DNA of 64,000 bases from NCBI RefSeq assembly GCF_013249015.1, contig NZ_JABRPL010000001.1, positions 730,318-794,317 on the forward strand, given 5' to 3'. The position numbers and the translations under genes are program-made. Positions 1 through 64,000 of this stretch are shown one piece after another; position 1 is the stretch's first letter, and the number at the start of each line of letters is the position of its first letter. The notes below the pieces were generated by a model, which saw only the letters and a program-made list of their open reading frames with translations, had not been told where the DNA came from and did not search any database. The stretch comes from Rathayibacter agropyri (GTDB lineage: Bacteria; Actinomycetota; Actinomycetes; Actinomycetales; Microbacteriaceae).

Positions 1-682
1 CCGTGCCTGCGCTCGTCCGCACCCGCACCGGCGCCGTTGCGCGCATCCCGAGCGCCCGGACGCCCTGCACGAGAGTGCCGCCCGCCGCGCGGAAGTCGGC
101 GGCGAGCGCCGTGAGTGCGTCCATCGGATCGAACTGCGCCTGGTCGTCCAGGGCGACGGCCGCAGTGCTGGGGAACGGGACGTCGAGCGTGCCGACGAGG
201 CGGGTCGCGAGGCCGAAGCGGCGTGCCGTCGCGTGCTCCTTCAGCACGGCGTCCACTCCGTCCGGAGTCTGTGCGTAGCTGTAGGTGGTGCGCCGCTGCA
301 CCGGGACGCCTGCGGTCTCGAGGTAGTCGACCAGCCAGCGGAAACCGGCGAGATTCGCAGCGACGTAGGCCTGTGTGACGGCGGGGATGTTGCGGGCCGC
401 GATCATCGAGAGGTGCGAGCCCTGCAGCAGGCTGAGCTTCGCGGTGGTGTTTCCGGTGGTCACGGCGCCGACCTCCCTCGCCTCGAGCACGAGGACTTGT
501 CGCCCGGAGCGCTGGAGGAGGAGGGCCGTGGTCAGCCCCGAGAGGCCGGCGCCGACGATCACGTCGTCGTAGTGCGCCTCCGGCTCGAACTCGTCGCTGG
601 GGACGCGCGCGGCACCCGCCCGCCAGAGCGAGAGGGGCGGCGGCGCGGACGGCGCGGTCGTGGTCGCTGCGTCTGGAGTCAT
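1..682 (-). CDS. FAD-dependent oxidoreductase (DAO family, YhfW-like), C-terminus cut off by window edge
   Basis: The reading frame opens at an ATG at 682, behind a GGAGGG ribosome site, and runs off the left edge, so about 227 N-terminal residues are visible. A dinucleotide-binding Rossmann motif (DDVIVGAGLSGL) lies near residues 40-51, followed by an acidic end of the second strand (VLVLEA). The GNTTAK segment just after it is typical of FAD oxidoreductases that carry a C-terminal Rieske [2Fe-2S] domain, such as Bacillus YhfW. The Rieske domain itself would lie outside the window, so that part is inference. The substrate is unknown. It is the first gene of its transcription unit as far as can be seen, downstream of corA on the same strand. 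Confidence 0.8.
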   Translation of the reverse strand, partial: MTPDAATTTAPSAPPPLSLWRAGAARVPSDEFEPEAHYDDVIVGAGLSGLTTALLLQRSGRQVLVLEAREVGAVTTGNTTAKLSLLQGSHLSMIAARNIPAVTQAYVAANLAGFRWLVDYLETAGVPVQRRTTYSYAQTPDGVDAVLKEHATARRFGLATRLVGTLDVPFPSTAAVALDDQAQFDPMDALTALAADFRAAGGTLVQGVRALGMRATAPVRVRTSAGT

Positions 683-770
683 CGGGGGTCCCTCCGCTCA
701 AGGCCGGGCGGCCTGAGGGCGACGCTACGCGGAGGGCTCGGGGTCGTCAGGGTGTTGACAGCTCGCGCCC

Positions 771-828
771 CAGCGCGTCAGAGACCAGCGCGTCAGAGAC
801 CAACGCGTTACAGCCAGCGCGTCACAGC
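771..828. repeat. Short tandem repeat across the corA stop codon
   Basis: Two identical 15-bp units (CAGCGCGTCAGAGAC at 771-785 and 786-800) are followed by two degenerate 14-bp units (801-814 and 815-828). The last unit includes the corA stop codon at 822-824, so the array probably arose by duplication of the 3' end of corA. Confidence 0.75.
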
Positions 829-1955
829 CAGCCCCAGCGCGTGAAGAGCCGGTGCAGCACGACGCTCGAGATGACCATCGCAACCAGTGATGCCGGGTAG
901 CCCCACGAGACGTGCAACTCCGGCATTTCATCGAAGTTCATACCGTAGATGCTCGAGATCATCGTCGGCGCGAAGAAGATGGCCGCCCAGGCCGAAATGC
1001 GCTTGACCTCGTCGTTTTGCTGGTTGCCCACCTCCGCCAGCTTCTTCATGTCCTCGTTTTGGCGCTGGGCGACGAGGGTGGCATTCACGGCCAGTATTTC
1101 GCGCAGCGTGGTCCTGAAGCCCTCGACGCGCTCGGTAACCACGGCGACGTGGTCGGCGACGTCGCGGATGTAGCGGCGCAGCTCCACATCCGACTGGAAG
1201 ACCTCGAAATCGGTGACCAGCCGGGCGAGCATCCCGGTCAACGGTGCGACCGCGCGCTGGAAGTCGAGCACCTCCTGGCTCAGCTCGTAGATGCGACGGG
1301 ACACCGCCGGGTCGCCCTCGAAGACCTGCGCTTCGATCTCGTCGATGTCGTTCTCGAGACCGGCCACGACCGGCGAGTACTGATCGACCACGGCGTCGAG
1401 GATCGCGTAGAGCACCGCGACGGGGCCGATGCGCAGCATCTCCGGGTCGGCCTCCATTCGGCGGCGCACCAGCGAAAGATCCGGCTTCTCGGAGTGGCGG
1501 ACGGTCACCACGAAGTTCGCACCGACGAACAGGTGCAGCTCGCCAAAGTCGACCTCCTCGCGCTGGTCGGAGTAGCTGGCGGCGCGGAGCACGACGAACA
1601 TGTCACTGCCGTAGCGCTCGAGCTTGGGCCGCTGGTGCGCGCTGATCGCGTCCTCCAGGGCAAGCGGATGCATCGAGAACTCGTCCTCGAGCGCGGCAAG
1701 TTCGGCGGCGTTTGGGCGGTAGAGGCCGATCCACGCCATCGCATCGGGCAGCTTCTGCAGCGCGGCGAGCGCCTCCGGGATGCTGCCCGGCGAGACCACG
1801 CGGCGGCCATCCTGGTAGATCGCGTTGTCGACCGTGCTGGTGCGGGCCGGTTCTTCCTCGGTGACAAGGCGCTGGATCGGCGCGGTGTCCTCGGCAGCGG
1901 CGCGTGTGCGCGAGCCGAGGCCGAGGATCGTCGCGGGGACGCGGGGCAGCTTCAC
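822..1955 (-). CDS. corA: Magnesium/cobalt transport protein CorA
   Basis: A 377-residue CorA-family Mg2+ channel of usual length. The long acidic and helical cytoplasmic domain is followed by two C-terminal membrane helices (about 319-336 and 349-370). The diagnostic YGMN selectivity motif is at about 337-340, at the end of the first helix, and an acidic loop (FDEMPEL) follows it. The GTG start at 1955 is chosen because GAGGAG lies a few bases upstream. The family forms pentamers in the cytoplasmic membrane and imports Mg2+, sometimes Co2+ or Ni2+. It is transcribed away from sbcD. The stop codon lies in a small tandem repeat. Confidence 0.95.
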   Translation of the reverse strand: MKLPRVPATILGLGSRTRAAAEDTAPIQRLVTEEEPARTSTVDNAIYQDGRRVVSPGSIPEALAALQKLPDAMAWIGLYRPNAAELAALEDEFSMHPLALEDAISAHQRPKLERYGSDMFVVLRAASYSDQREEVDFGELHLFVGANFVVTVRHSEKPDLSLVRRRMEADPEMLRIGPVAVLYAILDAVVDQYSPVVAGLENDIDEIEAQVFEGDPAVSRRIYELSQEVLDFQRAVAPLTGMLARLVTDFEVFQSDVELRRYIRDVADHVAVVTERVEGFRTTLREILAVNATLVAQRQNEDMKKLAEVGNQQNDEVKRISAWAAIFFAPTMISSIYGMNFDEMPELHVSWGYPASLVAMVISSVVLHRLFTRWGWL

Positions 1956-2119
1956 GGTCGTCTCCTCTGCTCGATCGACGCCCTATTGTGCACCAGCGGG
2001 TGAACGAAAGGTGTCCGGGCGACGCGGGACGCGTCACTCCTGCTGGCTCGCCGTGCGCCGGTGTCGGAGGGTCTCACTAGCCTGGAGATCTCCGCCGGCC
2101 ATGAACAGGAAGGACGCCC

Positions 2120-3268
2120 GTGAAGCTGCTGCACACCTCCGACTGGCACATCGGCCGCACCTTCCACGGGCACTCGACGCTCGCCGCCCTCGGGCTGGTG
2201 CTCGACGCGCTGGTCGAGACTGTCCGGGCAGAGCGGATCGACGCGGTGCTCGTCGCCGGCGACATCTTCGACTCCGCGGTGCCGGCCGCCGAGCACTTCA
2301 CGCTGCTCACCCACACCCTCGAGGCGATCCGCGCAGCCGGTGCCGACGTGGTGCTCACGAGTGGCAATCACGACTCACCCGCGCGGCTGGGCTTCCAGGC
2401 CGGGCTGCTGCGCTCGTCGGGGGTGCACGTGCTCACCGATCCCGAGGCGTATGCCGAGCCGGTCGTCCTGCGCGACGCGACCGGTCTCGAGGTCGGCGTC
2501 TACGGCATCCCCTTCCTTGAGCCCGCTCTCTACCGGCACCGGCACCCGGAGGAGTCGCTGCGCCGCCACGAGGAGGTGCTCGCCTTCGCGATGGGCCGGG
2601 TCCGCGCTGCCGCCGAGGCTGCTGGCAGGCCCTGGGTCGTGCTCGCGCACTGCTTTGCGGTCGGCGCACCGGCGGCAGTGCTTGAACGCGATATCACGGC
2701 GGGCGGGCTCGACTATGTCTCGGTCGAGCACTTCGCTGCGGCCGACTACGCGGCGCTCGGGCACGTCCACGGGCGAGCCGAGCTGCTGCCGAGCGTGCGC
2801 TACTCCGGGGCACCGCTGCACTACTCCTTCGGTGAGGCCGCGAAGCCGCGGGGCGGCTGGCTGGTCACGATCGGAGCAGGGGGGCTCGACGGAGTCGAGT
2901 GGTCACCGCTGCCGGTGCCGCGGCGGCTGAGCGTGATCGAGGGGCGCCTCGCCGAGCTGCTGGCCGATCCTTCGCTCGCCGAGTTCGAGGCGGACTGGGT
3001 CTCGGCGGTGCTGACCGACGCGGTCCGGCCGCTCGACGCGATGGCGAGCCTCCAGTCGCGCTTCCCGGGCTGCGCGACGCTCGAGCACCGCCCCCCGCAG
3101 GCGGCAGCCCAGCCGCGTGCGTACGCCGAGCGGATCCGCGGGCGCAGCGACGTCGACGTGGTCGATGACTTCCTCGCCCATGTGCGCGGCGGGCACGGCG
3201 CGACGGCGACCGAGCGTGCTCTGACGCTCGACGCGCTCGCGGCAGTCGACGCCGAGGCAATGCGGTGA
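2120..3268 (+). CDS. sbcD: Exonuclease subunit SbcD (Mre11-like nuclease)
   Basis: The 382-residue nuclease subunit of the SbcCD complex, which cleaves DNA hairpins and protein-blocked ends and acts in recombination and replication repair. The metallophosphoesterase motifs are all present: SDWH at residues 7-10, GDIFD at 47-51, GNHD at 82-85, and a GHVHG motif further on that supplies the last metal-binding histidines. The GTG start at 2120 is preceded by AGGAAGGA. The stop overlaps the sbcC start as GTGA, so the two proteins are probably made by coupled translation. Confidence 0.95.
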   Translation: MKLLHTSDWHIGRTFHGHSTLAALGLVLDALVETVRAERIDAVLVAGDIFDSAVPAAEHFTLLTHTLEAIRAAGADVVLTSGNHDSPARLGFQAGLLRSSGVHVLTDPEAYAEPVVLRDATGLEVGVYGIPFLEPALYRHRHPEESLRRHEEVLAFAMGRVRAAAEAAGRPWVVLAHCFAVGAPAAVLERDITAGGLDYVSVEHFAAADYAALGHVHGRAELLPSVRYSGAPLHYSFGEAAKPRGGWLVTIGAGGLDGVEWSPLPVPRRLSVIEGRLAELLADPSLAEFEADWVSAVLTDAVRPLDAMASLQSRFPGCATLEHRPPQAAAQPRAYAERIRGRSDVDVVDDFLAHVRGGHGATATERALTLDALAAVDAEAMR

Positions 3269-6201
3269 GAATCCGCCGTCTCGCCTTTGCCGGGCTGGGG
3301 CCCTTCCGCGTCCCGCAGTGCATCGACTTCGACCAGCTGGAGGACATCGGAATCTACCTGATCGCCGGTCGCACGGGCGCGGGCAAGTCGACGATCCTCG
3401 ATGCGATCAGCTTCGCGCTCTACGGTTCAGTGCCGCGGTTCGACGGCGCGGCCACGAAGCTCCGGAGTGATCACAGCGGGCCAGAGGACGACACGTTTGC
3501 CGAACTCGACTTCGAGGCGGCGGGCCACCTCTACCGGGTGCGCCGCTCACCCGAGTACGAGCGGCCCAAGCGCCGCGGCACGGGGACGACCACGCAGGCC
3601 GCGAAGGTTGCGCTGCTCGAGCACACGGACGGCGCGTGGGTCGGGCTTTCCTCGAGCGCGAAGGAGGTGGGCGTCGACATTGGGCGCATCGTCGGGCTGA
3701 CGAAGGACCAGTTCCTCCAGGTGATCCTCCTCGCGCAGAACCGCTTCCACGAGTTCCTGCTCGCGCGCAACGACGACCGGCAGCGCCTGCTGCGCACGCT
3801 CTTCGCGACCGAGCGCTACGACCTGCTCCGCCGCCGCCTCCTCGACCAGCGTGACGCGAGCGCGGCGGGCCTCGAGGAAGAGCGCGCGGCCGTAACCGCC
3901 CTCGCCGACGAGGCCGCGCGGCTGGTTGACGACGACGGGGAGCAGGGCGTGCCGGACGCGGCCTGGTTCGCTGCGTTGCCCGGGCGCCTCGCCGAGCCGC
4001 TCGCTGCTGCACGCGCCGACGCGTCCACAGCGGATGCGGCGAGCGCCAGAGCCTCCTCCACGCTCGACGACGCCCGCAGGGTGAGCCGCGGGCAGGAGCG
4101 GCGCCGTCTGGCACTGATCGAAGCGGAGGAGCTCGCGGTCACCGAAGCGCACGTGCAGCAACAGCGCACAGCGATCGAGCGGGCGCGCCGCGCCGACGGC
4201 GTGCTCCCTCTCCTCCGCGCGGCTCGGGCTGCCGACGAGAAGGAGCGGGCAGCGCTGCGGCAGCGCGATGTCGCGGCCGAGGCGTACCTGTCAACGGCCG
4301 AGGACGCGAGCGCTCCCGCCGCCGAGACGGCCGAGCGGCTCGCCGCGACCCTCGGCGCTCTCACCGAGGCGCTGGCCGACGAACGTCGTCTTCCCGGGGC
4401 CGAGCTCGAGGCCGAGCGCGCGGCCCGCGCCGAGCAGGCGGCGGCGGCCTCGCTGGCCGAGCTCGAGGAGGAGCTGCGCGAGCTGCCGACGAGGGCCGAC
4501 GCGGTTGCCGCCGAGGAGGAGTCCCTGGCCGGCGAGGCCGCCGCCGTCCCCGTCCGCTTCGAGGAACTCGCCGGCACCCAGCGGAGAATCGAGGCAGCCC
4601 GCGAACGCGATCTCGCCGCGACTACCGTCCAGCGTCTCCGCACCGTCTACGCCGAGGCGGCGCGGGTGCACGGCGAGCGCGCCGCCGAACAAGCCGCGCT
4701 GATCGCCCGACGCTTCGCAGGCTTCGCCGGCGAACTCGCCGAGCGGCTCGAGCCCGGCGAGCCATGCCCGGTCTGCGGATCCTGCGATCACCCGCGGCCG
4801 GCCGAGCATGAGGGTCCGAGCACGGTCGGCACCGACGACCTCGACCGTGCCCGGGCTGCGGTCGAGCGCGCCGCTGCAGCTCTCGACTCCGCCCGCGAGC
4901 GCGAGGGTAGCGCGGGCCTCGCTCTCGCCGCGCTCGACGAGCGTGTCGGAGACGCGACCGAGTTGGAGTCACTTCGGTCGGCGCAGGAGGAGCGCCTCGC
5001 CGCCGCCCGCGCCGCGGCCGCCCGAATGGACGAGCTGCGCCGCGAGCGCGCCGACCTGCGCGCGCGGATCGAGGCGCTCACCACCGGGCGTGACACCTCC
5101 CGAGCCGAGCACCAGGCGCGCATCGGCGAGGCGACCCTGGCTGCGGAGGCTCTGCGGCTGCTGCGGGAGCGCGTCGACGCCTCCCGAGACGGAGCCGTGA
5201 GCATCGCTGCCCGAGTGGAGGCCCTCACCGCGCAGCGCCGTTGTGCCGTCGCCCTGGTCGAGGCCGAGGAGGCGGCGCTGAGGCGAAGAGAGGCGGCGGA
5301 CGCCGCACGGGCCGAGTTGGCCGAGGTGCTCGCCGAGCGCGGCTTCGCGACAGCGGAAGAGGCCGAGTCCGCCGCTCTAGCGACCGGCGAGCGCGCCCGC
5401 GCCGAGGCGGCCGTCGCCGATCACGAGCGCCGGCGCAGCGCAACCGAGGCGGTGCTCGCCGATCCGGAGCTGAGCGGGCTGCCCGCACGGGCGGTCGATG
5501 TCGTGGCCGCGGAGGACGAGGCCCGCGCCGCCTCCGCTCGCCGGGATGAGGCGCGCGACCGTCTCTCCGTGCTGGAGCACCGCTCGGCGCGCCTCGCCGA
5601 CCTCGCCGAGCGCGCGGCGGGGCGCCTCGGCACGCTCGACGAGCGCCTTCGCCGCCACGAGGAGCTGCGTGCCCTGGCCGAAACCGTCTCGGGGCGCGGC
5701 CAGAACACCCGGCGAATGGACCTGGAAGCGTTCGCCCTCGCCGGCCGCCTGGAGGAGATCGTTGCCGCCGCGAACCTCCGCCTCGACGCGATGACCAGCG
5801 GCCGCTACGCCCTCGCCCACGACGACTCCCTCGCCTACCGCGGCGCCGCCTCCGGCCTCGGGATCGACGTGCTCGACGCTTTTACGGGTGTGCGGAGACA
5901 GCCCGCGTCGTTGTCGGGCGGCGAGACGTTCCTCGCTTCGCTCGCCCTGGCACTCGGCCTGGCCGACGTCGTCACCGCGCAGTCCGGCGGAATCTCGCTC
6001 GAGACGATGTTCATCGACGAGGGCTTCGGCTCGCTCGACGGCGAGACGCTCGAGACGGCGCTCGGCACACTCGACGCCCTGCGCTCCGGCGGTCGCACCA
6101 TCGGCCTGATCAGTCACGTCGATACCATGCGCGAACGCCTCCCGGTAGGTCTGCGCGTCGTCGTCGGCCCTCGCGGCGACAGCACGATCCTCACCGGCTG
6201 A
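3265..6201 (+). CDS. sbcC: Exonuclease subunit SbcC (SMC-like ATPase)
   Basis: The 978-residue ATPase partner of SbcD. Walker A (GRTGAGKS) lies at residues 35-42. A long Ala/Glu/Arg-rich coiled coil is split by a CPVC zinc hook at Cys501 and Cys504. The ABC signature (LSGGETF) is near 883, Walker B (MFIDEGFGSLD) near 915, and an ISHVD switch histidine follows. The hook lies in the middle of the protein, as expected for two such arms that dimerise through zinc. The GTG start shares four bases with the sbcD stop. A perfect 18-bp inverted repeat follows the stop codon by about 30 bases. Confidence 0.95.
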   Translation: MRIRRLAFAGLGPFRVPQCIDFDQLEDIGIYLIAGRTGAGKSTILDAISFALYGSVPRFDGAATKLRSDHSGPEDDTFAELDFEAAGHLYRVRRSPEYERPKRRGTGTTTQAAKVALLEHTDGAWVGLSSSAKEVGVDIGRIVGLTKDQFLQVILLAQNRFHEFLLARNDDRQRLLRTLFATERYDLLRRRLLDQRDASAAGLEEERAAVTALADEAARLVDDDGEQGVPDAAWFAALPGRLAEPLAAARADASTADAASARASSTLDDARRVSRGQERRRLALIEAEELAVTEAHVQQQRTAIERARRADGVLPLLRAARAADEKERAALRQRDVAAEAYLSTAEDASAPAAETAERLAATLGALTEALADERRLPGAELEAERAARAEQAAAASLAELEEELRELPTRADAVAAEEESLAGEAAAVPVRFEELAGTQRRIEAARERDLAATTVQRLRTVYAEAARVHGERAAEQAALIARRFAGFAGELAERLEPGEPCPVCGSCDHPRPAEHEGPSTVGTDDLDRARAAVERAAAALDSAREREGSAGLALAALDERVGDATELESLRSAQEERLAAARAAAARMDELRRERADLRARIEALTTGRDTSRAEHQARIGEATLAAEALRLLRERVDASRDGAVSIAARVEALTAQRRCAVALVEAEEAALRRREAADAARAELAEVLAERGFATAEEAESAALATGERARAEAAVADHERRRSATEAVLADPELSGLPARAVDVVAAEDEARAASARRDEARDRLSVLEHRSARLADLAERAAGRLGTLDERLRRHEELRALAETVSGRGQNTRRMDLEAFALAGRLEEIVAAANLRLDAMTSGRYALAHDDSLAYRGAASGLGIDVLDAFTGVRRQPASLSGGETFLASLALALGLADVVTAQSGGISLETMFIDEGFGSLDGETLETALGTLDALRSGGRTIGLISHVDTMRERLPVGLRVVVGPRGDSTILTG

Positions 6202-6232
6202 GGCGCCCCTGGGCCGTGGCGCCCGCGAGAAG

Positions 6233-6274
6233 CCAAAAGTTGTCGCACTCGGCGTCGAGTGCGACAACTTTTGG
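6233..6274. terminator. Perfect 18-bp inverted repeat after sbcC, probable terminator
   Basis: Arms at 6233-6250 and 6257-6274 are exactly complementary with a 6-base loop (GGCGTC). The outer part of the stem is AT-rich (CCAAAAGTTG / CAACTTTTGG), so the 3' arm supplies a short U run. It separates sbcC from the thiamin riboswitch. It could terminate from either side or be a dispersed intergenic repeat. Confidence 0.7.
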
Positions 6275-6323
6275 ACACTCGCGCGGGCCGGCGACCGCGC
6301 CTCCGCTGCTAGGGTCGGCCCCA

Positions 6324-6400
6324 GTGACACGGGGTGCCCGCCAGGGCTGAGAAGACACCCGTCGAACCTGATCTAGTTCGTACTAGCGAAGGGATGTCGC
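6324..6400 (+). promoter_or_regulatory. TPP riboswitch (THI element)
   Basis: The conserved thiamin pyrophosphate aptamer blocks occur in order: ACGGGGTGCC, then GGGCTGAGA with ACACCCGT, then GAACCTGATCTAGTT, then TACTAGCGAAGGGA. The closing stem can form between 6324-6329 and 6395-6400. The GAAGGGA at the 3' end of the aptamer is also the Shine-Dalgarno sequence for the ATG at 6403, eight bases on. Ligand binding would therefore hide the ribosome site, so control is probably translational. It precedes thiM. Confidence 0.95.
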
Positions 6401-6402
6401 GA

Positions 6403-7251
6403 ATGAGCATTCGCACGCCTGCCCACCCGACTCCAGCAGCCTCCGTCGGCCGCGACCTCGACGCACTGCGCGCCTCCCCTCCGCTGGTGCAGTGCATCAC
6501 CAACGCCGTCGTCGCCGGCTTCACCGCCAACAGCCTCCTGGCCCTCGGCGCGACGGCGGCCATGTGCGACCTGCCGGGAGAAGCCGGCGTCTTCGCCGCC
6601 GTCGCCTCCGCCACGCTCGTCAATCTCGGCACACCCGGGGCGGAGCAGCGCGAGGGCACGCGCGAGGCCGTCGCGTCAGCAGCGCGCGCCGGCACCCCCT
6701 GGGTGCTTGACCCTGTCGCCGTCGGCCCGCTGCCGGTGCGTACCGCCTTCGCCGCCGAACTCCTCGGGGCCGGACCCGCGATCATCCGCGGCAATGCCTC
6801 CGAGATCCTGGCCGTCGCCGGCGCAGGCGCGGGCGGTCGCGGAGTGGACACCGTCGACACTGCCGAGCAGGCTCTCGACTCCGCCCGTGACCTCGCTCGA
6901 CGCACCGGCGCGGTTGTCGCGATCTCGGGAGCCGTCGATGTCGTCACCGACGGCGACCAGGTCCTCCGCGTGTCGGGCGGCCATCCCCTCCTCACCCGTA
7001 TCACCGGCGGCGGCTGCGCACTCGGCGCGGTGATGGCCGCGTTCCTCGGCACCGAGCGCGGACGCGGCCACGGCACCGGCGAACGCCACCGCGCCCTCGA
7101 CGCCGCGGTCGCCGCGTCCGTCGTGTGGGGGCTCGCCGCCGAGCACGCCGCCGGCGCGAGCAGCGGTCCGGGCTCGTTCGCTGTCGCCCTGCTCGACGCC
7201 CTCGCGTCGCTCGAGTCTGCCGACGTCGTCACGGGAGCGCGGATCGCATGA
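6403..7251 (+). CDS. thiM: Hydroxyethylthiazole kinase ThiM
   Basis: A 282-residue kinase that phosphorylates 4-methyl-5-(2-hydroxyethyl)thiazole so that it can be reused for thiamin synthesis. Family features include the N-terminal VQCITNAV segment, a GTPGAEQ-like region, a DPVAVG motif, the GNASEI motif, and the C-terminal [11 protein letters not shown] segment carrying the active-site cysteine. The ATG at 6403 is chosen over the in-frame GTG at 6334, which lies inside the riboswitch aptamer. The stop overlaps thiE as ATGA. Confidence 0.95.
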
Positions 7252-7898
7252 GCACCGACCTTTCTCTCTACCTCGTCACCGACACCGCGCAGTGCGGCTC
7301 GCGGGGAGTGCCCGCCGTGGTCGCCGCGGCGGTCGCGGGTGGAGTCCGCACCGTGCAGATCCGCGATCACTCCGCCCCCGCCGCCGACCTGGTGGCCCTG
7401 ACCTGTGCAGTCGCCGCTGTTCTCGACGGGCGCGCCAGCATGACCCTCCTGGTCGACGACCGCGTCGACGTCGTCCTCGCTGCGCGTCTGAACGGCGCCC
7501 GGGTCGACGGCGTCCACCTCGGCCAGTCCGATCTCCCGGCTACCGCCGCGCGGGCGATCCTCGGACCGGACGCGGTCGTCGGTCTCACCGCGAACACGAC
7601 GGAGCACCTCGCCGCGGTGCACGCGCTGCCGTCCGGCACGGTCGACTACCTCGGCGTCGGAGTGATCCGCCCCACGGCGACCAAGCCTAACCACCCCGCT
7701 CCGCTGGGCCTCGACGGCTTCGCAGCCCTCGCCGCCGCCACTCCCCTGCCCTGCGTCGCCATCGGCGGGATCACGGTCGCAGACGCCGGTCCCCTGCGCC
7801 GCGCAGGCGCGGCCGGGCTCGCCGTCGTCTCGGCGCTCTGCACGGCGGAGGACCCCGCGGCCGTCGCCCGCCGCTTCCGCACGGAGTGGGACCGGTGA
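7248..7898 (+). CDS. thiE: Thiamine-phosphate synthase ThiE
   Basis: A 216-residue TIM-barrel enzyme joining HMP pyrophosphate and thiazole phosphate into thiamin phosphate. Typical elements are YLVTD at the start, VQIRDH in place of the more common VQLR(E/D)K, the LLVDDRVDV and VHLGQSDLP motifs, the [13 protein letters not shown] phosphate-binding stretch and the final VAIGGI and GLAVVSAL loops. The ATG overlaps the thiM stop (ATGA), and its own stop overlaps the next gene (GTGA), so the three genes are tightly coupled under the TPP riboswitch. Confidence 0.95.
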
Positions 7899-9364
7899 CC
7901 CCACGCATCCTCAGCATCGCCGGCACCGACCCCACCGGTGGGGCAGGCATCCAGGCCGATCTCAAGTCCATCGGTGCCCTCGGCGGTTACGGGATGGCCG
8001 TGGTCACCGCCCTGGTCGCGCAGAACACGCGCGGAGTCCGCTCCCTGCACCTGCCGCCGGCCGCGTTTCTCCGCGACCAACTCGACGCGGTCGGCGACGA
8101 CGTGGTGATCGACGCGGTGAAGATCGGGATGATCGCCACGGCCGAGTACGCCGGAGTTGTCGCCGAGTGGCTCGAGGAGCTGCGGCCACCGGTCGTGGTC
8201 GTCGACCCGGTGATGGTCTCCACGAGCGGCCACCGACTCCTCGCTCCCGACGCCGAGGAGGCGGTGCGCGATCTGCTGCGCTACGCCCACCTGGTGACGC
8301 CGAACCTCGCCGAACTCGGCGTGCTCGCCGGAGCACCGACCGCCGCCGAGTGGCCCACCGCGCTCGATCAGGGCGCCGCACTCGCCCGCACGCTCGACGC
8401 GGCCGTGCTGGTGAAGGGCGGACACCTCGCCGGCCCGGCGACTCCCGACGCGATCGTCACCCCCGACGGTCGGATCCGCGAGGTTCCCGGCGAGCGGGTA
8501 ACCACGGCGAACACGCACGGCACCGGCTGCTCGCTCTCCTCCGCCATGGCGACCCTCCTCGCCGGCCGCGGCACGTCCTCCGATGCCCTCGTCGGGGCGC
8601 TGATCGAGGCGAAGGAGTGGCTGACCGGGGCCTTGCGCGCCGCGGACGCGCTCGAGGTCGGCTCCGGCGCCGGTCCGATCGACCACTTCCATCGGCTCCG
8701 CTCACCCGCCTTCTGCGCGGGAGTGTGGGCTGAGACGAGCGCGCTGCGCCGCGACATCGACGAGCTGCCCTTCCTCCGCGCGCTCGCCGACGGCACCCTC
8801 GACCGGGAGGACTTTGAGTGGTTCCTCGAGCAGGACGCCCTCTACCTCATCGAGTACGCGCGGGTGCTCGCCGCCGCCGCGCAGCGTGCCCCGACGACCG
8901 CCGAGCAGATCTTCTGGGCCGAGGGCTCGGCGTCGGCGATCGAGGCGGAGGCGCAGCTGCATCGCACCCGCCTGGGCACGCGGGAAGCGACGGCTGCCCC
9001 GGTCACCCGCGGCTACATCGACCACCTGCAGGCCGCCGTCGCGCGCGGCGGCTACGGCGAGATCGTCGCCGCGCTCCTGCCGTGCTTCTGGCTCTATGCG
9101 GACGCCGGGACCCGGCTCGCCGCGGCGAACCGTCCCGGTCACCCCTACGCGGACTGGCTCGGCACCTACGGCGATCCGGCGTTCGCGGCGGCTACGGAGC
9201 GGGCAATCGCCCTGACCGAGGAGGCCGCCGCGAACGCGACCGTGCAGGATCGCGCCGCCATGCGCGACGCGTTCCTGCGGTCGAGCATGTTCGAGCGCGA
9301 CTTCTTCGCGGCGCCGCTCAGCCGTTCCCCGCTCAGCCGATCGCCTCGCGGAGGACGTGCATGA
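7895..9364 (+). CDS. thiD: Bifunctional HMP/HMP-phosphate kinase fused to TenA aminopyrimidine hydrolase (ThiD-TenA)
   Basis: A 489-residue fusion. Residues 1 to about 265 are ThiD: IAGTDPTGGAGIQADLK at the N-terminus, VVDPVMVSTSG in the middle and NTHGTGCSLSSA with the catalytic cysteine. Residues from about 270 to 480 are a TenA domain with the FLRALADG, FLEQDALYL and LLPCFWLYAD motifs, the last carrying the nucleophilic cysteine. ThiD phosphorylates HMP twice, while TenA releases HMP from degraded thiamin, so one protein makes and activates HMP. The GTG at 7895 overlaps the thiE stop; an in-frame GTG at 7886 is possible. The 3' end overlaps the convergent helicase gene by 32 bp. Confidence 0.92.
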   Translation: MTPRILSIAGTDPTGGAGIQADLKSIGALGGYGMAVVTALVAQNTRGVRSLHLPPAAFLRDQLDAVGDDVVIDAVKIGMIATAEYAGVVAEWLEELRPPVVVVDPVMVSTSGHRLLAPDAEEAVRDLLRYAHLVTPNLAELGVLAGAPTAAEWPTALDQGAALARTLDAAVLVKGGHLAGPATPDAIVTPDGRIREVPGERVTTANTHGTGCSLSSAMATLLAGRGTSSDALVGALIEAKEWLTGALRAADALEVGSGAGPIDHFHRLRSPAFCAGVWAETSALRRDIDELPFLRALADGTLDREDFEWFLEQDALYLIEYARVLAAAAQRAPTTAEQIFWAEGSASAIEAEAQLHRTRLGTREATAAPVTRGYIDHLQAAVARGGYGEIVAALLPCFWLYADAGTRLAAANRPGHPYADWLGTYGDPAFAAATERAIALTEEAAANATVQDRAAMRDAFLRSSMFERDFFAAPLSRSPLSRSPRGGRA

Positions 9365-11489
9365 GCGCGTCGAGCTGAACCGTGTCGGCCGAGGTGATCT
9401 CGGCGTCTGCGCCGTCGAGGGCGCGGGCGGCGAGGCCGGCTTTCGCGTCGATGAGTTCAGCGATCTTCGCGTCGATCGTGTGGGCTGCGATGATCCGCCA
9501 TGCGGTGACGGGCTCCTCCTGGCCGATGCGGTGCACGCGGTCAATCGCCTGCGTCTGCTCGGCCGAGGTCCACGAGAGTTCGGCGAGCACGACGTTCGAG
9601 GACGCCTGCAGGTTCACGCCGACGCCCGCCGCCGTGAGCGAGCAGACGGCAACCGACACGTCCGGATCCTCGTTGAACGCATCGATCTGCGTCTGCCGGA
9701 ACGCCGCGGTCTGATCTCCCCGGATCGAGACGGAGGCGAGTTCGCGCTTCTCGAAGGTGTCCTCAGCCTGGTCCATCACGTCGATGTGCTTGGCGAAGAA
9801 GACCACCTTGCCGACCGAGCGGGCCAACTGCGAGGCGTAGTCCGCGGCCAGCGCCGCCTTCGCCTGTCCGATCCGGCGGACCATCGTGAAGACGTTCTCG
9901 CCGGTCTTGGCCGACTTCGACTCCTCCAGCTCGCTCTGCGCGACGATGCGAATGAATCGCTCGCGCTCGTCGTCGTCAAGCTCGTGCGTGATCGAGGCGG
10001 TGACGGCCCGGAAGCGCTGCAGCATCCGTGCCCCGAGCTCACGCTCGGCCTTCTCGATGGAGCGGCCGAGGTCATCGTCCAGTTCGACGGGAAGATCGAC
10101 AATCCGCTTCGAGGGCAGGTCGGCGGCGACATCGATTTTCTTGCGCCGGACGATGCCGAGGTCGATGACCGCCTCGCGCGCCTCCGGGTAGAAGCCTGTG
10201 TCGGCGGGGGTGAGGCCCGTCTCCTCCAGCCGGCCCATCAACTCGGTGCCGGGCTTGGTCTCGTCGATCCAGCCGAGGAAACGCCAGATCGCGCGGAAGT
10301 CGTCGACGTCGTTGATGAGCGGAGTGCCGGTGAGGGCGATCATCAGCGGATCGCGGCCGGGCGTACTCTCCCGGATCTTCGACGCCAGCGCAAGGACGCT
10401 CTGCGACCGCTGCGAGCGCAGGTTCTTAATGAAGTGCGCCTCATCGACGACCATTCCGCGAAAGCCCAGACTGCCGAGCCAGCCGATGTGGCGGTCGAGG
10501 ATGTCGTAGTTGACGATCACCACGTCGGCGAAGGCGTCGAGCGTCCCCCCGTCGCCGTGGATGACCGTGGCGCGGCGCTGCGGCGTCCAGTGCTCGACCT
10601 CTCGCGCCCAGTTCATCTTCACGACGTTCGGTACCACGGCGAGCAGCGGGTACGACCCGGTGACGGAGGCGGCGAGGAGGCTCTGCGCCGTCTTGCCCAG
10701 TCCGGGCTCATCGGCGAGGAGGAAGCTGCGGTGCCCCTCCCGCGCGCTCTCGATGAACCGCGCCTGGTGCGGCATCAGCTCCCGTCCGCGCGGCGAGAGG
10801 CGGTCGATCGTCGGCGGCTCCGGAAGCTCCATGCTCGCGGCGCGACCGCCGGCGCCGTACTCGAACGCCTTGAACAGCGGACCGAGCAGCTCCCAGTCGT
10901 CGAGTCGGCGGCGAGGCGCCGGAGCGGCGACCTCCGCGATCGAGAAGTCCGGCGGGAGGAAGGGGTTGGCGAGCTGACGGGCGCGCACTGACTGCGGGAT
11001 GACCTGCTTCTCGGGAACCTCGGGCGTGGGCTCCGGCTCCGTCACGATCAACAGTTCATCCGGGCTCAACTCGGCGCCGGCTTCGAGCAGCCAATCGCGG
11101 CGCAGTTTCTGCGCGGCCGGCGTGATGCCCGCCTCCGACTCGAGAAGCGCGATCAGGCTGGTGTCGCGCGCGGCCGTCTTCGCGAGGATCGTCGCGATGC
11201 CGTCGAGGCGCTTCATCTCTTCCGCGCGTTGAGCGTCACTGAGCGAGGAGTCGACCTTCACCCGCTTGCGTTCCTCGCGCATCAGCAGAGCGATCACCAG
11301 GAATTTCGTCCGGTTGGTCGGACCGACCTTGCCGGTCTGGGCCTTCGCCTCCACCTCGCGCACCCGGCGGGCGAGAATCGGGATGAGACCCGCGTTATCC
11401 AGACCGCGCGAGCGCGAGCGTGGGCGGCTCCCGACCGCGCTCGACGTTCGACGCGTCTGACCGGACTGACGCTGAGTGCCGCGAGCCAT
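9333..11489 (-). CDS. SNF2-family DEAD/DEAH-box helicase
   Basis: A 718-residue protein with a SWI2/SNF2 ATPase core. After about 240 residues of charged, uncharacterised N-terminus come motif I (DEPGLGKT, near 258-266), motif II (DEAH, near 346-349), motif III (LTGTPLI) and, in the second RecA lobe, GVNLQASSNVV and QAIDRVHRIGQ (motifs V and VI). Such proteins translocate on double-stranded DNA and remodel protein-DNA complexes. No nuclease or methylase domain is visible and no defence gene is next to it. The ATG at 11489 is preceded by GAGGAGGAG; longer upstream frames lack such a site. Confidence 0.88.
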   Translation of the reverse strand: MARGTQRQSGQTRRTSSAVGSRPRSRSRGLDNAGLIPILARRVREVEAKAQTGKVGPTNRTKFLVIALLMREERKRVKVDSSLSDAQRAEEMKRLDGIATILAKTAARDTSLIALLESEAGITPAAQKLRRDWLLEAGAELSPDELLIVTEPEPTPEVPEKQVIPQSVRARQLANPFLPPDFSIAEVAAPAPRRRLDDWELLGPLFKAFEYGAGGRAASMELPEPPTIDRLSPRGRELMPHQARFIESAREGHRSFLLADEPGLGKTAQSLLAASVTGSYPLLAVVPNVVKMNWAREVEHWTPQRRATVIHGDGGTLDAFADVVIVNYDILDRHIGWLGSLGFRGMVVDEAHFIKNLRSQRSQSVLALASKIRESTPGRDPLMIALTGTPLINDVDDFRAIWRFLGWIDETKPGTELMGRLEETGLTPADTGFYPEAREAVIDLGIVRRKKIDVAADLPSKRIVDLPVELDDDLGRSIEKAERELGARMLQRFRAVTASITHELDDDERERFIRIVAQSELEESKSAKTGENVFTMVRRIGQAKAALAADYASQLARSVGKVVFFAKHIDVMDQAEDTFEKRELASVSIRGDQTAAFRQTQIDAFNEDPDVSVAVCSLTAAGVGVNLQASSNVVLAELSWTSAEQTQAIDRVHRIGQEEPVTAWRIIAAHTIDAKIAELIDAKAGLAARALDGADAEITSADTVQLDALMHVLREAIG

Positions 11490-11799
11490 GCTCCTCCTCG
11501 ATGTGTGACGGGGTTGGAGGAGGGGTTCCCCAAGCTCTGCCGTCGCCGTGCATCCGCCGCAGAGCCTCGGTGGAGGCGATGGGCGTCGGTGCATCCGGTG
11601 GCCGTCGGGAACTGGGAGCAGCGGGTCTGAGACCCGGTCGCAGCATCCCCGGCGTGCGAGTGCATCGCCAGTGTACTCCTCGTCCGCGCGCCCGCTCCCG
11701 CGCGCCACGCCCGCTGAACTCGTGCGCTGCACGAGTGGTTGCGAACAGGGCGCGTCGAAGACAGCGTGCCCCGTCAGGCGCGCGATGTCACCCTGAACG
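11490..11799. other. Intergenic stretch between helicase gene and small membrane-protein gene
   Basis: A 310-bp stretch with no convincing gene. It contains a TACACT hexamer on the minus strand (11670-11675) that could be the helicase -10 element with a leader of about 170 bases, a small hairpin (11622-11636) within that leader, and the stronger hairpin at 11718-11736 listed separately. Confidence 0.5.
11718..11736. terminator. Hairpin between the membrane-protein gene and helicase gene
   Basis: Perfect 8-bp arms (ACTCGTGC / GCACGAGT) around a 3-base loop, 64 bp past the stop of the minus-strand gene ending at 11800. There is no clear T run, so terminator function is inferred from position. 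Confidence 0.4.
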
Positions 11800-12162
11800 T
11801 CACTCCGGAGTCGGCACGCGGATGATCAGACCCGCGGCGACGACGACGCCGACGGCCGCCAGGCTCAGCGACGACCACACCGCGTCGGGGAACGCGAACG
11901 GCACGACCGGATTCCAGAGCACCAGCACGGGCACCAGCCCGATCAGCCAGAGCAGCGTGCGGGCCTGGATCGCGAACCAGCCGATGACCGCGGCGAGGAT
12001 CGCGACCGGGTAACGGATGACGTCGTACGCATCAGTGCCCACCAGTGCGAGCCCCGCCAGCAGCACGATCGCCGCGAGGATTCCCGGCGCGAGTGCCATC
12101 CGCGCCTGGGCCCGCGAGGGGTAGCGGTCGGCGGACGCGCGGGTGCTCTTGCGGGTGCTCAC
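11800..12162 (-). CDS. Small membrane protein, DUF6804-like
   Basis: A 120-residue protein with a basic N-terminus and about four hydrophobic segments (roughly residues 25-42, 48-63, 66-82 and 95-113). The NPVVPF motif and overall layout resemble a small actinobacterial membrane family that I recall as DUF6804; this match is from memory. The GTG at 12162 is chosen because a TACGAT hexamer lies six bases upstream, giving a leaderless start. The gene is divergent from the CsoR-family repressor gene and shares its operator, so it may belong to the same metal or stress response. Function unknown. Confidence 0.7.
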   Translation of the reverse strand: MSTRKSTRASADRYPSRAQARMALAPGILAAIVLLAGLALVGTDAYDVIRYPVAILAAVIGWFAIQARTLLWLIGLVPVLVLWNPVVPFAFPDAVWSSLSLAAVGVVVAAGLIIRVPTPE

Positions 12163-12168
12163 CCTGCG

Positions 12169-12174
12169 ATCGTA
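12169..12174 (-). promoter_or_regulatory. Leaderless -10 element of the small membrane-protein gene
   Basis: TACGAT on the minus strand, with six bases before the GTG at 12162. The expected -35 region (about 12192-12197) falls inside the CsoR-type inverted repeat. Confidence 0.55.
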
Positions 12175-12182
12175 CGGGCGGC

Positions 12183-12201
12183 GATACCCCTCCCGGGTAT
12201 C
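12183..12201. promoter_or_regulatory. Probable CsoR-type operator
   Basis: GATACCC-CTCCC-GGGTATC, an exact 7-bp inverted repeat with a G/C-rich 5-bp spacer. This has the ATACCC...GGGTAT form known for CsoR-family operators. It lies between the divergent genes at 12162 and 12226 and covers the -35 position of both predicted promoters, so the repressor probably controls itself, its operon and the divergent membrane protein. Confidence 0.75.
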
Positions 12202-12213
12202 GTGAACGGCGCG

Positions 12214-12219
12214 TAGGCT
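12214..12219 (+). promoter_or_regulatory. Leaderless -10 element of the csoR-family operon
   Basis: TAGGCT followed by six bases and the GTG at 12226. The -35 region (about 12191-12196) is within the operator. Confidence 0.6.
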
Positions 12220-12225
12220 GAGCGA

Positions 12226-12504
12226 GTGATCGAGGACATCAAGAAGCGCTCGCTGCACCGTGCCCGCATTCTCGGCGGCCAGATGCGCGGGCTTGAGCGG
12301 ATGATCGAGAACGAGGACTACTGCGTCGACATCGTCACGCAGTCCCTCGCGATCCAGAAGTCGCTCGGGTCGCTGAACAAGCTGATCGTCGAGAATCACC
12401 TCCGCACCCACATCACCGCGATGTTTGAGGAGGGCGGCGACGCCCGAGAGGCCGCAATCGCCGAACTCGTGACGATCTTCGACCTCTCGCACAATCGTTC
12501 ATGA
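12226..12504 (+). CDS. CsoR/RcnR-family metal-sensing repressor with Cys-His-His ligand set
   Basis: A 92-residue all-helical DUF156 repressor. The family binds operator DNA as a tetramer and lets go when it binds Cu(I), Ni(II), Co(II) or, in FrmR-type members, formaldehyde. The ligand positions are Cys33, His58 and His62. Copper sensors normally have Cys-His-Cys, whereas nickel/cobalt RcnR has His-Cys-His-His, so this protein is closer to RcnR in its last position. Residue 3 is Glu, not His. The inducer cannot be assigned. The GTG start lies exactly where a leaderless transcript would begin. The stop overlaps the next gene by ATGA. Confidence 0.9.
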   Translation: MIEDIKKRSLHRARILGGQMRGLERMIENEDYCVDIVTQSLAIQKSLGSLNKLIVENHLRTHITAMFEEGGDAREAAIAELVTIFDLSHNRS

Positions 12505-13391
12505 GCACGGCGGCAGATCTCCTCGCCGCGGCGGCCGAGTGGCCGGTGCTGATCGACGGCGGCCTGGGCACCGAACTCGAAGACCGCGGCGCGGCCACCG
12601 GCTCCGCTCTTTGGAGCGCGCGCGTCCTCCTCGATGAGCCTGACCGCGTGCGCGACGCCCACCGAGCCTTCGCCGCGGCCGGTGCACGGGTGGCGGTCAC
12701 GGCCAGCTATCAGGTCTCGGTGAGCGGATTCGCGGCCGCGGGCCTTCCCGCGACTCTCGCCGAGCGGGCCCTCCGCGACAGCGTCGCGATCGCCCGGGAG
12801 GCGCAGGACGGCTGGGTTGCCGCCTCCGTCGGTCCGTACGGTGCGAGTCTTGCCGACGGCTCCGAGTACCGCGGAGACGACGGTCTCACGGTCGCCGAGC
12901 TCGCGGAGTGGCACGGCTCGCGGCTACACACGCTCGCCGCAGCGGCACCCGATGTCCTCGCCGTCGAGACCATCCCCTCCGTGCGCGAGGTGCGCGCCGT
13001 GGTCGCCGCCCTCCGCGGCTCCCCCGTCCCCGCGTGGATCAGCGTGAGCGCCCGCGACGGCACAACCGCTGCCGGAGAACCGCTCGCCGATGCATTCGCG
13101 GCGGCTGCCGCCTCTGACGACGTCCTCGGAGTGGGCGTGAACTGCTGCCCACCCGGCGACGTCGCGGAGGCCATCCGGATCGCCCGGTCGGTCACGGACA
13201 AGCTCGTCGTCGTCTATCCCAACAGCGGTGAGGAGTGGGACGCTCGCGAGCGCCGCTGGACAGGTGACGCCGCGTTCGAGCCCGCCCTGGTCGCCTCCTG
13301 GCGCCACGCCGGAGCCGGCCTGATCGGCGGATGCTGCCGCGTCGGCCCCGCGGCCCTCGCCGCGCTCGGCCGCAGTCTCGCGGAATCATGA
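12501..13391 (+). CDS. mmuM: Homocysteine S-methyltransferase (MmuM type)
   Basis: A 296-residue zinc-dependent methyltransferase that moves a methyl group from S-methylmethionine or S-adenosylmethionine to homocysteine, making methionine. It starts with the IDGGLGTELE motif and carries the zinc cysteines in GVNCC (near residues 212-216) and GGCC (near 276-279). Length is typical. It overlaps the repressor gene upstream and the macrodomain gene downstream by four bases each, so it is presumably under metal-responsive control. No MmuP permease is in the window. Confidence 0.92.
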   Translation: MSTAADLLAAAAEWPVLIDGGLGTELEDRGAATGSALWSARVLLDEPDRVRDAHRAFAAAGARVAVTASYQVSVSGFAAAGLPATLAERALRDSVAIAREAQDGWVAASVGPYGASLADGSEYRGDDGLTVAELAEWHGSRLHTLAAAAPDVLAVETIPSVREVRAVVAALRGSPVPAWISVSARDGTTAAGEPLADAFAAAAASDDVLGVGVNCCPPGDVAEAIRIARSVTDKLVVVYPNSGEEWDARERRWTGDAAFEPALVASWRHAGAGLIGGCCRVGPAALAALGRSLAES

Positions 13392-13906
13392 CCATCCTCA
13401 CCGCCGTGCGCGGCGATATCACCCGCGAGCGCGTCGATGTCATCGTTAACGCCGCCAACTCCTCGCTGCTCGGCGGCGGAGGGGTCGACGGCGCTCTCCA
13501 CCGCGCGGGCGGCCCGGAGATCCTCGAGGAGTGCCGGCGCCTGCGCGCGACGCGACTGCCCGACGGCCTACCCGCCGGCTCGGCCGTCGCGACCACCGCC
13601 GGTCGCCTCCCTGCCCGCTGGGTCGTGCACACGGTCGGCCCGGTGTTCTCCCGTGTCGAGGACCGGAGCGCCCTCCTCGCCTCCGCCTACACGGAGTCGG
13701 TGCGAGTCGCGCAGCAACTCGGCGCGCGCAGCATCGCCTTCCCGGCCGTGTCCGCCGGCGTCTACGGCTGGCCCATCACCGATGCCGCCCGGATCGCGGT
13801 CGACTCGGTGCGCACCGCCACCGCTCCCGACGGCGTGCCCACCGAGGTGCGCTTCGTCCTCTTCTCGGACGATGCGCTGGCTGCCTTCGCCGCAGCGCTC
13901 GACTGA
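13388..13906 (+). CDS. Macrodomain protein (ADP-ribose / O-acetyl-ADP-ribose hydrolase-like)
   Basis: A 172-residue single macrodomain of the MacroD/YmdB type. The ADP-ribose-binding and catalytic loop NAANSSLLGGGGVDGALH (from about residue 21) is intact, and the second loop has AGVYGWP (near 122-128). Members hydrolyse O-acetyl-ADP-ribose or remove ADP-ribose from proteins or nucleic acids. The ATG overlaps the mmuM stop. Its place as third gene of a CsoR-family operon is unexpected and does not by itself name the substrate. Confidence 0.92.
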   Translation: MTILTAVRGDITRERVDVIVNAANSSLLGGGGVDGALHRAGGPEILEECRRLRATRLPDGLPAGSAVATTAGRLPARWVVHTVGPVFSRVEDRSALLASAYTESVRVAQQLGARSIAFPAVSAGVYGWPITDAARIAVDSVRTATAPDGVPTEVRFVLFSDDALAAFAAALD

Positions 13907-14184
13907 CGCCTGCCCGTGAGCGCGGCCCGCCCCGTGCTGACACCGGGGCCCGAGGCGCTGCGGCGCAGCCCGCACTCACGGCGGCCCGTTCGACTCGGCC
14001 CGACAAGCACGTTGTTCATCGAATTCGACGGCGCAGAACGTCCATCGGTCGCCCGAGAACGTCCCTGCCCCCTACCGCGTCGTGGACTCATGCCTACCGC
14101 TCGGCGAGTTGTGGTCGATCATCTCGCTGCTGGGCGGGAGCATTCCGATTTCCGTGACAGAGCATTCCGGCGGTTCCGAAGGAC

Positions 14185-14652
14185 TCAGCTAACGGTCCGC
14201 GCCGCGAGGAGATGGATTTCGGCTCGGTGGAGGAATTTCTGAAACTGAACGAAATCGGTCTCGGTGTACTCGGAACGCAGGTGACTCTCGATTGCACACA
14301 CCTTCTTATCCGCCTCTACGGCGAGGGCGTGACCCTCAAGGGTGAGTTCACTAATAACGACTCGCGCATGGACGGTGGAGACCTCTCGCCTGACGAGACC
14401 CTTCTTCTCGAGGTTCCCGAGGACCGTAGCGATTGTCTGGGTTGACACGAGAACGGTGCGCGCGAGCTGCGCCGCAGATTGCCCGGGAACGTAGTGCAAA
14501 GCCATCACAGCGACGTACTGCGGGAGGGTGAGAGCCAGGGAGCGGAGCGCCCGCGACTTTTCCTGCACGAGGAGCTGATCGACGCGCTTAATGCCGTACC
14601 CAATCCGGGTCGACATGTCGGCCTGCAACTGCTCAGCACCTGGGTGAGGCAT
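14185..14652 (-). CDS. MarR-family transcriptional regulator
   Basis: A 155-residue winged-helix protein. The DNA-binding core runs from about residue 43 to 105: LTLPQYVAVMAL, SAAQLARTVLVSTQTIATVLGNLEKKGLVRRE, then a beta wing with ISELTLEGHAL. The ATG at 14652 has AGAGGA eight bases upstream. It lies 74 bp after the PPOX-type gene on the same strand and is probably the last gene of the MFS-monooxygenase-PPOX operon. By analogy with MarR systems it would repress that operon until an aromatic or phenolic ligand binds. Confidence 0.88.
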   Translation of the reverse strand: MPHPGAEQLQADMSTRIGYGIKRVDQLLVQEKSRALRSLALTLPQYVAVMALHYVPGQSAAQLARTVLVSTQTIATVLGNLEKKGLVRREVSTVHARVVISELTLEGHALAVEADKKVCAIESHLRSEYTETDFVQFQKFLHRAEIHLLAARTVS

Positions 14653-14726
14653 TGGCTGTGTCCTCTCTTTTCATTGAAGAGTGATGCCTCAGAGCGTACA
14701 AGGCCCACTCCAGCGTCTCATCTGCG

Positions 14727-15119
14727 TCACTGCTGTGACGAGCGGTCGGGTTCGATGCAGTAAACTACGCGATCAGCGACGTCGCCGGGCGGACCGTCCA
14801 TCCGCATGCCGTAGCGAGCGGCTAGCTTCGCAAAGAATCGCCCTTCACTGTCGTCAGCGATGTCCACGACACTCCCTCGCACCTCAAGGTACCGGTAGGG
14901 CTTTTCGGGGTCGCTGATGCACAGCGTGACACGGGGGTTACGAAGGATATTTCGGTGCTTGTAACGGGTCGTGGTTCCCGTGAGCCGGAGGTGCACGCCG
15001 TCCCAGGAAAACCACATCGGATTGGTCTGCGGCCAGCCGTCGCTGCGCAGGGTCGTGAAGTGACAGAAGACGGGCTTCGTCAGCAGGTCGAGGTGGCTGG
15101 ACGGAATAACAGAGGTCAT
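14727..15119 (-). CDS. PPOX-class flavin/F420-dependent oxidoreductase
   Basis: A 130-residue split-barrel protein of the pyridoxamine-phosphate-oxidase-like family. It has the FCHFTTLRSDGWPQTNPMWF strand pair, TTTRYKHRNILRNPRVTLCI with the cofactor-phosphate-binding residues, and a GSVVDI strand. Many actinobacterial members use F420, others FMN or haem; the cofactor cannot be fixed here. The ATG at 15119 overlaps the stop of the FAD monooxygenase gene (ATGA), which points to a joint role on the same substrate, for instance reducing the product of the monooxygenase. Confidence 0.85.
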   Translation of the reverse strand: MTSVIPSSHLDLLTKPVFCHFTTLRSDGWPQTNPMWFSWDGVHLRLTGTTTRYKHRNILRNPRVTLCISDPEKPYRYLEVRGSVVDIADDSEGRFFAKLAARYGMRMDGPPGDVADRVVYCIEPDRSSQQ

Positions 15120-16672
15120 GCGTGCTCCTGAGAGAGAGTCGGGGTGGAGTGGGTGAGGTCGACGAGGCGCTCGGGGGTGAGCGTGCTTCCGGAGAAGGCG
15201 ATGTACCCGTCGGGGCGGACGAGAGTGATCCGTCCGCCTCGGGGAGAGCCACACGGAGGTGTTCCGCTACGCAGGCGGGTAGCACGACGGTCGAGAGTGC
15301 GCAGGTGGAAGCCGGCCCGCCGCGCAAGGTCGATGGCCGCGTGCAGTCGACGGTCCGCAGTGCCGCCATCGAACAGGAGGGAGTAAGTATCGTCCGGAAG
15401 AGCGATCCGCAGAGGAAGACGCCGACCGCTCGGGACGTCGAAGACGTTCTGTCCTTTGACGAGAGTCCCAGTTGTGCCCCGGCCCGCCTGTTCACCGACG
15501 CGAAGGCTCTCGTAGCGGTAGCGCAAGCCTGCGAGGGTGGGCAGGTACACCTGCGAGAAATAGGGCGTGAGGGCTGCGGCGCGCACGAGAGCGTTGCGGA
15601 GCACGATGTCACGCTGGCGCGACAGGAGCCACAGGCGAGTCTGCCGATCAGCAGCGCGGACGATTTCTTCGGCAATCGGGCGGCGTTCACGCTCGTAGGT
15701 GCCAAGGAGCCGAGCATCGGCGTGCCCGTGATGAACTCGCGCGATCTTCCAGGCGAGGTTGTGTGCGTCAGCGATGCCTGCATTGAGTCCCTGGCCACCG
15801 GCTGGGCTGTGAATGTGGGCAGCATCTCCGATGAGGAATGCCCGACCGTGACGGATCTGTGCGGCCTGACGGGCGTGCACGGTGAAGGCACTGATCCAGT
15901 GGCGACGCGTGAGCCGGACGGTGCCGGGACCTCTTTCGTCAATGATCCGTTGCACGCCGGCGAGGGAAAGTCGCTCGGGGTCGGTGTCCGGGCGTGCGGA
16001 GGTAAAGAACCTGAAGCCGCCCTGGGGCAGAGCGGAGACAACCAGGATTCCGCGGCGTGAACAAAAGTAATGCGTCAGTGAAGGGTCAAGATCTCCGTCG
16101 ATGTCGGCGTCAATGACGACGAATGTCGCCGGATACGTCTCGCCCGCAAAGGGAATCCCCAACGTTTTGCGCACGGTGCTCGAAGCCCCGTCCGCTCCAA
16201 TGAGGTAGCTCGCCGAAATTGTCTCCGCAGCCCCGTCTCGCCGGACGGTCCGTACGGAGGTACGGCGGCTGTCGACCGCGATGCTCGTGAGTTCGGTGCC
16301 ACGTTCGACGTGGACGCCCCGCTCGTTCAACTCCGTCTCAAGGAAACGCTCGACGGCCGGTTGAGGCAGCACAGTGGCTCTCGCCTGGTCCGTGTAGCGG
16401 ATCGTGGTGAGTGTTCTTCCCTCCGAGTGATAGCGCATCCCCTTTTGATACTGCCCGGCTAGCTCAAGCTGGAGCAGCGGGTTGATTCGCCGGAAGAGCT
16501 CGAAGGTACGCGACCACACTGCGAGCGCTTTACTGTGCGGGGACGCCTGAGCGAGTCGGTCGATGATGCGGACGGGTACGGCGCGCCGAGCCAACTCGAC
16601 GGCGGCCATGAGGCCGGCGGGGCCGGCGCCGACGACGAGGACCGGCACGTCAGACTCGGAGGAGCCGCTCAT
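15116..16672 (-). CDS. FAD-dependent aromatic monooxygenase (PheA/TfdB family)
   Basis: A 518-residue class A flavoprotein hydroxylase. The N-terminus has the GAGPAGL dinucleotide-binding motif (near residues 15-21), the middle the IGADGASS motif, and further on GDAAHIHSPAGGQGLN, which binds FAD and NADPH. A C-terminal thioredoxin-like tail follows, as in phenol hydroxylases and in antibiotic-modifying enzymes such as rifampicin monooxygenase. The ATG at 16672 overlaps the stop of the MFS gene. Coupling to a drug-type exporter and to MarR suggests detoxification of an aromatic compound; the compound is not known. Confidence 0.9.
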   Translation of the reverse strand: MSGSSESDVPVLVVGAGPAGLMAAVELARRAVPVRIIDRLAQASPHSKALAVWSRTFELFRRINPLLQLELAGQYQKGMRYHSEGRTLTTIRYTDQARATVLPQPAVERFLETELNERGVHVERGTELTSIAVDSRRTSVRTVRRDGAAETISASYLIGADGASSTVRKTLGIPFAGETYPATFVVIDADIDGDLDPSLTHYFCSRRGILVVSALPQGGFRFFTSARPDTDPERLSLAGVQRIIDERGPGTVRLTRRHWISAFTVHARQAAQIRHGRAFLIGDAAHIHSPAGGQGLNAGIADAHNLAWKIARVHHGHADARLLGTYERERRPIAEEIVRAADRQTRLWLLSRQRDIVLRNALVRAAALTPYFSQVYLPTLAGLRYRYESLRVGEQAGRGTTGTLVKGQNVFDVPSGRRLPLRIALPDDTYSLLFDGGTADRRLHAAIDLARRAGFHLRTLDRRATRLRSGTPPCGSPRGGRITLVRPDGYIAFSGSTLTPERLVDLTHSTPTLSQEHA

Positions 16673-18213
16673 GCGACAGGGATTGCGCTGTCGGCGGTGT
16701 CGTCTTCGCCTGCGGTGGTGCTGACCGGAGTTCGACCCATGATGAGCAGCGTCATCACCGCAGTGGCGACGGTCAGGACCGTCATTCCCCACAGCATCAC
16801 ATGGAACGCGTCCGTAAAAGCGAGAGCGAGCGTGGAGAAAGTCTCCTCGTTCCCACCGGCGATTCCCACGATGTTCCCGCTGAGAGTCTGGTTGGCAGCC
16901 TCCGTCGCATCGACTCCTGGCAGCGCCGCGCGCAGCGAGCTGTGCAGGAGCGCGACGAGGATCGTGCCGACAATGACGATGCCGACCGTCTCCCCTCCGA
17001 GTCTCGCGGTGTTGAACATTCCCGAGGCGGTACCGGCCCGCTCTGGTGGGACCGACGCAACCGCTGCCCCATCGAGGACGCCGACGGACAGGCCCATGCC
17101 CGCACCGATTAGCACGAGCGGGGGTACCAGGACGAGGACGGGGGTCTCCGGCGTGAGGACGGTGAGCAGCGCCGACCCCGCGCCGACCAACAGCAATGAC
17201 GACGCCAACAGCCAGCGCACGCTGACACCGCGCGCGAGGAGCCGCCCGGCGAGCAGCGGTACGACGATGACGGGCACCGTCAGGATCGCCATCGTCACAC
17301 CGACCGTTGCAGAGGTAAGTGCGGAGGCCGCGGTGAGGTAGATCGGGAGGTAGATCAGCAGCGAGACGAACGAGAATGCCAGCGCAACAGGGATCAGGCA
17401 CACGGTGAAGAACCGCGGATTACGCAGCAGCGAGAAATCGAACATCGGGTGCGCGCTGCAGCGTTCGACCCAGACGAAGAGCGCACCGAAGACGATGACC
17501 ACTGCACCGAGTGAGAGAACGAAGGAATTGGTCCAGCCCACCTGCGGGCCCTGCATGACGCCGAGCACGAACGCGAACAGCGCCGGCGTGAAAGTGACCA
17601 TCCCCGCCCAGTCGATACGAGCGGTTGACTGAGCACGGATCACTGCGGGGACGGCGAGCGCGAGGGCGAGGATAAGAAGGGACACGATGAGGTGCGAGCC
17701 GAAGACGGCTCGCCAGCCCAGTGCTCCAACGAGCACCCCGGAGAGGGAGGGGCCGACGGCAAGACCGGCTCCGGCAGCGGAGCCAAAGACCGCAAAAGCT
17801 TTCGCAAGGGCTTTGCCTGTAAAGGCGTTAGCGATGAGGGCACTACCCGCGGTCAGCATGGCCGCTGCGCCGATCCCGGAGGCGCCCCGGGCGAGATCGA
17901 GGAGCACAATGTCGTCTGCAACGGTGCTCGCGAGTGAGCAGAGTGCGAACACTGTCGTCCCGATCAAAAAGACGCGCTTGCGTCCGAGGATATCCGACAG
18001 GGAGCCGGCCACGAGCATGAAGGCGGCGAAGGTCAGGTTGTAGGCGTTGACGACCCATTGCAGCTCGACGAGGCCGGGCTGCAATTCGGAGTTGATCTGT
18101 GGGATCGCGACGGAGGTGCCGGTGAGGGACGCGGGGAGAATCAGAACGGCCAAGCAGGCCGTAATGAGGGTCAACGTCGGTCTCGCGGACGATGTGGTGG
18201 TGCTGACGTTCAC
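16669..18213 (-). CDS. MFS efflux transporter, DHA2 (EmrB/QacA) family
   Basis: A 514-residue protein with about 14 hydrophobic helices. Motif A-like GSLSDILGRKRVF lies between helices 2 and 3, and the ARGASGIGAA and GPSLSGVLVGALGWR motifs match drug:H+ antiporters. The GTG at 18213 is used; an ATG at 18221 is out of frame and gives a three-codon peptide ending at TGA within the start region. The gene opens a four-gene operon with the monooxygenase, PPOX protein and MarR regulator. A tandem 19-bp repeat lies directly upstream. Confidence 0.88.
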   Translation of the reverse strand: MNVSTTTSSARPTLTLITACLAVLILPASLTGTSVAIPQINSELQPGLVELQWVVNAYNLTFAAFMLVAGSLSDILGRKRVFLIGTTVFALCSLASTVADDIVLLDLARGASGIGAAAMLTAGSALIANAFTGKALAKAFAVFGSAAGAGLAVGPSLSGVLVGALGWRAVFGSHLIVSLLILALALAVPAVIRAQSTARIDWAGMVTFTPALFAFVLGVMQGPQVGWTNSFVLSLGAVVIVFGALFVWVERCSAHPMFDFSLLRNPRFFTVCLIPVALAFSFVSLLIYLPIYLTAASALTSATVGVTMAILTVPVIVVPLLAGRLLARGVSVRWLLASSLLLVGAGSALLTVLTPETPVLVLVPPLVLIGAGMGLSVGVLDGAAVASVPPERAGTASGMFNTARLGGETVGIVIVGTILVALLHSSLRAALPGVDATEAANQTLSGNIVGIAGGNEETFSTLALAFTDAFHVMLWGMTVLTVATAVMTLLIMGRTPVSTTAGEDDTADSAIPVA

Positions 18214-18221
18214 GGGTTCAT

Positions 18222-18259
18222 CTTTCAGTTGTGCTGTCGGTTTTCAGTTGTGCTGTCGG
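18222..18259. repeat. 19-bp tandem direct repeat at the MFS start
   Basis: Two copies of TTTCAGTTGTGCTGTCGG with one preceding variable base (18222-18240 and 18241-18259), directly upstream of the GTG at 18213. The position suits an operator or 5' leader element. Confidence 0.75.
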
Positions 18260-18420
18260 TCGAGGGGGAAGTCCGGAGATGGCGTCGGTGGAGCCGACGA
18301 CCTGAACGGCGCGCACGAGAGAACTTCCGATTGGTCGAGCCGGAACTCTGCCGAGTGCACCAACGACGTAACGGCGAGGAGAAGGACGCGCCTGATGCTG
18401 TATGAGAGTCCTTCGCGCAG

Positions 18421-18436
18421 AGGTCTGGCAAGACCT
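18421..18436. repeat. Inverted repeat AGGTCT-N4-AGACCT
   Basis: Exact 6-bp arms with a 4-bp spacer (GGCA). Its centre is 31 bp, about three helical turns, from the next inverted repeat, so the two would lie on the same face of the DNA. Confidence 0.6.
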
Positions 18437-18451
18437 ACCGGTCCGATGCAG

Positions 18452-18467
18452 TGACAGTAACCTGTCA
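18452..18467. repeat. Inverted repeat TGACAG-N4-CTGTCA
   Basis: Exact 6-bp arms with a 4-bp spacer (TAAC). The 16-bp length fits a winged-helix dimer such as MarR. Confidence 0.65.
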
Positions 18468-18516
18468 TCGCGAAAACTAGTGAACCTCAGGTCGACGTGC
18501 AACCGCCGACCGAAAC

Positions 18517-18534
18517 GCGCCACGATCGTGGCGC
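18517..18534. repeat. 18-bp perfect palindrome
   Basis: GCGCCACGATCGTGGCGC reads the same on both strands without a spacer. It may be an operator or part of a terminator for the upstream remnant gene. Confidence 0.65.
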
Positions 18535-18625
18535 TCGCGAGCCTGACGAGAGGTCGACTGCTGTCGACTGCTGCAGACGCGCCCTGCCGGACGTCACTGC
18601 ACCGACCGTCTCCGCTATCGCATTC

Positions 18626-18637
18626 GGTGACGTCACC
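18626..18637. repeat. 12-bp perfect palindrome GGTGACGTCACC
   Basis: Spacer-free palindrome just past the stop of the broken aldolase gene. Confidence 0.55.
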
Positions 18638-18645
18638 TTCCGCTG

Positions 18646-19207
18646 CTAGCAACACCCGACACTCAGTGTTGAATATGCCCTGGGTTGACGACGGCCGCGG
18701 GAGCGTGACCGGTCCGATCGGGTTGTCTGGAGGAGTGCGCCGAGATTGAGTGCGGCGGCCCGCACCCGCGGGTGGCGGTCCAGGATCTCGGCCAGCCGAG
18801 GACCGTGCTCGACCGAGAGGTCACAATAGTCGAGCATCATATCGGTCACATTGAGACGAGGAGCTGCCTCCGCGGCACTCTCGGCAAGCCTCGTCGAGAG
18901 TTCGAGCAGAGAACTTAGATCGAAGCGGCTCGATCCTGGACGTTGCGAGAGGTATGCCAGCCATTGCTCCGCACTGAGATTATCCGCCCCTTTCCCCGTG
19001 CCCAGGACTGCGGAATCTACCCACGTGACCCCCGCGTCGACCGTCGGCAAGTTCCGGCCGTAACGACCCCTTCCTGTATCCGATTTCCGCCCAGTCGAAC
19101 CCGCTGGCGACGCTGGACCGAGCGTGGGCCAGCGCGTACTCGAGGGAGAAGTTAAAGGAGTTACGGTAACCCCCATCGCGGAGGGTGACATCGATGTTGG
19201 TGATCAC
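18646..19207 (-). pseudogene. Decayed 4-hydroxy-2-oxovalerate aldolase-like gene (HMGL-like), internal deletion and frameshift
   Basis: The GTG at 19207 opens a frame starting VITNIDVTLRDGGYRNSF, the N-terminus of a DRE-TIM metallolyase of the aldolase / HMG-CoA lyase type. After about 50 residues it loses similarity and stops at 18980. A second frame then resumes with VDAGVTWVDSAVLGTGKGADNL (from about 19046), which is the far C-terminal part of the same enzymes, and continues to 18646. Roughly 150 central residues, including most of the barrel, are missing. The GTG overlaps the stop of the MFS gene upstream, so it was once a coupled partner of that transporter. Confidence 0.75.
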
Positions 19208-20478
19208 AGCGTGAAATCCTGAGGGTTATGGATGTACTGAGGGATGCCCGCGGCGTTGCCGGAGGCGGAACGATTGGCTCGGCGCGGTGGGCGCAGGAGC
19301 ACGAGCGCCGCCGAGCAGAGCACGATGATCGCTGAGGCGAACAGGACGAAGGAGGCGCTGTCTCCACTGGCAGCGGCCAGGAATCCCACAGCGAGAGCAG
19401 GCACCGAGAGAGCGAGGTAGGCCACGATGAAGTAGGCCGCGAGTACCGCGCCGAGCTGCGACGCCGGAGCGGCGAGCGTGACAATCCGCGTACCCGTCAG
19501 AAAGGACAGGCCGAAGCCGGCCCCGCTCAGCACTGCTCCTGCAACGGCGAGCGGTGCGATCGCGACGACGGCGCCCGCCGCGGTCGTTGCGGTTCCGATC
19601 CCGAGCGCGAACATCGCACACGTCGCCGCCCGCCGCGGCGAGACCGTCCGGGCGATCAGCATCCAGACGACCTGGACCACGCCGCCGACGCCCTGGACGG
19701 CGAGAACCACGATTCCGGCGACGACGTGTCCGTGCACGCCCAGCAGAGAGCTCGCGAGCGTTCCGCCGAGGGCGAGGTAGAGCCCTCCGACAGACCACGC
19801 GGCTGTGACACAGAACGACGCGACTGCGAAGTCTCGGCGCATCCCCCGCGGAACCGACGGACGCTGCACCTGGAGGAGTCGAGTGCCTGTCGCCCGAGCA
19901 GTCCGGGGCGACAGCACCGCGACTCCGACCGCAGTGAGCAGGCTCGCGCAGGCGAGCATCTCGAACGGAAATGGGAGAGGCCCGCCCTGGTCGAGGATCA
20001 CGCCACTCGCCAGCGCTCCGACCGCTATGCCGAGAGTGCTGACGATGCTGTTCATCCCGGCCGCCGCGCGCTGGTCCGAGCGGGGATGGGTCTCGGACAG
20101 TGCTGCCCCGGCGGCGCCGGTGGAGATGCCTGTCGCGACCCCCTGGACCAGCCGGGCGAGGATCAGCGCGGGAAGGTCGGACGCCAGGGCAAGACCCATC
20201 ATCGACAGGGAGAGACCCAGCATTCCCGCCACGAGCACCGGTTTCGTGCCAACCCGGTCGGAGATTCCGCCGGCGGTTAAGAGAGCCGCGATGACGCCCA
20301 CGGCGTACGCCGCATACGCGAGAGTGATCGTGCCGGCCGGAAGTGACCACTGCGCCTGGAACGCTGCATAGGCGGGTGACGGGGCACCGCTCGCGGCAAG
20401 GGTGATGCGGAGAGCCGTTGCGACAACGATGTAGGGTGCTCGACGCCTCCGCCGTACTAGCTCGTCACTGGTCGTCAT
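19204..20478 (-). CDS. MFS transporter
   Basis: A 424-residue transporter with about 12 hydrophobic helices. The GGISDRVGTKPVLVAG loop between helices 2 and 3 is a motif A, and LARLVQGVATGIS resembles motif B/C of exporters. The ATG at 20478 is preceded by GGAAAGGG. The gene is divergent from a LysR regulator, and the aldolase remnant follows it with a four-base overlap, which suggests a former uptake or export function for a small organic acid. The substrate is not determinable. Confidence 0.85.
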   Translation of the reverse strand: MTTSDELVRRRRRAPYIVVATALRITLAASGAPSPAYAAFQAQWSLPAGTITLAYAAYAVGVIAALLTAGGISDRVGTKPVLVAGMLGLSLSMMGLALASDLPALILARLVQGVATGISTGAAGAALSETHPRSDQRAAAGMNSIVSTLGIAVGALASGVILDQGGPLPFPFEMLACASLLTAVGVAVLSPRTARATGTRLLQVQRPSVPRGMRRDFAVASFCVTAAWSVGGLYLALGGTLASSLLGVHGHVVAGIVVLAVQGVGGVVQVVWMLIARTVSPRRAATCAMFALGIGTATTAAGAVVAIAPLAVAGAVLSGAGFGLSFLTGTRIVTLAAPASQLGAVLAAYFIVAYLALSVPALAVGFLAAASGDSASFVLFASAIIVLCSAALVLLRPPRRANRSASGNAAGIPQYIHNPQDFTL

Positions 20479-20535
20479 GGCGCCCTTTCCTCGCAGAAAT
20501 CCCCCGCGCCGGTCAGCTGGAGGTGAGGACCGCAC

Positions 20536-20564
20536 ACTATCCTCGCGGCGGCTCACGAGTCGAA
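20536..20564 (-). promoter_or_regulatory. Candidate promoter of the MFS gene, facing lysR
   Basis: On the minus strand TTCGAC (20559-20564) and GATAGT (20536-20541) are separated by 17 bases. The predicted start leaves a leader of about 50 bases with a good ribosome site. LysR-type regulators normally bind such divergent gaps. Confidence 0.45.
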
Positions 20565-20633
20565 GAGCGAATCGCACTGGTGAGAAAGGGTTTCGCCTGG
20601 GTCGGCGCAGCCTGCGGACAAGGAGATACACAT

Positions 20634-21515
20634 ATGACGGCACGACTCGACGACATCTCAGTGCGACATTTGCAGTACGCGCTGGCCGTGGAAGCGGCCG
20701 GATCGATCACCGGCGCCGCCGAAAAGTTGCGCGTCGCACAGCCGAGCGTGAGCCAGCAGATCAGGAAGCTGGAGGCACGCCTGGGCGCGCCCCTTTTCGA
20801 GAGGACGAGAACCGGCCTGGCCGTGACTCCTGGAGCGCGGGACTTCCTCCGGACCGTATCGCTCCTTCTCGAAGGGCTCGAAGAAGCAACGGCACGATTG
20901 AACGGAGTGCACAGTCCGTGGGAAGTGGGGATCGCTCCTGGCCTGTGCCGCACTATTGTCGCGGAGGTGGAGTCGGCCCTCCACAGGGTGCAGCCCGATG
21001 CTCGAATGCGGTGCAGCTCCGACTCCTCCAGCGCGATGCTCCGTGCGCTCGAACGCGGGACGCTCGACCTCGCCGTCGTGCGCTCTCCGGTCGGCGGCCC
21101 CCTCCTCGTCCACGCTCCTCTCGCCAGCAATGAGCTGGGAGTCGTCGTCGGACCGATCCATCCCCTCGCCCGCGAGTCCGCCATCACCTGGGAGCGGGTG
21201 CGGGACTTTACGCTGCTCTGGTTCGATGACGAAGACGCGCCGCGCTACGCCGCCGATATCCTCGCTCACCTCGCTCGGAACGGCTGGTCCCCCGCACGCG
21301 AGCGCGGGCCCGCCCGTCATGCTCTGTTCCAGCACCGGCTCATGACCGACGACTCCCTTGTGGCGCTGCGCCCGGCGAGCACGCGAGGGTCAGAGGCTCC
21401 GCTGTGCTGGGTGCCGTTCGACGAGGATCCGCCCCTCGAGCACCTGGCCCTCGTGGCGATGAGCGGCACTAGCGCGGGCGCGGTGGTCGCGAGGCTCGGA
21501 GCCGCACCCAGGTAA
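20634..21515 (+). CDS. LysR-family transcriptional regulator
   Basis: A 293-residue regulator. The N-terminal winged helix-turn-helix is clear: VRHLQYALAVEAAGSITGAAEKL, then VSQQIRKLEARLGAPLFER (about residues 10-60). An effector-binding domain follows (from about 88), with ALERGTLDLAVVR in the first lobe. The ATG at 20634 is chosen for its strong AAGGAG site (20620-20625). It is divergent from the MFS transporter and probably controls it. A tautomerase gene follows 97 bp downstream on the same strand. Confidence 0.9.
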   Translation: MTARLDDISVRHLQYALAVEAAGSITGAAEKLRVAQPSVSQQIRKLEARLGAPLFERTRTGLAVTPGARDFLRTVSLLLEGLEEATARLNGVHSPWEVGIAPGLCRTIVAEVESALHRVQPDARMRCSSDSSSAMLRALERGTLDLAVVRSPVGGPLLVHAPLASNELGVVVGPIHPLARESAITWERVRDFTLLWFDDEDAPRYAADILAHLARNGWSPARERGPARHALFQHRLMTDDSLVALRPASTRGSEAPLCWVPFDEDPPLEHLALVAMSGTSAGAVVARLGAAPR

Positions 21516-21611
21516 TCGCCTTTGCCGGCACGACGAACGCGTCTTGGACGGCGCCTGCGAGTCTTCCTACGGTGGCTCGTGAACCTCCTCACCGACCGGA
21601 AGGACACGACC

Positions 21612-21815
21612 ATGCCCCTCATCTCCATCTCCCAGACCCCGGGCACCGACCCGCAGACGAAGGCGGCCCTCCTGCGCGCTGTCACCGACGCGTATATCTC
21701 CGCAACTGGAGCAAAGCCGGCGAGCGTCTGGGCGACGGTGACCGAGATCGAGCGCGACAGCTGGGCCATCGGAGGCGAAACCCTCGCCGAGAAGGCCGCG
21801 AAGTCCTCATCGTAG
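21612..21815 (+). CDS. 4-oxalocrotonate tautomerase-family protein
   Basis: A 67-residue protein starting MPLISISQTPG, so that Pro becomes the N-terminal catalytic base after methionine removal, the hallmark of this family. The segment VTEIERDSWAIGG matches the C-terminal half of 4-OT subunits. Such enzymes act as hexamers on enol/keto aromatic breakdown products and pair naturally with 4-hydroxy-2-oxovalerate aldolase, which is present nearby only as a remnant. AGGA lies upstream of the ATG. Confidence 0.85.
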   Translation: MPLISISQTPGTDPQTKAALLRAVTDAYISATGAKPASVWATVTEIERDSWAIGGETLAEKAAKSSS

Positions 21816-21824
21816 GGCGAAGAA

Positions 21825-21860
21825 CGAGGGGGAGCCGACCATCCGGTCGACTCCCCCTCG
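21825..21860. terminator. Bidirectional terminator hairpin
   Basis: Sixteen-base arms (21825-21840 and 21845-21860) with a single mismatch and a 4-base loop, between the convergent tautomerase and SGNH hydrolase genes. Confidence 0.75.
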
Positions 21861-21868
21861 CGTGCGCC

Positions 21869-22492
21869 CTATGCCGTCTTGGGCCGCGCGAATTCGTCGT
21901 ACGGCAGGGTGAGGGGCCGTGTCCGCGGAGGCATCCGCAGCACCGCCTCCAGCGCAGGGCACAGAGCCTCGCGCCAGGCGCGGTACCCCTCCTCGTTCAG
22001 GTGCAGGCCGTCGGGCGAGAACTGCTCGAGCAGGCCGCCATCCTCACCGGCGAGCACCGGCCAGAGATCGAGGTAGCCCGCGTGCGCCGTCGGAGCAAAC
22101 TGCCAGAGGTGGCGATTAATGTCGCGGATCTGCGCGGCAAACTCGTGTCCACGCGGCAGCACTGACGTGACCAAGAGGCGCACGTCCGGGAGGTCGCGAC
22201 GGAAGGTCGCGACGATCGTCTCGATGTTGCGGACGACGTGCTCGGTGGTGCGGTGCCACGCCAGATCATTCGTGCCGACCAGCAGGACGACCGTGTCCGG
22301 CTCCTGCGCGATGAGGTCGGCAAGCCGTGCGACGACGTCTGCCGTGGTGGCTCCACCGATGCCCTCGTTGATGACCGTCGCCTCCGTCAGCCACTCGTCC
22401 CAGGCTCCCGCCTGGATAATGCTGTCCCCGACGACGAGGACCTTTCCCAGTCGGAGATCGCATCCCGCGTCCGTCTCGGACCGTTCGCTCAT
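21869..22492 (-). CDS. SGNH/GDSL hydrolase
   Basis: A 207-residue esterase/lipase-like protein. Block I is VVGDSI with the nucleophilic serine near residue 22, block II supplies the glycine (GIGGATTADV), block III is GTND, and block V is DGLHLNEEG with the catalytic Asp and His. No signal peptide is visible, so it is probably cytoplasmic. The ATG at 22492 is preceded by GAGGAG; an upstream in-frame ATG at 22552 has none. Substrate unknown. Confidence 0.88.
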   Translation of the reverse strand: MSERSETDAGCDLRLGKVLVVGDSIIQAGAWDEWLTEATVINEGIGGATTADVVARLADLIAQEPDTVVLLVGTNDLAWHRTTEHVVRNIETIVATFRRDLPDVRLLVTSVLPRGHEFAAQIRDINRHLWQFAPTAHAGYLDLWPVLAGEDGGLLEQFSPDGLHLNEEGYRAWREALCPALEAVLRMPPRTRPLTLPYDEFARPKTA

Positions 22493-22548
22493 CGTGCTCC
22501 TCTCATCAGCGTCCACCGCGGCATCGACGCCACCGGACCCTTTCATTG

Positions 22549-24102
22549 TCACCGCTGCACCCGACGCCCGCCAGGGGAACGCTCGTCACCGGAGTCCGGC
22601 AGATCGGCCGCGGTCGCCGTGATGCGGTTCGCCATGCCGTTGAAGATCACGCCGTGAAAGGGCAGAATCGCGAACCAGTACAGCCGCCCGGCGAGGCCCT
22701 GCGGGAAGAACACCGCGCGCTGCGTGTACAGCGAGCCGCCGTCGTCGGAGGGTTCCGCGCGCATCTCGAGCCACGCGCCTCCCGGGACCTTCATCTCGGC
22801 GCGCAGGCGCAGCAACGTCGGTCGCTCGATGGCCTCGACTCGCCAGAAATCCAGTGCGTCGCCGGCGTGTAGCCGGACGGAGTCGCGGCGCCCGCGTTGC
22901 AGGCCAACTCCCCCGACGAGGCGGTCCATCCACCCGCGGATCACCCACGCGAGCGGGAAGGAGTACCAGCCATTGGTCCCCCCGATCCCCTCGATCACAC
23001 GCCAGAGCTTGGCCGGGTCGGCGTGTGTGCGGCGCACCTTGAGGTCCACGTACACCGTGTGACCGGCCCAGTCCGGGTCGCTCGGCAGGGGGTCGCTCGG
23101 CGCTCCGACGACCTCGGCGTTCTGCCAGCTCGTCTCGATCTCGCCGGCCTGCATCTTGCCCAGCGCGAGGCGGACCGCGCGGCGGTACGAGGTGAGGCCG
23201 CCCTCGGGGTCGGGGATCAGCGAGCGGATGTCCTGCTCGTGCACCACGCAGTCGTACTGCAGCGAGGCGATGATCGGCACTGCCAGCGAGCGCGGGATTG
23301 GCGTGACCAGGTTGACCCACTGCGAGGCAAGCCACGGCGTGAACACCGGCAGTGACGCGATCGGACGTTGCCGAAGGCCAGCCTCCACGGCGTAGCCGTT
23401 CATCATCTGGCCGTAGCGCAGCACGTCGGGCCCGCCAATGTCGAAGGTGCGGTTCAGCGTACGGTCCTCGAGCACGGCGGAGCTGATCAGGTAGTGCAAT
23501 ACGTCGCGCACCGCGATCGGCTGGATGACGTTGCGCACCCACTGCGGCGCGGGCATGTAGGGCAGCACATCGGTGAGGTGCCGGACCATCTCGAAGGAGG
23601 TCGAGCCGGAGCCGATGATGACGCCAGCCTGCAGCGCGATCGTCGGCACGCCCGACTCCAGCAGGATCCGACCGACCTCGGCCCGCGAGCGCAGGTGCTT
23701 CGAGAGTTCCTGGCCCTCGGGGTGGAGCCCACCAAGGTAGACGATGCGACCGATCCCGGCAGCCTTCGCTGCGGTGGCCACGTTGTGGGCGGCCCGGCTC
23801 TCGATCTCCTCGAAGTGGGCGTGATCGCTCCCCGAACCCATCGAGTGCACGAGGTAGTAGAGGACGTTGACGCCCTCGAACGCCGCAACCAGCGACTCCG
23901 GATCGGCGAGATCACCCTGCGCGACCTCGACCTGCTCCGCCCACGGCACGTCGACGAGCTTGCGCGGATCGCGCACCAACACCCGCACGCGGAATCCGGC
24001 GTCGAGCAGGCGCGGCGTCAGCCGACCGCCGATGTAGCCGGTCGCGCCGGTCACGAGCGCGAGGGGGCGCGGCGTCGCGGAGTCCGAAAGGGATGCGCTC
24101 AT
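22549..24102 (-). CDS. SDR-family NAD(P)-binding protein with C-terminal DUF2867
   Basis: A 517-residue protein. The N-terminal half is an atypical short-chain dehydrogenase/NmrA-like Rossmann fold (VTGATGYIGGRL near residues 17-28, RDPRKL after the second strand, YYLVHSMG in the middle). The C-terminal third (from about 340) matches DUF2867, with GGTNGWYSFPLAWVIRG and the final FHGVIFNGMANRI. This two-domain layout is common in actinobacteria; the role is not established and may be in envelope or redox metabolism. The gap to the SGNH gene is 56 bp, so they may be cotranscribed. Confidence 0.85.
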   Translation of the reverse strand: MSASLSDSATPRPLALVTGATGYIGGRLTPRLLDAGFRVRVLVRDPRKLVDVPWAEQVEVAQGDLADPESLVAAFEGVNVLYYLVHSMGSGSDHAHFEEIESRAAHNVATAAKAAGIGRIVYLGGLHPEGQELSKHLRSRAEVGRILLESGVPTIALQAGVIIGSGSTSFEMVRHLTDVLPYMPAPQWVRNVIQPIAVRDVLHYLISSAVLEDRTLNRTFDIGGPDVLRYGQMMNGYAVEAGLRQRPIASLPVFTPWLASQWVNLVTPIPRSLAVPIIASLQYDCVVHEQDIRSLIPDPEGGLTSYRRAVRLALGKMQAGEIETSWQNAEVVGAPSDPLPSDPDWAGHTVYVDLKVRRTHADPAKLWRVIEGIGGTNGWYSFPLAWVIRGWMDRLVGGVGLQRGRRDSVRLHAGDALDFWRVEAIERPTLLRLRAEMKVPGGAWLEMRAEPSDDGGSLYTQRAVFFPQGLAGRLYWFAILPFHGVIFNGMANRITATAADLPDSGDERSPGGRRVQR

Positions 24103-24151
24103 AGGACCACGGTACGCGGGTGGCCCCGCAACCTCTCCCGCTGGTGCGTGC

Positions 24152-24173
24152 CTCCGCCCGCTGCTAGGCGGAG
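24152..24173. terminator. Hairpin downstream of ribF
   Basis: Seven-base arms CTCCGCC / GGCGGAG with an 8-base loop, 18 bp past the ribF stop. Confidence 0.5.
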
Positions 24174-24190
24174 CCTCCGGGCGAGTGGGG

Positions 24191-25132
24191 TCAGGCGAGC
24201 CCCAGCACCTCGCGCACGCGCAGCACGTCGTCGTTCATCTGCCGGATCAGCGGTTCGACGCCCTCGTACGCGACCTGCCCGCGGATGCGCCTCACGAAGG
24301 CCACATCGACCACGTGGTCGTAGAGATCGAAGGTCTCGAGCGTCTGGTCGAGCACGTAGGCCTCGACCTGCTTCGGCGGCACCCCCACGAAGGTCGGGTT
24401 GCTTCCCACCGAGATCGCCGCGGGATACGTCACCCCGTCCGTCGTGAGTCGGCCGGCGTAGACGCCGTCCGCCGGGATGAGGCCCTGGGACTGCGGAGAG
24501 AGATTGGCGGTTGGGAAGCCCAGCTCGCGCCCGCGCTTCGCCCCGTGCACCACGACGCCGCGGACGACCGGCTCATGCCCGAGCAGCCGGGTTGCGTGCT
24601 CGATGTCGCCGTCGGCGAGCAGCTCGCGGATCCAGGTGGACGAGACGCGACGGCCGTCCTCCGGGCGCACATCGTCAATCAACTCGACCTCGAAGCCCTG
24701 CCGTGCGCCCAACGAGCGGAGCAGCTCGATGTCCCCCGCACCGCGCGCACCGAAGCGGAAGTCCGAGCCGACGAGCACCACCCGCGCCTCGAGCGCATCG
24801 ACGAGAACGTGCTGCACGAACTCCTCGGGCGAGAGTGCGCGGAACTCCTCGTCGAAGGTGAGGAGCAGCGTCGCATCGACTCCAGTGCCGGCGAGCAACT
24901 CAAGCTTCTGCTCGTTGCCGACGAGCGTAGGTGGGCACTTCTCGGGGGCGATGACGCTGAGAGGATTGCGATCGAAGGTCACGACCACCGCAGCGAGGCC
25001 GCGTTCACGGGCGCGCTCGTGCAGAGTCCCGATCACCGCGCTATGGCCTGAGTGCACGCCATCAAACTTGCCGATGCTCACGGCGGAGGGGCCGATCCCC
25101 GCGAGATCACTGGCCCGGGTCTCGACGCGCAT
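24191..25132 (-). CDS. ribF: Bifunctional riboflavin kinase / FAD synthetase RibF
   Basis: A 313-residue enzyme that converts riboflavin to FMN and then FAD. The N-terminal adenylyltransferase has GKFDGVHSGH (about 22-31), a GSDFRFG loop and SSTWIRELL; the C-terminal kinase has HGAKRGRELGFPTANL and DGVYAG. The ATG at 25132 overlaps the upstream stop as TGATG. It is the last gene of a truB-membrane-membrane-ribF run, a common actinobacterial arrangement next to truB. Confidence 0.95.
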   Translation of the reverse strand: MRVETRASDLAGIGPSAVSIGKFDGVHSGHSAVIGTLHERARERGLAAVVVTFDRNPLSVIAPEKCPPTLVGNEQKLELLAGTGVDATLLLTFDEEFRALSPEEFVQHVLVDALEARVVLVGSDFRFGARGAGDIELLRSLGARQGFEVELIDDVRPEDGRRVSSTWIRELLADGDIEHATRLLGHEPVVRGVVVHGAKRGRELGFPTANLSPQSQGLIPADGVYAGRLTTDGVTYPAAISVGSNPTFVGVPPKQVEAYVLDQTLETFDLYDHVVDVAFVRRIRGQVAYEGVEPLIRQMNDDVLRVREVLGLA

Positions 25133-25659
25133 CAGACGGCCGCTTGCTCGGCGCGCTGCCCCTGCGCCCGCAGCCACCACAGCCCGAGCACGGGCAGTAC
25201 GAGCGGAATGAGCAGGTAGCCCGCACCGAACGCCGCCCACACGGTCGACTGACGGCCGAACGGATCTGCGCTGGCCAGTCCGAGCAGGTGCGGCGCCAGG
25301 AGGCTGAGCGCACCCACCACGAGCACGCCGACCAACTCGAAGGTGATGGTCACCCAGGCCACCCGCTGCCAGACCCGGCCAGGCAGGATCAGGGCCGCAG
25401 TCGCCAGGAGGTAGACGATCGCCGACAGGGCCGAGAGCGAGAAAGCCAGCGGCGCCTCATCGAAGCGGTCAAGGATCTGGAAGACCGAGCGACCCGTTGC
25501 GGCGAGCGCGAGGATCCCGTAAACGACGACGAGCAGGCTGCCGAGCCCCCGGGAGCGAGCGGAGCGCGGTGCTCGGCTCGGGTCGGCGCTTCCGGCTGCC
25601 GCGGGGACACGGGGGTCGTGAGCGGCCCGTCCGGACGCATCGCTGGCTGGTTTCGACAT
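25132..25659 (-). CDS. Conserved membrane protein next to ribF
   Basis: A 175-residue protein. After a 35-residue Ala/Pro/Arg-rich, probably disordered N-terminus there are about four membrane helices (roughly 40-58, 70-92, 100-122 and 140-163). The stop and the ribF ATG share one base (TGATG), so translation is coupled. I recognise no functional motif. Its position with ribF and truB is the only hint. Confidence 0.75.
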   Translation of the reverse strand: MSKPASDASGRAAHDPRVPAAAGSADPSRAPRSARSRGLGSLLVVVYGILALAATGRSVFQILDRFDEAPLAFSLSALSAIVYLLATAALILPGRVWQRVAWVTITFELVGVLVVGALSLLAPHLLGLASADPFGRQSTVWAAFGAGYLLIPLVLPVLGLWWLRAQGQRAEQAAV

Positions 25660-25710
25660 CGCACCTCCATGGTAGGCGCTCGCTGAGCGCGGCTCGGCAG
25701 CGGGGCCGGC

Positions 25711-26079
25711 TCAGGCGCTCTGGACGAACCAGATCTGGTGCATCCGGTAGACCATGACCGCGATCGACAGGCAGGCGACGCCCAGGATGACCGTGCTCCA
25801 GCGACTGCGCTCGATCAGCGCCCAGAAACCCGCGGCCAGCGGCAGAAGCAGGGCCGAGATCAGGTAGATGTAGTACTCCAGCAGGCTGCCCGAGGGCCGA
25901 TTGCCCACTAGCGGCGAGACGATCGCGACCGCGAGTTGCACGATCAGCAGAAGCTCGACGATCGCCGTTGCCCCCACCGAGACATCGGACGGACGCCGGC
26001 CGAGCAGTCCGAGCAGGAGGCACAGCAGTCCGGCCACGACGGCGATCCCCACCTGGAGGATCGTGAACCACTCGATCAC
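25711..26079 (-). CDS. Small membrane protein in the truB-ribF operon
   Basis: A 122-residue, very hydrophobic protein with about four helices (roughly 5-27, 38-58, 68-85 and 92-110). The GTG at 26079 overlaps the truB stop (GTGA). The next gene, also a membrane protein, begins 51 bp on. No family assigned; the two may form a membrane pair. Confidence 0.75.
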   Translation of the reverse strand: MIEWFTILQVGIAVVAGLLCLLLGLLGRRPSDVSVGATAIVELLLIVQLAVAIVSPLVGNRPSGSLLEYYIYLISALLLPLAAGFWALIERSRWSTVILGVACLSIAVMVYRMHQIWFVQSA

Positions 26080-27089
26080 GAAGCGACCGTCCGGACCTCG
26101 TTTGTCGGAAAGTTGACGACGCTCTTGAGTTGCGTGCCGCGGCGCTCGGCGAGGCCGATCAGGCGTTCCCCAGGGCCGACTGCGGCGAGCAGGCCCTTCA
26201 CATCGGCGGCCTCTTGCGGCACCGGGATGCGCTTGCCGTTCGCGAGATCGGTCGCCTCCCCCGCGTCGAGGTGCAGGAGCGGGAACAACTCGCTCGCGAC
26301 GGCGGTCGGCGGCAGCAGGGAGGCGGTGACATCGAGCTCATCGATGTCACCGGCCTGCCCGACGGCGAAAGGCCCGACCGCCGTGCGGCGCAGCGCTGTG
26401 AGGTGCCCGCCGACACCGAGCGCGGCGCCCAGATCGCGGGCGAGCGCGCGGATGTAGGTGCCGGACGAGCAGGTGACGCGCACGTCGAGGTCGAGGAAGC
26501 CGTCGACCTCGCGCCGGGCGAGCACGTCGAAGCCCGAGACCGTCACGGGGCGCGCCGGGAGCACGACCTCTTCTCCGTTGCGAACCCGGGCGTAGGCGCG
26601 GCGGCCGTCGACCTTGATCGCGCTGACAGCGCTCGGGACCTGCTCGATGGCACCGGTGAGGGCCGCGACCGCGTCGGCCACCGTCTCCTGAGCGAGTGCG
26701 GCGGCGAGGCCGGGCTCGGCGGAATCGAGCAGCTCGCCGTCGCGGTCGTCGGTCGTGGTCGAGGCACCGAGGCGGATCGTCGCCTCGTACTGCTTGTCGA
26801 GCCCGACCAAGTAGGTGAGCAGCCGCGTCGAGGCGCCGAGGCCCAGGATCATCAGCCCGGTCGCCATCGGGTCGAGCGTCCCGGCATGGCCGACCTTGCG
26901 GGTGCCTGCGCGGCGACGGGTCCGCGAAACGAGATCGTGGCTGGTGATGCCGCCTGGCTTGTCCAGCAGGAGGATTCCGTTGGGAGCCGCCGCGACGTTG
27001 GGAGCCGCCACGACGTTCGGAGCCGTTGACGCGGACGGAGGTGCCGACGCGGTCGACGCCGTTGAAGCCGGGCGGGGGGTCTCGAGCAC
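26076..27089 (-). CDS. truB: tRNA pseudouridine(55) synthase TruB
   Basis: A 337-residue enzyme making pseudouridine 55 in tRNA. The core begins at GILLLDKPGGITSHD (about residue 38) and contains GHAGTLDPMATG with the catalytic aspartate, KVDGRRAYARVRNGE, and SSGTYIRALARDLG. The first 37 residues are an Ala/Pro/Ser/Thr extension built partly from APNV repeats. The GTG at 27089 is supported by a TATCCT hexamer seven bases upstream. No rbfA gene is next to it; that gene lies 3 kb away on the same strand. Confidence 0.93.
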   Translation of the reverse strand: MLETPRPASTASTASAPPSASTAPNVVAAPNVAAAPNGILLLDKPGGITSHDLVSRTRRRAGTRKVGHAGTLDPMATGLMILGLGASTRLLTYLVGLDKQYEATIRLGASTTTDDRDGELLDSAEPGLAAALAQETVADAVAALTGAIEQVPSAVSAIKVDGRRAYARVRNGEEVVLPARPVTVSGFDVLARREVDGFLDLDVRVTCSSGTYIRALARDLGAALGVGGHLTALRRTAVGPFAVGQAGDIDELDVTASLLPPTAVASELFPLLHLDAGEATDLANGKRIPVPQEAADVKGLLAAVGPGERLIGLAERRGTQLKSVVNFPTNEVRTVAS

Positions 27090-27096
27090 GGGTGTG

Positions 27097-27102
27097 AGGA
27101 TA
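27097..27102 (-). promoter_or_regulatory. Leaderless -10 element of truB
   Basis: TATCCT on the minus strand, seven bases before the GTG at 27089. Confidence 0.5.
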
Positions 27103-27156
27103 CACCGGGGGATCGCGAGTTCTCCCCCTGACGCCGCCCGCCGTGATGACCCGTCC

Positions 27157-27162
27157 TAGGCT
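27157..27162 (+). promoter_or_regulatory. Leaderless -10 element of panE
   Basis: TAGGCT followed by six bases and the ATG at 27169. No clear ribosome site is present, which agrees with leaderless translation. Confidence 0.55.
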
Positions 27163-27168
27163 GTGCGA

Positions 27169-28167
27169 ATGAGGATTGCAGTACTCGGGGCGGGCGCCGT
27201 GGGTGGGACATTCGCCGCTCTTCTCGCCCGCGCAGGGCACGACGTCGAGGTGACCGCCCGCGGTGCCCATCTCGCCGCGATCCGCCGGTCGGGCCTCCGC
27301 CTCGACGGTGCCTGGGGCGAGCACACCGCCTGGGTCCGCTGCGGCGAAACCCTCGACCTCGTCCCCGACCTCGCTCTCGTGTGCACGAAGGCGCAGGACG
27401 CGGAGGACGCTCTGCGCGCGAACCGGCGGACCATCGACGGCACGCTGGTCGTCGTGGTGCAGAACGGCCTCGACGGGCTCACGGCCGCAGCCCGGCAGAT
27501 CCGCGAAGCGCGGCTGGTCGGTGCCCTGGCACTCTTCGCCGCGAGCCACCTCGAGCCCGGCCGCGTCAGCGTCACCACTCCGGCCACAACAACACTCGGC
27601 GTCCCTGGCCGACCCGCCGACGACGACGTCCGGCGTGCAGCGGCGGTCCTCGGGGAGGCGGTGCCGACCGAGACGACCGATGACTTCCTCGGGGCGCAGT
27701 GGACGAAACTCCTGATCAACGAGCTCAACGCTCTTCCCGCGATCACCGGGCTCCCTGTGCAAGAGACGATCGCCGACCCGGGGCTCCGCCGAGTCCTCGC
27801 ACGGGCGCTGCGGGAGGCGGCGCGCATCGGCCTCGCCGCGGGGGTGCGCTTCGGCGACCTGCAGGGCCTCACGCACGGGTCGGTCCGCGCCCTCGCCGCC
27901 GCTCCGCTGCCCCTCGTCGAGCTGCTCCCCCGGCGGATGGCCGCTCGCATGGGCGACGTACCGAATCCCGGATCAACGCTGCAGAGTGTCCGCCGCGGCG
28001 TGCCGAGCGAGATCGACCACTTGGCCGGCGCGATCGTGCGTACGGCTCACCGCGGCGGCCGCGAGGCTCCGGTGAACCAGTTACTGGTCGAGCTCGTGCA
28101 CGACGTCGAGCAGTCCGGCGCCTTCGTCGCTCCCGCCGAGGTCATCCGCCGGGCCGCCGCAATCTGA
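27169..28167 (+). CDS. panE: 2-dehydropantoate 2-reductase (ketopantoate reductase)
   Basis: A 332-residue NADPH-dependent reductase of the PanE/ApbA family, which makes pantoate for coenzyme A. The N-terminus has MRIAVLGAGAVGG, then VCTKAQ and VVVQNGLDG; the C-terminal domain has the catalytic lysine region (WTKLLINELNALPAITG) and SEIDHL. The ATG at 27169 is preferred over the GTG two codons upstream because of the leaderless promoter spacing. ApbA-family members are numerous and some act on other 2-oxo acids, so the exact substrate is inferred. Confidence 0.85.
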   Translation: MRIAVLGAGAVGGTFAALLARAGHDVEVTARGAHLAAIRRSGLRLDGAWGEHTAWVRCGETLDLVPDLALVCTKAQDAEDALRANRRTIDGTLVVVVQNGLDGLTAAARQIREARLVGALALFAASHLEPGRVSVTTPATTTLGVPGRPADDDVRRAAAVLGEAVPTETTDDFLGAQWTKLLINELNALPAITGLPVQETIADPGLRRVLARALREAARIGLAAGVRFGDLQGLTHGSVRALAAAPLPLVELLPRRMAARMGDVPNPGSTLQSVRRGVPSEIDHLAGAIVRTAHRGGREAPVNQLLVELVHDVEQSGAFVAPAEVIRRAAAI

Positions 28168-28271
28168 GGATGCCGCGTTCGCAACCGGGGCTGACAAGCC
28201 GGAACGAGCTCCAGAAGAAGGAACTCCCTGCTCTCCACCTCCGTAACGAGCATCGGCGCCCGACGACTCCG

Positions 28272-28871
28272 TCAGCAGGAGTCGGCGAAGAGCCGCCGCG
28301 GCTGCTCCGGGTCGCGGATGTCCACCAGGATCGGCGCGAGTCGGCGCGGGTCGGTGCTCGCCCGGTAGGCCGCGTCGACCGGCGGCTCCTGCGTGTCGAG
28401 CCGGATGCTCGTGTTCCAGACACCGCGCAACTCCGGCCGCAGAGCGAACTGGCCGTCGACCAGGAGCACCGCGTCGCGCCCGGCCGTCCGCCAGCGAGCC
28501 TGCCGCACCTCGTCGCGCACCGAGTCAAAGCCCGCGAGCACGAAACCCGTGCTACCGCCCAGCCTGAACGGATCGAGCAGCACCCGTCGCAACAGCTCGT
28601 AGTCGTAGCAGCCGAGGTACGCGCGCTGCTCCTCGGGCATCGAGGAGTCGTCCCGCTCGGCCCGTGGCCGCCAGAAATCGGCGAGGTGCGCGACCATCGC
28701 GTCGTGCCCGGCGCGCCGCAGCGCCTCCGCTAGCTCGACGGCAAACGGACCGCTCACCTCCGGATCGTCGCCGTCGATCCCGACGGCCACCCGTCCGCGA
28801 CCGTAGTTGTGCAGCACCTCCGCCGCCAGAGCATCGAGCACATCGGCCTTCCGGGGAGCCCACCTGGTCAT
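28272..28871 (-). CDS. Uridine kinase-like protein with degenerate P-loop
   Basis: A 199-residue protein resembling actinobacterial uridine kinase-like NTPases, with a YDYELLRRVLLDPFRLGGSTGF stretch and a VLLVDGQFAL Walker-B-like strand. Where the P-loop should be, it has GIDGDDPEVSG (near residues 31-41), with no GK[ST]. Catalysis by the usual mechanism is therefore doubtful. The ATG at 28871 fits a leaderless promoter facing mutY. A 7-bp hairpin (28264-28284) spans the stop codon and may terminate transcription. Confidence 0.7.
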   Translation of the reverse strand: MTRWAPRKADVLDALAAEVLHNYGRGRVAVGIDGDDPEVSGPFAVELAEALRRAGHDAMVAHLADFWRPRAERDDSSMPEEQRAYLGCYDYELLRRVLLDPFRLGGSTGFVLAGFDSVRDEVRQARWRTAGRDAVLLVDGQFALRPELRGVWNTSIRLDTQEPPVDAAYRASTDPRRLAPILVDIRDPEQPRRLFADSC

Positions 28872-28877
28872 TCGTCC

Positions 28878-28883
28878 ACGATA
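28878..28883 (-). promoter_or_regulatory. Leaderless -10 element of the uridine kinase-like gene
   Basis: TATCGT on the minus strand with six bases to the ATG at 28871. It lies only 12 bp from the opposing mutY -10 element. Confidence 0.5.
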
Positions 28884-28895
28884 CGCGGCAGCACC

Positions 28896-28901
28896 TAGGG
28901 T
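28896..28901 (+). promoter_or_regulatory. Leaderless -10 element of mutY
   Basis: TAGGGT followed by six bases and the GTG at 28908. Because the two divergent promoters overlap, RNA polymerase can probably use only one at a time. Confidence 0.55.
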
Positions 28902-28907
28902 AAGCAG

Positions 28908-29786
28908 GTGCCCACCGCCCTCGCCGACGCGATCGTCGCCTGGTTCCGCACGAGCGCACGCGACCTGCCCTGGCGCCGGGAGGGCTTCCCCGCCTGGGGG
29001 ACCCTGGTGAGCGAGTTCATGCTGCAGCAAACCCCGGTCGTCCGTGTGATCCCGCGCCTCGCCGAGTGGCTGGAGCGATGGCCGACGCCCTCCGCCCTAG
29101 CGTCCGTGCCCGCCGGAGAGGCCGTTCGGGCCTGGCAGTCGCTCGGCTACCCGCGCCGGGCGCTGCGTCTGCACGCCTGCGCCGTCGCTCTCGCCGAGGA
29201 GCACGGCGATGTGGTCCCGGACGATGTCGACGCTCTGCTCGCGCTTCCCGGCATCGGCGACTACACGGCGCGCGCGATCGCGGTTTTCGCTTACGGCCGT
29301 CGACATCCGGTCGTCGACACGAATGTCCGCCGGGTCATCGCCCGAGCGGTCGACGGAGCAGCCGAGCCCGGACCGCCGCGCACGAAGTCCGACCTTGCCG
29401 CGATGGCCGCACTCCTCCCTGAGCCGCTCGCCGACGCCGCGGCCTTCAACGCGGGGATGATGGAGTTGGGCGCGATCGTCTGCACGGCACGGAGCCCGCG
29501 CTGCGACGTCTGCCCGATCCGCGACCTGTGCCGGTGGCGCGCCGACGGTTACCCGGAGCACACCGGCCCGGTGAAGGCCCGGCAGAAGCGGTTCGAGGGC
29601 TCCGACCGCCAGGTGCGGGGCCTCATCCTGGCCGAGCTCCGCGCCGCGCACGGGCCGGTGACAGCGGCAGAGATCGAAACCCTCTGGACCGACGCGGAGC
29701 AGCGCAATCGCGCCCTGGCCGGCCTGCTCGACGACGGCCTCGCCACGGGAGGGCCGGACGAGGGCTACCTGCTCCCCGGCTCCTGA
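28908..29786 (+). CDS. mutY: A/G-specific adenine glycosylase MutY
   Basis: A 292-residue base-excision enzyme that removes adenine paired with 8-oxoguanine. It has SEFMLQQT with the catalytic glutamate, a helix-hairpin-helix (LPGIGDYTA), VVDTNVRR with the catalytic aspartate, and a four-cysteine iron-sulfur loop spaced C-X6-C-X2-C-X5-C (CTARSPRCDVCPIRDLC). It is shorter than the 350-residue E. coli enzyme and lacks most of the NUDIX-like 8-oxoG recognition domain, as in many actinobacteria. The GTG at 28908 fits a leaderless start. Confidence 0.93.
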   Translation: MPTALADAIVAWFRTSARDLPWRREGFPAWGTLVSEFMLQQTPVVRVIPRLAEWLERWPTPSALASVPAGEAVRAWQSLGYPRRALRLHACAVALAEEHGDVVPDDVDALLALPGIGDYTARAIAVFAYGRRHPVVDTNVRRVIARAVDGAAEPGPPRTKSDLAAMAALLPEPLADAAAFNAGMMELGAIVCTARSPRCDVCPIRDLCRWRADGYPEHTGPVKARQKRFEGSDRQVRGLILAELRAAHGPVTAAEIETLWTDAEQRNRALAGLLDDGLATGGPDEGYLLPGS

Positions 29787-29883
29787 GCGCTTCCCGGCGC
29801 CGAACGGCCGGGTGACGTCAGCGACGCCGACCGCTCGCTGCCTCCCCCTCGCCCTGACAACGCCGACCGCTCCGCAGGCCAGA

Positions 29884-29923
29884 AGCCCGTGTCGATGCCG
29901 CGAAATCGACATCGCCACGGGCT
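29884..29923. terminator. Hairpin between convergent mutY and rbfA
   Basis: Outer arms AGCCCGTG (29884-29891) and CACGGGCT (29916-29923), with an inner GTCGAT/ATCGAC pairing. Its place between two converging genes suggests a shared terminator. Confidence 0.5.
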
Positions 29924-29945
29924 CCGCGGTCTTCGGGCTCGACGC

Positions 29946-30377
29946 CTAGTCCTCGTCCTCGCGCGGCTTCACGTACGGGTCGGCCTCGCCCGCGTAGTCG
30001 GCCTGGGCTGCGAGCGACTGCACCTGCGAATCCTGGCTGCGCGCGGCGGCCAGCAGATCCTCGATGTGCTTCGCGTTCTCGGGGAGAGCGTCAAGGATGA
30101 ACTCGAGCGATGGCGTGAGCCGAGCGGTGATGTTCTTCCCGACTTCGGTGCGCAGCATGCCGGTAGCGGCCTTGAGGGCGGCGGCCGAGTCGGCGCGCTC
30201 CTCGTCGGTGCCGTAGACCGTGTAGAACACGGAGGCGTGCTGCAAATCCCCGGTCACCTGAACGTCGGTGATGGTGACAAAGCCGAGTCGGGGATCGCGG
30301 AGTCCGCGCTCGAGCCGCTTGGCGACGATCACCTGGATACGTTCGGCGAGTTTCCTTGCCCGTGCCGGATCTGCCAT
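29946..30377 (-). CDS. rbfA: Ribosome-binding factor A
   Basis: A 143-residue KH-like factor that helps mature the 16S rRNA 5' end in 30S subunits. The ARARKLAERIQVIVAKRLE helix, the DPRLGFVTITDVQVTGDLQHASVFYTVYG strands and the ITARLTPSLEFILD segment are typical. An acidic tail (KPREDED) ends the protein. GAGGA lies upstream of the ATG at 30377. It follows infB on the same strand, but a strong hairpin lies between them. Confidence 0.93.
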   Translation of the reverse strand: MADPARARKLAERIQVIVAKRLERGLRDPRLGFVTITDVQVTGDLQHASVFYTVYGTDEERADSAAALKAATGMLRTEVGKNITARLTPSLEFILDALPENAKHIEDLLAAARSQDSQVQSLAAQADYAGEADPYVKPREDED

Positions 30378-30568
30378 CGCTGGTCCTCACATCTCTCTCG
30401 ACGAACCGTTCAGCTCGCCATCTAACCACTCCCCGGCAGTACCGCCGGTTCTCGTGCTGGGGGGCCTTGCTTCTGGGGCTTGAGCTCGGTTGTGTACTGC
30501 GCGGCGGTGCCGGCGCAGGCGGGGTGCCTCGCTCTCGCTCCCTCCCGATCCCCACAGGTGACAAGACC

Positions 30569-30609
30569 AAAGAAAACGCCGGAAGGCCCGGGCGGACCCG
30601 GGCCTTCCG
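30569..30609 (-). terminator. Intrinsic terminator after infB
   Basis: A perfect 13-bp stem (30580-30592 with 30597-30609) closed by a 4-base loop, followed on the minus strand by TTTTCTTT (30576-30569). It begins 10 bp past the infB stop, so rbfA probably needs its own promoter or read-through. Confidence 0.85.
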
Positions 30610-30619
30610 TGGATCAGGA

Positions 30620-33499
30620 TCAGCCTCGCGGCTTCTCCTTCATCTCGATCGTTTCGATCTCGTCGCCGATCTGGATGTCGTTGTACTTGCCGAGACCGAT
30701 ACCGGCCTCGTAGTCCGTACGGACCTCCGTAACGTCGTCCTTGAAGCGACGCAGCGACTCGATGGCGAGGTTGTCCCCCACGACGACGCCATCGCGGATC
30801 ACGCGCGCCTTCGAGTTGCGGGTGATCGTGCCGGAGCGGACGATGACACCCGCGATGTTGCCGACCTTCGAGGAGCGGAACACCTCACGGATCTCGGCGA
30901 CACCGGACTGGACCTCCTCGAACTCGGGCTTGAGCATGCCCGTGAGCGAGTTCTCGACCTCTTCGATCGCGTTGTAGATGACCGAGTAGAAGCGGATGTC
31001 CACTCCTTCTCGGGCAGCACGCTCGCGGGCCTTCGGGTCGGGACGGACGTTGAAGCCCACGATGATCGCGTTGTCGATCGTCGCGAGGTTGACGTCCGAT
31101 TCCGTGATCGCACCGACGCCGCGGTGGATGATCCGCAGCTGCACCGAGTCGTCGACCTCGATCTTGACGAGCGACTCCTCCAGCGCCTCGACGGCACCGG
31201 ACACGTCGCCCTTGATGATGAGGTTGAGCGACTCGACCTTGCCCTCTTCGAGAGCACGGGTGAAGTCCTCGAGCGAGATGCGCTTGCGGGCCTTGGCCAG
31301 CAGGGCGTTGCGCTGAGCGGCTTCGCGCTTCTCGGCGATCTGGCGGGCCGTGCGGTCCTCCTCGGTGACGAGGAAGGTGTCGCCGGCTCGGGGCACGGAC
31401 GAGAGTCCCTGCACCTGGACCGGACGCGACGGCACGGCTTCGAGGACGGCGTTGCCGTTCTCATCCGCCATCGCACGGACGCGGCCGTAGGCCGTTCCCG
31501 CGACGATCGCGTCACCGACGCGCAGCGTTCCCGACTGGATGAGGACGGTCGCGACCGCACCGCGTCCCTTGTCGAGCTTCGCCTCGATAGCGACGCCGCG
31601 TGCCTCCTTGTTGGGGTTGGCGCGCAGATCGAGTCCGGCGTCCGCGGTCAGCAGCACAGCGTCCAGGAGGTCCTGAATGCCGGTGCCAGCACGGGCCGAC
31701 ACGTCGACGAACATGACGTCTCCGCCGTATTCCTCGGCGACCAGTCCGAACTCGGTGAGCTGCTGGCGCACCTTCGCCGGATTGGCCTCGGGCTTGTCCA
31801 CCTTGTTGACCGCGACCACGATCGGCACGTTGGCAGCCTGGGCGTGGTTCAGCGCCTCGATGGTCTGCGGCATGATGCCGTCGTCGGCCGCGACCACGAG
31901 GATCGCGATGTCCGTGACCTGGGCACCGCGGGCTCGCATGGCGGTGAACGCCTCGTGACCCGGGGTGTCGATAAAGGTGATCGGACGCTCGATGCCCTCG
32001 TGCTCCGCGACGACCTGGTACGCACCAATGTGCTGCGTGATGCCGCCCGCCTCGCCGGCGACGACGTTGGCGTTGCGGATCGCGTCGAGCAGGCGCGTCT
32101 TTCCGTGGTCGACGTGACCCATCACGGTAACGACGGGGGGACGGATCTCGAGGTCCTCGTCCGTCTCGTCGTCGAGTTCCTGCTCAAGGTCGAGACCGAA
32201 GCCCTCCAGGAGCTCCTTGTCCTCGTCCTCGGGCGAGACGACCTGAATCTTGAAGCCGAGCTCAGAGCCGAGCACCTCGAAGGTGGCCTCGTCGAGCGAC
32301 TCGGTCGCCGTCGCCATCTCGCCGAGGGCGAAGAGGACGGTGACCAGGTTGCCGGGGGGCACCGGAACACCGGTCATGGCCTCGATCTTGTCGGCGAAGT
32401 CCGAGATCGACGCGCCGCGGCGCAGACGGATGATCGTCTTCCCGTCACCGCGGGGGACGCTGACGCCGCCGAGCGACGGAGCCTCCCTGAGTTCGAACTC
32501 CTGACGCTTCGTGCGCTTGGACTTGCGAGCCTTGCTCTTGCCGCCACCGCGACCGAAGGCACCAGCGGTGCCACCGCCGGGACCGCGACCACGACCTCCG
32601 CCACCACCGGGACGCGGTGCGAAGCCGCCGCCACCACCAGGGGCGCCGCCGGGGCGCTGGAAACCGCCGCCGGCAGGACGACCGGCACCGCCGGGACGTC
32701 CGGCACCACCGCCGGGACCACCGGGACGCTGACCGAAGCCGGCTGGGCGCTGGCCCATTCCGGGGCCGCCGGGTCGGGGCACGCCGGGGCGCGGAGCAGC
32801 GGGGCGAGGGATGTTGCCCGGGGTCGGACGTGATCCCATGCCCTGCGAGCTGGCAAAGGGGTTGTTGCCGGGGCGCGGGGCGGCGGGACGCTGTCCCATG
32901 CCCTGGTTGCTGGCGAACGGGTTGTTCCCCGGGCGCGGGGTGCCGCCGGGGCGGTTGGAGCCGCCCGACGCGCCGCTGGGGCGCGGGGTGTTCGCGACGG
33001 GAGCCGGACGCGGGGTCACGGGCTTGGGGCCGCCGGGAGTGGGGCCGGAGGCCGGCTTGTCGGCTGCGGCGGGAGCGACAGGGGCGTCGGTCGGAACCGG
33101 CGTCTCGGACGCGGCCGGAGCCTCCTTGGCGGCCTGGGCGCGCTGAGCCGCCGCAGCCTCCTGAGCCGCCTGGGCCTGCGCCTGGCGCTCGGCGACCGAC
33201 ATCGGCGGAGCCGGAGCGGGCGGCTTCGCTGGACCGGGGGTCGGCGCGGAGGGACGGGCGCCCGAGGGACGCGGCGCTCCGGGTCGGGCAGCGGTCGACG
33301 GGGTCGTCGCCGTGGACGACGTGCCGGCCGTGGATGCGCCCTGGCCCTGGAGGGCCTCTCGGAGCTTGCGGGCGACCGGGGGTTCGATGCTCGAGGACGG
33401 CCCCTTGACGAACTCGCCGAGCTCTTTCAACTTCGCAAGTGCGACCTTGCTATCGACACCGAGTTCGGATGCGATCTCGTGTACGCGTGGTTTTGCCAC
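30620..33499 (-). CDS. infB: Translation initiation factor IF-2
   Basis: A 959-residue GTPase that brings initiator tRNA to the 30S subunit. The N-terminus has the IF2_N fold ([15 protein letters not shown]), followed by a 250-residue Pro/Gly/Ala/Arg-rich linker typical of high-GC actinobacteria. The G domain has GHVDHGKT (near 460), the DTPGHEAF switch and NKVDK; the C-terminal domains include the VGFNVRPD segment and end at KEKPRG. The GTG at 33499 has AGGAGA upstream. The linker contains a 20-residue tandem repeat. Confidence 0.96.
32821..32940. repeat. 60-bp tandem repeat in the infB linker
   Basis: Two 60-bp units (32821-32880 and 32881-32940) remain in frame and encode 20-residue copies built on PGNNPFAS followed by QGMG. 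Such in-frame repeats may vary in number between strains. Confidence 0.75.
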
Positions 33500-33592
33500 T
33501 TCTCTCCTGTCTTGGGCCTGCACCCAAGACGGGGGCAGGCGTCACGAACGGACGGGTCTCATTTCGAGCCGCTCATCAGTTTTCGCTCATGA

Positions 33593-33922
33593 TCAGTTCA
33601 CGGGCCGTTCTGCCTGTTCTCTCTGGGTGATCGTGCGCTGCTCCGGCTCCTCAGGGTGAGGGGCCGAGCCGGTCGGAACGCGCATGATGTACTGCTCTAG
33701 TTCGCTCGCGTCCACGCTCTCGCGTGTCCGGAACGCCCTGCCGAACGCACGCCGCTTGGCCGCGAGTTCGTAGCAGCCGGCGTCGTCGTGGAGCCACGCT
33801 CCCCGACCAGGCCGAATCGCCCGCGGATCAACCGCGAGGACGTTCGAGTGGAGAATGAGCCTCAGAAGTGAGGCCCGAGGGGCGCGCAGACGGCAGCCGA
33901 CGCACGTTCTGACGGGCTCCAC
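33593..33922 (-). CDS. ylxR: YlxR-family RNA-binding protein (DUF448)
   Basis: A 109-residue small protein with the family signature RTCVGCR near the start, the GRGAWLH motif, and the AFGRAFR segment. YlxR is encoded between nusA and infB in most Gram-positive bacteria and is reported to bind RNA (RNase P RNA has been proposed) and affect gene expression. The GTG at 33922 is the earliest start that keeps RTCVGC intact. The C-terminal 25 residues are polar and variable. Confidence 0.9.
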   Translation of the reverse strand: MEPVRTCVGCRLRAPRASLLRLILHSNVLAVDPRAIRPGRGAWLHDDAGCYELAAKRRAFGRAFRTRESVDASELEQYIMRVPTGSAPHPEEPEQRTITQREQAERPVN

Positions 33923-33973
33923 CCTACTCCCTCGTCCGCAGGAGCGCTCCCCTGGGCGGTTGATGCTCCCGGA

Positions 33974-34975
33974 TCATTCCCCGTCCATCACCGAATCTGG
34001 CTGAATGTCGATTTTGGCGCCCGTCAGCTTCGCGGCGAGACGGGCGTTCTGCCCCTCCTTGCCGATGGCGAGCGAGAGCTGGTAGTCGGGCACAAGCGCG
34101 CGGACCGCCTTGAGGCTCTGATCGATCACGAACGCGCTGGTCACCTTCGCGGGTGAGAGAGCGCTAGCGACGAAGGTCGGCAGATCGGACGAGTAGTCGA
34201 CAATGTCGATCTTCTCGTTGTTCAGTTCGGCCGTGACCGCCCTGACCCGCTGACCTAGCTCGCCGATGCAGGCGCCCTTGGCGTTGACGCCGGGCTCCGT
34301 CGCGCGCACCGCGATCTTGGTGCGGTGACCGGCTTCGCGGGCGAGCGACACGATTTCGACCACTCCGGAGGCGATCTCGGGCACCTCGAGCGCGAACAGC
34401 TTGCGCACCAGCGACGGATGGGTGCGCGAGACCTGGACCGAGGGACCCTTGGCTCCGCGGCCGACGCTCGTCACGTAGACGCGGATTCGGCGGCCGTGGC
34501 TGTAGTCCTCGCCTGGCACCTGCTCCTCGGGCGAGAGGATCGCCTCGATGGAGCCCAGGTCGACATGGATCATCCGCGGGTTGGGGCCCTGCTGGATGAT
34601 GCCGGCGACGATGTCGCCCTCGCGCCCTTTGAACTCGCCGAGGACATGCTCATCGGCGATGTCGCGCAGACGCTGGTTGATGACCTGCTTGGCGGCAAAG
34701 GCGGCGATGCGGCCGAAGTCGCGCGGGGAGTCCTCCGCCTCGCCGATCACCGCGCCCTCGTCGTCGAGTTCGGGCACGAAGACGGACACGTGGCCGGTCT
34801 TGCGGTCCAGATGCACTCGGGCATCGACGGCGGTGGACTTGTCGGCGTCATCCGCCTGGCCGATGTGCTTGAGGTAGGCGGTGAGGATCGCCTGCTCGAT
34901 GATCTGCACAAGTTCCTCGAAGGGGATCTCGCGCTCGCGCTCCATGAGGCGCAGAACGCTCAGGTCGATGTCCAC
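33974..34975 (-). CDS. nusA: Transcription termination/antitermination factor NusA
   Basis: A 333-residue NusA of usual Gram-positive length, without the C-terminal acidic repeats of E. coli. It starts with the RNA polymerase-binding domain (MDIDLSVLRLMERERE), has an S1 domain (GDIVAGIIQQ), and two KH domains (GACIGELGQRVRAV and AIGKEGQNARLAAKLTG). AAAGG precedes the GTG at 34975. The gene usually found just upstream, rimP, is not here; proS lies upstream instead. Confidence 0.95.
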   Translation of the reverse strand: MDIDLSVLRLMEREREIPFEELVQIIEQAILTAYLKHIGQADDADKSTAVDARVHLDRKTGHVSVFVPELDDEGAVIGEAEDSPRDFGRIAAFAAKQVINQRLRDIADEHVLGEFKGREGDIVAGIIQQGPNPRMIHVDLGSIEAILSPEEQVPGEDYSHGRRIRVYVTSVGRGAKGPSVQVSRTHPSLVRKLFALEVPEIASGVVEIVSLAREAGHRTKIAVRATEPGVNAKGACIGELGQRVRAVTAELNNEKIDIVDYSSDLPTFVASALSPAKVTSAFVIDQSLKAVRALVPDYQLSLAIGKEGQNARLAAKLTGAKIDIQPDSVMDGE

Positions 34976-35120
34976 GGCGGGCCTTTCTCTCTATTCACTT
35001 GGCGTCGCGAGTCGCGACCACGTCGAAGTCCGTCTCCGACTCAGACGCGGCTGGTGCACGCGGTCCGGGCGTCGGGACCATTGAGCTTACCCGACAAGCC
35101 GGGTGTCCGAGGGGACCGGA

Positions 35121-36887
35121 TCAGGCGCCGAGGCGAGCGAGTGCCTCGGCGACGGGGAGCTGCTCGCGCTCCCCCGAGCGGCGGTCCCACAGCTCCACAA
35201 TGCCGTCAGCCGCGCCACGTCCGGCGATGACGATCACCGGGACACCGATCAGCTCCGCGTCACCGAACTTCACGCCCGGCGACACCTTGGGTCGGTCGTC
35301 AATCAGGACGTCGCGGCCCGCCGTCTCCAGCGAAGCACTGACCGACTCGGCGAGTTCGAGCGCCGCCGGGTCCTTGCCCGTCGCGATCACGTGCACGTCA
35401 AACGGAGCGACGTTCGCAGGCCAGAGCAGGCCGCGCTCATCGTGGGTGCTCTCGGCGATGATCGCCAGGATGCGCGTCACTCCGATGCCGTAGGAGCCCA
35501 TCGTGACGGTCACGAGCTTGCCGTTCTCGTCAAGCACCTTCAGGCCCAGAACGTCGGCGTACTTGCGGCCGAGCTGGAAGACGTGGCCGATCTCCATGCC
35601 GCGGGCGGTCTCGATCGGGCCCGAGCCGTCGGGCGCCTCGTCGCCGGTGCGGACGTCCGCGACCTCCACAGTGCCATCGCCGGCGAAGTCGCGGCCGGCC
35701 ACCAGGTCGAGGACGTGCTGACCCGAGACGTTCGCCCCGGTAATCCAGGCGCTGCCCTCGACGACGCGAGGGTCGAGCAGATAGCGCACGCCCGTGGCTG
35801 ATTCCTCGCCGAGCACAGCGCCGTCGGCCGACCACGGGCCGATGTAGCCCTTGACCAGTCCGGGATGCTTCGCGAAGTCCTCCTCCGTCGCTGCCTCGAC
35901 CTCGGCGGGCGCGAAGGCGACCTCGGCGCGCTTGAGATCGACGTCGCGGTCACCTGGCAGACCGACGATCACGAGTGCGCGGCTGCCGTCGAGCGCGGTG
36001 AGCGCGAGCACGACGTTCTTGAGGGTGTCGGCGGCGGTCCAGGCGCGGCCGTCGGGGCGAGGCTGCGTCGCGTTCGCGAGGTCGACGAGCGTCTGGATGG
36101 TGGGGGTGTCGGGCGAGTCGAAGACCCGTGCCTCCGGCTGCCCCTCGATCGGCCGTGCCGCGGGCACGGGAGTGCGGTACGCCTCTACGTTCGCCGCGTA
36201 GCCGCCGGCCGACCGGACGAAGGTGTCCTCGCCGACCGGTGTGGGGTGCAGGAACTCCTCGCTGCGCGAACCGCCCATCGCGCCCGCGTCGGCCTGGACG
36301 ATGACGTACTCGAGTCCGAGGCGCGCGAAAATCCGCTCGTAGGCGTCGCGCTGGCGCTGGTAGCTGGCGTCGAGCCCGGCGTCCGTGGAGTCGAAGGAGT
36401 AGGCGTCCTTCATCGTGAACTCGCGGCCGCGCAGGAGGCCGGCGCGGGGTCGGGCCTCATCGCGGTACTTGTCCTGGATCTGGTAGATCGACAGGGGCAA
36501 GTCCTTATATGAGGAGTAGAGGTCTTTCACGAGCAGGGTGAAGAACTCCTCGTGGGTGGGGGCGAGCATGTAGTCCGCGTCCTTGCGGTCCTTGAGGCGG
36601 AACACGCCGTCGCCGTACTCACTCCAGCGACCGGACAGCTCGTAGGGCTCGCGCGGCAGGAGCGCGGGGAAGTGCACCTCCTGGGCGCCCGCCGCCTCCA
36701 TCTCCTCATGGATGATCCGCTCGATGCGGCGCTTGACCCGCAGGCCCAGGGGCAGCCAGGCGAAGACGCCTGGGGCCTGGCGGCGGATGTAGCCAGCGCG
36801 GACGAGGAGGCGGTGGCTGGCGACCTCGGCGTCGGCCGGATCCTCCCGGAGCGTGCGGACGAACAGATGCGAGAGACGGGTGACCAC
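35121..36887 (-). CDS. proS: Prolyl-tRNA synthetase (bacterial type)
   Basis: A 588-residue class II synthetase of the bacterial form. The catalytic core has [10 protein letters not shown], the [17 protein letters not shown] motif 2 region and GSYGIGVTR (motif 3). The editing domain between motifs 2 and 3 (about 230-400) is present, so the enzyme can probably clear Ala-tRNA(Pro). The anticodon-binding domain ends the protein. A TAGGAT hexamer eight bases before the GTG at 36887 suggests a very short or absent leader. Confidence 0.95.
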
Positions 36888-36895
36888 GAGGGACG

Positions 36896-36901
36896 ATCCT
36901 A
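36896..36901 (-). promoter_or_regulatory. -10 element of proS
   Basis: TAGGAT on the minus strand, eight bases before the GTG at 36887, consistent with a leaderless or nearly leaderless transcript. Confidence 0.45.
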
Positions 36902-36994
36902 TCCGCAGTCCTTCCCCGGCCCGCGAGTCCGGCCCGCGGTCCTCACTGCGGGATGCGCGAGAAGGGTCACCACCACGCCGAGGGCGAGGTGCAG

Positions 36995-37025
36995 TGCGGG
37001 GCGGAGCATCCCGATCCGCCCCGCA
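36995..37025 (-). terminator. Hairpin after ispG
   Basis: Perfect 11-bp arms (TGCGGGGCGGA / TCCGCCCCGCA) with a 9-base loop, starting 5 bp past the ispG stop. No T run. Confidence 0.55.
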
Positions 37026-37030
37026 CCATC

Positions 37031-38191
37031 TCAGTTTGCGCCGACGGTGACGACCGGCGCACCGGTCGAGGTGTCATCAGCCGGCATTTCGGCGGCCAGG
37101 CGGTTGGCCTCCTCGATCAGCGTCTGCACAATCTCAGCCTCGGGCACGGTCTTGATGACCTCGCCCTTGACGAAGATCTGGCCCTTGCCGTTGCCGGAGG
37201 CGACGCCCAGGTCGGCCTCGCGGGCCTCGCCCGGACCGTTCACAACGCAGCCCATCACCGCGACGCGCAGGGGCACGCTCATGCCCTCGAGGCCCGCGGT
37301 GACGTCGTTGGCGAGCGTGTACACGTCGACCTGGGCGCGCCCGCAGCTTGGGCATGAGACGATCTCGAGCTTGCGCTCACGGAGGTTGAGCGACTGCAGG
37401 ATCTGCAGGCCGACCTTGACTTCTTGCGCCGGCGGGGCGGAGAGGGACACGCGGATGGTGTCGCCGATGCCCTCGCCGAGGAGGATGCCGAACGCGGTGG
37501 CCGACTTGATGGTCCCCTGGAACTCCGGTCCCGCCTCGGTCACGCCGAGGTGCAGCGGCCAGTCGCCCCGCTCGGCAAGCTGGCGATAAGCCTTCACCAT
37601 GACGACCGGGTCGTTGTGCTTGACCGAGATCTTGAAATCGTGGAAGTCGTGCTCCTCGAAGAGGCTGGCCTCCCAGACCGCGCTCTCGACAAGCGCCTCG
37701 GGCGTCGGCTTACCGTACTTCTGCAGGATGCTCGGCTCGAGCGAGCCGGCGTTGACGCCGATGCGGATCGACACGCCAGCGGCCTTCGCAGCGGCAGCGA
37801 TCTTGCCGACCTGGTCATCGAACTTGCGGATGTTGCCCGGGTTCACGCGGACCGCGGCGCAACCGGCGTCGATCGCGGCGTAGACGTAGTTCGGCTGAAA
37901 GTGGATATCGGCGATGACCGGAATCTGGCTCTTCTTGGCGATGATCGGCAGCGCCTCCGCGTCATCCCGGCTCGGCACCGCCACGCGGACAATGTCGCAA
38001 CCGGAGGCGGTCAGCTCGGCGATCTGCTGGAGCGTCGCGTTGATGTTCGTCGTCGGCGTGGTGCACATCGACTGGACGCTGACCTGCGCGTCACCGCCCA
38101 CAAGCACCTTGCCGACCTTGATCTGGCGAGACTTGCGGCGGGGGGCGAGGGTCATGGGGACCTTGGGAAGACCCAGATTCACTGCTGGCAC
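37031..38191 (-). CDS. ispG: 4-hydroxy-3-methylbut-2-enyl diphosphate synthase IspG (GcpE)
   Basis: A 386-residue [4Fe-4S] enzyme of the MEP isoprenoid pathway. It has [26 protein letters not shown] and the NPGNI barrel motifs, then the cluster cysteines in [10 protein letters not shown] and a further one in CVVNGPGE. The GTG at 38191 ([10 protein letters not shown]) is preferred over the ATG at 38200 because a TACGAT hexamer lies seven bases before it and overlaps the ATG. It is the last of the dxr-rseP-ispG group, all on the minus strand. Confidence 0.94.
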
Positions 38192-38198
38192 GCGCCCC

Positions 38199-38204
38199 AT
38201 CGTA
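38199..38204 (-). promoter_or_regulatory. Leaderless -10 element of ispG
   Basis: TACGAT on the minus strand, seven bases before the GTG at 38191. It contains the AT of the alternative ATG at 38200, which argues against that start. Confidence 0.45.
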
Positions 38205-38372
38205 CGCGCGCCGCGAGACACGCCGTCCGCTCGCCGCGTCTTCCCAGCCGCCACCCTTACCGGGGGAACCCCCGACCGTCGGGGCAGCCCGCAACTCCTG
38301 GCTCCCTAGCCGATCCGGGGTTCCCTGAGGCACGCCAGAGCCGCCCCCGGCAGGCCCCCCTCTGAGGCGGAC

Positions 38373-38400
38373 GCGGGAATCGCGTGTCAGCGATTCCCGC
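38373..38400 (-). terminator. Hairpin after rseP
   Basis: Perfect 11-bp arms (GCGGGAATCGC / GCGATTCCCGC) with a 6-base loop in the 290-bp gap between rseP and ispG, so ispG is probably transcribed separately. The rest of the gap is GC-rich with no gene. Confidence 0.65.
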
Positions 38401-38485
38401 AAGCCGCACGCCCGACGCTCCACCCACGCCCACACCCAGCAAGCCAACCGCGGCACGCTGGGCAGGGACCGGCGTGCAAGAAAAC

Positions 38486-39862
38486 TCAGAACAGCGTGAT
38501 CGGCTTGACAATGTCGGCGTACATGAGCAGGACGCTCATCCCGCCGAGGATCAGGACGACCACGTAGGTCAGCGGGAGCAGCCGGGCGATATCAACGGGG
38601 CCGGGGTCCCGGCGACCGAAGAGCTTTGCAATGCGGCGGCGCAGACCCTCCCAGAGGGCGCCGATGATGTGGCCACCGTCCATCGGCAGCAGCGGCACCA
38701 GGTTGAAGACCAGCAGCGCCACATTCAGCGAGGCGAGAACACCGACCATCGTCTGCACCTTCGACACGATCGGTAGCTGGTCGGAGGCGGCGATCTCACC
38801 CGCGATGCGCCCGACGCCCACCATGCTGATCGGACCGTTGGCGTCGCGGGCTTCGGTGCCGAACGCGGCCTGAGCGACGTCGATCAAGCGCTGCGGCAGG
38901 TTCAGGATGACGTGGGCGACGCTCGTGATGTTTTGCCAGACGGTCCCCGGCACCGCGGTAATTGGCTGCTGCGCGAGCGCCGACGTGGGCGAGATCCCGA
39001 TGAAGCCGACGGTCTGCGTCTGGACGGCACCCGAGGCATCGGTCACGGCAGCGCCGGCGGCGTCAGTCACCGCCACCTGGTTCTCGGCCGGGGTGATCGT
39101 CACTGTCAGCGGGGAGCCGTTTCGCTCCACAACGACGCTCAGCGGCACGCCCACGGAACGCTGGATGATCGGCGTGAGGTCGTTCCAGGTGCGAACCGGC
39201 GTGCCATCGATCGCGGTGATCGTATCGCCGGGGAGCAGACCAGCCGCGGCGCCGGGAGCGAGGGGATCGTCGGCGGTGCAGGTCGCGGTGGCGCGCTGCG
39301 ACTCCGGGACCACGCACTGCGAGACGGCGGCGAGCGTGCTCGTGCTCTGCGGGATCCCGATGCCGCAGAGCAGCACCGCGAACAGGACCGTCGCGATCAC
39401 GAGGTTCATGAACGGCCCGCCGATCATCACGATCACCCGCTTCCAGACCGGGAGGCGGTAGAAGGCCCGGTGGTCCTCACCCTCGCCGATGGTCTCGGCA
39501 CTTGCGGCTCGGGCCTCGTCGATCATGGTCGGGCGTGTGGGCTCGCGCTTCTGGGTCGACTCGGAACCGATCCCCTGGAAGATGCCGACGGGCGACTCCG
39601 TGACGGGGTCTCCCGGGTGCTTCGGCGGGTACATCCCGATCATCGCGATGTAGCCGCCGAGCGGAATCGCCTTCACCCCGTACTCCGTCTCACCCCGGCG
39701 CCGCGAGAAGAGAGTCGGGCCGAAGCCGATCATGTACTGAGTGACCTTGACCCCGAAGAGCTTGGCCGGCACGAGGTGCCCGACCTCGTGCAGCGCGATC
39801 GAGAGGGCGACCCCAACGGCGATGATGACGACGCCAAGGACGAAGAGCAGCACGGATTCCAC
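38486..39862 (-). CDS. rseP: RIP metalloprotease RseP (site-2 protease)
   Basis: A 458-residue membrane zinc protease. The first helix carries HEVGH (HExxH), the last part has PLLPMDGGHI (the third metal ligand), and a PDZ domain lies between (around residues 190-290: LLPGDTITAIDGTPV). About four membrane helices are visible. Family members cut anti-sigma factors or other membrane proteins within the membrane. The GTG at 39862 is chosen from the TACAGT hexamer six bases upstream and because the protein then begins directly with the first helix. Confidence 0.93.
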   Translation of the reverse strand: MESVLLFVLGVVIIAVGVALSIALHEVGHLVPAKLFGVKVTQYMIGFGPTLFSRRRGETEYGVKAIPLGGYIAMIGMYPPKHPGDPVTESPVGIFQGIGSESTQKREPTRPTMIDEARAASAETIGEGEDHRAFYRLPVWKRVIVMIGGPFMNLVIATVLFAVLLCGIGIPQSTSTLAAVSQCVVPESQRATATCTADDPLAPGAAAGLLPGDTITAIDGTPVRTWNDLTPIIQRSVGVPLSVVVERNGSPLTVTITPAENQVAVTDAAGAAVTDASGAVQTQTVGFIGISPTSALAQQPITAVPGTVWQNITSVAHVILNLPQRLIDVAQAAFGTEARDANGPISMVGVGRIAGEIAASDQLPIVSKVQTMVGVLASLNVALLVFNLVPLLPMDGGHIIGALWEGLRRRIAKLFGRRDPGPVDIARLLPLTYVVVLILGGMSVLLMYADIVKPITLF

Positions 39863-39868
39863 CGACAC

Positions 39869-39874
39869 ACTGTA
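39869..39874 (-). promoter_or_regulatory. Leaderless -10 element of rseP
   Basis: TACAGT on the minus strand, six bases before the GTG at 39862. Confidence 0.5.
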
Positions 39875-40001
39875 GGCCGGACCCGGCAGTCCACGCTGGG
39901 GTGCGCCTGCACGTCCACGATGAGCTGCGCACGCTGCACGCTGAGAGACCTCCTCGTCCACGTTGAGGAGATCACACGTCAGCTAACGCCGCGTCAGCCG
40001 C

Positions 40002-41084
40002 TCACACCCCCGCAATCCGCGCGTCCGCCGCGCGCCGCGCCCACTCCTCCGCCGCGGCCAGCGACTCTCGTGTCAGCGCACCCTCGGCGCTGTGCGCGTC
40101 GACCACCGCCTCCACGGTCGCGAGGATGTCGAGATAGCCAATCCGCCCGGCATGGAACGCCTGCACCGCCTGCTCGTTGGCGGCGTTGAACACGGCTGGG
40201 TAGGAGGCGCCAGCTTCGCCGACGCGCTTCGCAAGGCGGACGGAGGGGAACGCCTCCTCGTCCAGCGGCTCGAAGGTCCACGCGTGCGACCGCGTCCAGT
40301 CCAGCGGCACGCCGACTCCGGCGACGCGGTGCGGCCAGTCGAGGCCGAGCGAGATCGGGAGGCGCATGTCCGGCGGCGATGCCTGCGCGATGGTCGACCC
40401 GTCGACGTACTCGACCATGGAGTGGATCACCGACTGCGGGTGCACCGTCACGTCGATCCGGTCGTAGGGGACGCCGAAGAGCAGGTGCGCCTCGATCACC
40501 TCGAGCCCCTTGTTGACCAGGGTCGAGGAGTTGGTGGTGACGACCAGGCCCATGTCCCAGGTCGGGTGGGCGAGGGCCTGCGCGGGGGTGACGTCGCGGA
40601 GGGAGGCGCGATCGCGCCCGCGGAAGGGTCCTCCGGAGGCGGTGAGCACGAGACGCCGAACCTCGCGGTGCTCGCCGGCCAGCAGCGCCTGCGCGAGGGC
40701 GGAGTGCTCGGAGTCCACGGGCACGATCTGCCCGGGCGCGGCGAGCGAGGTGACCAGCTCGCCGCCGACGATCAGCGACTCCTTGTTTGCCAGCGCGAGC
40801 GTCCGTCCCTCCTCGAGCGCCGCGAGCGTCGGACCGAGACCCACCGAACCGGTAATGCCGTTGAGCACCACGTCCGCATCGACCGAGCGGATCAGCTGCT
40901 CCGCCTCCTGGACCCCGAATGCGGTGTGCTCGACTCCGAAGGCCGCTGCCTGCTCGGCGACCAGAGCACGGTTCGAGCCGGCCGCCAGGCCAACCACGTC
41001 GAACCGCTCACGGTGGGCCCCGATGACGTCGAGGGCCTGCGTACCGATGGACCCCGTCGAACCGAGGATGATGACCCTGCGCAT
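40002..41084 (-). CDS. dxr: 1-deoxy-D-xylulose-5-phosphate reductoisomerase
   Basis: A 360-residue NADPH enzyme for the first committed MEP-pathway step. It begins with IILGSTGSIGTQALDV, has ALANKESLIVGGELV, then PVDSEHSALAQAL with metal ligands, LTASGGPFRG, and HPQSVIHSMVEYVDGS. Length is a little under the usual 390. It lies upstream of rseP on the same strand with 139 bp between. Confidence 0.95.
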   Translation of the reverse strand: MRRVIILGSTGSIGTQALDVIGAHRERFDVVGLAAGSNRALVAEQAAAFGVEHTAFGVQEAEQLIRSVDADVVLNGITGSVGLGPTLAALEEGRTLALANKESLIVGGELVTSLAAPGQIVPVDSEHSALAQALLAGEHREVRRLVLTASGGPFRGRDRASLRDVTPAQALAHPTWDMGLVVTTNSSTLVNKGLEVIEAHLLFGVPYDRIDVTVHPQSVIHSMVEYVDGSTIAQASPPDMRLPISLGLDWPHRVAGVGVPLDWTRSHAWTFEPLDEEAFPSVRLAKRVGEAGASYPAVFNAANEQAVQAFHAGRIGYLDILATVEAVVDAHSAEGALTRESLAAAEEWARRAADARIAGV

Positions 41085-41121
41085 TTGCTCATACTGGCAC
41101 GGTGGACGGGCAGCGCCAGGG

Positions 41122-42087
41122 TCAGCTCACGGCGAGAATGTCGATCACGAACACGAGGGTGTCGGTGCCGCTGATCCCGGCTTTCTGGTTGCCAGCGTCG
41201 CCGTAGCCCTTCGCAGGTGGGATGCTGACGAGCACCTGAGAGCCAACGGTCTGGCCGACCACTGCCTCCTTGAAGCCCTCGATCACCCCGCCGGTGCCGA
41301 AGGAGGCGGGAGCAGGCTTGCCCCAGCTCTGGTCGAAGACCTTGCCTGTGCCCCAGACCACACCCTGGTACTGCACGATCAGCTGGTCGCCGTCGGCGAC
41401 GGTGGCTCCGGAGCCCTTCTTGAGCACCGCGAGCTGGAGCTCGGCGGGCGGGTCAGACGCGGGGATGGTGACGGTCGGAGCGCCGTCCTCGGCGAGCGCC
41501 ACCGTCGGCAGCCCGTCCACGGGGGGCTGAGGCTCGCCGTTCGCCGCGGTGGGAACGATCCGCTCGACGTCGATGACCATCACGATCGAATCGGTGGCGG
41601 TGAGGCCGAACTGGCTCTGCCCGGCATCGCCGAAGGCGTCGGCCGGAGGCACGACGGCGACCACGCGGGAGCCGACGGTCGCGCAGTTCACGGCCTTCAC
41701 CAGCCCGGCGAGGTACTGGGTGGTGTCGACTTTAAAAGCCGCGCGCCCACCCGAGGCGTAGCTGCTGGCCGAGAACTCGGTGCCGCTCGTGCCGTTGTAG
41801 AGGGTGTAGTCGACGAGCACCGTGTCGCCTTCGGTGACCTCGTCTCCGCTGCCCTCGATCGCGACCGCGCGCTCGGTTGACTCGACGTTCAGCGGGCTCG
41901 GGAAGACGGTGACCGGCTTCGAGGCGAACCCGCCGCTGGTCTGCACCGCGGCGGTCGCGTCACCCGCGCTGGCGCAGCCGAGCGGAGCGGAGGAGGCGGT
42001 GGGCGCACTGTCCGGTGCCGCGGCGGTGCACGCCCCGAGGCTCAGGGAGGCGCCGAGGACGGCGAGGATCGCGAGTGTTCTGCGCAC
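41122..42087 (-). CDS. FKBP-type peptidyl-prolyl isomerase lipoprotein with two FKBP modules
   Basis: A 321-residue exported protein. The signal peptide ends in a lipobox (LSLGAC, Cys20), so it is anchored to the outer face of the membrane. Two FKBP-like domains follow: the first around residues 75-175, with degenerate active-site residues, the second around 215-320 with VQYQGVVWGTGKVFDQSW and FGTGGVIEGFKEAVVG, close to canonical. It probably helps fold exported proteins. The GTG at 42087 has AGGAAAGG upstream. The next gene is dxr. Confidence 0.88.
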   Translation of the reverse strand: MRRTLAILAVLGASLSLGACTAAAPDSAPTASSAPLGCASAGDATAAVQTSGGFASKPVTVFPSPLNVESTERAVAIEGSGDEVTEGDTVLVDYTLYNGTSGTEFSASSYASGGRAAFKVDTTQYLAGLVKAVNCATVGSRVVAVVPPADAFGDAGQSQFGLTATDSIVMVIDVERIVPTAANGEPQPPVDGLPTVALAEDGAPTVTIPASDPPAELQLAVLKKGSGATVADGDQLIVQYQGVVWGTGKVFDQSWGKPAPASFGTGGVIEGFKEAVVGQTVGSQVLVSIPPAKGYGDAGNQKAGISGTDTLVFVIDILAVS

Positions 42088-42223
42088 AGGGGGACCTTTC
42101 CTGACCGGCCGCGGCCGGGGGACGTTCGAGAGTTCTGGGGGATCGTCTCCATCTTGGGGGACGCGCCTCGGGAGGTGCTGGACGCCGGGCGCGCCTGCTC
42201 AGGCCCGGACGGCGCTGCTCGCT

Positions 42224-42229
42224 TAGCAT
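42224..42229 (+). promoter_or_regulatory. Leaderless -10 element of the first gabT
   Basis: TAGCAT followed by six bases and the ATG at 42236. Confidence 0.5.
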
Positions 42230-42235
42230 CGGACT

Positions 42236-43570
42236 ATGCGTGAATTCTCGGTCCCCCAGTCCCGAAAGCTCGTTACCGAGCTCCCCGGCCCGCGCTCCGT
42301 AGCCCTGCAGGAACGCCGCGTCGCGAGCGTCTCCCGCGGCGCAGGCACGCTCGCGAACATCTACATGGACCACGCCTCGGGCGCCGTCCTGGTCGACGTC
42401 GATGGCAACCGCCTGATCGACCTGGGCTGCGGCATCGGAGTGACCACCATCGGCCACGCGCACCCCGCCGTGGCCGCGGCCGCCGCCGCTCAGGCCGAGA
42501 AGCTGACGCACACCCTCTTCACCGTCACTCCGTATGAAAACTACGTGAAGGTCGCCGAAAAGCTCGCCGAGATCACTCCGGGCGACTTCGAGAAGCACTC
42601 GATCCTGGTGAACTCCGGAGCGGAAGCGGTCGAGAACGCCGTGAAGATTGCACGGAAGTACACGGGCCGCCGGGCAATCGCGACGCTCGACCACGCCTTC
42701 CACGGCCGCACCAACCTCACGATGGCGATGACCTACCGCCCCTGGCCCGAGCGCGCCGGCATGGGCCCGTTCCCAGGTGAGATCTACAGCCTTCCGATCA
42801 GCTACCCCTTCCGCGACCCGGCCGGGATGACGGGCGAGGAGGCGGCCGAGCGCACCATCGACTACATCACTACCCACATCGGCGCGCAGGAGTTGGCGGC
42901 CCTGTTCGTCGAGCCCATTCAGGGCGACGGCGGCATCATCATCCCCGCGCCCGGCTACTTCCGCCGCCTCTCCGAGTTCTGCACCGAGAACGGCATCGTC
43001 TTCGTCGCCGACGAGATCCAGGCCGGCATCGCCCGCACGGGCACGTGGTACTCGATCGAGCACCACGGAGTCGTCCCGGACCTGATCACGACCGCCAAGG
43101 GCATCGCCGGCGGCTTCCCGCTCGCGGCCGTCACCGGTCGGGCCGAGATCATGGATGCCGTGCAGCCCGGCGGTATCGGCGGCACCTTCGGCGGCAACCC
43201 CGTCTCGACCGCGGCCGCGCTAGCCACCTTCGAGGCCATCGAGTCCGAGGGCCTGCTCGAGGAGGCACAGCGCGTCGAGCGCCTTCTGCAAGCTCGGATC
43301 GGCGACTGGGCCGAGCGTTTCGCGGTCGTCGGCGAGGTGCGCGGCAAGGGCGCCATGTGGGGCGTCGAACTCGTCCACCCCGGCACGACGAAGCAGTACC
43401 CGGAGGCGCTCACCGCGATCCTGAAGCACGCCACCACGAACGGAGTGATCGTCCTCGATGCCGGCAGCTGGGACAGCGTTCTGCGGATCATGCCGAGCGT
43501 CGTCATCAGCGAGGAACTCATCGACGACGCGGCAACTGTGATCGAGGAGGCGCTCGCCCAGTTCGGCTGA
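42236..43570 (+). CDS. gabT: 4-aminobutyrate aminotransferase (first copy)
   Basis: A 444-residue class III PLP aminotransferase. It shows LVNSGAEAVENAVKIAR for cofactor phosphate, DHAFHGRTNLTMAMTY, EPIQGDGG, VADEIQAGIARTG and TTAKGIAGGFPLAAVTG with the PLP lysine. GabT moves the amino group of GABA to 2-oxoglutarate, giving succinate semialdehyde. A second, clearly paralogous copy lies at 44930. No gabD dehydrogenase is in the window. The ATG at 42236 fits a leaderless start. Confidence 0.9.
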   Translation: MREFSVPQSRKLVTELPGPRSVALQERRVASVSRGAGTLANIYMDHASGAVLVDVDGNRLIDLGCGIGVTTIGHAHPAVAAAAAAQAEKLTHTLFTVTPYENYVKVAEKLAEITPGDFEKHSILVNSGAEAVENAVKIARKYTGRRAIATLDHAFHGRTNLTMAMTYRPWPERAGMGPFPGEIYSLPISYPFRDPAGMTGEEAAERTIDYITTHIGAQELAALFVEPIQGDGGIIIPAPGYFRRLSEFCTENGIVFVADEIQAGIARTGTWYSIEHHGVVPDLITTAKGIAGGFPLAAVTGRAEIMDAVQPGGIGGTFGGNPVSTAAALATFEAIESEGLLEEAQRVERLLQARIGDWAERFAVVGEVRGKGAMWGVELVHPGTTKQYPEALTAILKHATTNGVIVLDAGSWDSVLRIMPSVVISEELIDDAATVIEEALAQFG

Positions 43571-43605
43571 GCGACCGCATAGCCGGTGCGGCATGAACGC
43601 GCCGG

Positions 43606-43611
43606 TATCTT
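43606..43611 (+). promoter_or_regulatory. Leaderless -10 element of the acyltransferase gene
   Basis: TATCTT followed by seven bases and the ATG at 43619. Confidence 0.5.
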
Positions 43612-43618
43612 CGTCGGA

Positions 43619-44368
43619 ATGCAGACCGACGACGAGAGGCCGACTCCCCCGGGGATCGGCCTCTCCGCACGTCTGGCGCGCCTCGGGATCGGCGGCGTGG
43701 GTCGCCTGGTGTACCGGCCCGTCGTAGAGGGACGCGAGAACGTTCCGGCCTCGGGCCGCGTGATCCTTGCCAGCAATCACCTCTCGTTCATCGACTCCCC
43801 CGTGCTGACCTTGCTCGCGCCGAGGCCGGTGCAGTTCCTGGCGAAGTCGGACTACTTCACGGGCACGGGCGTGCGCGGAGCCCTCTCGCGCGCCTTCTTC
43901 ACCACGGTCGGCGCGGTGGCCATCGAGCGCGGCGCCGGGCAGGCCGCGCAGCAGGCGCTCGACCTCGGCCGTGCGATCCTCGAGCGCGACGAGGCTTTCG
44001 CCCTCTACCCCGAGGGAAGGCGCTCGCGCGACGGGCGCCTCTACAGGGGGCGCACAGGAGTCGCGTGGCTGGCCCTGACGACCGGCGCACCCGTCGTGCC
44101 AGTCGGCCTGATCGGCACGCAGGAACTGCAACCGGTCGGCACGCGCGTCCCGCGCCTGCACCGGATCACCGTTCGTTTCGGCGCACCGCTGGACCTCTCG
44201 TCGCACGGCTCCGCCGACTCCGGCCGCGCTCGGCGCCATGCCACCGACGAGGTGATGGACGCCATTCACGTGCTGTCGGAGCAGGAACTCGCGGGCGCCT
44301 ACAACGAGTCGCCGCCCACCACGACGGCCGAGCGCGTCCGCCGCGCACTCGGGCAGGAGCGCCGCTGA
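43619..44368 (+). CDS. 1-acyl-sn-glycerol-3-phosphate acyltransferase family protein
   Basis: A 249-residue PlsC-family enzyme. The catalytic HX4D motif is NHLSFID; FLAKSDYF, the phosphate-binding YPEGRRSRDG, and VPVGLIGTQ follow in the normal order. It transfers an acyl chain to lysophosphatidate or a related acceptor at the inner membrane face. The ATG at 43619 is preferred to upstream starts because of the TATCTT spacing. It sits between two gabT genes without an obvious functional link. Confidence 0.88.
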   Translation: MQTDDERPTPPGIGLSARLARLGIGGVGRLVYRPVVEGRENVPASGRVILASNHLSFIDSPVLTLLAPRPVQFLAKSDYFTGTGVRGALSRAFFTTVGAVAIERGAGQAAQQALDLGRAILERDEAFALYPEGRRSRDGRLYRGRTGVAWLALTTGAPVVPVGLIGTQELQPVGTRVPRLHRITVRFGAPLDLSSHGSADSGRARRHATDEVMDAIHVLSEQELAGAYNESPPTTTAERVRRALGQERR

Positions 44369-44371
44369 GGG

Positions 44372-44842
44372 TCAGCGCGCGAACGCCTCCGGCTCGTGCG
44401 CAACGGGGAAGTTCACCGAGTTCGCGATGAAGCACAGCTGCGATGCTTCCGCGTGCAGGGCCTGCGCGAGTGCGACCATCGACTCGTCCGCGACCATGAC
44501 GCGGGGCCGCAGCGTCACCGAGGTGAAGCGGCCGCCTTCGCCCTGCTGCACCATGCGGCCGATCGCGTCGTCGGTGTAGCCCGTCACGACCACTCCGTTC
44601 TTCACGGCCACGTGCAGGTACGAGAGGAGGTGGCACTGCGCGAGTGCCGCCAGGAGCAACTGCTCCGGGTTCCAGCGATCGGCGTCGCCACGGAAGGGCG
44701 TGTCGGCCGAGGCGAGGATCGGCGCCGGGCCGTCGGCCGAGACCACCAGTTGGCGCCCGTACTCGCGGTAGCCGCTCGTCCCTGACCCGCGGTTCCCCTC
44801 CCAGACGACGGACACCGCGTACTCGTGCTCGGACTTCATCAT
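44372..44842 (-). CDS. OsmC-family peroxiredoxin-like protein
   Basis: A 156-residue OsmC/Ohr-fold protein. The first redox cysteine is in LAALAQCHLLSYL and the second in ASQLCFIANSVNFPV. Such proteins reduce organic hydroperoxides. Two ATG codons stand in tandem at 44842 and 44839 behind GGAGGAG; either could be the start. It converges on the acyltransferase gene with 3 bp between the stops and is divergent from the second gabT. Confidence 0.88.
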   Translation of the reverse strand: MMKSEHEYAVSVVWEGNRGSGTSGYREYGRQLVVSADGPAPILASADTPFRGDADRWNPEQLLLAALAQCHLLSYLHVAVKNGVVVTGYTDDAIGRMVQQGEGGRFTSVTLRPRVMVADESMVALAQALHAEASQLCFIANSVNFPVAHEPEAFAR

Positions 44843-44929
44843 GTCTCCTCCTCGGCGGCGATGGACCAGGCCGGTCGAGCCGGTCTGGACCTCTGGGCGC
44901 CGGACCCCCGCGGGTAGACTCCGAGGATC

Positions 44930-46291
44930 ATGACAGACACGCTCGCCCCCCAGGTTCCCACGTCCGCAGTGCCCCAGGAGCGGCTGGTCGCGACTGAGAT
45001 CCCCGGACCGCGATCCCGGGCCCTGCACGAGCGTCGCCTCGCCGTCGTCCCCACCGGAGTCGGCACCGCGCTCCCCGTCTACATTGATCGCGCGCACGGC
45101 GCGATCCTCGTCGATGTCGACGGCAACCGCTTCATCGACCTCGGAGCCGGCATCGGTGTGACCACGATCGGCCACACCGACGACTCGGTCGTCGCCGCAG
45201 CCACCGAGCAGCTCGGGCGACTCACGCACACTCTCTTCACGGTCACGCCCTACGAGCCGTACATCCGCGTGGCCGAGCTCCTCGCCGAGCACACTCCGGG
45301 CGACTTTGCAAAAAAGACCGTGCTGGTCAACTCCGGCGCCGAGGCCGTCGAGAACGCCGTCAAGATCGCGCGCAAGCACACCGGCCGCCCCGGAGTCGCG
45401 GTGCTCGACCACGCGTACCACGGCCGCACCAACCTCACGATGGCGATGAACTTCAAGGCCCTGCCCTACGGCCTGGGCTTTGGTCCGTTTGCCAGCGACG
45501 TGCACCGCGCGCCAAGCTCGTACCCCTACCACGACGGCCTCTCGGGCGCCGAGGCGGCCGAACGTGCCATCTCCTCTCTTGAGAAGACCGTCGGCGCCTC
45601 CGCTCTGGCCTGTCTCGTCGTCGAGCCCATTCAGGGCGAGGGCGGCTTCATGGTCCCCGCGCCGGGGTTCCTCCCCGCGCTGCAGGAGTGGTGCACGGCG
45701 AACGGCATTGTCTTCGTTGCCGACGAGATTCAGTCGGGCATGGCCCGAACCGGCGCCTGGTTTGCGAGCGAGCACCTCGGGCTGGTCCCCGACCTGGTCC
45801 TCTCGGCTAAGGGCATCGCGGGTGGCCTCCCGCTCGCGGGCGTCACCGGCCGAGCCGACATCATGGACTCCGCTCAGGCCGGCGGGCTCGGCGGCACCTT
45901 CGGCGGCAACCCGGTCGCCGCCGCGGCCGCCGTCGCCGTCTTCGACCGCATCGAGCGTGAGGGCCTGCTCGCCGAGGCCGATCGGATCGGCGCCCGCCTC
46001 GGAGCGGCCCTGCGCAGCCTGCAGGAGCAGTACGAGATCATCGGCGACGTCCGCGGGATCGGCGCGATGATGGCGATCGAGCTCGTCCAGCCCGGCACCG
46101 CCGGCACGACCAAGGAGCCGAACACCGCCGCCGTCCAGGCCATCATCGACTACGCCGCGCAGCACGGCGTCCTCGTGCTGAGCGCCGGCACCTACGGCAA
46201 CGTTGTCCGCTTCCTGCCGAGCCTCGTCCTCACCGACGACCTGCTCGATGACGCCCTCTCGGTCATCGCCGACGCCTTCGCCACCCTCTAG
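44930..46291 (+). CDS. gabT: 4-aminobutyrate aminotransferase (second copy)
   Basis: A 453-residue class III aminotransferase with the same motifs as the copy at 42236: LVNSGAEAVENAVKIARKHTGR, EPIQGEGGF, VADEIQSGMARTG and SAKGIAGGLPLAGVTG with the PLP lysine. The copies look alike along their length but diverge at both ends, so they have probably been separate for long and may differ in amino donor (for example GABA and 5-aminovalerate). A TAGACT hexamer nine bases before the ATG suggests a very short leader. Confidence 0.9.
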   Translation: MTDTLAPQVPTSAVPQERLVATEIPGPRSRALHERRLAVVPTGVGTALPVYIDRAHGAILVDVDGNRFIDLGAGIGVTTIGHTDDSVVAAATEQLGRLTHTLFTVTPYEPYIRVAELLAEHTPGDFAKKTVLVNSGAEAVENAVKIARKHTGRPGVAVLDHAYHGRTNLTMAMNFKALPYGLGFGPFASDVHRAPSSYPYHDGLSGAEAAERAISSLEKTVGASALACLVVEPIQGEGGFMVPAPGFLPALQEWCTANGIVFVADEIQSGMARTGAWFASEHLGLVPDLVLSAKGIAGGLPLAGVTGRADIMDSAQAGGLGGTFGGNPVAAAAAVAVFDRIEREGLLAEADRIGARLGAALRSLQEQYEIIGDVRGIGAMMAIELVQPGTAGTTKEPNTAAVQAIIDYAAQHGVLVLSAGTYGNVVRFLPSLVLTDDLLDDALSVIADAFATL

Positions 46292-46406
46292 CCGGTCCAC
46301 CGCCGCGATCCGCCCTGTGAAACGCCGAGTGTGGCGAACACGTCGGTGCGCGCGCCCACCTCCCGCGGTGGGTGGCGGGGCGGATAGGGAGGGTCGGCGA
46401 GTCGGG

Positions 46407-46412
46407 CAAGAT
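46407..46412 (+). promoter_or_regulatory. Possible leaderless -10 element of the asparaginase gene
   Basis: CAAGAT followed by six bases and the ATG at 46419. A GGAGGG directly abuts the ATG and is too close to act as a ribosome site. Confidence 0.35.
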
Positions 46413-46418
46413 GGAGGG

Positions 46419-47414
46419 ATGTCCGCAGGAACCTTCACCGTCGCCGAGTCCGTCGAGCTGGCGGTGGTCGAACGCTCCGGATTCATTGAGTCCCGTCACG
46501 CAGGGTCGGCCGTGCTCCTCGACTCCGAGGGCCGCGTCGCGCGCACCCTCGGCACGCCCACAGCACCGGTCTTTCCGCGCTCCTGCCTCAAGCCTTTCCA
46601 GGCCCTCGCGGTCATGACCGCGGGGGTCGAGCTGAGCGGGGCGGAGGCGGTTATCGCCACTGCAAGCCACGCCGGTCTCCCGCAGCACGTCGCTCTGGTG
46701 CAGAACCTGTTGGTCCGTGCCGGCCTTGACCACACTGCGCTACAGTGCCCGGCCGACTGGCCCGGCGACTCCGCGACCCGGGCTCAGCTCCTTCGTGCAG
46801 GCGCGACTCCGGACCCGCTCTTCATGAACTGCTCCGGCAAGCACGCCGCGATGCTGCTCGCCTGCGTGCAGAACGGCTGGAGCACCGAGGACTACCTCGA
46901 GAGAACGCATCCGCTGCAGCAGCACATCGTCGACACGATTGAGCGCCTGACCGGCGAGCGCGTCGTCGCGACCGGGATCGACGGCTGCGGCGCCCCGGTG
47001 CACGCGCTCCCGCTGACGTCACTGGCCAAGGGGATCTCGCGAATCGTCTCCTCCTCCCCCACCTCGCCGTTCGGTCTGTACCGCCAGGCCGGCGTCCTGA
47101 CGACCGCGATCCTCGAGAATGCGTGGGCCATCGACGGACCGGGCCGGGACAACACGGTGGTCATCGAGCGCCTCGGCCTCGTCGCCAAGCTCGGTGCCGA
47201 GGGTGTGCTGGTCATGGCCTCGCCCGACGGGACAACCGTCGCGCTGAAAATGCTCGACGGGAGCCTGCGTGCGGCGACGGTCGTCGCGCTCAAGCTCCTC
47301 GTGGAGGCCGAGATCGTCGAGCGCGCCGCGGCGAACGAGGTCTTGCTGCGCCTTGATCCCGTTGTCTCGGGCGGCGGGCGCCCGGTCGGTGCGATCCGCG
47401 CCTCCTACGTCTAG
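46419..47414 (+). CDS. L-asparaginase II, ReAII (Rhizobium etli) type
   Basis: A 331-residue protein of the asparaginase II family typified by R. etli ReAII, unrelated to E. coli AnsA/AnsB and resembling serine beta-lactamase-type folds. The RSCLKPFQAL stretch carries the SxxK pair (Ser and Lys near residues 47-50), and CSGKHAAMLLAC and GIDGCGAP supply the cysteine/zinc region. It hydrolyses asparagine to aspartate and ammonia. Its stop codon and that of the convergent potC are the two strands of a single CTAG (47411-47414). Confidence 0.9.
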   Translation: MSAGTFTVAESVELAVVERSGFIESRHAGSAVLLDSEGRVARTLGTPTAPVFPRSCLKPFQALAVMTAGVELSGAEAVIATASHAGLPQHVALVQNLLVRAGLDHTALQCPADWPGDSATRAQLLRAGATPDPLFMNCSGKHAAMLLACVQNGWSTEDYLERTHPLQQHIVDTIERLTGERVVATGIDGCGAPVHALPLTSLAKGISRIVSSSPTSPFGLYRQAGVLTTAILENAWAIDGPGRDNTVVIERLGLVAKLGAEGVLVMASPDGTTVALKMLDGSLRAATVVALKLLVEAEIVERAAANEVLLRLDPVVSGGGRPVGAIRASYV

Positions 47415-48292
47415 CCGTCCTGATTCCGCGCGAGGCGCTTCGCCCGCGACGCCGACGTCACCTGCGTGAGCACGACGACGACGATCGCCAGCACGAACAC
47501 CGCCGACGCGATCACGTTCGCCTCGGCCGGAACGCCACGCGCCGCGGCAATGTAGATGTACTTCGGAAACGTGCTGACGGATCCGGAGGTGAAGTTCGTG
47601 ATGATGAAGTCATCGAAGCTCAGCGCGAACGAGAGCAGTGCCGCAGCGAGGATGCCCGGGAGCAGCAGCGGGAACGTGATCCGCCAAAACACCTGCGCCG
47701 GCGACGCGTAGAGGTCGCGTCCCGCCTCCTCGAGCGCCGGATCCAGGATCGCCACTCGCGCCTTCACCGTCACCACGACGAAGCTGATGCAGAACATCGT
47801 GTGCGCCAGCACGATCGTGACGAGACCCTTCTCGACGCCGACGCTGAGGAACTGCGCGGCCAGACCCGCACCGAGCACCACCTCCGGCGTCGCCATCGGG
47901 AGGAACAGCAACAGGCTGATCGCCGAGCGGAACCGGAAGCGGAACCGCACCAGGGCGATCGCGATCATCGTGCCCAGCGCCGTGGCCAGCACGGTCGCAA
48001 CCACGCCGACCAGCAGGCTGGTGCCGAAGGCCGTCATCACCTCCTCGCTGGTCCAGGCCGACACCCACTTATCGAGGGTGAAGCCGCGCCAGGCGAGATT
48101 GCTCTTGCCTGAGTCATTGAAGGAGAAGACGAGCGTGTAGCCGATGGGGATCAGCAGGAAGATCAGTGCCAGCGCTGTGTAGACACCGAGGCCCAGGCCC
48201 GGGAAGCGCCGGAGCCGCCTCGCGGGAGACGGAGCGGGCGCGCCAAGCGCCTCCTGGGCGCTGGCAACCGGACGGTCGGCGGTGGCGGTCAC
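47411..48292 (-). CDS. potC: Polyamine ABC transporter permease PotC
   Basis: A 293-residue inner-membrane permease with about six helices and the EAA-type loop (EEAGRDLYASPAQVFWRITFPLLLPGI) that contacts the ATPase. Closest in type to spermidine/putrescine permeases of the PotC group. Its start overlaps the potB stop by four bases. Last gene of the potD-A-B-C operon. Confidence 0.9.
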   Translation of the reverse strand: MTATADRPVASAQEALGAPAPSPARRLRRFPGLGLGVYTALALIFLLIPIGYTLVFSFNDSGKSNLAWRGFTLDKWVSAWTSEEVMTAFGTSLLVGVVATVLATALGTMIAIALVRFRFRFRSAISLLLFLPMATPEVVLGAGLAAQFLSVGVEKGLVTIVLAHTMFCISFVVVTVKARVAILDPALEEAGRDLYASPAQVFWRITFPLLLPGILAAALLSFALSFDDFIITNFTSGSVSTFPKYIYIAAARGVPAEANVIASAVFVLAIVVVVLTQVTSASRAKRLARNQDG

Positions 48293-49206
48293 AGGAGGTC
48301 CTCCGTCCCACTGCGCTTCACGTACACGCCGACAATGACCAGGATCGCGGCCATCAGGACGATCGAGAGCGCGGCGGCGGCCGGGTAGTTCTCGAGCGTG
48401 AGAAAGTTGGCCTCGATCGCGTTGCCCACCATCGAGGTCTGCGACGAGCCGAGGAAGTCGCGGCTCGCAGTGACGTAGTCGCCCGCGGCGGGGATGAACG
48501 TGAGCAGAGTCCCCGAGACGATACCGGGCATCGAGAGCGGGACCGTCACGCTCCAGAACACCGAGGCCGGAGGGGCGTAGAGGTCCGAGCCGGCCTCCAG
48601 GAGGCGTAAGTCCAACCGCTCGAGCGTCGTGTACACCGGCAGGGTCATGAAGGGGATGAAGTTGTAGGTGATGCCGAACACCACCGCGATCGGCGTGCCG
48701 GTGAGGTGGCCGTCGCCGGGCACAATCGCCAGCGCTGTGAGCGCCTGCACCAGCGGGCTCTCATCGGCGAGGATCTGCTTCCAGGCCAGCGTGCGCAGCA
48801 GGAAGCTGATGAAGAACGGCGCAATCACCAGCGTGAGCAGCAGATTCTGCAGGAGCGGCCACGGCCGGGCCTTCACCCCGATGACGTACGCCAGCGGATA
48901 GCTGATCAGCAGCGCGAGAACTGTCGCACTGAGCGCGTAGCCGAAGGAGCGCACCGCGTGCGGCCAGTAGTCGGCCATCACGATGAGGTAGTTCTGCCAG
49001 GCGAAGCCGGGCGCGTACTCCCCGATGTCCCCGTCCGGGATCTCGGCCTGGAACGAGGTGAGCACGAGCGAGATCAGCGGCGCCAGAAAGAACAGAAGCA
49101 GGTAGGCGATGCCCGGCACCAGCAGGACGAGGGCGACGGTGGAGCGCCTGCGGACGGGAGCATGCGACGCCGGTGCCGGACCCGAGGCGAAGGCAGCGAA
49201 CGCCAC
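48289..49206 (-). CDS. potB: Polyamine ABC transporter permease PotB
   Basis: A 305-residue permease with about six helices and an EAA loop (LEAGSDLYAPPASVFWSVTVPLSMPGI). The FFISFLLRTLAWKQIL stretch is typical of PotB. The GTG at 49206 begins two bases after the potA stop, so translation is coupled; the longer upstream frame lies inside potA. It pairs with PotC to form the channel. Confidence 0.9.
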   Translation of the reverse strand: MAFAAFASGPAPASHAPVRRRSTVALVLLVPGIAYLLLFFLAPLISLVLTSFQAEIPDGDIGEYAPGFAWQNYLIVMADYWPHAVRSFGYALSATVLALLISYPLAYVIGVKARPWPLLQNLLLTLVIAPFFISFLLRTLAWKQILADESPLVQALTALAIVPGDGHLTGTPIAVVFGITYNFIPFMTLPVYTTLERLDLRLLEAGSDLYAPPASVFWSVTVPLSMPGIVSGTLLTFIPAAGDYVTASRDFLGSSQTSMVGNAIEANFLTLENYPAAAALSIVLMAAILVIVGVYVKRSGTEDLL

Positions 49207-49208
49207 GC

Positions 49209-50408
49209 CTACGCCCCTGCCCGACGGCCGACGAGCAGGCCCCGGCGCTGAAGGGCGATCGCGCTGGTCGAGTCGTCGGCCTCGAAGCGCGGCACCGTTC
49301 CCGGCTCGTCCGCGAGACCGAAGCCATGCTCGGTGCTGAAGGTCACCCACACCTCGGCGCCCTCCGAGACGACCGGTCCGAAGACCATGTTCTGCGCGAA
49401 GACGACCACGGGCCCGAGCCCCGGCACCTGGATGGTGTACTGCGTGCTGACCCCGCTGAAGGAGACGTCGATCACCCGGCCGGGGCCGAGGACGTTCCGG
49501 TCCGAGCTCGCGGGCGGCTCCTCGGTCAGCAGCAGGAGCTTCTCGGGTCGCACGCCCACCGTGATCTCGCCGCTGGTGCGCACACAGCGCGCGGTGGGGA
49601 CGATGACGCGGTGGCCGCCCGCATCGACGGTCAGCGCGCGGTCGGTGGAGCCGACCACCTCCCCGGTGACGAGGTTCGACTGCCCGAGGAAGTTGGCCAC
49701 GAAGGCTGTGCGTGGCAGCTCGTACAGTGCTTCGGGGGCGCCCATCTGCTCGATGCGGCCCCTGTTCATCACCGCGACGGTGTCGGCCATCGTCATGGCC
49801 TCTTCCTGGTCGTGGGTGACGTGGAGGAAGGTGAGCCCGATCTCCTCCTGGATGGACGTGAGCTCACGCTGCATCTGTCGGCGCAACTTCAGATCGAGGG
49901 CGCCCAGCGGCTCATCGAGCAGGAGCAGCGCGGGGCGGTTCACCAGCGCCCGCGCGAGGGCGACCCGCTGCTGCTGACCGCCCGAGAGTTGGGCGGGGCG
50001 GCGCTGGGCGAGGTGGTCGAGCTCGACCAGCCGCAGCGCCTCGTGTGCCTTGCCGATCGGGTCCGCGATCCTGCGTCGCTTCAGCCCGAAGGCGACGTTC
50101 TCGAGGACCGACATGTGCGGGAAAAGCGCGTACGACTGAAAGACCGTGTTGACGGGACGCTCATACGCCTTAGTCGCGGTGACGTCGCGGCCGCCCAGGA
50201 GGATCCGCCCGGCCGAGGGCTCTTCCAGTCCCGCGACGAGGCGGAGCGTCGTCGTCTTGCCGCAGCCCGACGGACCGAGCAGGGCGAAGAACGAGCCCGC
50301 GGGGATGGTGAGATCGAGCGAGTTGACAGCCGTGAAACCCGGGTACTGCTTGCTGATCCCGACCAGCTGGAGGTCGGCGCCACTCTCGGCGAAGGTTCCC
50401 ATCATCAT
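49209..50408 (-). CDS. potA: Polyamine ABC transporter ATP-binding protein PotA
   Basis: A 399-residue ATPase. Walker A (GPSGCGKT) is at 45-52, the signature is LSGGQQQRVALARAL, Walker B LLLLDEPLGALD, and a switch histidine follows in VTHDQEEAM. The C-terminal third is a TOBE-type regulatory domain. Three ATG codons in a row (50408, 50405, 50402) begin the gene, the first overlapping the potD stop by one base. Confidence 0.93.
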   Translation of the reverse strand: MMMGTFAESGADLQLVGISKQYPGFTAVNSLDLTIPAGSFFALLGPSGCGKTTTLRLVAGLEEPSAGRILLGGRDVTATKAYERPVNTVFQSYALFPHMSVLENVAFGLKRRRIADPIGKAHEALRLVELDHLAQRRPAQLSGGQQQRVALARALVNRPALLLLDEPLGALDLKLRRQMQRELTSIQEEIGLTFLHVTHDQEEAMTMADTVAVMNRGRIEQMGAPEALYELPRTAFVANFLGQSNLVTGEVVGSTDRALTVDAGGHRVIVPTARCVRTSGEITVGVRPEKLLLLTEEPPASSDRNVLGPGRVIDVSFSGVSTQYTIQVPGLGPVVVFAQNMVFGPVVSEGAEVWVTFSTEHGFGLADEPGTVPRFEADDSTSAIALQRRGLLVGRRAGA

Positions 50409-51634
50409 CAGATGCCCAGAAGCACCTTCTGAAACTCGGCCTGGTACTCCTTCTCCTCCGCAGCCGTCAGGGTCCGGAACACGCGCGCCTGCGCGAGCGT
50501 GTCCTCGTCGGGGAAAATCAGCTGGTTCTCGGCCAACTCCGGATCGATACTCGCCATAACGTCCTTCGCTCCGTCGACGGGCGTGACGTAGTTGACCCAG
50601 GCGGCCACCTCGGCGGCGACCTCAGGCTCGTAGTAGTAGTTCATCAGTGCCTCCGCATTGGCCTTACGCTGCGAGCCCATCGGCACGACGAAGGTGTCAT
50701 TCCAGAGCGTGCCGCCCGAATCCGGGAAGGCGAATTCCCATTTGTCGCCCGCCTCCGCGTTGATAAGCGTGATGTCGCCAGACCAGCAGATCGCCGCGAG
50801 GGTGTCCTCGTTCTGCAGGTCGTTGAGGTAGGCGTTGCCCCTGATAGAGCGGATGTGGCCGGCGTCGACCTGCTTGCGGAACACGTCGATCGCGGTCATG
50901 AACTCGTCGCTGCCCCACGTCCCGGCGATATCTGTGCCCTGCGCCAGCATGATTAGCCCGATGGTGTCGCGCATCTCGCTCAGCACGCCGACCCGACCGC
51001 GCAGCGACGGATCCCACAGCTCCTCGATGCTGGTGATCCCCTTCGGCAACTTCTCCCTGTTCCAGCAGATGCCCGAGAATCCGGCCTGGTACGGGAGGGA
51101 CAACGTGCGGCCCGGATCGAAGTCGGGATTCGCTAGTGACGGCGTCATATTCACGATGTTCGGGATGTTGGCGTGATCGAGCTTCTGCACATAGCCACGA
51201 CGGACGAGGCGCGAGACCATCCACTCCGTGAGGCAGACCGTGTCGGAGCCGATGTACTGTCCGAGCGCGAGCTGGTCTTTGACCTTGCCGTAGTAGGAGT
51301 TGTTGTCGTCAACAGCGACGTTGTAGGTCACTGAAATGCCGCTTCGCTCCTCGAAGCTCCTCAGCGACGGGTAGTTGCCGTCGTCGTCCTCGTCCATGTA
51401 GGCGGGCCAGTTGTCCCAGACGAGGCGCGGATCCGTCGCGGAGCGATCGGCGGCTGCGATCGGAGCGGCCCGAGTCCGCGGCGCGCACGCGGCCAGGGCC
51501 AGGGCACCGGCGCCGAGTCCGACGCCACCGAGGACCGCTCGCCGCGAGAGGACCGCTCGGCGCTCACGATCGTGCGAGCGGGCGACGGCGATAGCGTCGC
51601 GGAGGACGGGATCCCTCGGAAGGGGACGGGTCAT
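50408..51634 (-). CDS. potD: Polyamine ABC transporter substrate-binding lipoprotein PotD
   Basis: A 408-residue binding protein. A 30-residue cytoplasmic head is followed by twin arginines (SRRAVLGG, Arg31-Arg32), a hydrophobic stretch and a lipobox (LAAC, Cys50), so it is probably exported by Tat or Sec and lipid-anchored. The mature domain has WDNWPAYMDEDD, VTYNVAVDDNNSYYGKV, YQAGFSGICWN and LWNDTFVVPMGS, matching spermidine/putrescine-binding proteins. First gene of potD-A-B-C. GGAG precedes the ATG at 51634. Confidence 0.92.
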   Translation of the reverse strand: MTRPLPRDPVLRDAIAVARSHDRERRAVLSRRAVLGGVGLGAGALALAACAPRTRAAPIAAADRSATDPRLVWDNWPAYMDEDDDGNYPSLRSFEERSGISVTYNVAVDDNNSYYGKVKDQLALGQYIGSDTVCLTEWMVSRLVRRGYVQKLDHANIPNIVNMTPSLANPDFDPGRTLSLPYQAGFSGICWNREKLPKGITSIEELWDPSLRGRVGVLSEMRDTIGLIMLAQGTDIAGTWGSDEFMTAIDVFRKQVDAGHIRSIRGNAYLNDLQNEDTLAAICWSGDITLINAEAGDKWEFAFPDSGGTLWNDTFVVPMGSQRKANAEALMNYYYEPEVAAEVAAWVNYVTPVDGAKDVMASIDPELAENQLIFPDEDTLAQARVFRTLTAAEEKEYQAEFQKVLLGI

Positions 51635-51784
51635 GGCGGGAACTCCTGACTGCGTCGATGCTCGTGCCCACCGGCGTGAACGTGGGGAAATACTGGCACA
51701 GCGCTCGTCCGCCTGTCACGGTGAACGGAGGAGAACAGCCATCCGGAAACATGATCGTCACGAAATCCGTGCTTTACGGGAGCT

Positions 51785-51802
51785 AAGACCGCCGATTCGG
51801 TC
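51785..51802. terminator. Small hairpin between the FHA gene and potD
   Basis: Six-base arms AGACCG / CGGTCT with a 6-base loop, 55 bp past the stop of the FHA protein gene. The remaining 220-bp gap holds no gene. Confidence 0.35.
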
Positions 51803-51856
51803 TCTCTGAACGGAGAGGAACAGGACCCGTGAAGCGCGCGCCGATGGGCCGCGGGC

Positions 51857-52450
51857 TCAGCGCTCGGTTGGCGGACGTCCGGAACCGTCGGCCGATTCGT
51901 CGACCCGTTCGACCGCCATCTCGATCGAGGCCAGCAGGAGGCGGCTGCCGATTTTTGCGCGGTAGCGGCGGCCCGCCTCGAGCGGGAGGGGTGCCTGGGT
52001 CGGTGCGACGAGCACGGAGCCGTTCGCGGACCAGCGATCACGCACCCAGAGCCCCACCTCATCGAAGCCGAACTCCAAATGCGTCTTGGACAGCGACCGC
52101 GATGGGTCGGGCACAGACAGGATGTGGCGGAACGTCTCGTTCGGGTCCGGCAACGGCTCGCGCCCGATCAACCCATTGCCGGTGACGACGGCGCGTTGGC
52201 CCGTCGCGAAGCTCAAGCGTGCGAGGCCCTGAGACGGTGGAGCGATCGGGGCGCCGGGTGCTGGCCTGCGGTGACGGCCCGGCGCGAGACCCGGCAGCCA
52301 CGCGCGGCGGGAGGGGTCGAGGATGGTGGTGTCGCCGGAGGAGGCGGGGCGCGAGGCGCCGTGCACCGCATGTGCGGCCACCGATGCTCCGCACTCGCCG
52401 CAGAGGATTGCCCCGGGAGCGAGGGTGGAGCCACACGTACTGCAGATCAC
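51857..52450 (-). CDS. Zinc-ribbon FHA-domain protein
   Basis: A 197-residue protein. The N-terminus is a four-cysteine zinc ribbon (Cys3, Cys6, Cys17, Cys20). A Pro/Ala-rich linker follows. The C-terminal half is a forkhead-associated domain (LIGREP, then SRSLSKTHLEF and WSANGSVL), which binds phosphothreonine peptides. The GTG at 52450 has AGGAAGGG upstream; a longer ATG start (52474) would add eight residues before the ribbon. It is directly downstream of a PP2C phosphatase, so the two probably work with a Ser/Thr kinase encoded elsewhere. Confidence 0.82.
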   Translation of the reverse strand: MICSTCGSTLAPGAILCGECGASVAAHAVHGASRPASSGDTTILDPSRRAWLPGLAPGRHRRPAPGAPIAPPSQGLARLSFATGQRAVVTGNGLIGREPLPDPNETFRHILSVPDPSRSLSKTHLEFGFDEVGLWVRDRWSANGSVLVAPTQAPLPLEAGRRYRAKIGSRLLLASIEMAVERVDESADGSGRPPTER

Positions 52451-52568
52451 CGAGAACGCCCTTCCTCTCCCCATCGTACCCAGCGCGGCGGGACCAACTG
52501 CCGGGGGCGCCTCTCCCGACGCGAACCAGCATCCGGAGGCGGAGTTCTCGGAAGCCTGTTGGGTCTCC

Positions 52569-53393
52569 TCACGCCGTCGAGTTGGGATTCTCGTCGCTGC
52601 TCACCGCGAGCACGTCGACGACGATCACCGTGATGTTGTCGCGGCCTCCGTTCTCGAGAGCCGCGTCGATGAGCGAGTCTGCCGTCTCCTGAGCCGAGCC
52701 GCCGACACCGAGGAGGTGGCCGAGCCCATTATCGGTGAGCTCTTTCGTCAGCCCGTCCGAGCAGACGAGGAGCCGCGAGCCGGCGAGCACGGGGACGAGG
52801 CGGTAGTCGGGAATTGGCGGCTCGTGGAATCCGACCGCGCGAGTGATGACATTGCTGTGCGGATGCACGTCGGCCTCGTCGCGAGTGATCAGCCCGGCGT
52901 CGACAAGTTCCTGGACGATCGAGTGGTCGACCGTGAGCTGCACCAGTGCTCCGGAGAAGCTGAGGTAGACCCGCGAATCGCCGATGTTGAAGACGGACCA
53001 GTAGGGTTCGCCCCCCACAGCGGTGAGCGCGATTCCCGTGACGGTCGTTCCGGTCCCGCCGTCGGCCGTCTGCGACTGCCGGGCGATGTCCCCGACCGCC
53101 TCGCGCAGCGCCCGGTCGATCTCCTCCGCTCCGACGGTCGCTCCGAGTGCCGCCGTCGAGAGTCGCGAGACGACAGCGTCGCTCGCGACCTCGCCGGCCG
53201 CGTGTCCGCCCATCCCGTCGGCGACTGCGAAGAGGGGACTCTTGGCGAGATAGCTGTCCTCGTTGGCGCTGCGGACAAGCCCTGTCTCGGTGCGGGCGGC
53301 CCAGCCGAGAGTCACCTCCGCTGAGGGGGCGTCCGAGGTCCAGGCCGAGACGGGGACGGTGATGGACGCCCGGCTGCGGCCGATCTGCGTCAT
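52569..53393 (-). CDS. PP2C-family Ser/Thr protein phosphatase
   Basis: A 274-residue single-domain phosphatase. The metal-binding motifs are complete: TGLVRSANEDSY, VADGMGGHAAGEVAS, GDSRVY, LLVCSDGLT and GGRDNITVIVV. No membrane helix is present, so it is probably soluble, like the cytosolic PstP-type core. It precedes the FHA gene by 118 bp. GAGGAG lies upstream of the ATG at 53393. Confidence 0.92.
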   Translation of the reverse strand: MTQIGRSRASITVPVSAWTSDAPSAEVTLGWAARTETGLVRSANEDSYLAKSPLFAVADGMGGHAAGEVASDAVVSRLSTAALGATVGAEEIDRALREAVGDIARQSQTADGGTGTTVTGIALTAVGGEPYWSVFNIGDSRVYLSFSGALVQLTVDHSIVQELVDAGLITRDEADVHPHSNVITRAVGFHEPPIPDYRLVPVLAGSRLLVCSDGLTKELTDNGLGHLLGVGGSAQETADSLIDAALENGGRDNITVIVVDVLAVSSDENPNSTA

Positions 53394-53594
53394 CGCGTCT
53401 CCTCGCTCTCACCGAGGCGCACCGGGGCCTCAACTGCTCCTGATCGTATCGGCTGGTTCGTGCCTGTCGTCGCGAAGTGAAGGAGGGATGACATCGCAGA
53501 ACGGCGCTCGCGTCGATGTGCCCACGACCACCGATTCCGATATGTGGAGCGGGTTTTCCCTGCGGATTCACTTGCCCGACCCCCAGACGACTGC

Positions 53595-53600
53595 GAGAAT
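53595..53600 (+). promoter_or_regulatory. Possible leaderless -10 element of the Lrp gene
   Basis: GAGAAT followed by six bases and the ATG at 53607. The hexamer is a weaker match than others in this window. Confidence 0.35.
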
Positions 53601-53606
53601 CACCGC

Positions 53607-54086
53607 ATGACGCCTTCTCGCCCTCCTTCTCAGCGCCCCGTCCAGTTCGACGAGGTCTCGAAGGCGATCATCGAGCAACTGCAGGCTGACGGCCGACGCT
53701 CGTATGCCGAGATCGGGAAGGCGGTCGGGTTGAGCGAGGCGGCCGTTCGGCAGCGCGTCCAGAAGCTCACGGAGTCGGGTGTCATGCAGATCGTCGCGGT
53801 GACCGATCCGATGCAGCTTGGCTTCTCTCGTCAGGCGATGATCGGGGTGCGAGTGGCGGGCGACACTCGTGACGTGGCCGATCGGCTCGCGTCGATGCCT
53901 GCGGTCGACTATGTGGTGCTGACGGCCGGCTCCTTTGACATCCTCGCCGAGGTCATCTGCGAGAACGACGATGACCTGATCGCCCTGCTCAATGAGGACA
54001 TCCGCTCGATACCGGGCGTCCTCTCGACCGAGACGTTCGTCTATCTGAAACTCCATAAGCAGTTGTATAACTGGGGAACGCGGTAA
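53607..54086 (+). CDS. Lrp/AsnC-family transcriptional regulator
   Basis: A 159-residue regulator. The helix-turn-helix is KAIIEQLQADGRRSYAEIGKAVGLSEAAVRQRVQKL (about residues 19-54); a RAM effector domain follows (IGVRVAG through VLTAGSFDILAEV). It ends three bases before a class III aminotransferase gene, so the two are probably one operon and the regulator likely responds to the amino compound the enzyme uses. Confidence 0.92.
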   Translation: MTPSRPPSQRPVQFDEVSKAIIEQLQADGRRSYAEIGKAVGLSEAAVRQRVQKLTESGVMQIVAVTDPMQLGFSRQAMIGVRVAGDTRDVADRLASMPAVDYVVLTAGSFDILAEVICENDDDLIALLNEDIRSIPGVLSTETFVYLKLHKQLYNWGTR

Positions 54087-54089
54087 CCG

Positions 54090-55535
54090 ATGACCACAAA
54101 GACAGCCTTCTCGACTTCCGGCCTCGCGTCGGGCGAGCCCGTCCGCGGTGCCGATGCTCCTGGCGGGATCGACGACGCGTCGTTGCAGAAGAAGGCACAA
54201 GACCATCTCTGGATGCACTTTACCCGGCAGTCCACAATGGACTCTGGCGCGGGAGTGCCGATCATCACTCGCGGCGAGGGCCACCACATCTGGGACAGCA
54301 CGGGCCGGAAGTACTTCGACGGACTCTCCGGCCTCTTCGTTGTGAACGCAGGCCACGGACGCAAGCGTCTGGCCGAGGCAGCAGCGAAGCAGGCCTCCGA
54401 GCTCTCCTTCTTCCCGCTCTGGTCGTATGCCACGCCCTCGGCCATCGGGCTGGCCGACCGTCTCGCTCATCATGCTCCCGGCGACCTGAACCGCGTCTTT
54501 TTCTCGACCGGAGGGGGTGAGGCCGTCGAGACGGCGTTCAAGCTGGCCAAGCACTACTGGAAGCTGCAGGGCAAGCCGGGTAAGCACAAGGTAATTTCGC
54601 GCTCGGTCGCCTACCACGGCACCCCGCAGGGCGCCCTCGCTATCACCGGCATCCCGGGGATGAAGTCGATGTTCGAGCCGATCGTTCCCGGCGGTTTCCG
54701 GGTGCCGAACACGAATTTCTACCGCGCGCCCGAGCACGCCGACGACCTCGAAGCCTTCGGGCTCTGGGCGGCGAACCGCATCGAGGAGATGATCGAGTTC
54801 GAGGGCCCCGAGACCGTTGCGGCCGTGTTCCTCGAGCCGGTGCAGAACTCCGGCGGCTGCTTCCCGCCTCCGCCCGGCTACTTCCAGCGGGTGCGCGAGA
54901 TCTGCGACAACCACGACGTGCTCCTCGTTTCGGACGAGGTCATTTGCGCCTTTGGGCGGATCGGCCACATGTTCGCTTGCGATGAGTACGGCTACGTGCC
55001 CGACATGATTACCTGCGCCAAAGGCATGACCAGCGGCTACTCCCCCATCGGCGCGACAATCGTCAGCGATCGGATCTACGAGCCCTTCCGCCACGGCCAG
55101 GTCGTCTTCCCGCACGGCTACACCTTCGGCGGGCACCCCGTCTCGGCCGCGGTCGCCCTCGAGAACCTCGACATCTTCGAAGAGGAGGGTCTCAACGAGA
55201 GGGTGCGGGAGAACTCGCCTCGCTTCCGCTCGACGCTCGAGAAGCTCCTCGACCTGCCGATCGTGGGCGACGTGCGCGGTGCCGGCTACTTCTTCGGAAT
55301 TGAACTGGTCAAGGATAAGGCGACGAAGGAGACGTTCGACGAAGACGAGTCCGAGCGGTTGCTGCGGGGCTTCCTTTCGAAGGCGCTGTTCGACGCGGGC
55401 CTCTACTGCCGAGCGGACGACCGCGGGGACCCGGTGGTGCAGCTCGCTCCCCCGTTGACGATCGGGCAGACCGAGTTCGACGAAATCGAGCAAATTCTGC
55501 GCGGCGTTCTCACCGAGGCCTGGACGCGCCTGTAG
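54090..55535 (+). CDS. Class III aminotransferase (putrescine/omega-amino acid:pyruvate type)
   Basis: A 481-residue PLP enzyme. FSTGGGEAVETAFKLAK binds the cofactor phosphate, VLLVSDEVICAFGRIG contains the PLP aspartate, and CAKGMTSGYSPIGA the lysine. The SVAYHGTPQGALAITG and HPVSAAVAL motifs group it with omega-amino acid:pyruvate and putrescine:pyruvate transaminases rather than GabT. The upstream Lrp gene and the nearby pot operon support an amine-catabolism role, but the exact substrate is inferred. Confidence 0.87.
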   Translation: MTTKTAFSTSGLASGEPVRGADAPGGIDDASLQKKAQDHLWMHFTRQSTMDSGAGVPIITRGEGHHIWDSTGRKYFDGLSGLFVVNAGHGRKRLAEAAAKQASELSFFPLWSYATPSAIGLADRLAHHAPGDLNRVFFSTGGGEAVETAFKLAKHYWKLQGKPGKHKVISRSVAYHGTPQGALAITGIPGMKSMFEPIVPGGFRVPNTNFYRAPEHADDLEAFGLWAANRIEEMIEFEGPETVAAVFLEPVQNSGGCFPPPPGYFQRVREICDNHDVLLVSDEVICAFGRIGHMFACDEYGYVPDMITCAKGMTSGYSPIGATIVSDRIYEPFRHGQVVFPHGYTFGGHPVSAAVALENLDIFEEEGLNERVRENSPRFRSTLEKLLDLPIVGDVRGAGYFFGIELVKDKATKETFDEDESERLLRGFLSKALFDAGLYCRADDRGDPVVQLAPPLTIGQTEFDEIEQILRGVLTEAWTRL

Positions 55536-55555
55536 GCACCGGGAGGGGCCGCCGC

Positions 55556-56323
55556 TCATGCGACTTGACCCGGTGGCACGGCGCGAGCCGGCGTCCCTCC
55601 GGGGCCGTTCCCGCTGAGGGCGGCGGCGAGGCGTCGAGCGGCGACATGGTGCGGGTCCAGCCGCACCGCATCGTGGGCGAGACCCCGTGCCTCATTGGCG
55701 CGTCCGTCTCCCACGAGCAAGCGAGCGAGCACGACGAGCACGGCGGCGCGCTCTGTGGCTGGCGCGAGCGCCGCAGTACGGGCGAGCACTTCGACCAGCG
55801 AGGATTCGGCTGACGAGAAGCGAGGGCTGACGGTGCGGCTCAGGAGCAGCACTCGATCGGCTCCTGCGCCGCGCTGAACGGCGACGATGAGAGCGGCTGC
55901 GCTCGCCGCGCGCACCAGGCCGGTCGAACCGCTGACGGCCCGACGCACCAGGTCGTCTACCCCCGCGAGGATCGCCTTCGGCAGCTCGGCCCGTGGGTGC
56001 CGGTCGAGGAGTCGGTCCACCGCGGAGGCGACCGCAAAGGACTCGTCACGATCGACCTCAGGAACCAGCGCAGTCGCTCCTCTCTGAAGGGTGTCACGCG
56101 CTCCACCATGCTGCGCGGCTCGCTGACCCGGCGACACAGCAGGAGTGTCGTGCCGCCGCTTGAGGGAAGCGCTCAGGCGCTCGCACACATCCTCCGGTCC
56201 GATATCGGGACGGAAGGCCGACGGCGTCCGGTCGAGGTCGTCGAACCGTCCGAGCGCTGCGCGACGAGTGCGGAGGAGGGAATGGGCGAGCGGGGACGAG
56301 AAGTGCAGGAGTGATGGGGTCAT
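55556..56323 (-). CDS. Hypothetical protein with TPR-like C-terminus
   Basis: A 255-residue Ala/Arg/Leu-rich soluble protein that I do not recognise. The N-terminus (TPSLLHFSSPLAHSLL) is conserved-looking, and the C-terminal 100 residues form helical pairs ending with ANEARGLAHDAVRLDPHHVAARRLAAAL, which resembles a tetratricopeptide repeat. The ATG at 56323 is the most likely start; an upstream one at 56365 is possible. It converges on the aminotransferase gene. No function can be proposed. Confidence 0.6.
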   Translation of the reverse strand: MTPSLLHFSSPLAHSLLRTRRAALGRFDDLDRTPSAFRPDIGPEDVCERLSASLKRRHDTPAVSPGQRAAQHGGARDTLQRGATALVPEVDRDESFAVASAVDRLLDRHPRAELPKAILAGVDDLVRRAVSGSTGLVRAASAAALIVAVQRGAGADRVLLLSRTVSPRFSSAESSLVEVLARTAALAPATERAAVLVVLARLLVGDGRANEARGLAHDAVRLDPHHVAARRLAAALSGNGPGGTPARAVPPGQVA

Positions 56324-56496
56324 GGGCCGATCCTGCCCAGGAGAACGAGGTCCGTGCGGTGGCATTGACCCTGCCGTCGGAGAAACTGACCGATTTGCCC
56401 GCTGTGGAGGGAGCTAACCCACTGGCGGTCGTGAGGCAACTCCTGGGGAGCGGTCACGCCGCTGCCTACTGTCAAAGGACGACGTCAGGAGCCGCC

Positions 56497-57033
56497 ATGA
56501 GTCACCAGAGCACCACCCTCCGATCGGAGGACGAGACGAGCAGCCTGCATTCCGCCCTTGTCCTGATCGCCTTCCTCGCGATCTCCTTCGCGGTCGCAGG
56601 ATTCGGCACGGTATCCACCCTGTCCAACGTCAACGGCTGGTACGCCACGGCCGAGAAGGCTCCCTGGTCTCCCCCGAACGTGTTATTCGGACCCGTCTGG
56701 ACGGCTCTCTATATTCTGATGTCCGTCGCCGCCTGGCTCGTCTGGCGGCGACGTGGTGAGCGGGGCGCCCGCGGGGCCCTGATGCTCTACGTCGCGCAGC
56801 TCGTCGTGAACTGCCTGTGGACACCGTTCTTCTTCGGCGCCTATCCACTAATCGGCCCGTCGGCGCTCTGGATCGGCCTCGTGATCATCGTGGCCCTCGA
56901 CGTGCTCGTGTTCCTCACGCTGAGAGCCTTCGCGCGTCACTCTAAGCTGGCTGCGGCGATGCTCGTCCCCTATCTCGGCTGGGCTCTCTTTGCGACAACT
57001 CTGAACGCCGCCGTGGCGGTTCTGAACGGCTAA
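56497..57033 (+). CDS. tspO: TspO/MBR-family membrane protein
   Basis: A 178-residue membrane protein with five predicted helices. Conserved family features are present: NGWYATAEKAPWSPPNVLFGPVWTALYILMSVAAWLVWR, NCLWTPFFFG, and YLGWALFATTLN. TspO proteins bind porphyrins, haem and sterol-like ligands and are linked to stress responses. A 20-residue polar N-terminus precedes the first helix. AGGAG lies before the ATG at 56497, and TACTGT 25 bases upstream of that could be its -10 element. Confidence 0.92.
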   Translation: MSHQSTTLRSEDETSSLHSALVLIAFLAISFAVAGFGTVSTLSNVNGWYATAEKAPWSPPNVLFGPVWTALYILMSVAAWLVWRRRGERGARGALMLYVAQLVVNCLWTPFFFGAYPLIGPSALWIGLVIIVALDVLVFLTLRAFARHSKLAAAMLVPYLGWALFATTLNAAVAVLNG

Positions 57034-57111
57034 TCGTCCCTCCACAGGCAAAAATTCGGCGGTCTCTCCACCAGAGTTCGATTTCCGGCGGTCCGGCCGC
57101 AACGCCGCCGT

Positions 57112-57117
57112 TACTCT
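57112..57117 (+). promoter_or_regulatory. Leaderless -10 element of ogt
   Basis: TACTCT followed by six bases and the ATG at 57124. Confidence 0.45.
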
Positions 57118-57123
57118 CGACGC

Positions 57124-57618
57124 ATGAGAACCACTCCACTCCATGTGCAACGCGCATCCAGCCCCCTCGGTCGCATCGAGGTCGGCAGTGACGGCGAGTC
57201 GATCGTCTCGCTCTCCATCGAGCAGGGTGGCCGGCTCCCGCACGAGCACCTCCCGGAGTCTCGGCTCCCCGTGCTCGACCGGGCGATCGAGCAGCTAGGC
57301 GAATACTTCGGCGGCGTGCGACGCGCCTTTGACCTCCCGGTGACGTTGCAGGGAACGCCCTTCCAGCTCGAGATCTGGCGCCAACTCCAGAGCCTCGGCT
57401 TCGGTGAGATCACCTCCTACGGCAGACTCGGCACGGTGACCGGCCGTCAGCGCTCGGGCCGGCCGATCGGCGGAGCAGTGGGCGCCAATCCAGTGCCGAT
57501 CATCATCGGCTGCCACCGAGTGCTCGCCGGCGATGGCCGCATCACCGGTTTCAGCGCAGGTGAGGGCATCACGACCAAGGCCTGGCTGCTCGATCATGAG
57601 GGAATCGCGCACCGATGA
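57124..57618 (+). CDS. ogt: Methylated-DNA-protein cysteine methyltransferase
   Basis: A 164-residue suicide repair enzyme that takes a methyl group from O6-methylguanine. The active-site motif reads GCHRV (Cys130) where the classical form is PCHRV. The arginine region (SGRPIGGAVGANPVP) and the helix-turn-helix (FQLEIWRQLQSLGFGEITSYGRL) are intact. It overlaps tag by four bases (ATGA), forming an alkylation-repair operon. No Ada-type regulatory domain is present. Confidence 0.92.
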   Translation: MRTTPLHVQRASSPLGRIEVGSDGESIVSLSIEQGGRLPHEHLPESRLPVLDRAIEQLGEYFGGVRRAFDLPVTLQGTPFQLEIWRQLQSLGFGEITSYGRLGTVTGRQRSGRPIGGAVGANPVPIIIGCHRVLAGDGRITGFSAGEGITTKAWLLDHEGIAHR

Positions 57619-58208
57619 GTTCCGTCGAGGGCCTACGCCTCGGCGAGGACGGGATCATGCGGTGCGCCTGGAGCGGCACGGACCCGGAGTACCGCCGGTA
57701 TCACGACGAGGAGTGGGGCACTCCCCTGCACGGCGATCGGCCGCTCTTCGAAAAGATTTGCCTCGAAGGATTTCAATCGGGACTGTCCTGGCTCACGATC
57801 CTGCGCAAACGGCCGCGCTTCCGCGAGGCCTTCGCCGACTTCGACCCGGAGATGGTCGCCGCGATCGACGAGCAGGATGTCGAACGTCTCATGGAGGACA
57901 GCGGCATCATCCGCAATCGCGCGAAGATCCTGGCCACCCGCGACAACGCACATGCCACCCTCGCGTTGGTCGAGCGCGACGGCGTCGGAGCGCTCGACCG
58001 CCTCGTCTGGTCCTTTCACCAGGACGGCGAGGAGAGCCGCGTCCTCCGCCTGCAGGATGTGCCGTCGACGACGCCCGCCTCCGACGCTCTCGCCCGGGCT
58101 CTCAAGCAGGAGGGCTTCCGCTTCATCGGACCAACCACGGCTTACGCGCTGATGCAGGCCGCGGGAGTCGTCAACAACCACCTCACGGGCTGCGCACGCC
58201 GCACGTGA
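57615..58208 (+). CDS. tag: DNA-3-methyladenine glycosylase I
   Basis: A 197-residue TAG-type glycosylase removing 3-methyladenine. The zinc site is complete: Cys17 (RCAW), His30 (RYHDEEWG), His189 and Cys193 (NNHLTGC). LEGFQSGLSWLTIL holds the base-recognition residues and RNRAKI is also conserved. An internal ATG at 57657 would give the usual E. coli-like start, but the coupled ATG at 57615 fits the operon. It follows ogt. Confidence 0.94.
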   Translation: MSSVEGLRLGEDGIMRCAWSGTDPEYRRYHDEEWGTPLHGDRPLFEKICLEGFQSGLSWLTILRKRPRFREAFADFDPEMVAAIDEQDVERLMEDSGIIRNRAKILATRDNAHATLALVERDGVGALDRLVWSFHQDGEESRVLRLQDVPSTTPASDALARALKQEGFRFIGPTTAYALMQAAGVVNNHLTGCARRT

Positions 58209-58211
58209 CCC

Positions 58212-58964
58212 CTACGTCTCCGGAACCTCGAGGTCGATTTCACCCGAGCCGTGGTGGCGAGCGAGCGTGAATCCGCGGGACGAAGCCCACTCCGAAAGCT
58301 CGTTTAGCGACTCGGTCGAGACCCGGTCCTGCACCAGGGCCCGGACGAAACGGCCCTTGCCGTGCTTATTGAAGTGGTTGAGCGAGCGCAACCGTCCATC
58401 CGCATCCCGTGTGCGCACCCGAACGAAGAAGCGGCGCTCCCCCGCCTCGAGGGGGCCCAGCGCTGCGTACGCCTCACTCCGCAGATCGAGGACGAGCCCG
58501 GCGTGCGCCGACAGCGCCCGCCCTGCCTCCGCCGCCCACCACCGACGCAGCGGCATTCCGGGCACTCGGGAGTCGTGCGACAGCCGGTAGGCCGGGATCG
58601 GGTCAAGCGCCCCGACCGGTCCCCAGAGAGCGGACTGGATGACGACGCTTCGTCCAAGCGCCTCGCGCCCGCCTGCGTCAAGACTCGCCGCGTCGAGAGC
58701 GTCGAACAGCACGCCGTCGAAGCGGTCTGCCGCCGCCAGTCCTGGTGCAGATGCCAGCGCCGCGTTGCGATCGACCTCGCCGAGCTGCCGCGGACCCAGC
58801 TTCAGGGCCTTCGCCGAGAGCTCTCGATCGGATGACAGCTCGATGAGCGCGTCCCGCAGAGCACGCCGCTTCTCCAGCAGCTCAGGAAACGCGAGCGCCT
58901 CGAGCGCGAACGGCAGCGCTCCGCCGTCGCGCTTCGTCTCCGACGGCGGGAGCAGGATCTGCAC
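58212..58964 (-). CDS. yaaA: Peroxide stress protein YaaA (UPF0246)
   Basis: A 250-residue DNA-binding protein of the YaaA family, reported to reduce free iron and protect DNA during peroxide stress. It begins QILLPPSETKRDGG and has SALWGPVGALDPIPAYRLS and LNHFNKHGKGRFVR. The GTG at 58964 has AAGGA at suitable spacing. It converges on tag with 3 bp between the stops. Confidence 0.9.
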   Translation of the reverse strand: MQILLPPSETKRDGGALPFALEALAFPELLEKRRALRDALIELSSDRELSAKALKLGPRQLGEVDRNAALASAPGLAAADRFDGVLFDALDAASLDAGGREALGRSVVIQSALWGPVGALDPIPAYRLSHDSRVPGMPLRRWWAAEAGRALSAHAGLVLDLRSEAYAALGPLEAGERRFFVRVRTRDADGRLRSLNHFNKHGKGRFVRALVQDRVSTESLNELSEWASSRGFTLARHHGSGEIDLEVPET

Positions 58965-58996
58965 GGAATTCCTTCGAGCAACAACAGAACACACGA

Positions 58997-59037
58997 CGGA
59001 GGGACCCGACGATCGCGATGATCGCCCGGTCCCTCCG
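58997..59037 (-). terminator. Terminator of the ATP synthase operon
   Basis: Ten-base arms CGGAGGGACC / GGTCCCTCCG (58997-59006 and 59028-59037) with a partly self-paired 21-base loop, starting 23 bp past the atpC stop; a T-rich stretch follows on the minus strand. Confidence 0.7.
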
Positions 59038-59060
59038 GTGCCGCAGTGAGCGGCAATACG

Positions 59061-59324
59061 TCAGACGAGTGCCGCCTCGCGGGCGACGACGGTCACGACG
59101 TCGTTCTCGACAGAGAGGAAACCGTCCTCTGCCTGCGCGGTGAGGTGGGTGCCGTCCGCGGCCGTGACCCGGACCTCGCCCGAGGCGAGGATCGCGAGCA
59201 GCGGCTCGTGGCCGGCCAGGATGCCGATCTCGCCCTCGACGGTGCGGGCCGTGAGCTGCTTCGCTTCCCCCGACCACACCTCCGCGTTGGCGGAGACCAC
59301 GCTGACCTTCAGGGTCCCGGCCAT
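59061..59324 (-). CDS. atpC: ATP synthase F1 epsilon subunit
   Basis: An 87-residue subunit forming the beta-sandwich domain (LKVSVVSANAEVWSGEAKQL, EGEIGILAGHEPLLAIL). The C-terminal helical hairpin that inhibits rotation in E. coli is absent, as in other short actinobacterial forms. The ATG at 59324 begins two bases after the atpD stop. Confidence 0.93.
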   Translation of the reverse strand: MAGTLKVSVVSANAEVWSGEAKQLTARTVEGEIGILAGHEPLLAILASGEVRVTAADGTHLTAQAEDGFLSVENDVVTVVAREAALV

Positions 59325-59326
59325 GA

Positions 59327-60865
<1,539 letters not shown>

Positions 60866-61762
60866 CTATTTAGAGGACGACAGGGCGTCGGCGCCGCCGA
60901 CGATCTCGGCAATCTGCTGCGTGATCTCGGTCTGGCGAGCGTTGTTGGCCAGACGCGTGTACGTCTTGATCAGGGTGTCAGCGTTGTCGCTCGCCGACTT
61001 CATCGCCTTCTGGCGAGCCGCGTGCTCCGAGGCCGCCGACTGCAGCATCGCGTTGAAGATGCGGCTCTCGACGTACACGGGCAGGAGGCGGTCGAGGACC
61101 GTCTCGGGGTCGGGCTCGAACTCGTACAACGGATAAAGCTCGCTGTTCTGCTCCTGGGCGCCCTCGACAACCTCGAGCGGCAGGAGTCGGACGACGGTCG
61201 GCTGCTGGGTGACCATACTGACGAAGCGGTTGTAGACGAGGTGGATCTCATCCACACCGCCCTCCTCGTCATCGAGGTTGTACGACTCGACGACCGCATC
61301 CGCAATTTCCTTCGCCGTCTCGAACACGGGCTGGTCGGTGCCGCCCGTCCAGACGCGGACGCTGGCCCGCTTCCGGAACGAGAAGTACGCATTTGCCTTT
61401 CGGCCGACCAGGTAGAAGACGACTTCCTTGCCCTCACTGCGCAGCAGTGCGGCCAGCTCCTCGGCCTCCTTGAGCACGCTCGACGAGAATGCGCCGGCGA
61501 GCCCGCGGTCGGACGTGAAGATGACGATCGCGGCCGTGTCCAGCTTCTCGCGCTCGGTCGTGAGCGGGTGCTCGACGTTCGAGTAGGTCGCGACAGCGGA
61601 CACGGCACGCGTGATCGCGTTCGAGTACGGCGCCGCGGCGGCGACGCGGCTTTGCGCCTTCTGGATGCGCGAGGCCGAGATCAGCTCCATGGCCCGAGTG
61701 ATCTTCTTGGTCGTTTGGGCCGAACGGATTTTCGACCGGTAGACCCGAAGTTGCGCTCCCAT
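60866..61762 (-). CDS. atpG: ATP synthase F1 gamma subunit
   Basis: A 298-residue central shaft protein: long helices at both ends ([23 protein letters not shown] and [21 protein letters not shown]), with the [11 protein letters not shown] Rossmann-like middle. An acidic insertion ([10 protein letters not shown]) is typical of actinobacterial gamma subunits. AGGAGA precedes the ATG at 61762. Confidence 0.96.
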
Positions 61763-61808
61763 GTGTCTCCTGTTGTCCTCAAAGTGGCGAATCGTCGGGA
61801 TGACGGGG

Positions 61809-63446
61809 TCAGCGACGACCCTTGACGATCTTCTCCTGGCCGACCTCATCGGCCGCGATTGCCCGGTGCTCCTCGCGCCCGACCGAGGCGAGCGGCTTGC
61901 CCTCGCCGGTCTGGAATTCGAGCTTAAAACCGTCGACGGCGCGGGTGAGTTCGGCGACGGTGTCGTCGGAGAGCACGTTCGTGTCGCGGAGGGTGCTGAG
62001 AACCTGCGTGTTGCGGCCCAGGTAGTCCAGAAGCTCGCGCTCGAAGCGCAAGACATCAGGCACCGGCACCTCATCGAGCTTGCCGTTCGTGCCGGCCCAG
62101 ATCGAAACGACCTGCTCCTCCACCGGATACGGCGAGTACTGCGGCTGCTTGAGCAGTTCGGTGAGGCGGGCGCCACGGGCGAGCTGACGGCGCGAGGCGG
62201 CGTCGAGGTCGGAGGCGAACATCGCGAACGCCTCGAGTGAGCGGTACTGCGCCAGCTCGAGCTTGAGCGTGCCGGAGACCTTCTTAATTGACTTGACCTG
62301 GGCGTCACCGCCGACGCGCGAGACCGAGATGCCCACGTCGACCGCCGGACGCTGATTCGCGTTGAAGAGGTCGGACTGGAGGAAGATCTGGCCGTCGGTG
62401 ATCGAGATCACGTTGGTCGGGATGTACGCCGAAACGTCGTTGGCCTTGGTCTCGATGATCGGGAGCCCCGTCATCGAACCGGCACCGAGTTCGTCGGACA
62501 GCTTCGCACAGCGCTCGAGCAGACGGGAATGCAGGTAGAAGACGTCACCCGGGTAGGCCTCGCGTCCCGGCGGGCGGCGCAGGAGGAGCGACACGGCGCG
62601 GTAGGCCTCGGCCTGCTTCGACAGGTCGTCGAAGATGATCAGGACATGCTTGCCGCCGTACATCCAGTGCTGGCCGATGGCGGAGCCGGTGTAGGGGGCG
62701 AGGTACTTGAAGCCGGCGGGGTCGGAGGCGGGGGACGCGACAATCGTCGTGTATTCCATCGCTCCGGCGTCCTCGAGCGCGCCCTTCACCGAGGCAATGG
62801 TCGAGCCCTTCTGGCCGATGGCGACGTAGATGCAGCGGACCTGCTTGTTCGTGTCGCCCGACTCCCAGTTGGCCTTCTGGTTGATGATCGTGTCGATCGC
62901 GATGGCCGTCTTGCCGGTCTGGCGGTCACCGATGATGAGCTGACGCTGACCGCGCCCGACGGGGATCATCGCGTCGATGGCCTTGATACCGGTCTGCAGC
63001 GGCTCGTGGACCGACTTGCGCGACATGACGCCGGGGGCCTGAAGTTCGAGAGCGCGGCGGCCGACGGAGGCGATCTCGCCGAGTCCGTCGATCGGGTTGC
63101 CGAGCGGGTCGACAACGCGGCCGAGGTAGCCGTCGCCGACAGGGACCGACAGGACCTCGCCCGTGCGGGTGACCTCCATGCCCTCCTCGATGCCGGAGAA
63201 CTCGCCGAGCACGACGACGCCAATCTCGTTCTCGTCGAGGTTTTGGGCGAGGCCCAGAACGCCGTTCGAGAAGCGGATGAGCTCGTTGGCCATGACGCCG
63301 GGGAGACCCTCGACGTGGGCGATGCCGTCGGCGGCGTCGATGACGTAGCCGACCTCAGTGGTGGAGGCCTTGCCCGGCTCGTACGACGAGACGAAGTCCT
63401 TCAGCGCGTCGCGGATCTCATCCGGGCTGATGGTGATATCTGCCAT
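61809..63446 (-). CDS. atpA: ATP synthase F1 alpha subunit
   Basis: A 545-residue non-catalytic nucleotide-binding subunit. The P-loop is GDRQTGKT (near 173-180), with [11 protein letters not shown] before it, [26 protein letters not shown], and SRVGGDAQ with the arginine finger. The C-terminal 30 residues extend past the E. coli protein, as in other actinobacteria. Confidence 0.97.
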
Positions 63447-63552
63447 GGGAATTCCTATTCGTTGGGTCCGTGCGAGCCGAAAGAGGTCGTCGGGGCCTGA
63501 CCTGGATGGTGCGGGGGTCGAGGGCAGCGCCCTCTGAGGATACGTGCGTCCG

Positions 63553-64000
63553 CTAGGACGCGAGTTGGAGTTTCAGGTCGGACAGCCGTGCGGAGACGGT
63601 GCCGTCGATGACCTCGTCGCCGACGTGCAGGCGCATCCCGCCCAGGAGGGCAGGGTCGACCACGACGGTGACGGAGACGGGACGACCGTACTGGCGCGTG
63701 AGCGCCGTGCGGAGTCGGTCGAGCTGCTCTGATGGGAGTGGCGCTGCAACCGAGACTGTCGCGAGGATGTATCCGCCCTGGTCGGCGACCAGACCGGCGG
63801 CGAAGCGGACGAGTTCCGGCACCCGCCGACCGCGCGGGTGCGCAATCAACTGCCGGAGGATCGCCAGCGACTCGGCAGACGCCTTGCCCTCGAGCAGACG
63901 CTGCACAAGGGCAAGCTTCGAGGCGGCCGAGGCCAGCTTGCTCCCGAGGGCAAGCTCAAGCTGCGCGTCCGACGCGACCACAGCGCCGAACGCGTGCAGC
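63553..64000 (-). CDS. atpH: ATP synthase F1 delta subunit, N-terminus beyond window edge
   Basis: About 149 C-terminal residues of the stator subunit that links F1 to the b subunits. The [24 protein letters not shown] strand pair and the [33 protein letters not shown] end are typical of OSCP/delta proteins. Translation would begin right of the window. Its place before atpA is the standard order. Confidence 0.93.

What the first reader, a model, noticed from the sequence alone, without database searches (positions are those of the whole stretch)
12163..12225. CsoR-type operator covering two divergent leaderless promoters
GATACCC-CTCCC-GGGTATC at 12183-12201 sits between a small membrane protein gene and a CsoR/RcnR-family repressor gene. 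Both genes have a -10 hexamer exactly six bases from the start codon (12169-12174 and 12214-12219), and the inverted repeat covers the -35 position of both. The sequence shows the geometry; CsoR-family binding to ATACCC-type repeats is established; the shared regulation is inferred.
Basis: partly seen in the sequence, partly recalled or inferred. Interest (0 to 1): 0.75.

Follow-up and report, generated by a model that had tools for sequence, protein, structure and literature searches.

The report
Copper-repressor operator between two divergent genes
This is an ordinary on/off switch site at which a copper-sensing repressor most likely shuts off its own gene; whether it also controls the neighbouring membrane-protein gene is unproven, and the layout is not kept in every close relative.

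Summary
GATACCC-CTCCC-GGGTATC lies at 12183-12201 in the 63-bp gap between a DUF6804 membrane-protein gene and a CsoR/RcnR-family gene, and both genes have a TANNNT hexamer six bases before the start codon. The sequence is unique in the window and fits the published type-2 CsoR box, TAC-N9-GTA.

Comparison adds three points. (1) The box belongs to csoR: in 16 of 16 sequences (window plus 15 genomes) its centre lies 33-35 bp before the csoR start, but 27-64, 456 or 458 bp from DUF6804; it covers both -35 positions in 12 of 16. (2) Copper is the likely effector: of 55 such boxes in the 15 genomes, 28 precede copZ/copA or CPH-type P1B ATPases, and this is the only PF02583 protein in 11 of 14 genomes searched. 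The ligands C33-H58-H62 differ from classical C-H-C. (3) A leaderless csoR start is predicted in 41 of 41 relatives, Patescibacteria included.

It closely matches the published Bradyrhizobium csoR-cueA divergon: a new member of a known kind. Control of DUF6804 is plausible here but unproven.

The parts
12183..12201 (.). CsoR box, type 2: GATACCC-CTCCC-GGGTATC; core TAC-N9-GTA at 12185-12199
   Evidence: sequence; unique in window; conserved in relatives; published type-2 definition, PMC3902906
12214..12219 (+). -10 hexamer TAGGCT of the predicted leaderless csoR promoter, six bases before GTG
   Evidence: 16 of 16 spacing 6; 41 of 41 relatives have TANNNT 6-7 bases before the start
12169..12174 (-). 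-10 hexamer TACGAT of the predicted DUF6804 promoter, six bases before GTG
   Evidence: 14 of 16 spacing 6, 2 of 16 spacing 9
12226..12504 (+). csoR: CsoR/RcnR-family repressor, 92 aa, likely ligand set C33-H58-H62
   Evidence: PF02583, E 4.5e-20; best solved-structure match 2hh7, named CsoR; C33, H58, H62 in 42 of 42
11800..12162 (-). DUF6804 small membrane protein, 120 aa, no Cys or His
   Evidence: PF20619, E 2.6e-10; composition
12501..13391 (+). Homocysteine S-methyltransferase gene; its ATG overlaps the csoR stop by four bases (ATGA), so probably co-transcribed with csoR
   Evidence: PF02574; NF007020 above cut-off
13388..13906 (+). Macro-domain protein (O-acetyl-ADP-ribose deacetylase type), again overlapping the previous stop by four bases
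   Evidence: PF01661; NF001664 above cut-off

Best explanation
The repeat is a type-2 CsoR operator. Metal-free CsoR tetramers bind it and block RNA polymerase at the leaderless csoR promoter. When copper binds (ligands C33, H58, H62), CsoR leaves the DNA and csoR is transcribed from its own start codon, together with the overlapping methyltransferase and macro-domain genes. In relatives the same repressor acts on copies of the box in front of copper-efflux genes elsewhere in the genome. Because the divergent DUF6804 promoter uses the same 63 bp, some repression of DUF6804 is possible here, as a by-product of the layout rather than as a conserved target. Shown: sequence, geometry, conservation, family, genome-wide box placement in relatives. 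Inferred: binding, copper as effector, transcription starts, operon transcription, effect on DUF6804.
For: PF02583 match. The box fits the published type-2 rule TAC-N9-GTA (PMC3902906). Box centre 33-35 bp before the csoR start in 16 of 16 (for L108 and L109 the script picked an off-target, and the true box is). Leaderless-type -10 in 41 of 41 relatives. Of 55 boxes with at most 1 mismatch in 15 genomes: 9 at the csoR orthologue, 17 at copZ/copA, 11 at CPH-type P1B ATPases, 3 at a second csoR (40 of 55), 5 at DUF4396, 1 at an MFS transporter, 6 at the start of one unnamed conserved gene, 3 unassigned. One PF02583 protein in 11 of 14 genomes; in 9 of these 11 a box lies before copZ or copA, so that one repressor is the only family candidate for those boxes. 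Among the 41 csoR relatives 15 loci carry a P-type ATPase (DKTGT), in 13 of 15 opening within about 100 bp of the csoR end. Best NCBIfam match is the copper repressor RicR (53.6 bits, below its cut-off of 175).
Against: No binding or expression data. The window's own genome is not held, so its copper genes were not seen; none of the copper queries matches elsewhere in the window. The third ligand is His, not the Cys of classical copper CsoRs. The RLXR DNA-contact motif of S. lividans CsoR reads R-A-R-I here, with Ile at the fourth position in 42 of 42. An intact TAC-N9-GTA box lies before csoR in 29 of 41 relatives only: in 6 none is seen (L013, L019, L020, L026, L028, L029) and in 6 it is degenerate (L008-L011, L021, L032). 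In G003, one of the single-CsoR genomes, no copZ/copA box was found at 1 mismatch.
Confidence: 0.82

Rival explanations
1. Dual switch: the box was selected to control both genes, and DUF6804 is a true member of the copper regulon.
For: In 12 of 16 sequences the box covers the -35 position of both promoters; the DUF6804 -10 hexamer is conserved. A published divergon has one box between two divergent genes and is derepressed on both sides in the csoR mutant (PMC5057107, passages).
Against: Distance to DUF6804 is not conserved (27-64, 456, 458 bp), whereas distance to csoR is (33-35 bp) (with L108 and L109). The protein has no Cys or His in the window copy; the 15 relatives have no Cys and at most one His. 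DUF6804 occurs in 206 of 299 family genomes (197 above cut-off) and 0 of 31 such loci checked have a box within 400 bp upstream.
Confidence: 0.3
2. The repressor senses Ni, Co, Zn or formaldehyde, as RcnR or FrmR do, rather than copper.
For: The HXXXH ligand motif is the one of RcnR; FrmR with E64H responds to Co and Zn, not to Cu, in cells (PMC4528141, passages). NCBIfam scores for FrmR and RcnR are present but weak.
Against: Those NCBIfam scores are far below cut-off (31.7 of 133; 29.2 of 138), and RicR (copper) scores higher, 53.6 of 175. No His near the N terminus (first His is H11). The boxes precede copper genes. Thermus CsoR with H-C-H-H binds copper among other metals (passage).
Confidence: 0.12
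3. The repeat is a chance inverted repeat or a terminator hairpin with no regulatory role.
For: Perfect 7-bp arms with a 5-bp spacer occur 9 times in the window; the 3-mismatch shuffle test is not significant.
Against: Sequence and position are conserved across species; no terminator-like pattern; it lies upstream of both predicted starts.
Confidence: 0.02

Closest known systems
csoR-cueA divergon of Bradyrhizobium liaoningense (PMC5057107, passages seen)
   Same: One 7-bp inverted repeat with 5-bp spacer (TATACCCCTACCGGGTATA) between two divergent genes; csoR transcript mapped as leaderless; both genes derepressed without CsoR.
   Different: There the partner is a copper ATPase and the box overlaps the -10 elements; here the partner is DUF6804 and the box lies at -35. 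Its CsoR is grouped with the C-H-C type; here C-H-H.
CsoR of Streptomyces lividans with type-2 operators at csoR and copZA (PMC3902906, passages seen)
   Same: TAC-N9-GTA box; separate boxes at csoR and at copZA-like operons.
   Different: RLXR motif there, R-A-R-I here; C-H-C ligands there (recalled for this species), C-H-H here.
CsoR of Thermus thermophilus (chain 3aai; described in passages of PMC5057107 and PMC10457146; original paper not seen)
   Same: His in place of the second Cys ligand.
   Different: Low sequence similarity (E 2.6e-8); it has an extra N-terminal His ligand that is not seen here.
NreA of Mesorhizobium (PMC12724321, passages seen)
   Same: CsoR/RcnR-family repressor with leaderless transcript and a dyad operator in a very compact promoter.
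   Different: Type-1 operator in the -35/-10 spacer, nickel effector; a search for 'divergent' in that paper gave 0 hits.

Membership tests
CsoR/RcnR family (PF02583) | Family profile over the curated cut-off | tested here: met
   72.3 bits against cut-off 22.8
Copper CsoR | C-H-C copper ligand set | tested here: not met
   C33-H58-H62 in 42 of 42 aligned sequences; a His variant is reported for Thermus CsoR
Copper CsoR | Type-2 operator TAC-N9-GTA with G/C tracts | tested here: met
   TACCCCTCCCGGGTA at 12185-12199; kept in 14 of 16 and in 29 of 41 wider relatives
Copper CsoR | Boxes in front of copper efflux genes | tested here: met
   In relatives only: 28 of 55 boxes at copZ/copA or CPH-type ATPases; the window's own genome is not held
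Copper CsoR | RLXR DNA-contact motif of S. lividans CsoR | tested here: not met
   R12-A13-R14-I15; Ile15 in 42 of 42. Chain 2hh7 (CsoR) reads R-L-K-T in the alignment, so the motif is not universal
Copper CsoR | Release from DNA by Cu(I) | not testable with these tools
   Needs a binding assay
RcnR | N-terminal His ligand plus HXXXH | tested here: not met
   HXXXH present, but no His before position 11; the N-terminal-His rule is partly recalled
FrmR | HXXXE at helix 2 | tested here: not met
   HXXXH here against HXXXE. None of the four neighbouring genes typed is a formaldehyde gene; no wider search was made
Leaderless actinobacterial promoter | TANNNT 6-7 bases before the start codon | tested here: met
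   Both genes here; 41 of 41 csoR relatives; the transcription start itself is not mapped

The most novel reading that the evidence does not exclude
In 14 of 15 relatives in which a P-type ATPase lies with csoR, the box overlaps the -10 element (centre 18-21 bp before csoR). In this lineage it sits 12-17 bp further upstream, at -35, csoR has parted from the pump gene, and the box now also covers a divergent promoter. A copper switch would thereby have taken a cysteine-free membrane protein of unknown function, and the csoR-methyltransferase-macro-domain operon, under copper control.
Probability: 0.25. Interest if true: 0.4.

Novelty: new member of a known kind. Interest (0 to 1): 0.22.

Why it matters
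It predicts the copper regulator and box rule for the Rathayibacter group, for which one search of the open library (Rathayibacter with CsoR) returned a single paper, on Clavibacter. It shows that a neat shared-operator picture from one sequence need not mean shared control. It also gives natural test pairs: close relatives with the two start codons 59-72 bp apart and others with 492 and 498 bp between them.

Tried and rejected
Shared control of DUF6804 as a conserved trait: rejected as conserved, kept as possible here. DUF6804 as a copper transporter: no Cys or His in the window copy, so unlikely. Methyltransferase as a recruited copper gene: of 43 matches in 42 of 249 genomes I examined the 30 given as loci; 5 lie beside a box or a csoR (L197-L199 beside copA with a box between, L218 and L223 beside csoR), but 3 others pair with the macro gene without csoR (L202, L203, L209), so old neighbourhood is as good an explanation. 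Terminator hairpin and sigma-70 -35 element: none by scan of 12000-12400. Paper searches, open library only: DUF6804, 0 papers; homocysteine S-methyltransferase with CsoR, 25 papers, 20 listed, none on this regulator by title and start of abstract; Rathayibacter with CsoR, 1 paper, which mentions CsoR in Clavibacter; DUF4396 with copper, 1 paper, a passing mention. I ran no structure prediction.

The unfetched box was fetched; none of my 10 queries, nor the unnamed gene, matches there, so it stays unassigned.

Full report
What is there. Between the GTG of a minus-strand gene at 12162 and the GTG of a plus-strand gene at 12226 lie 63 bases that hold GATACCC-CTCCC-GGGTATC at 12183-12201. The plus-strand gene is a 92-aa CsoR/RcnR-family protein (PF02583); its best match among solved structures is chain 2hh7, named CsoR. 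The minus-strand gene is a DUF6804 protein of 120 aa. Each start codon has a TANNNT hexamer exactly six bases before it. Downstream of csoR lie a homocysteine S-methyltransferase gene and a macro-domain gene, each overlapping the stop of the gene before by four bases, so the three are probably one operon. The csoR protein is 99% identical to that of Rathayibacter iranicus, so the window is from that genus or very near it.

Is it more than chance? An inverted repeat of this length is not unusual by itself: there are 9 perfect 7-bp arms with 5-bp spacers in the window, and the shuffle test with three mismatches allowed is not significant. The sequence is what counts. TACCC-N5-GGGTA occurs once in the window. 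It matches the type-2 CsoR operator studied in Streptomyces lividans, TAC-N9-GTA around G/C tracts (PMC3902906, passages).

The box belongs to csoR. I took the 15 genomes returned as the genus of the R. iranicus genome and compared their gaps with the window. The csoR -10 hexamer has spacing 6 in 16 of 16. The box centre lies 33-35 bp before the csoR start in 16 of 16; in L108 and L109 the script picked a false best match, and the true box, seen, is at 33. TAC-N9-GTA is intact in 14 of 16; the other two (L120, L121) end in CTA. From the DUF6804 start the box centre lies 27-39 bp away in 12 of 16, and 52 (L121), 64 (L114), 456 (L113) and 458 (L115) bp away in the other four. The DUF6804 -10 hexamer is kept in all 16 (spacing 6 in 14, 9 in 2), including the two in which the box is about 457 bp away. 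So the distance is held on the csoR side and free on the other.

DUF6804 outside the genus. DUF6804 is found in 206 of 299 genomes of the family, 197 above the Pfam cut-off. I checked 31 loci (the 30 that one search gave as loci, and L098): none has a box in the 400 bases upstream of the match. These are the best-scoring matches, not a random sample. The window protein has no Cys and no His, and the 15 relatives have no Cys and at most one His. A direct role with copper is therefore unlikely, though regulation by CsoR in the short layout is not excluded.

Copper is the likely effector. In the 15 genomes, 55 boxes with at most one mismatch were found, against 3 for the backwards control. Nine are the csoR box itself (in the other six genomes it has more mismatches), 17 precede copZ or copA, 11 precede P1B ATPases with a CPH motif (11 of 11), 3 precede a second csoR, 5 precede a DUF4396 gene, 1 an MFS transporter, 6 lie at the start of one conserved gene (6 of 6 by tblastn; no Pfam match for the copy in L179), and 3 are unassigned, one inside an open frame, one beside no typed gene, one near a contig end. 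In 11 of 14 genomes searched with PF02583 the csoR orthologue is the only family member found, and in 9 of these 11 a box lies before copZ or copA; the genomes may be incomplete. In the wider set of 41 csoR relatives, 15 loci carry a P-type ATPase with DKTGT, and in 13 of these the frame opens within about 100 bp of the csoR end or overlaps it (L030 and L034 are further off); 13 have CPH and 2 (L032, L034) have CPD.

The protein. C33, H58 and H62 are invariant in 42 of 42 aligned sequences. Classical copper CsoRs have C-H-C; the His variant is reported for Thermus CsoR, which binds several metals (PMC5057107 and PMC10457146, passages). FrmR given a His at this place responds to Co and Zn, not to Cu, in cells (PMC4528141, passages), so the ligand set alone does not decide. 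The RLXR motif of S. lividans is R-A-R-I here. The best NCBIfam match is RicR, a copper repressor, but at 53.6 bits of a 175-bit cut-off. These departures are the main reasons for not giving a higher confidence.

Leaderless start. In 41 of 41 csoR relatives a TANNNT lies 6 (37 loci) or 7 (4 loci) bases before the start, against 9 of 3310 ATG/GTG in the window at spacing 6. Two starts (L033, L036) were extrapolated from the match. In M. tuberculosis 26% of genes with a primary start site are leaderless, TANNNT is found before 73% of primary start sites, and no -35 motif is found (PMC3898074, passages). The csoR transcript of Bradyrhizobium and the nreA transcript of Mesorhizobium were mapped as leaderless (PMC5057107, PMC12724321, passages).

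Where the box sits. An intact TAC-N9-GTA box lies before csoR in 29 of 41 relatives: in 20 its centre is 18-21 bp before csoR, over the -10 (Glaciihabitans, Salinibacterium, Galbitalea, the Patescibacteria loci and others), and in 9 it is at 33-35, over the -35 position (8 Rathayibacter and one Cryobacterium). In 6 it is degenerate (L008-L011, L021, L032) and in 6 none is seen (one Microbacterium, two Leifsonia, three Pseudoclavibacter). The position of the box therefore varies between lineages, and the divergent layout here is one outcome.

Verdict. The regulator, the box and the leaderless start are well supported by comparison and of a known kind; the nearest published case I saw is the csoR-cueA divergon. 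Shared regulation of the membrane protein is a fair guess for this strain but not a conserved feature.

Noticed in passing
L030, L032, L034, L038, L039, L040: Saccharibacteria/Patescibacteria assemblies carry a csoR 54-63% identical to this one, with a box (degenerate in L032) and a leaderless-type -10, with a P-type ATPase near by; possible gene exchange with actinobacteria, or binning error.
   Followed up: partly
L032, L034: The P-type ATPases after csoR have CPD where the other 13 of 15 have CPH.
   Followed up: no
L072, L070, L191, L176, L185: A DUF4396 gene starts 30-45 bp from the centre of a perfect CsoR box in 5 of 15 genomes; a candidate copper protein of unknown function.
   Followed up: partly
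L179, L173, L067, L063, L064, L076: A CsoR-like box lies at the start codon of one conserved secreted-looking protein gene in 6 of 15 genomes; no Pfam match for the L179 copy, and by eye ABC-transporter genes follow in L067.
   Followed up: partly
L178; L042: An MFS transporter gene has a CsoR box about 45 bp upstream in one genome of the 15, and a gene with a similar start has two boxes upstream in Cryobacterium.
   Followed up: partly
L197, L198, L199: A homocysteine S-methyltransferase gene is divergent from copA with a CsoR box between, in 3 of 30 loci examined.
   Followed up: partly
L061, L175, L182, L184: Second, canonical-type csoR genes lie near copper-type ATPases in three genomes (G004, G017, G018), in what look like copper islands.
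   Followed up: no
L003 4294-5105: The methyltransferase gene of R. tanaceti is matched in two pieces; left as is.
   Followed up: no
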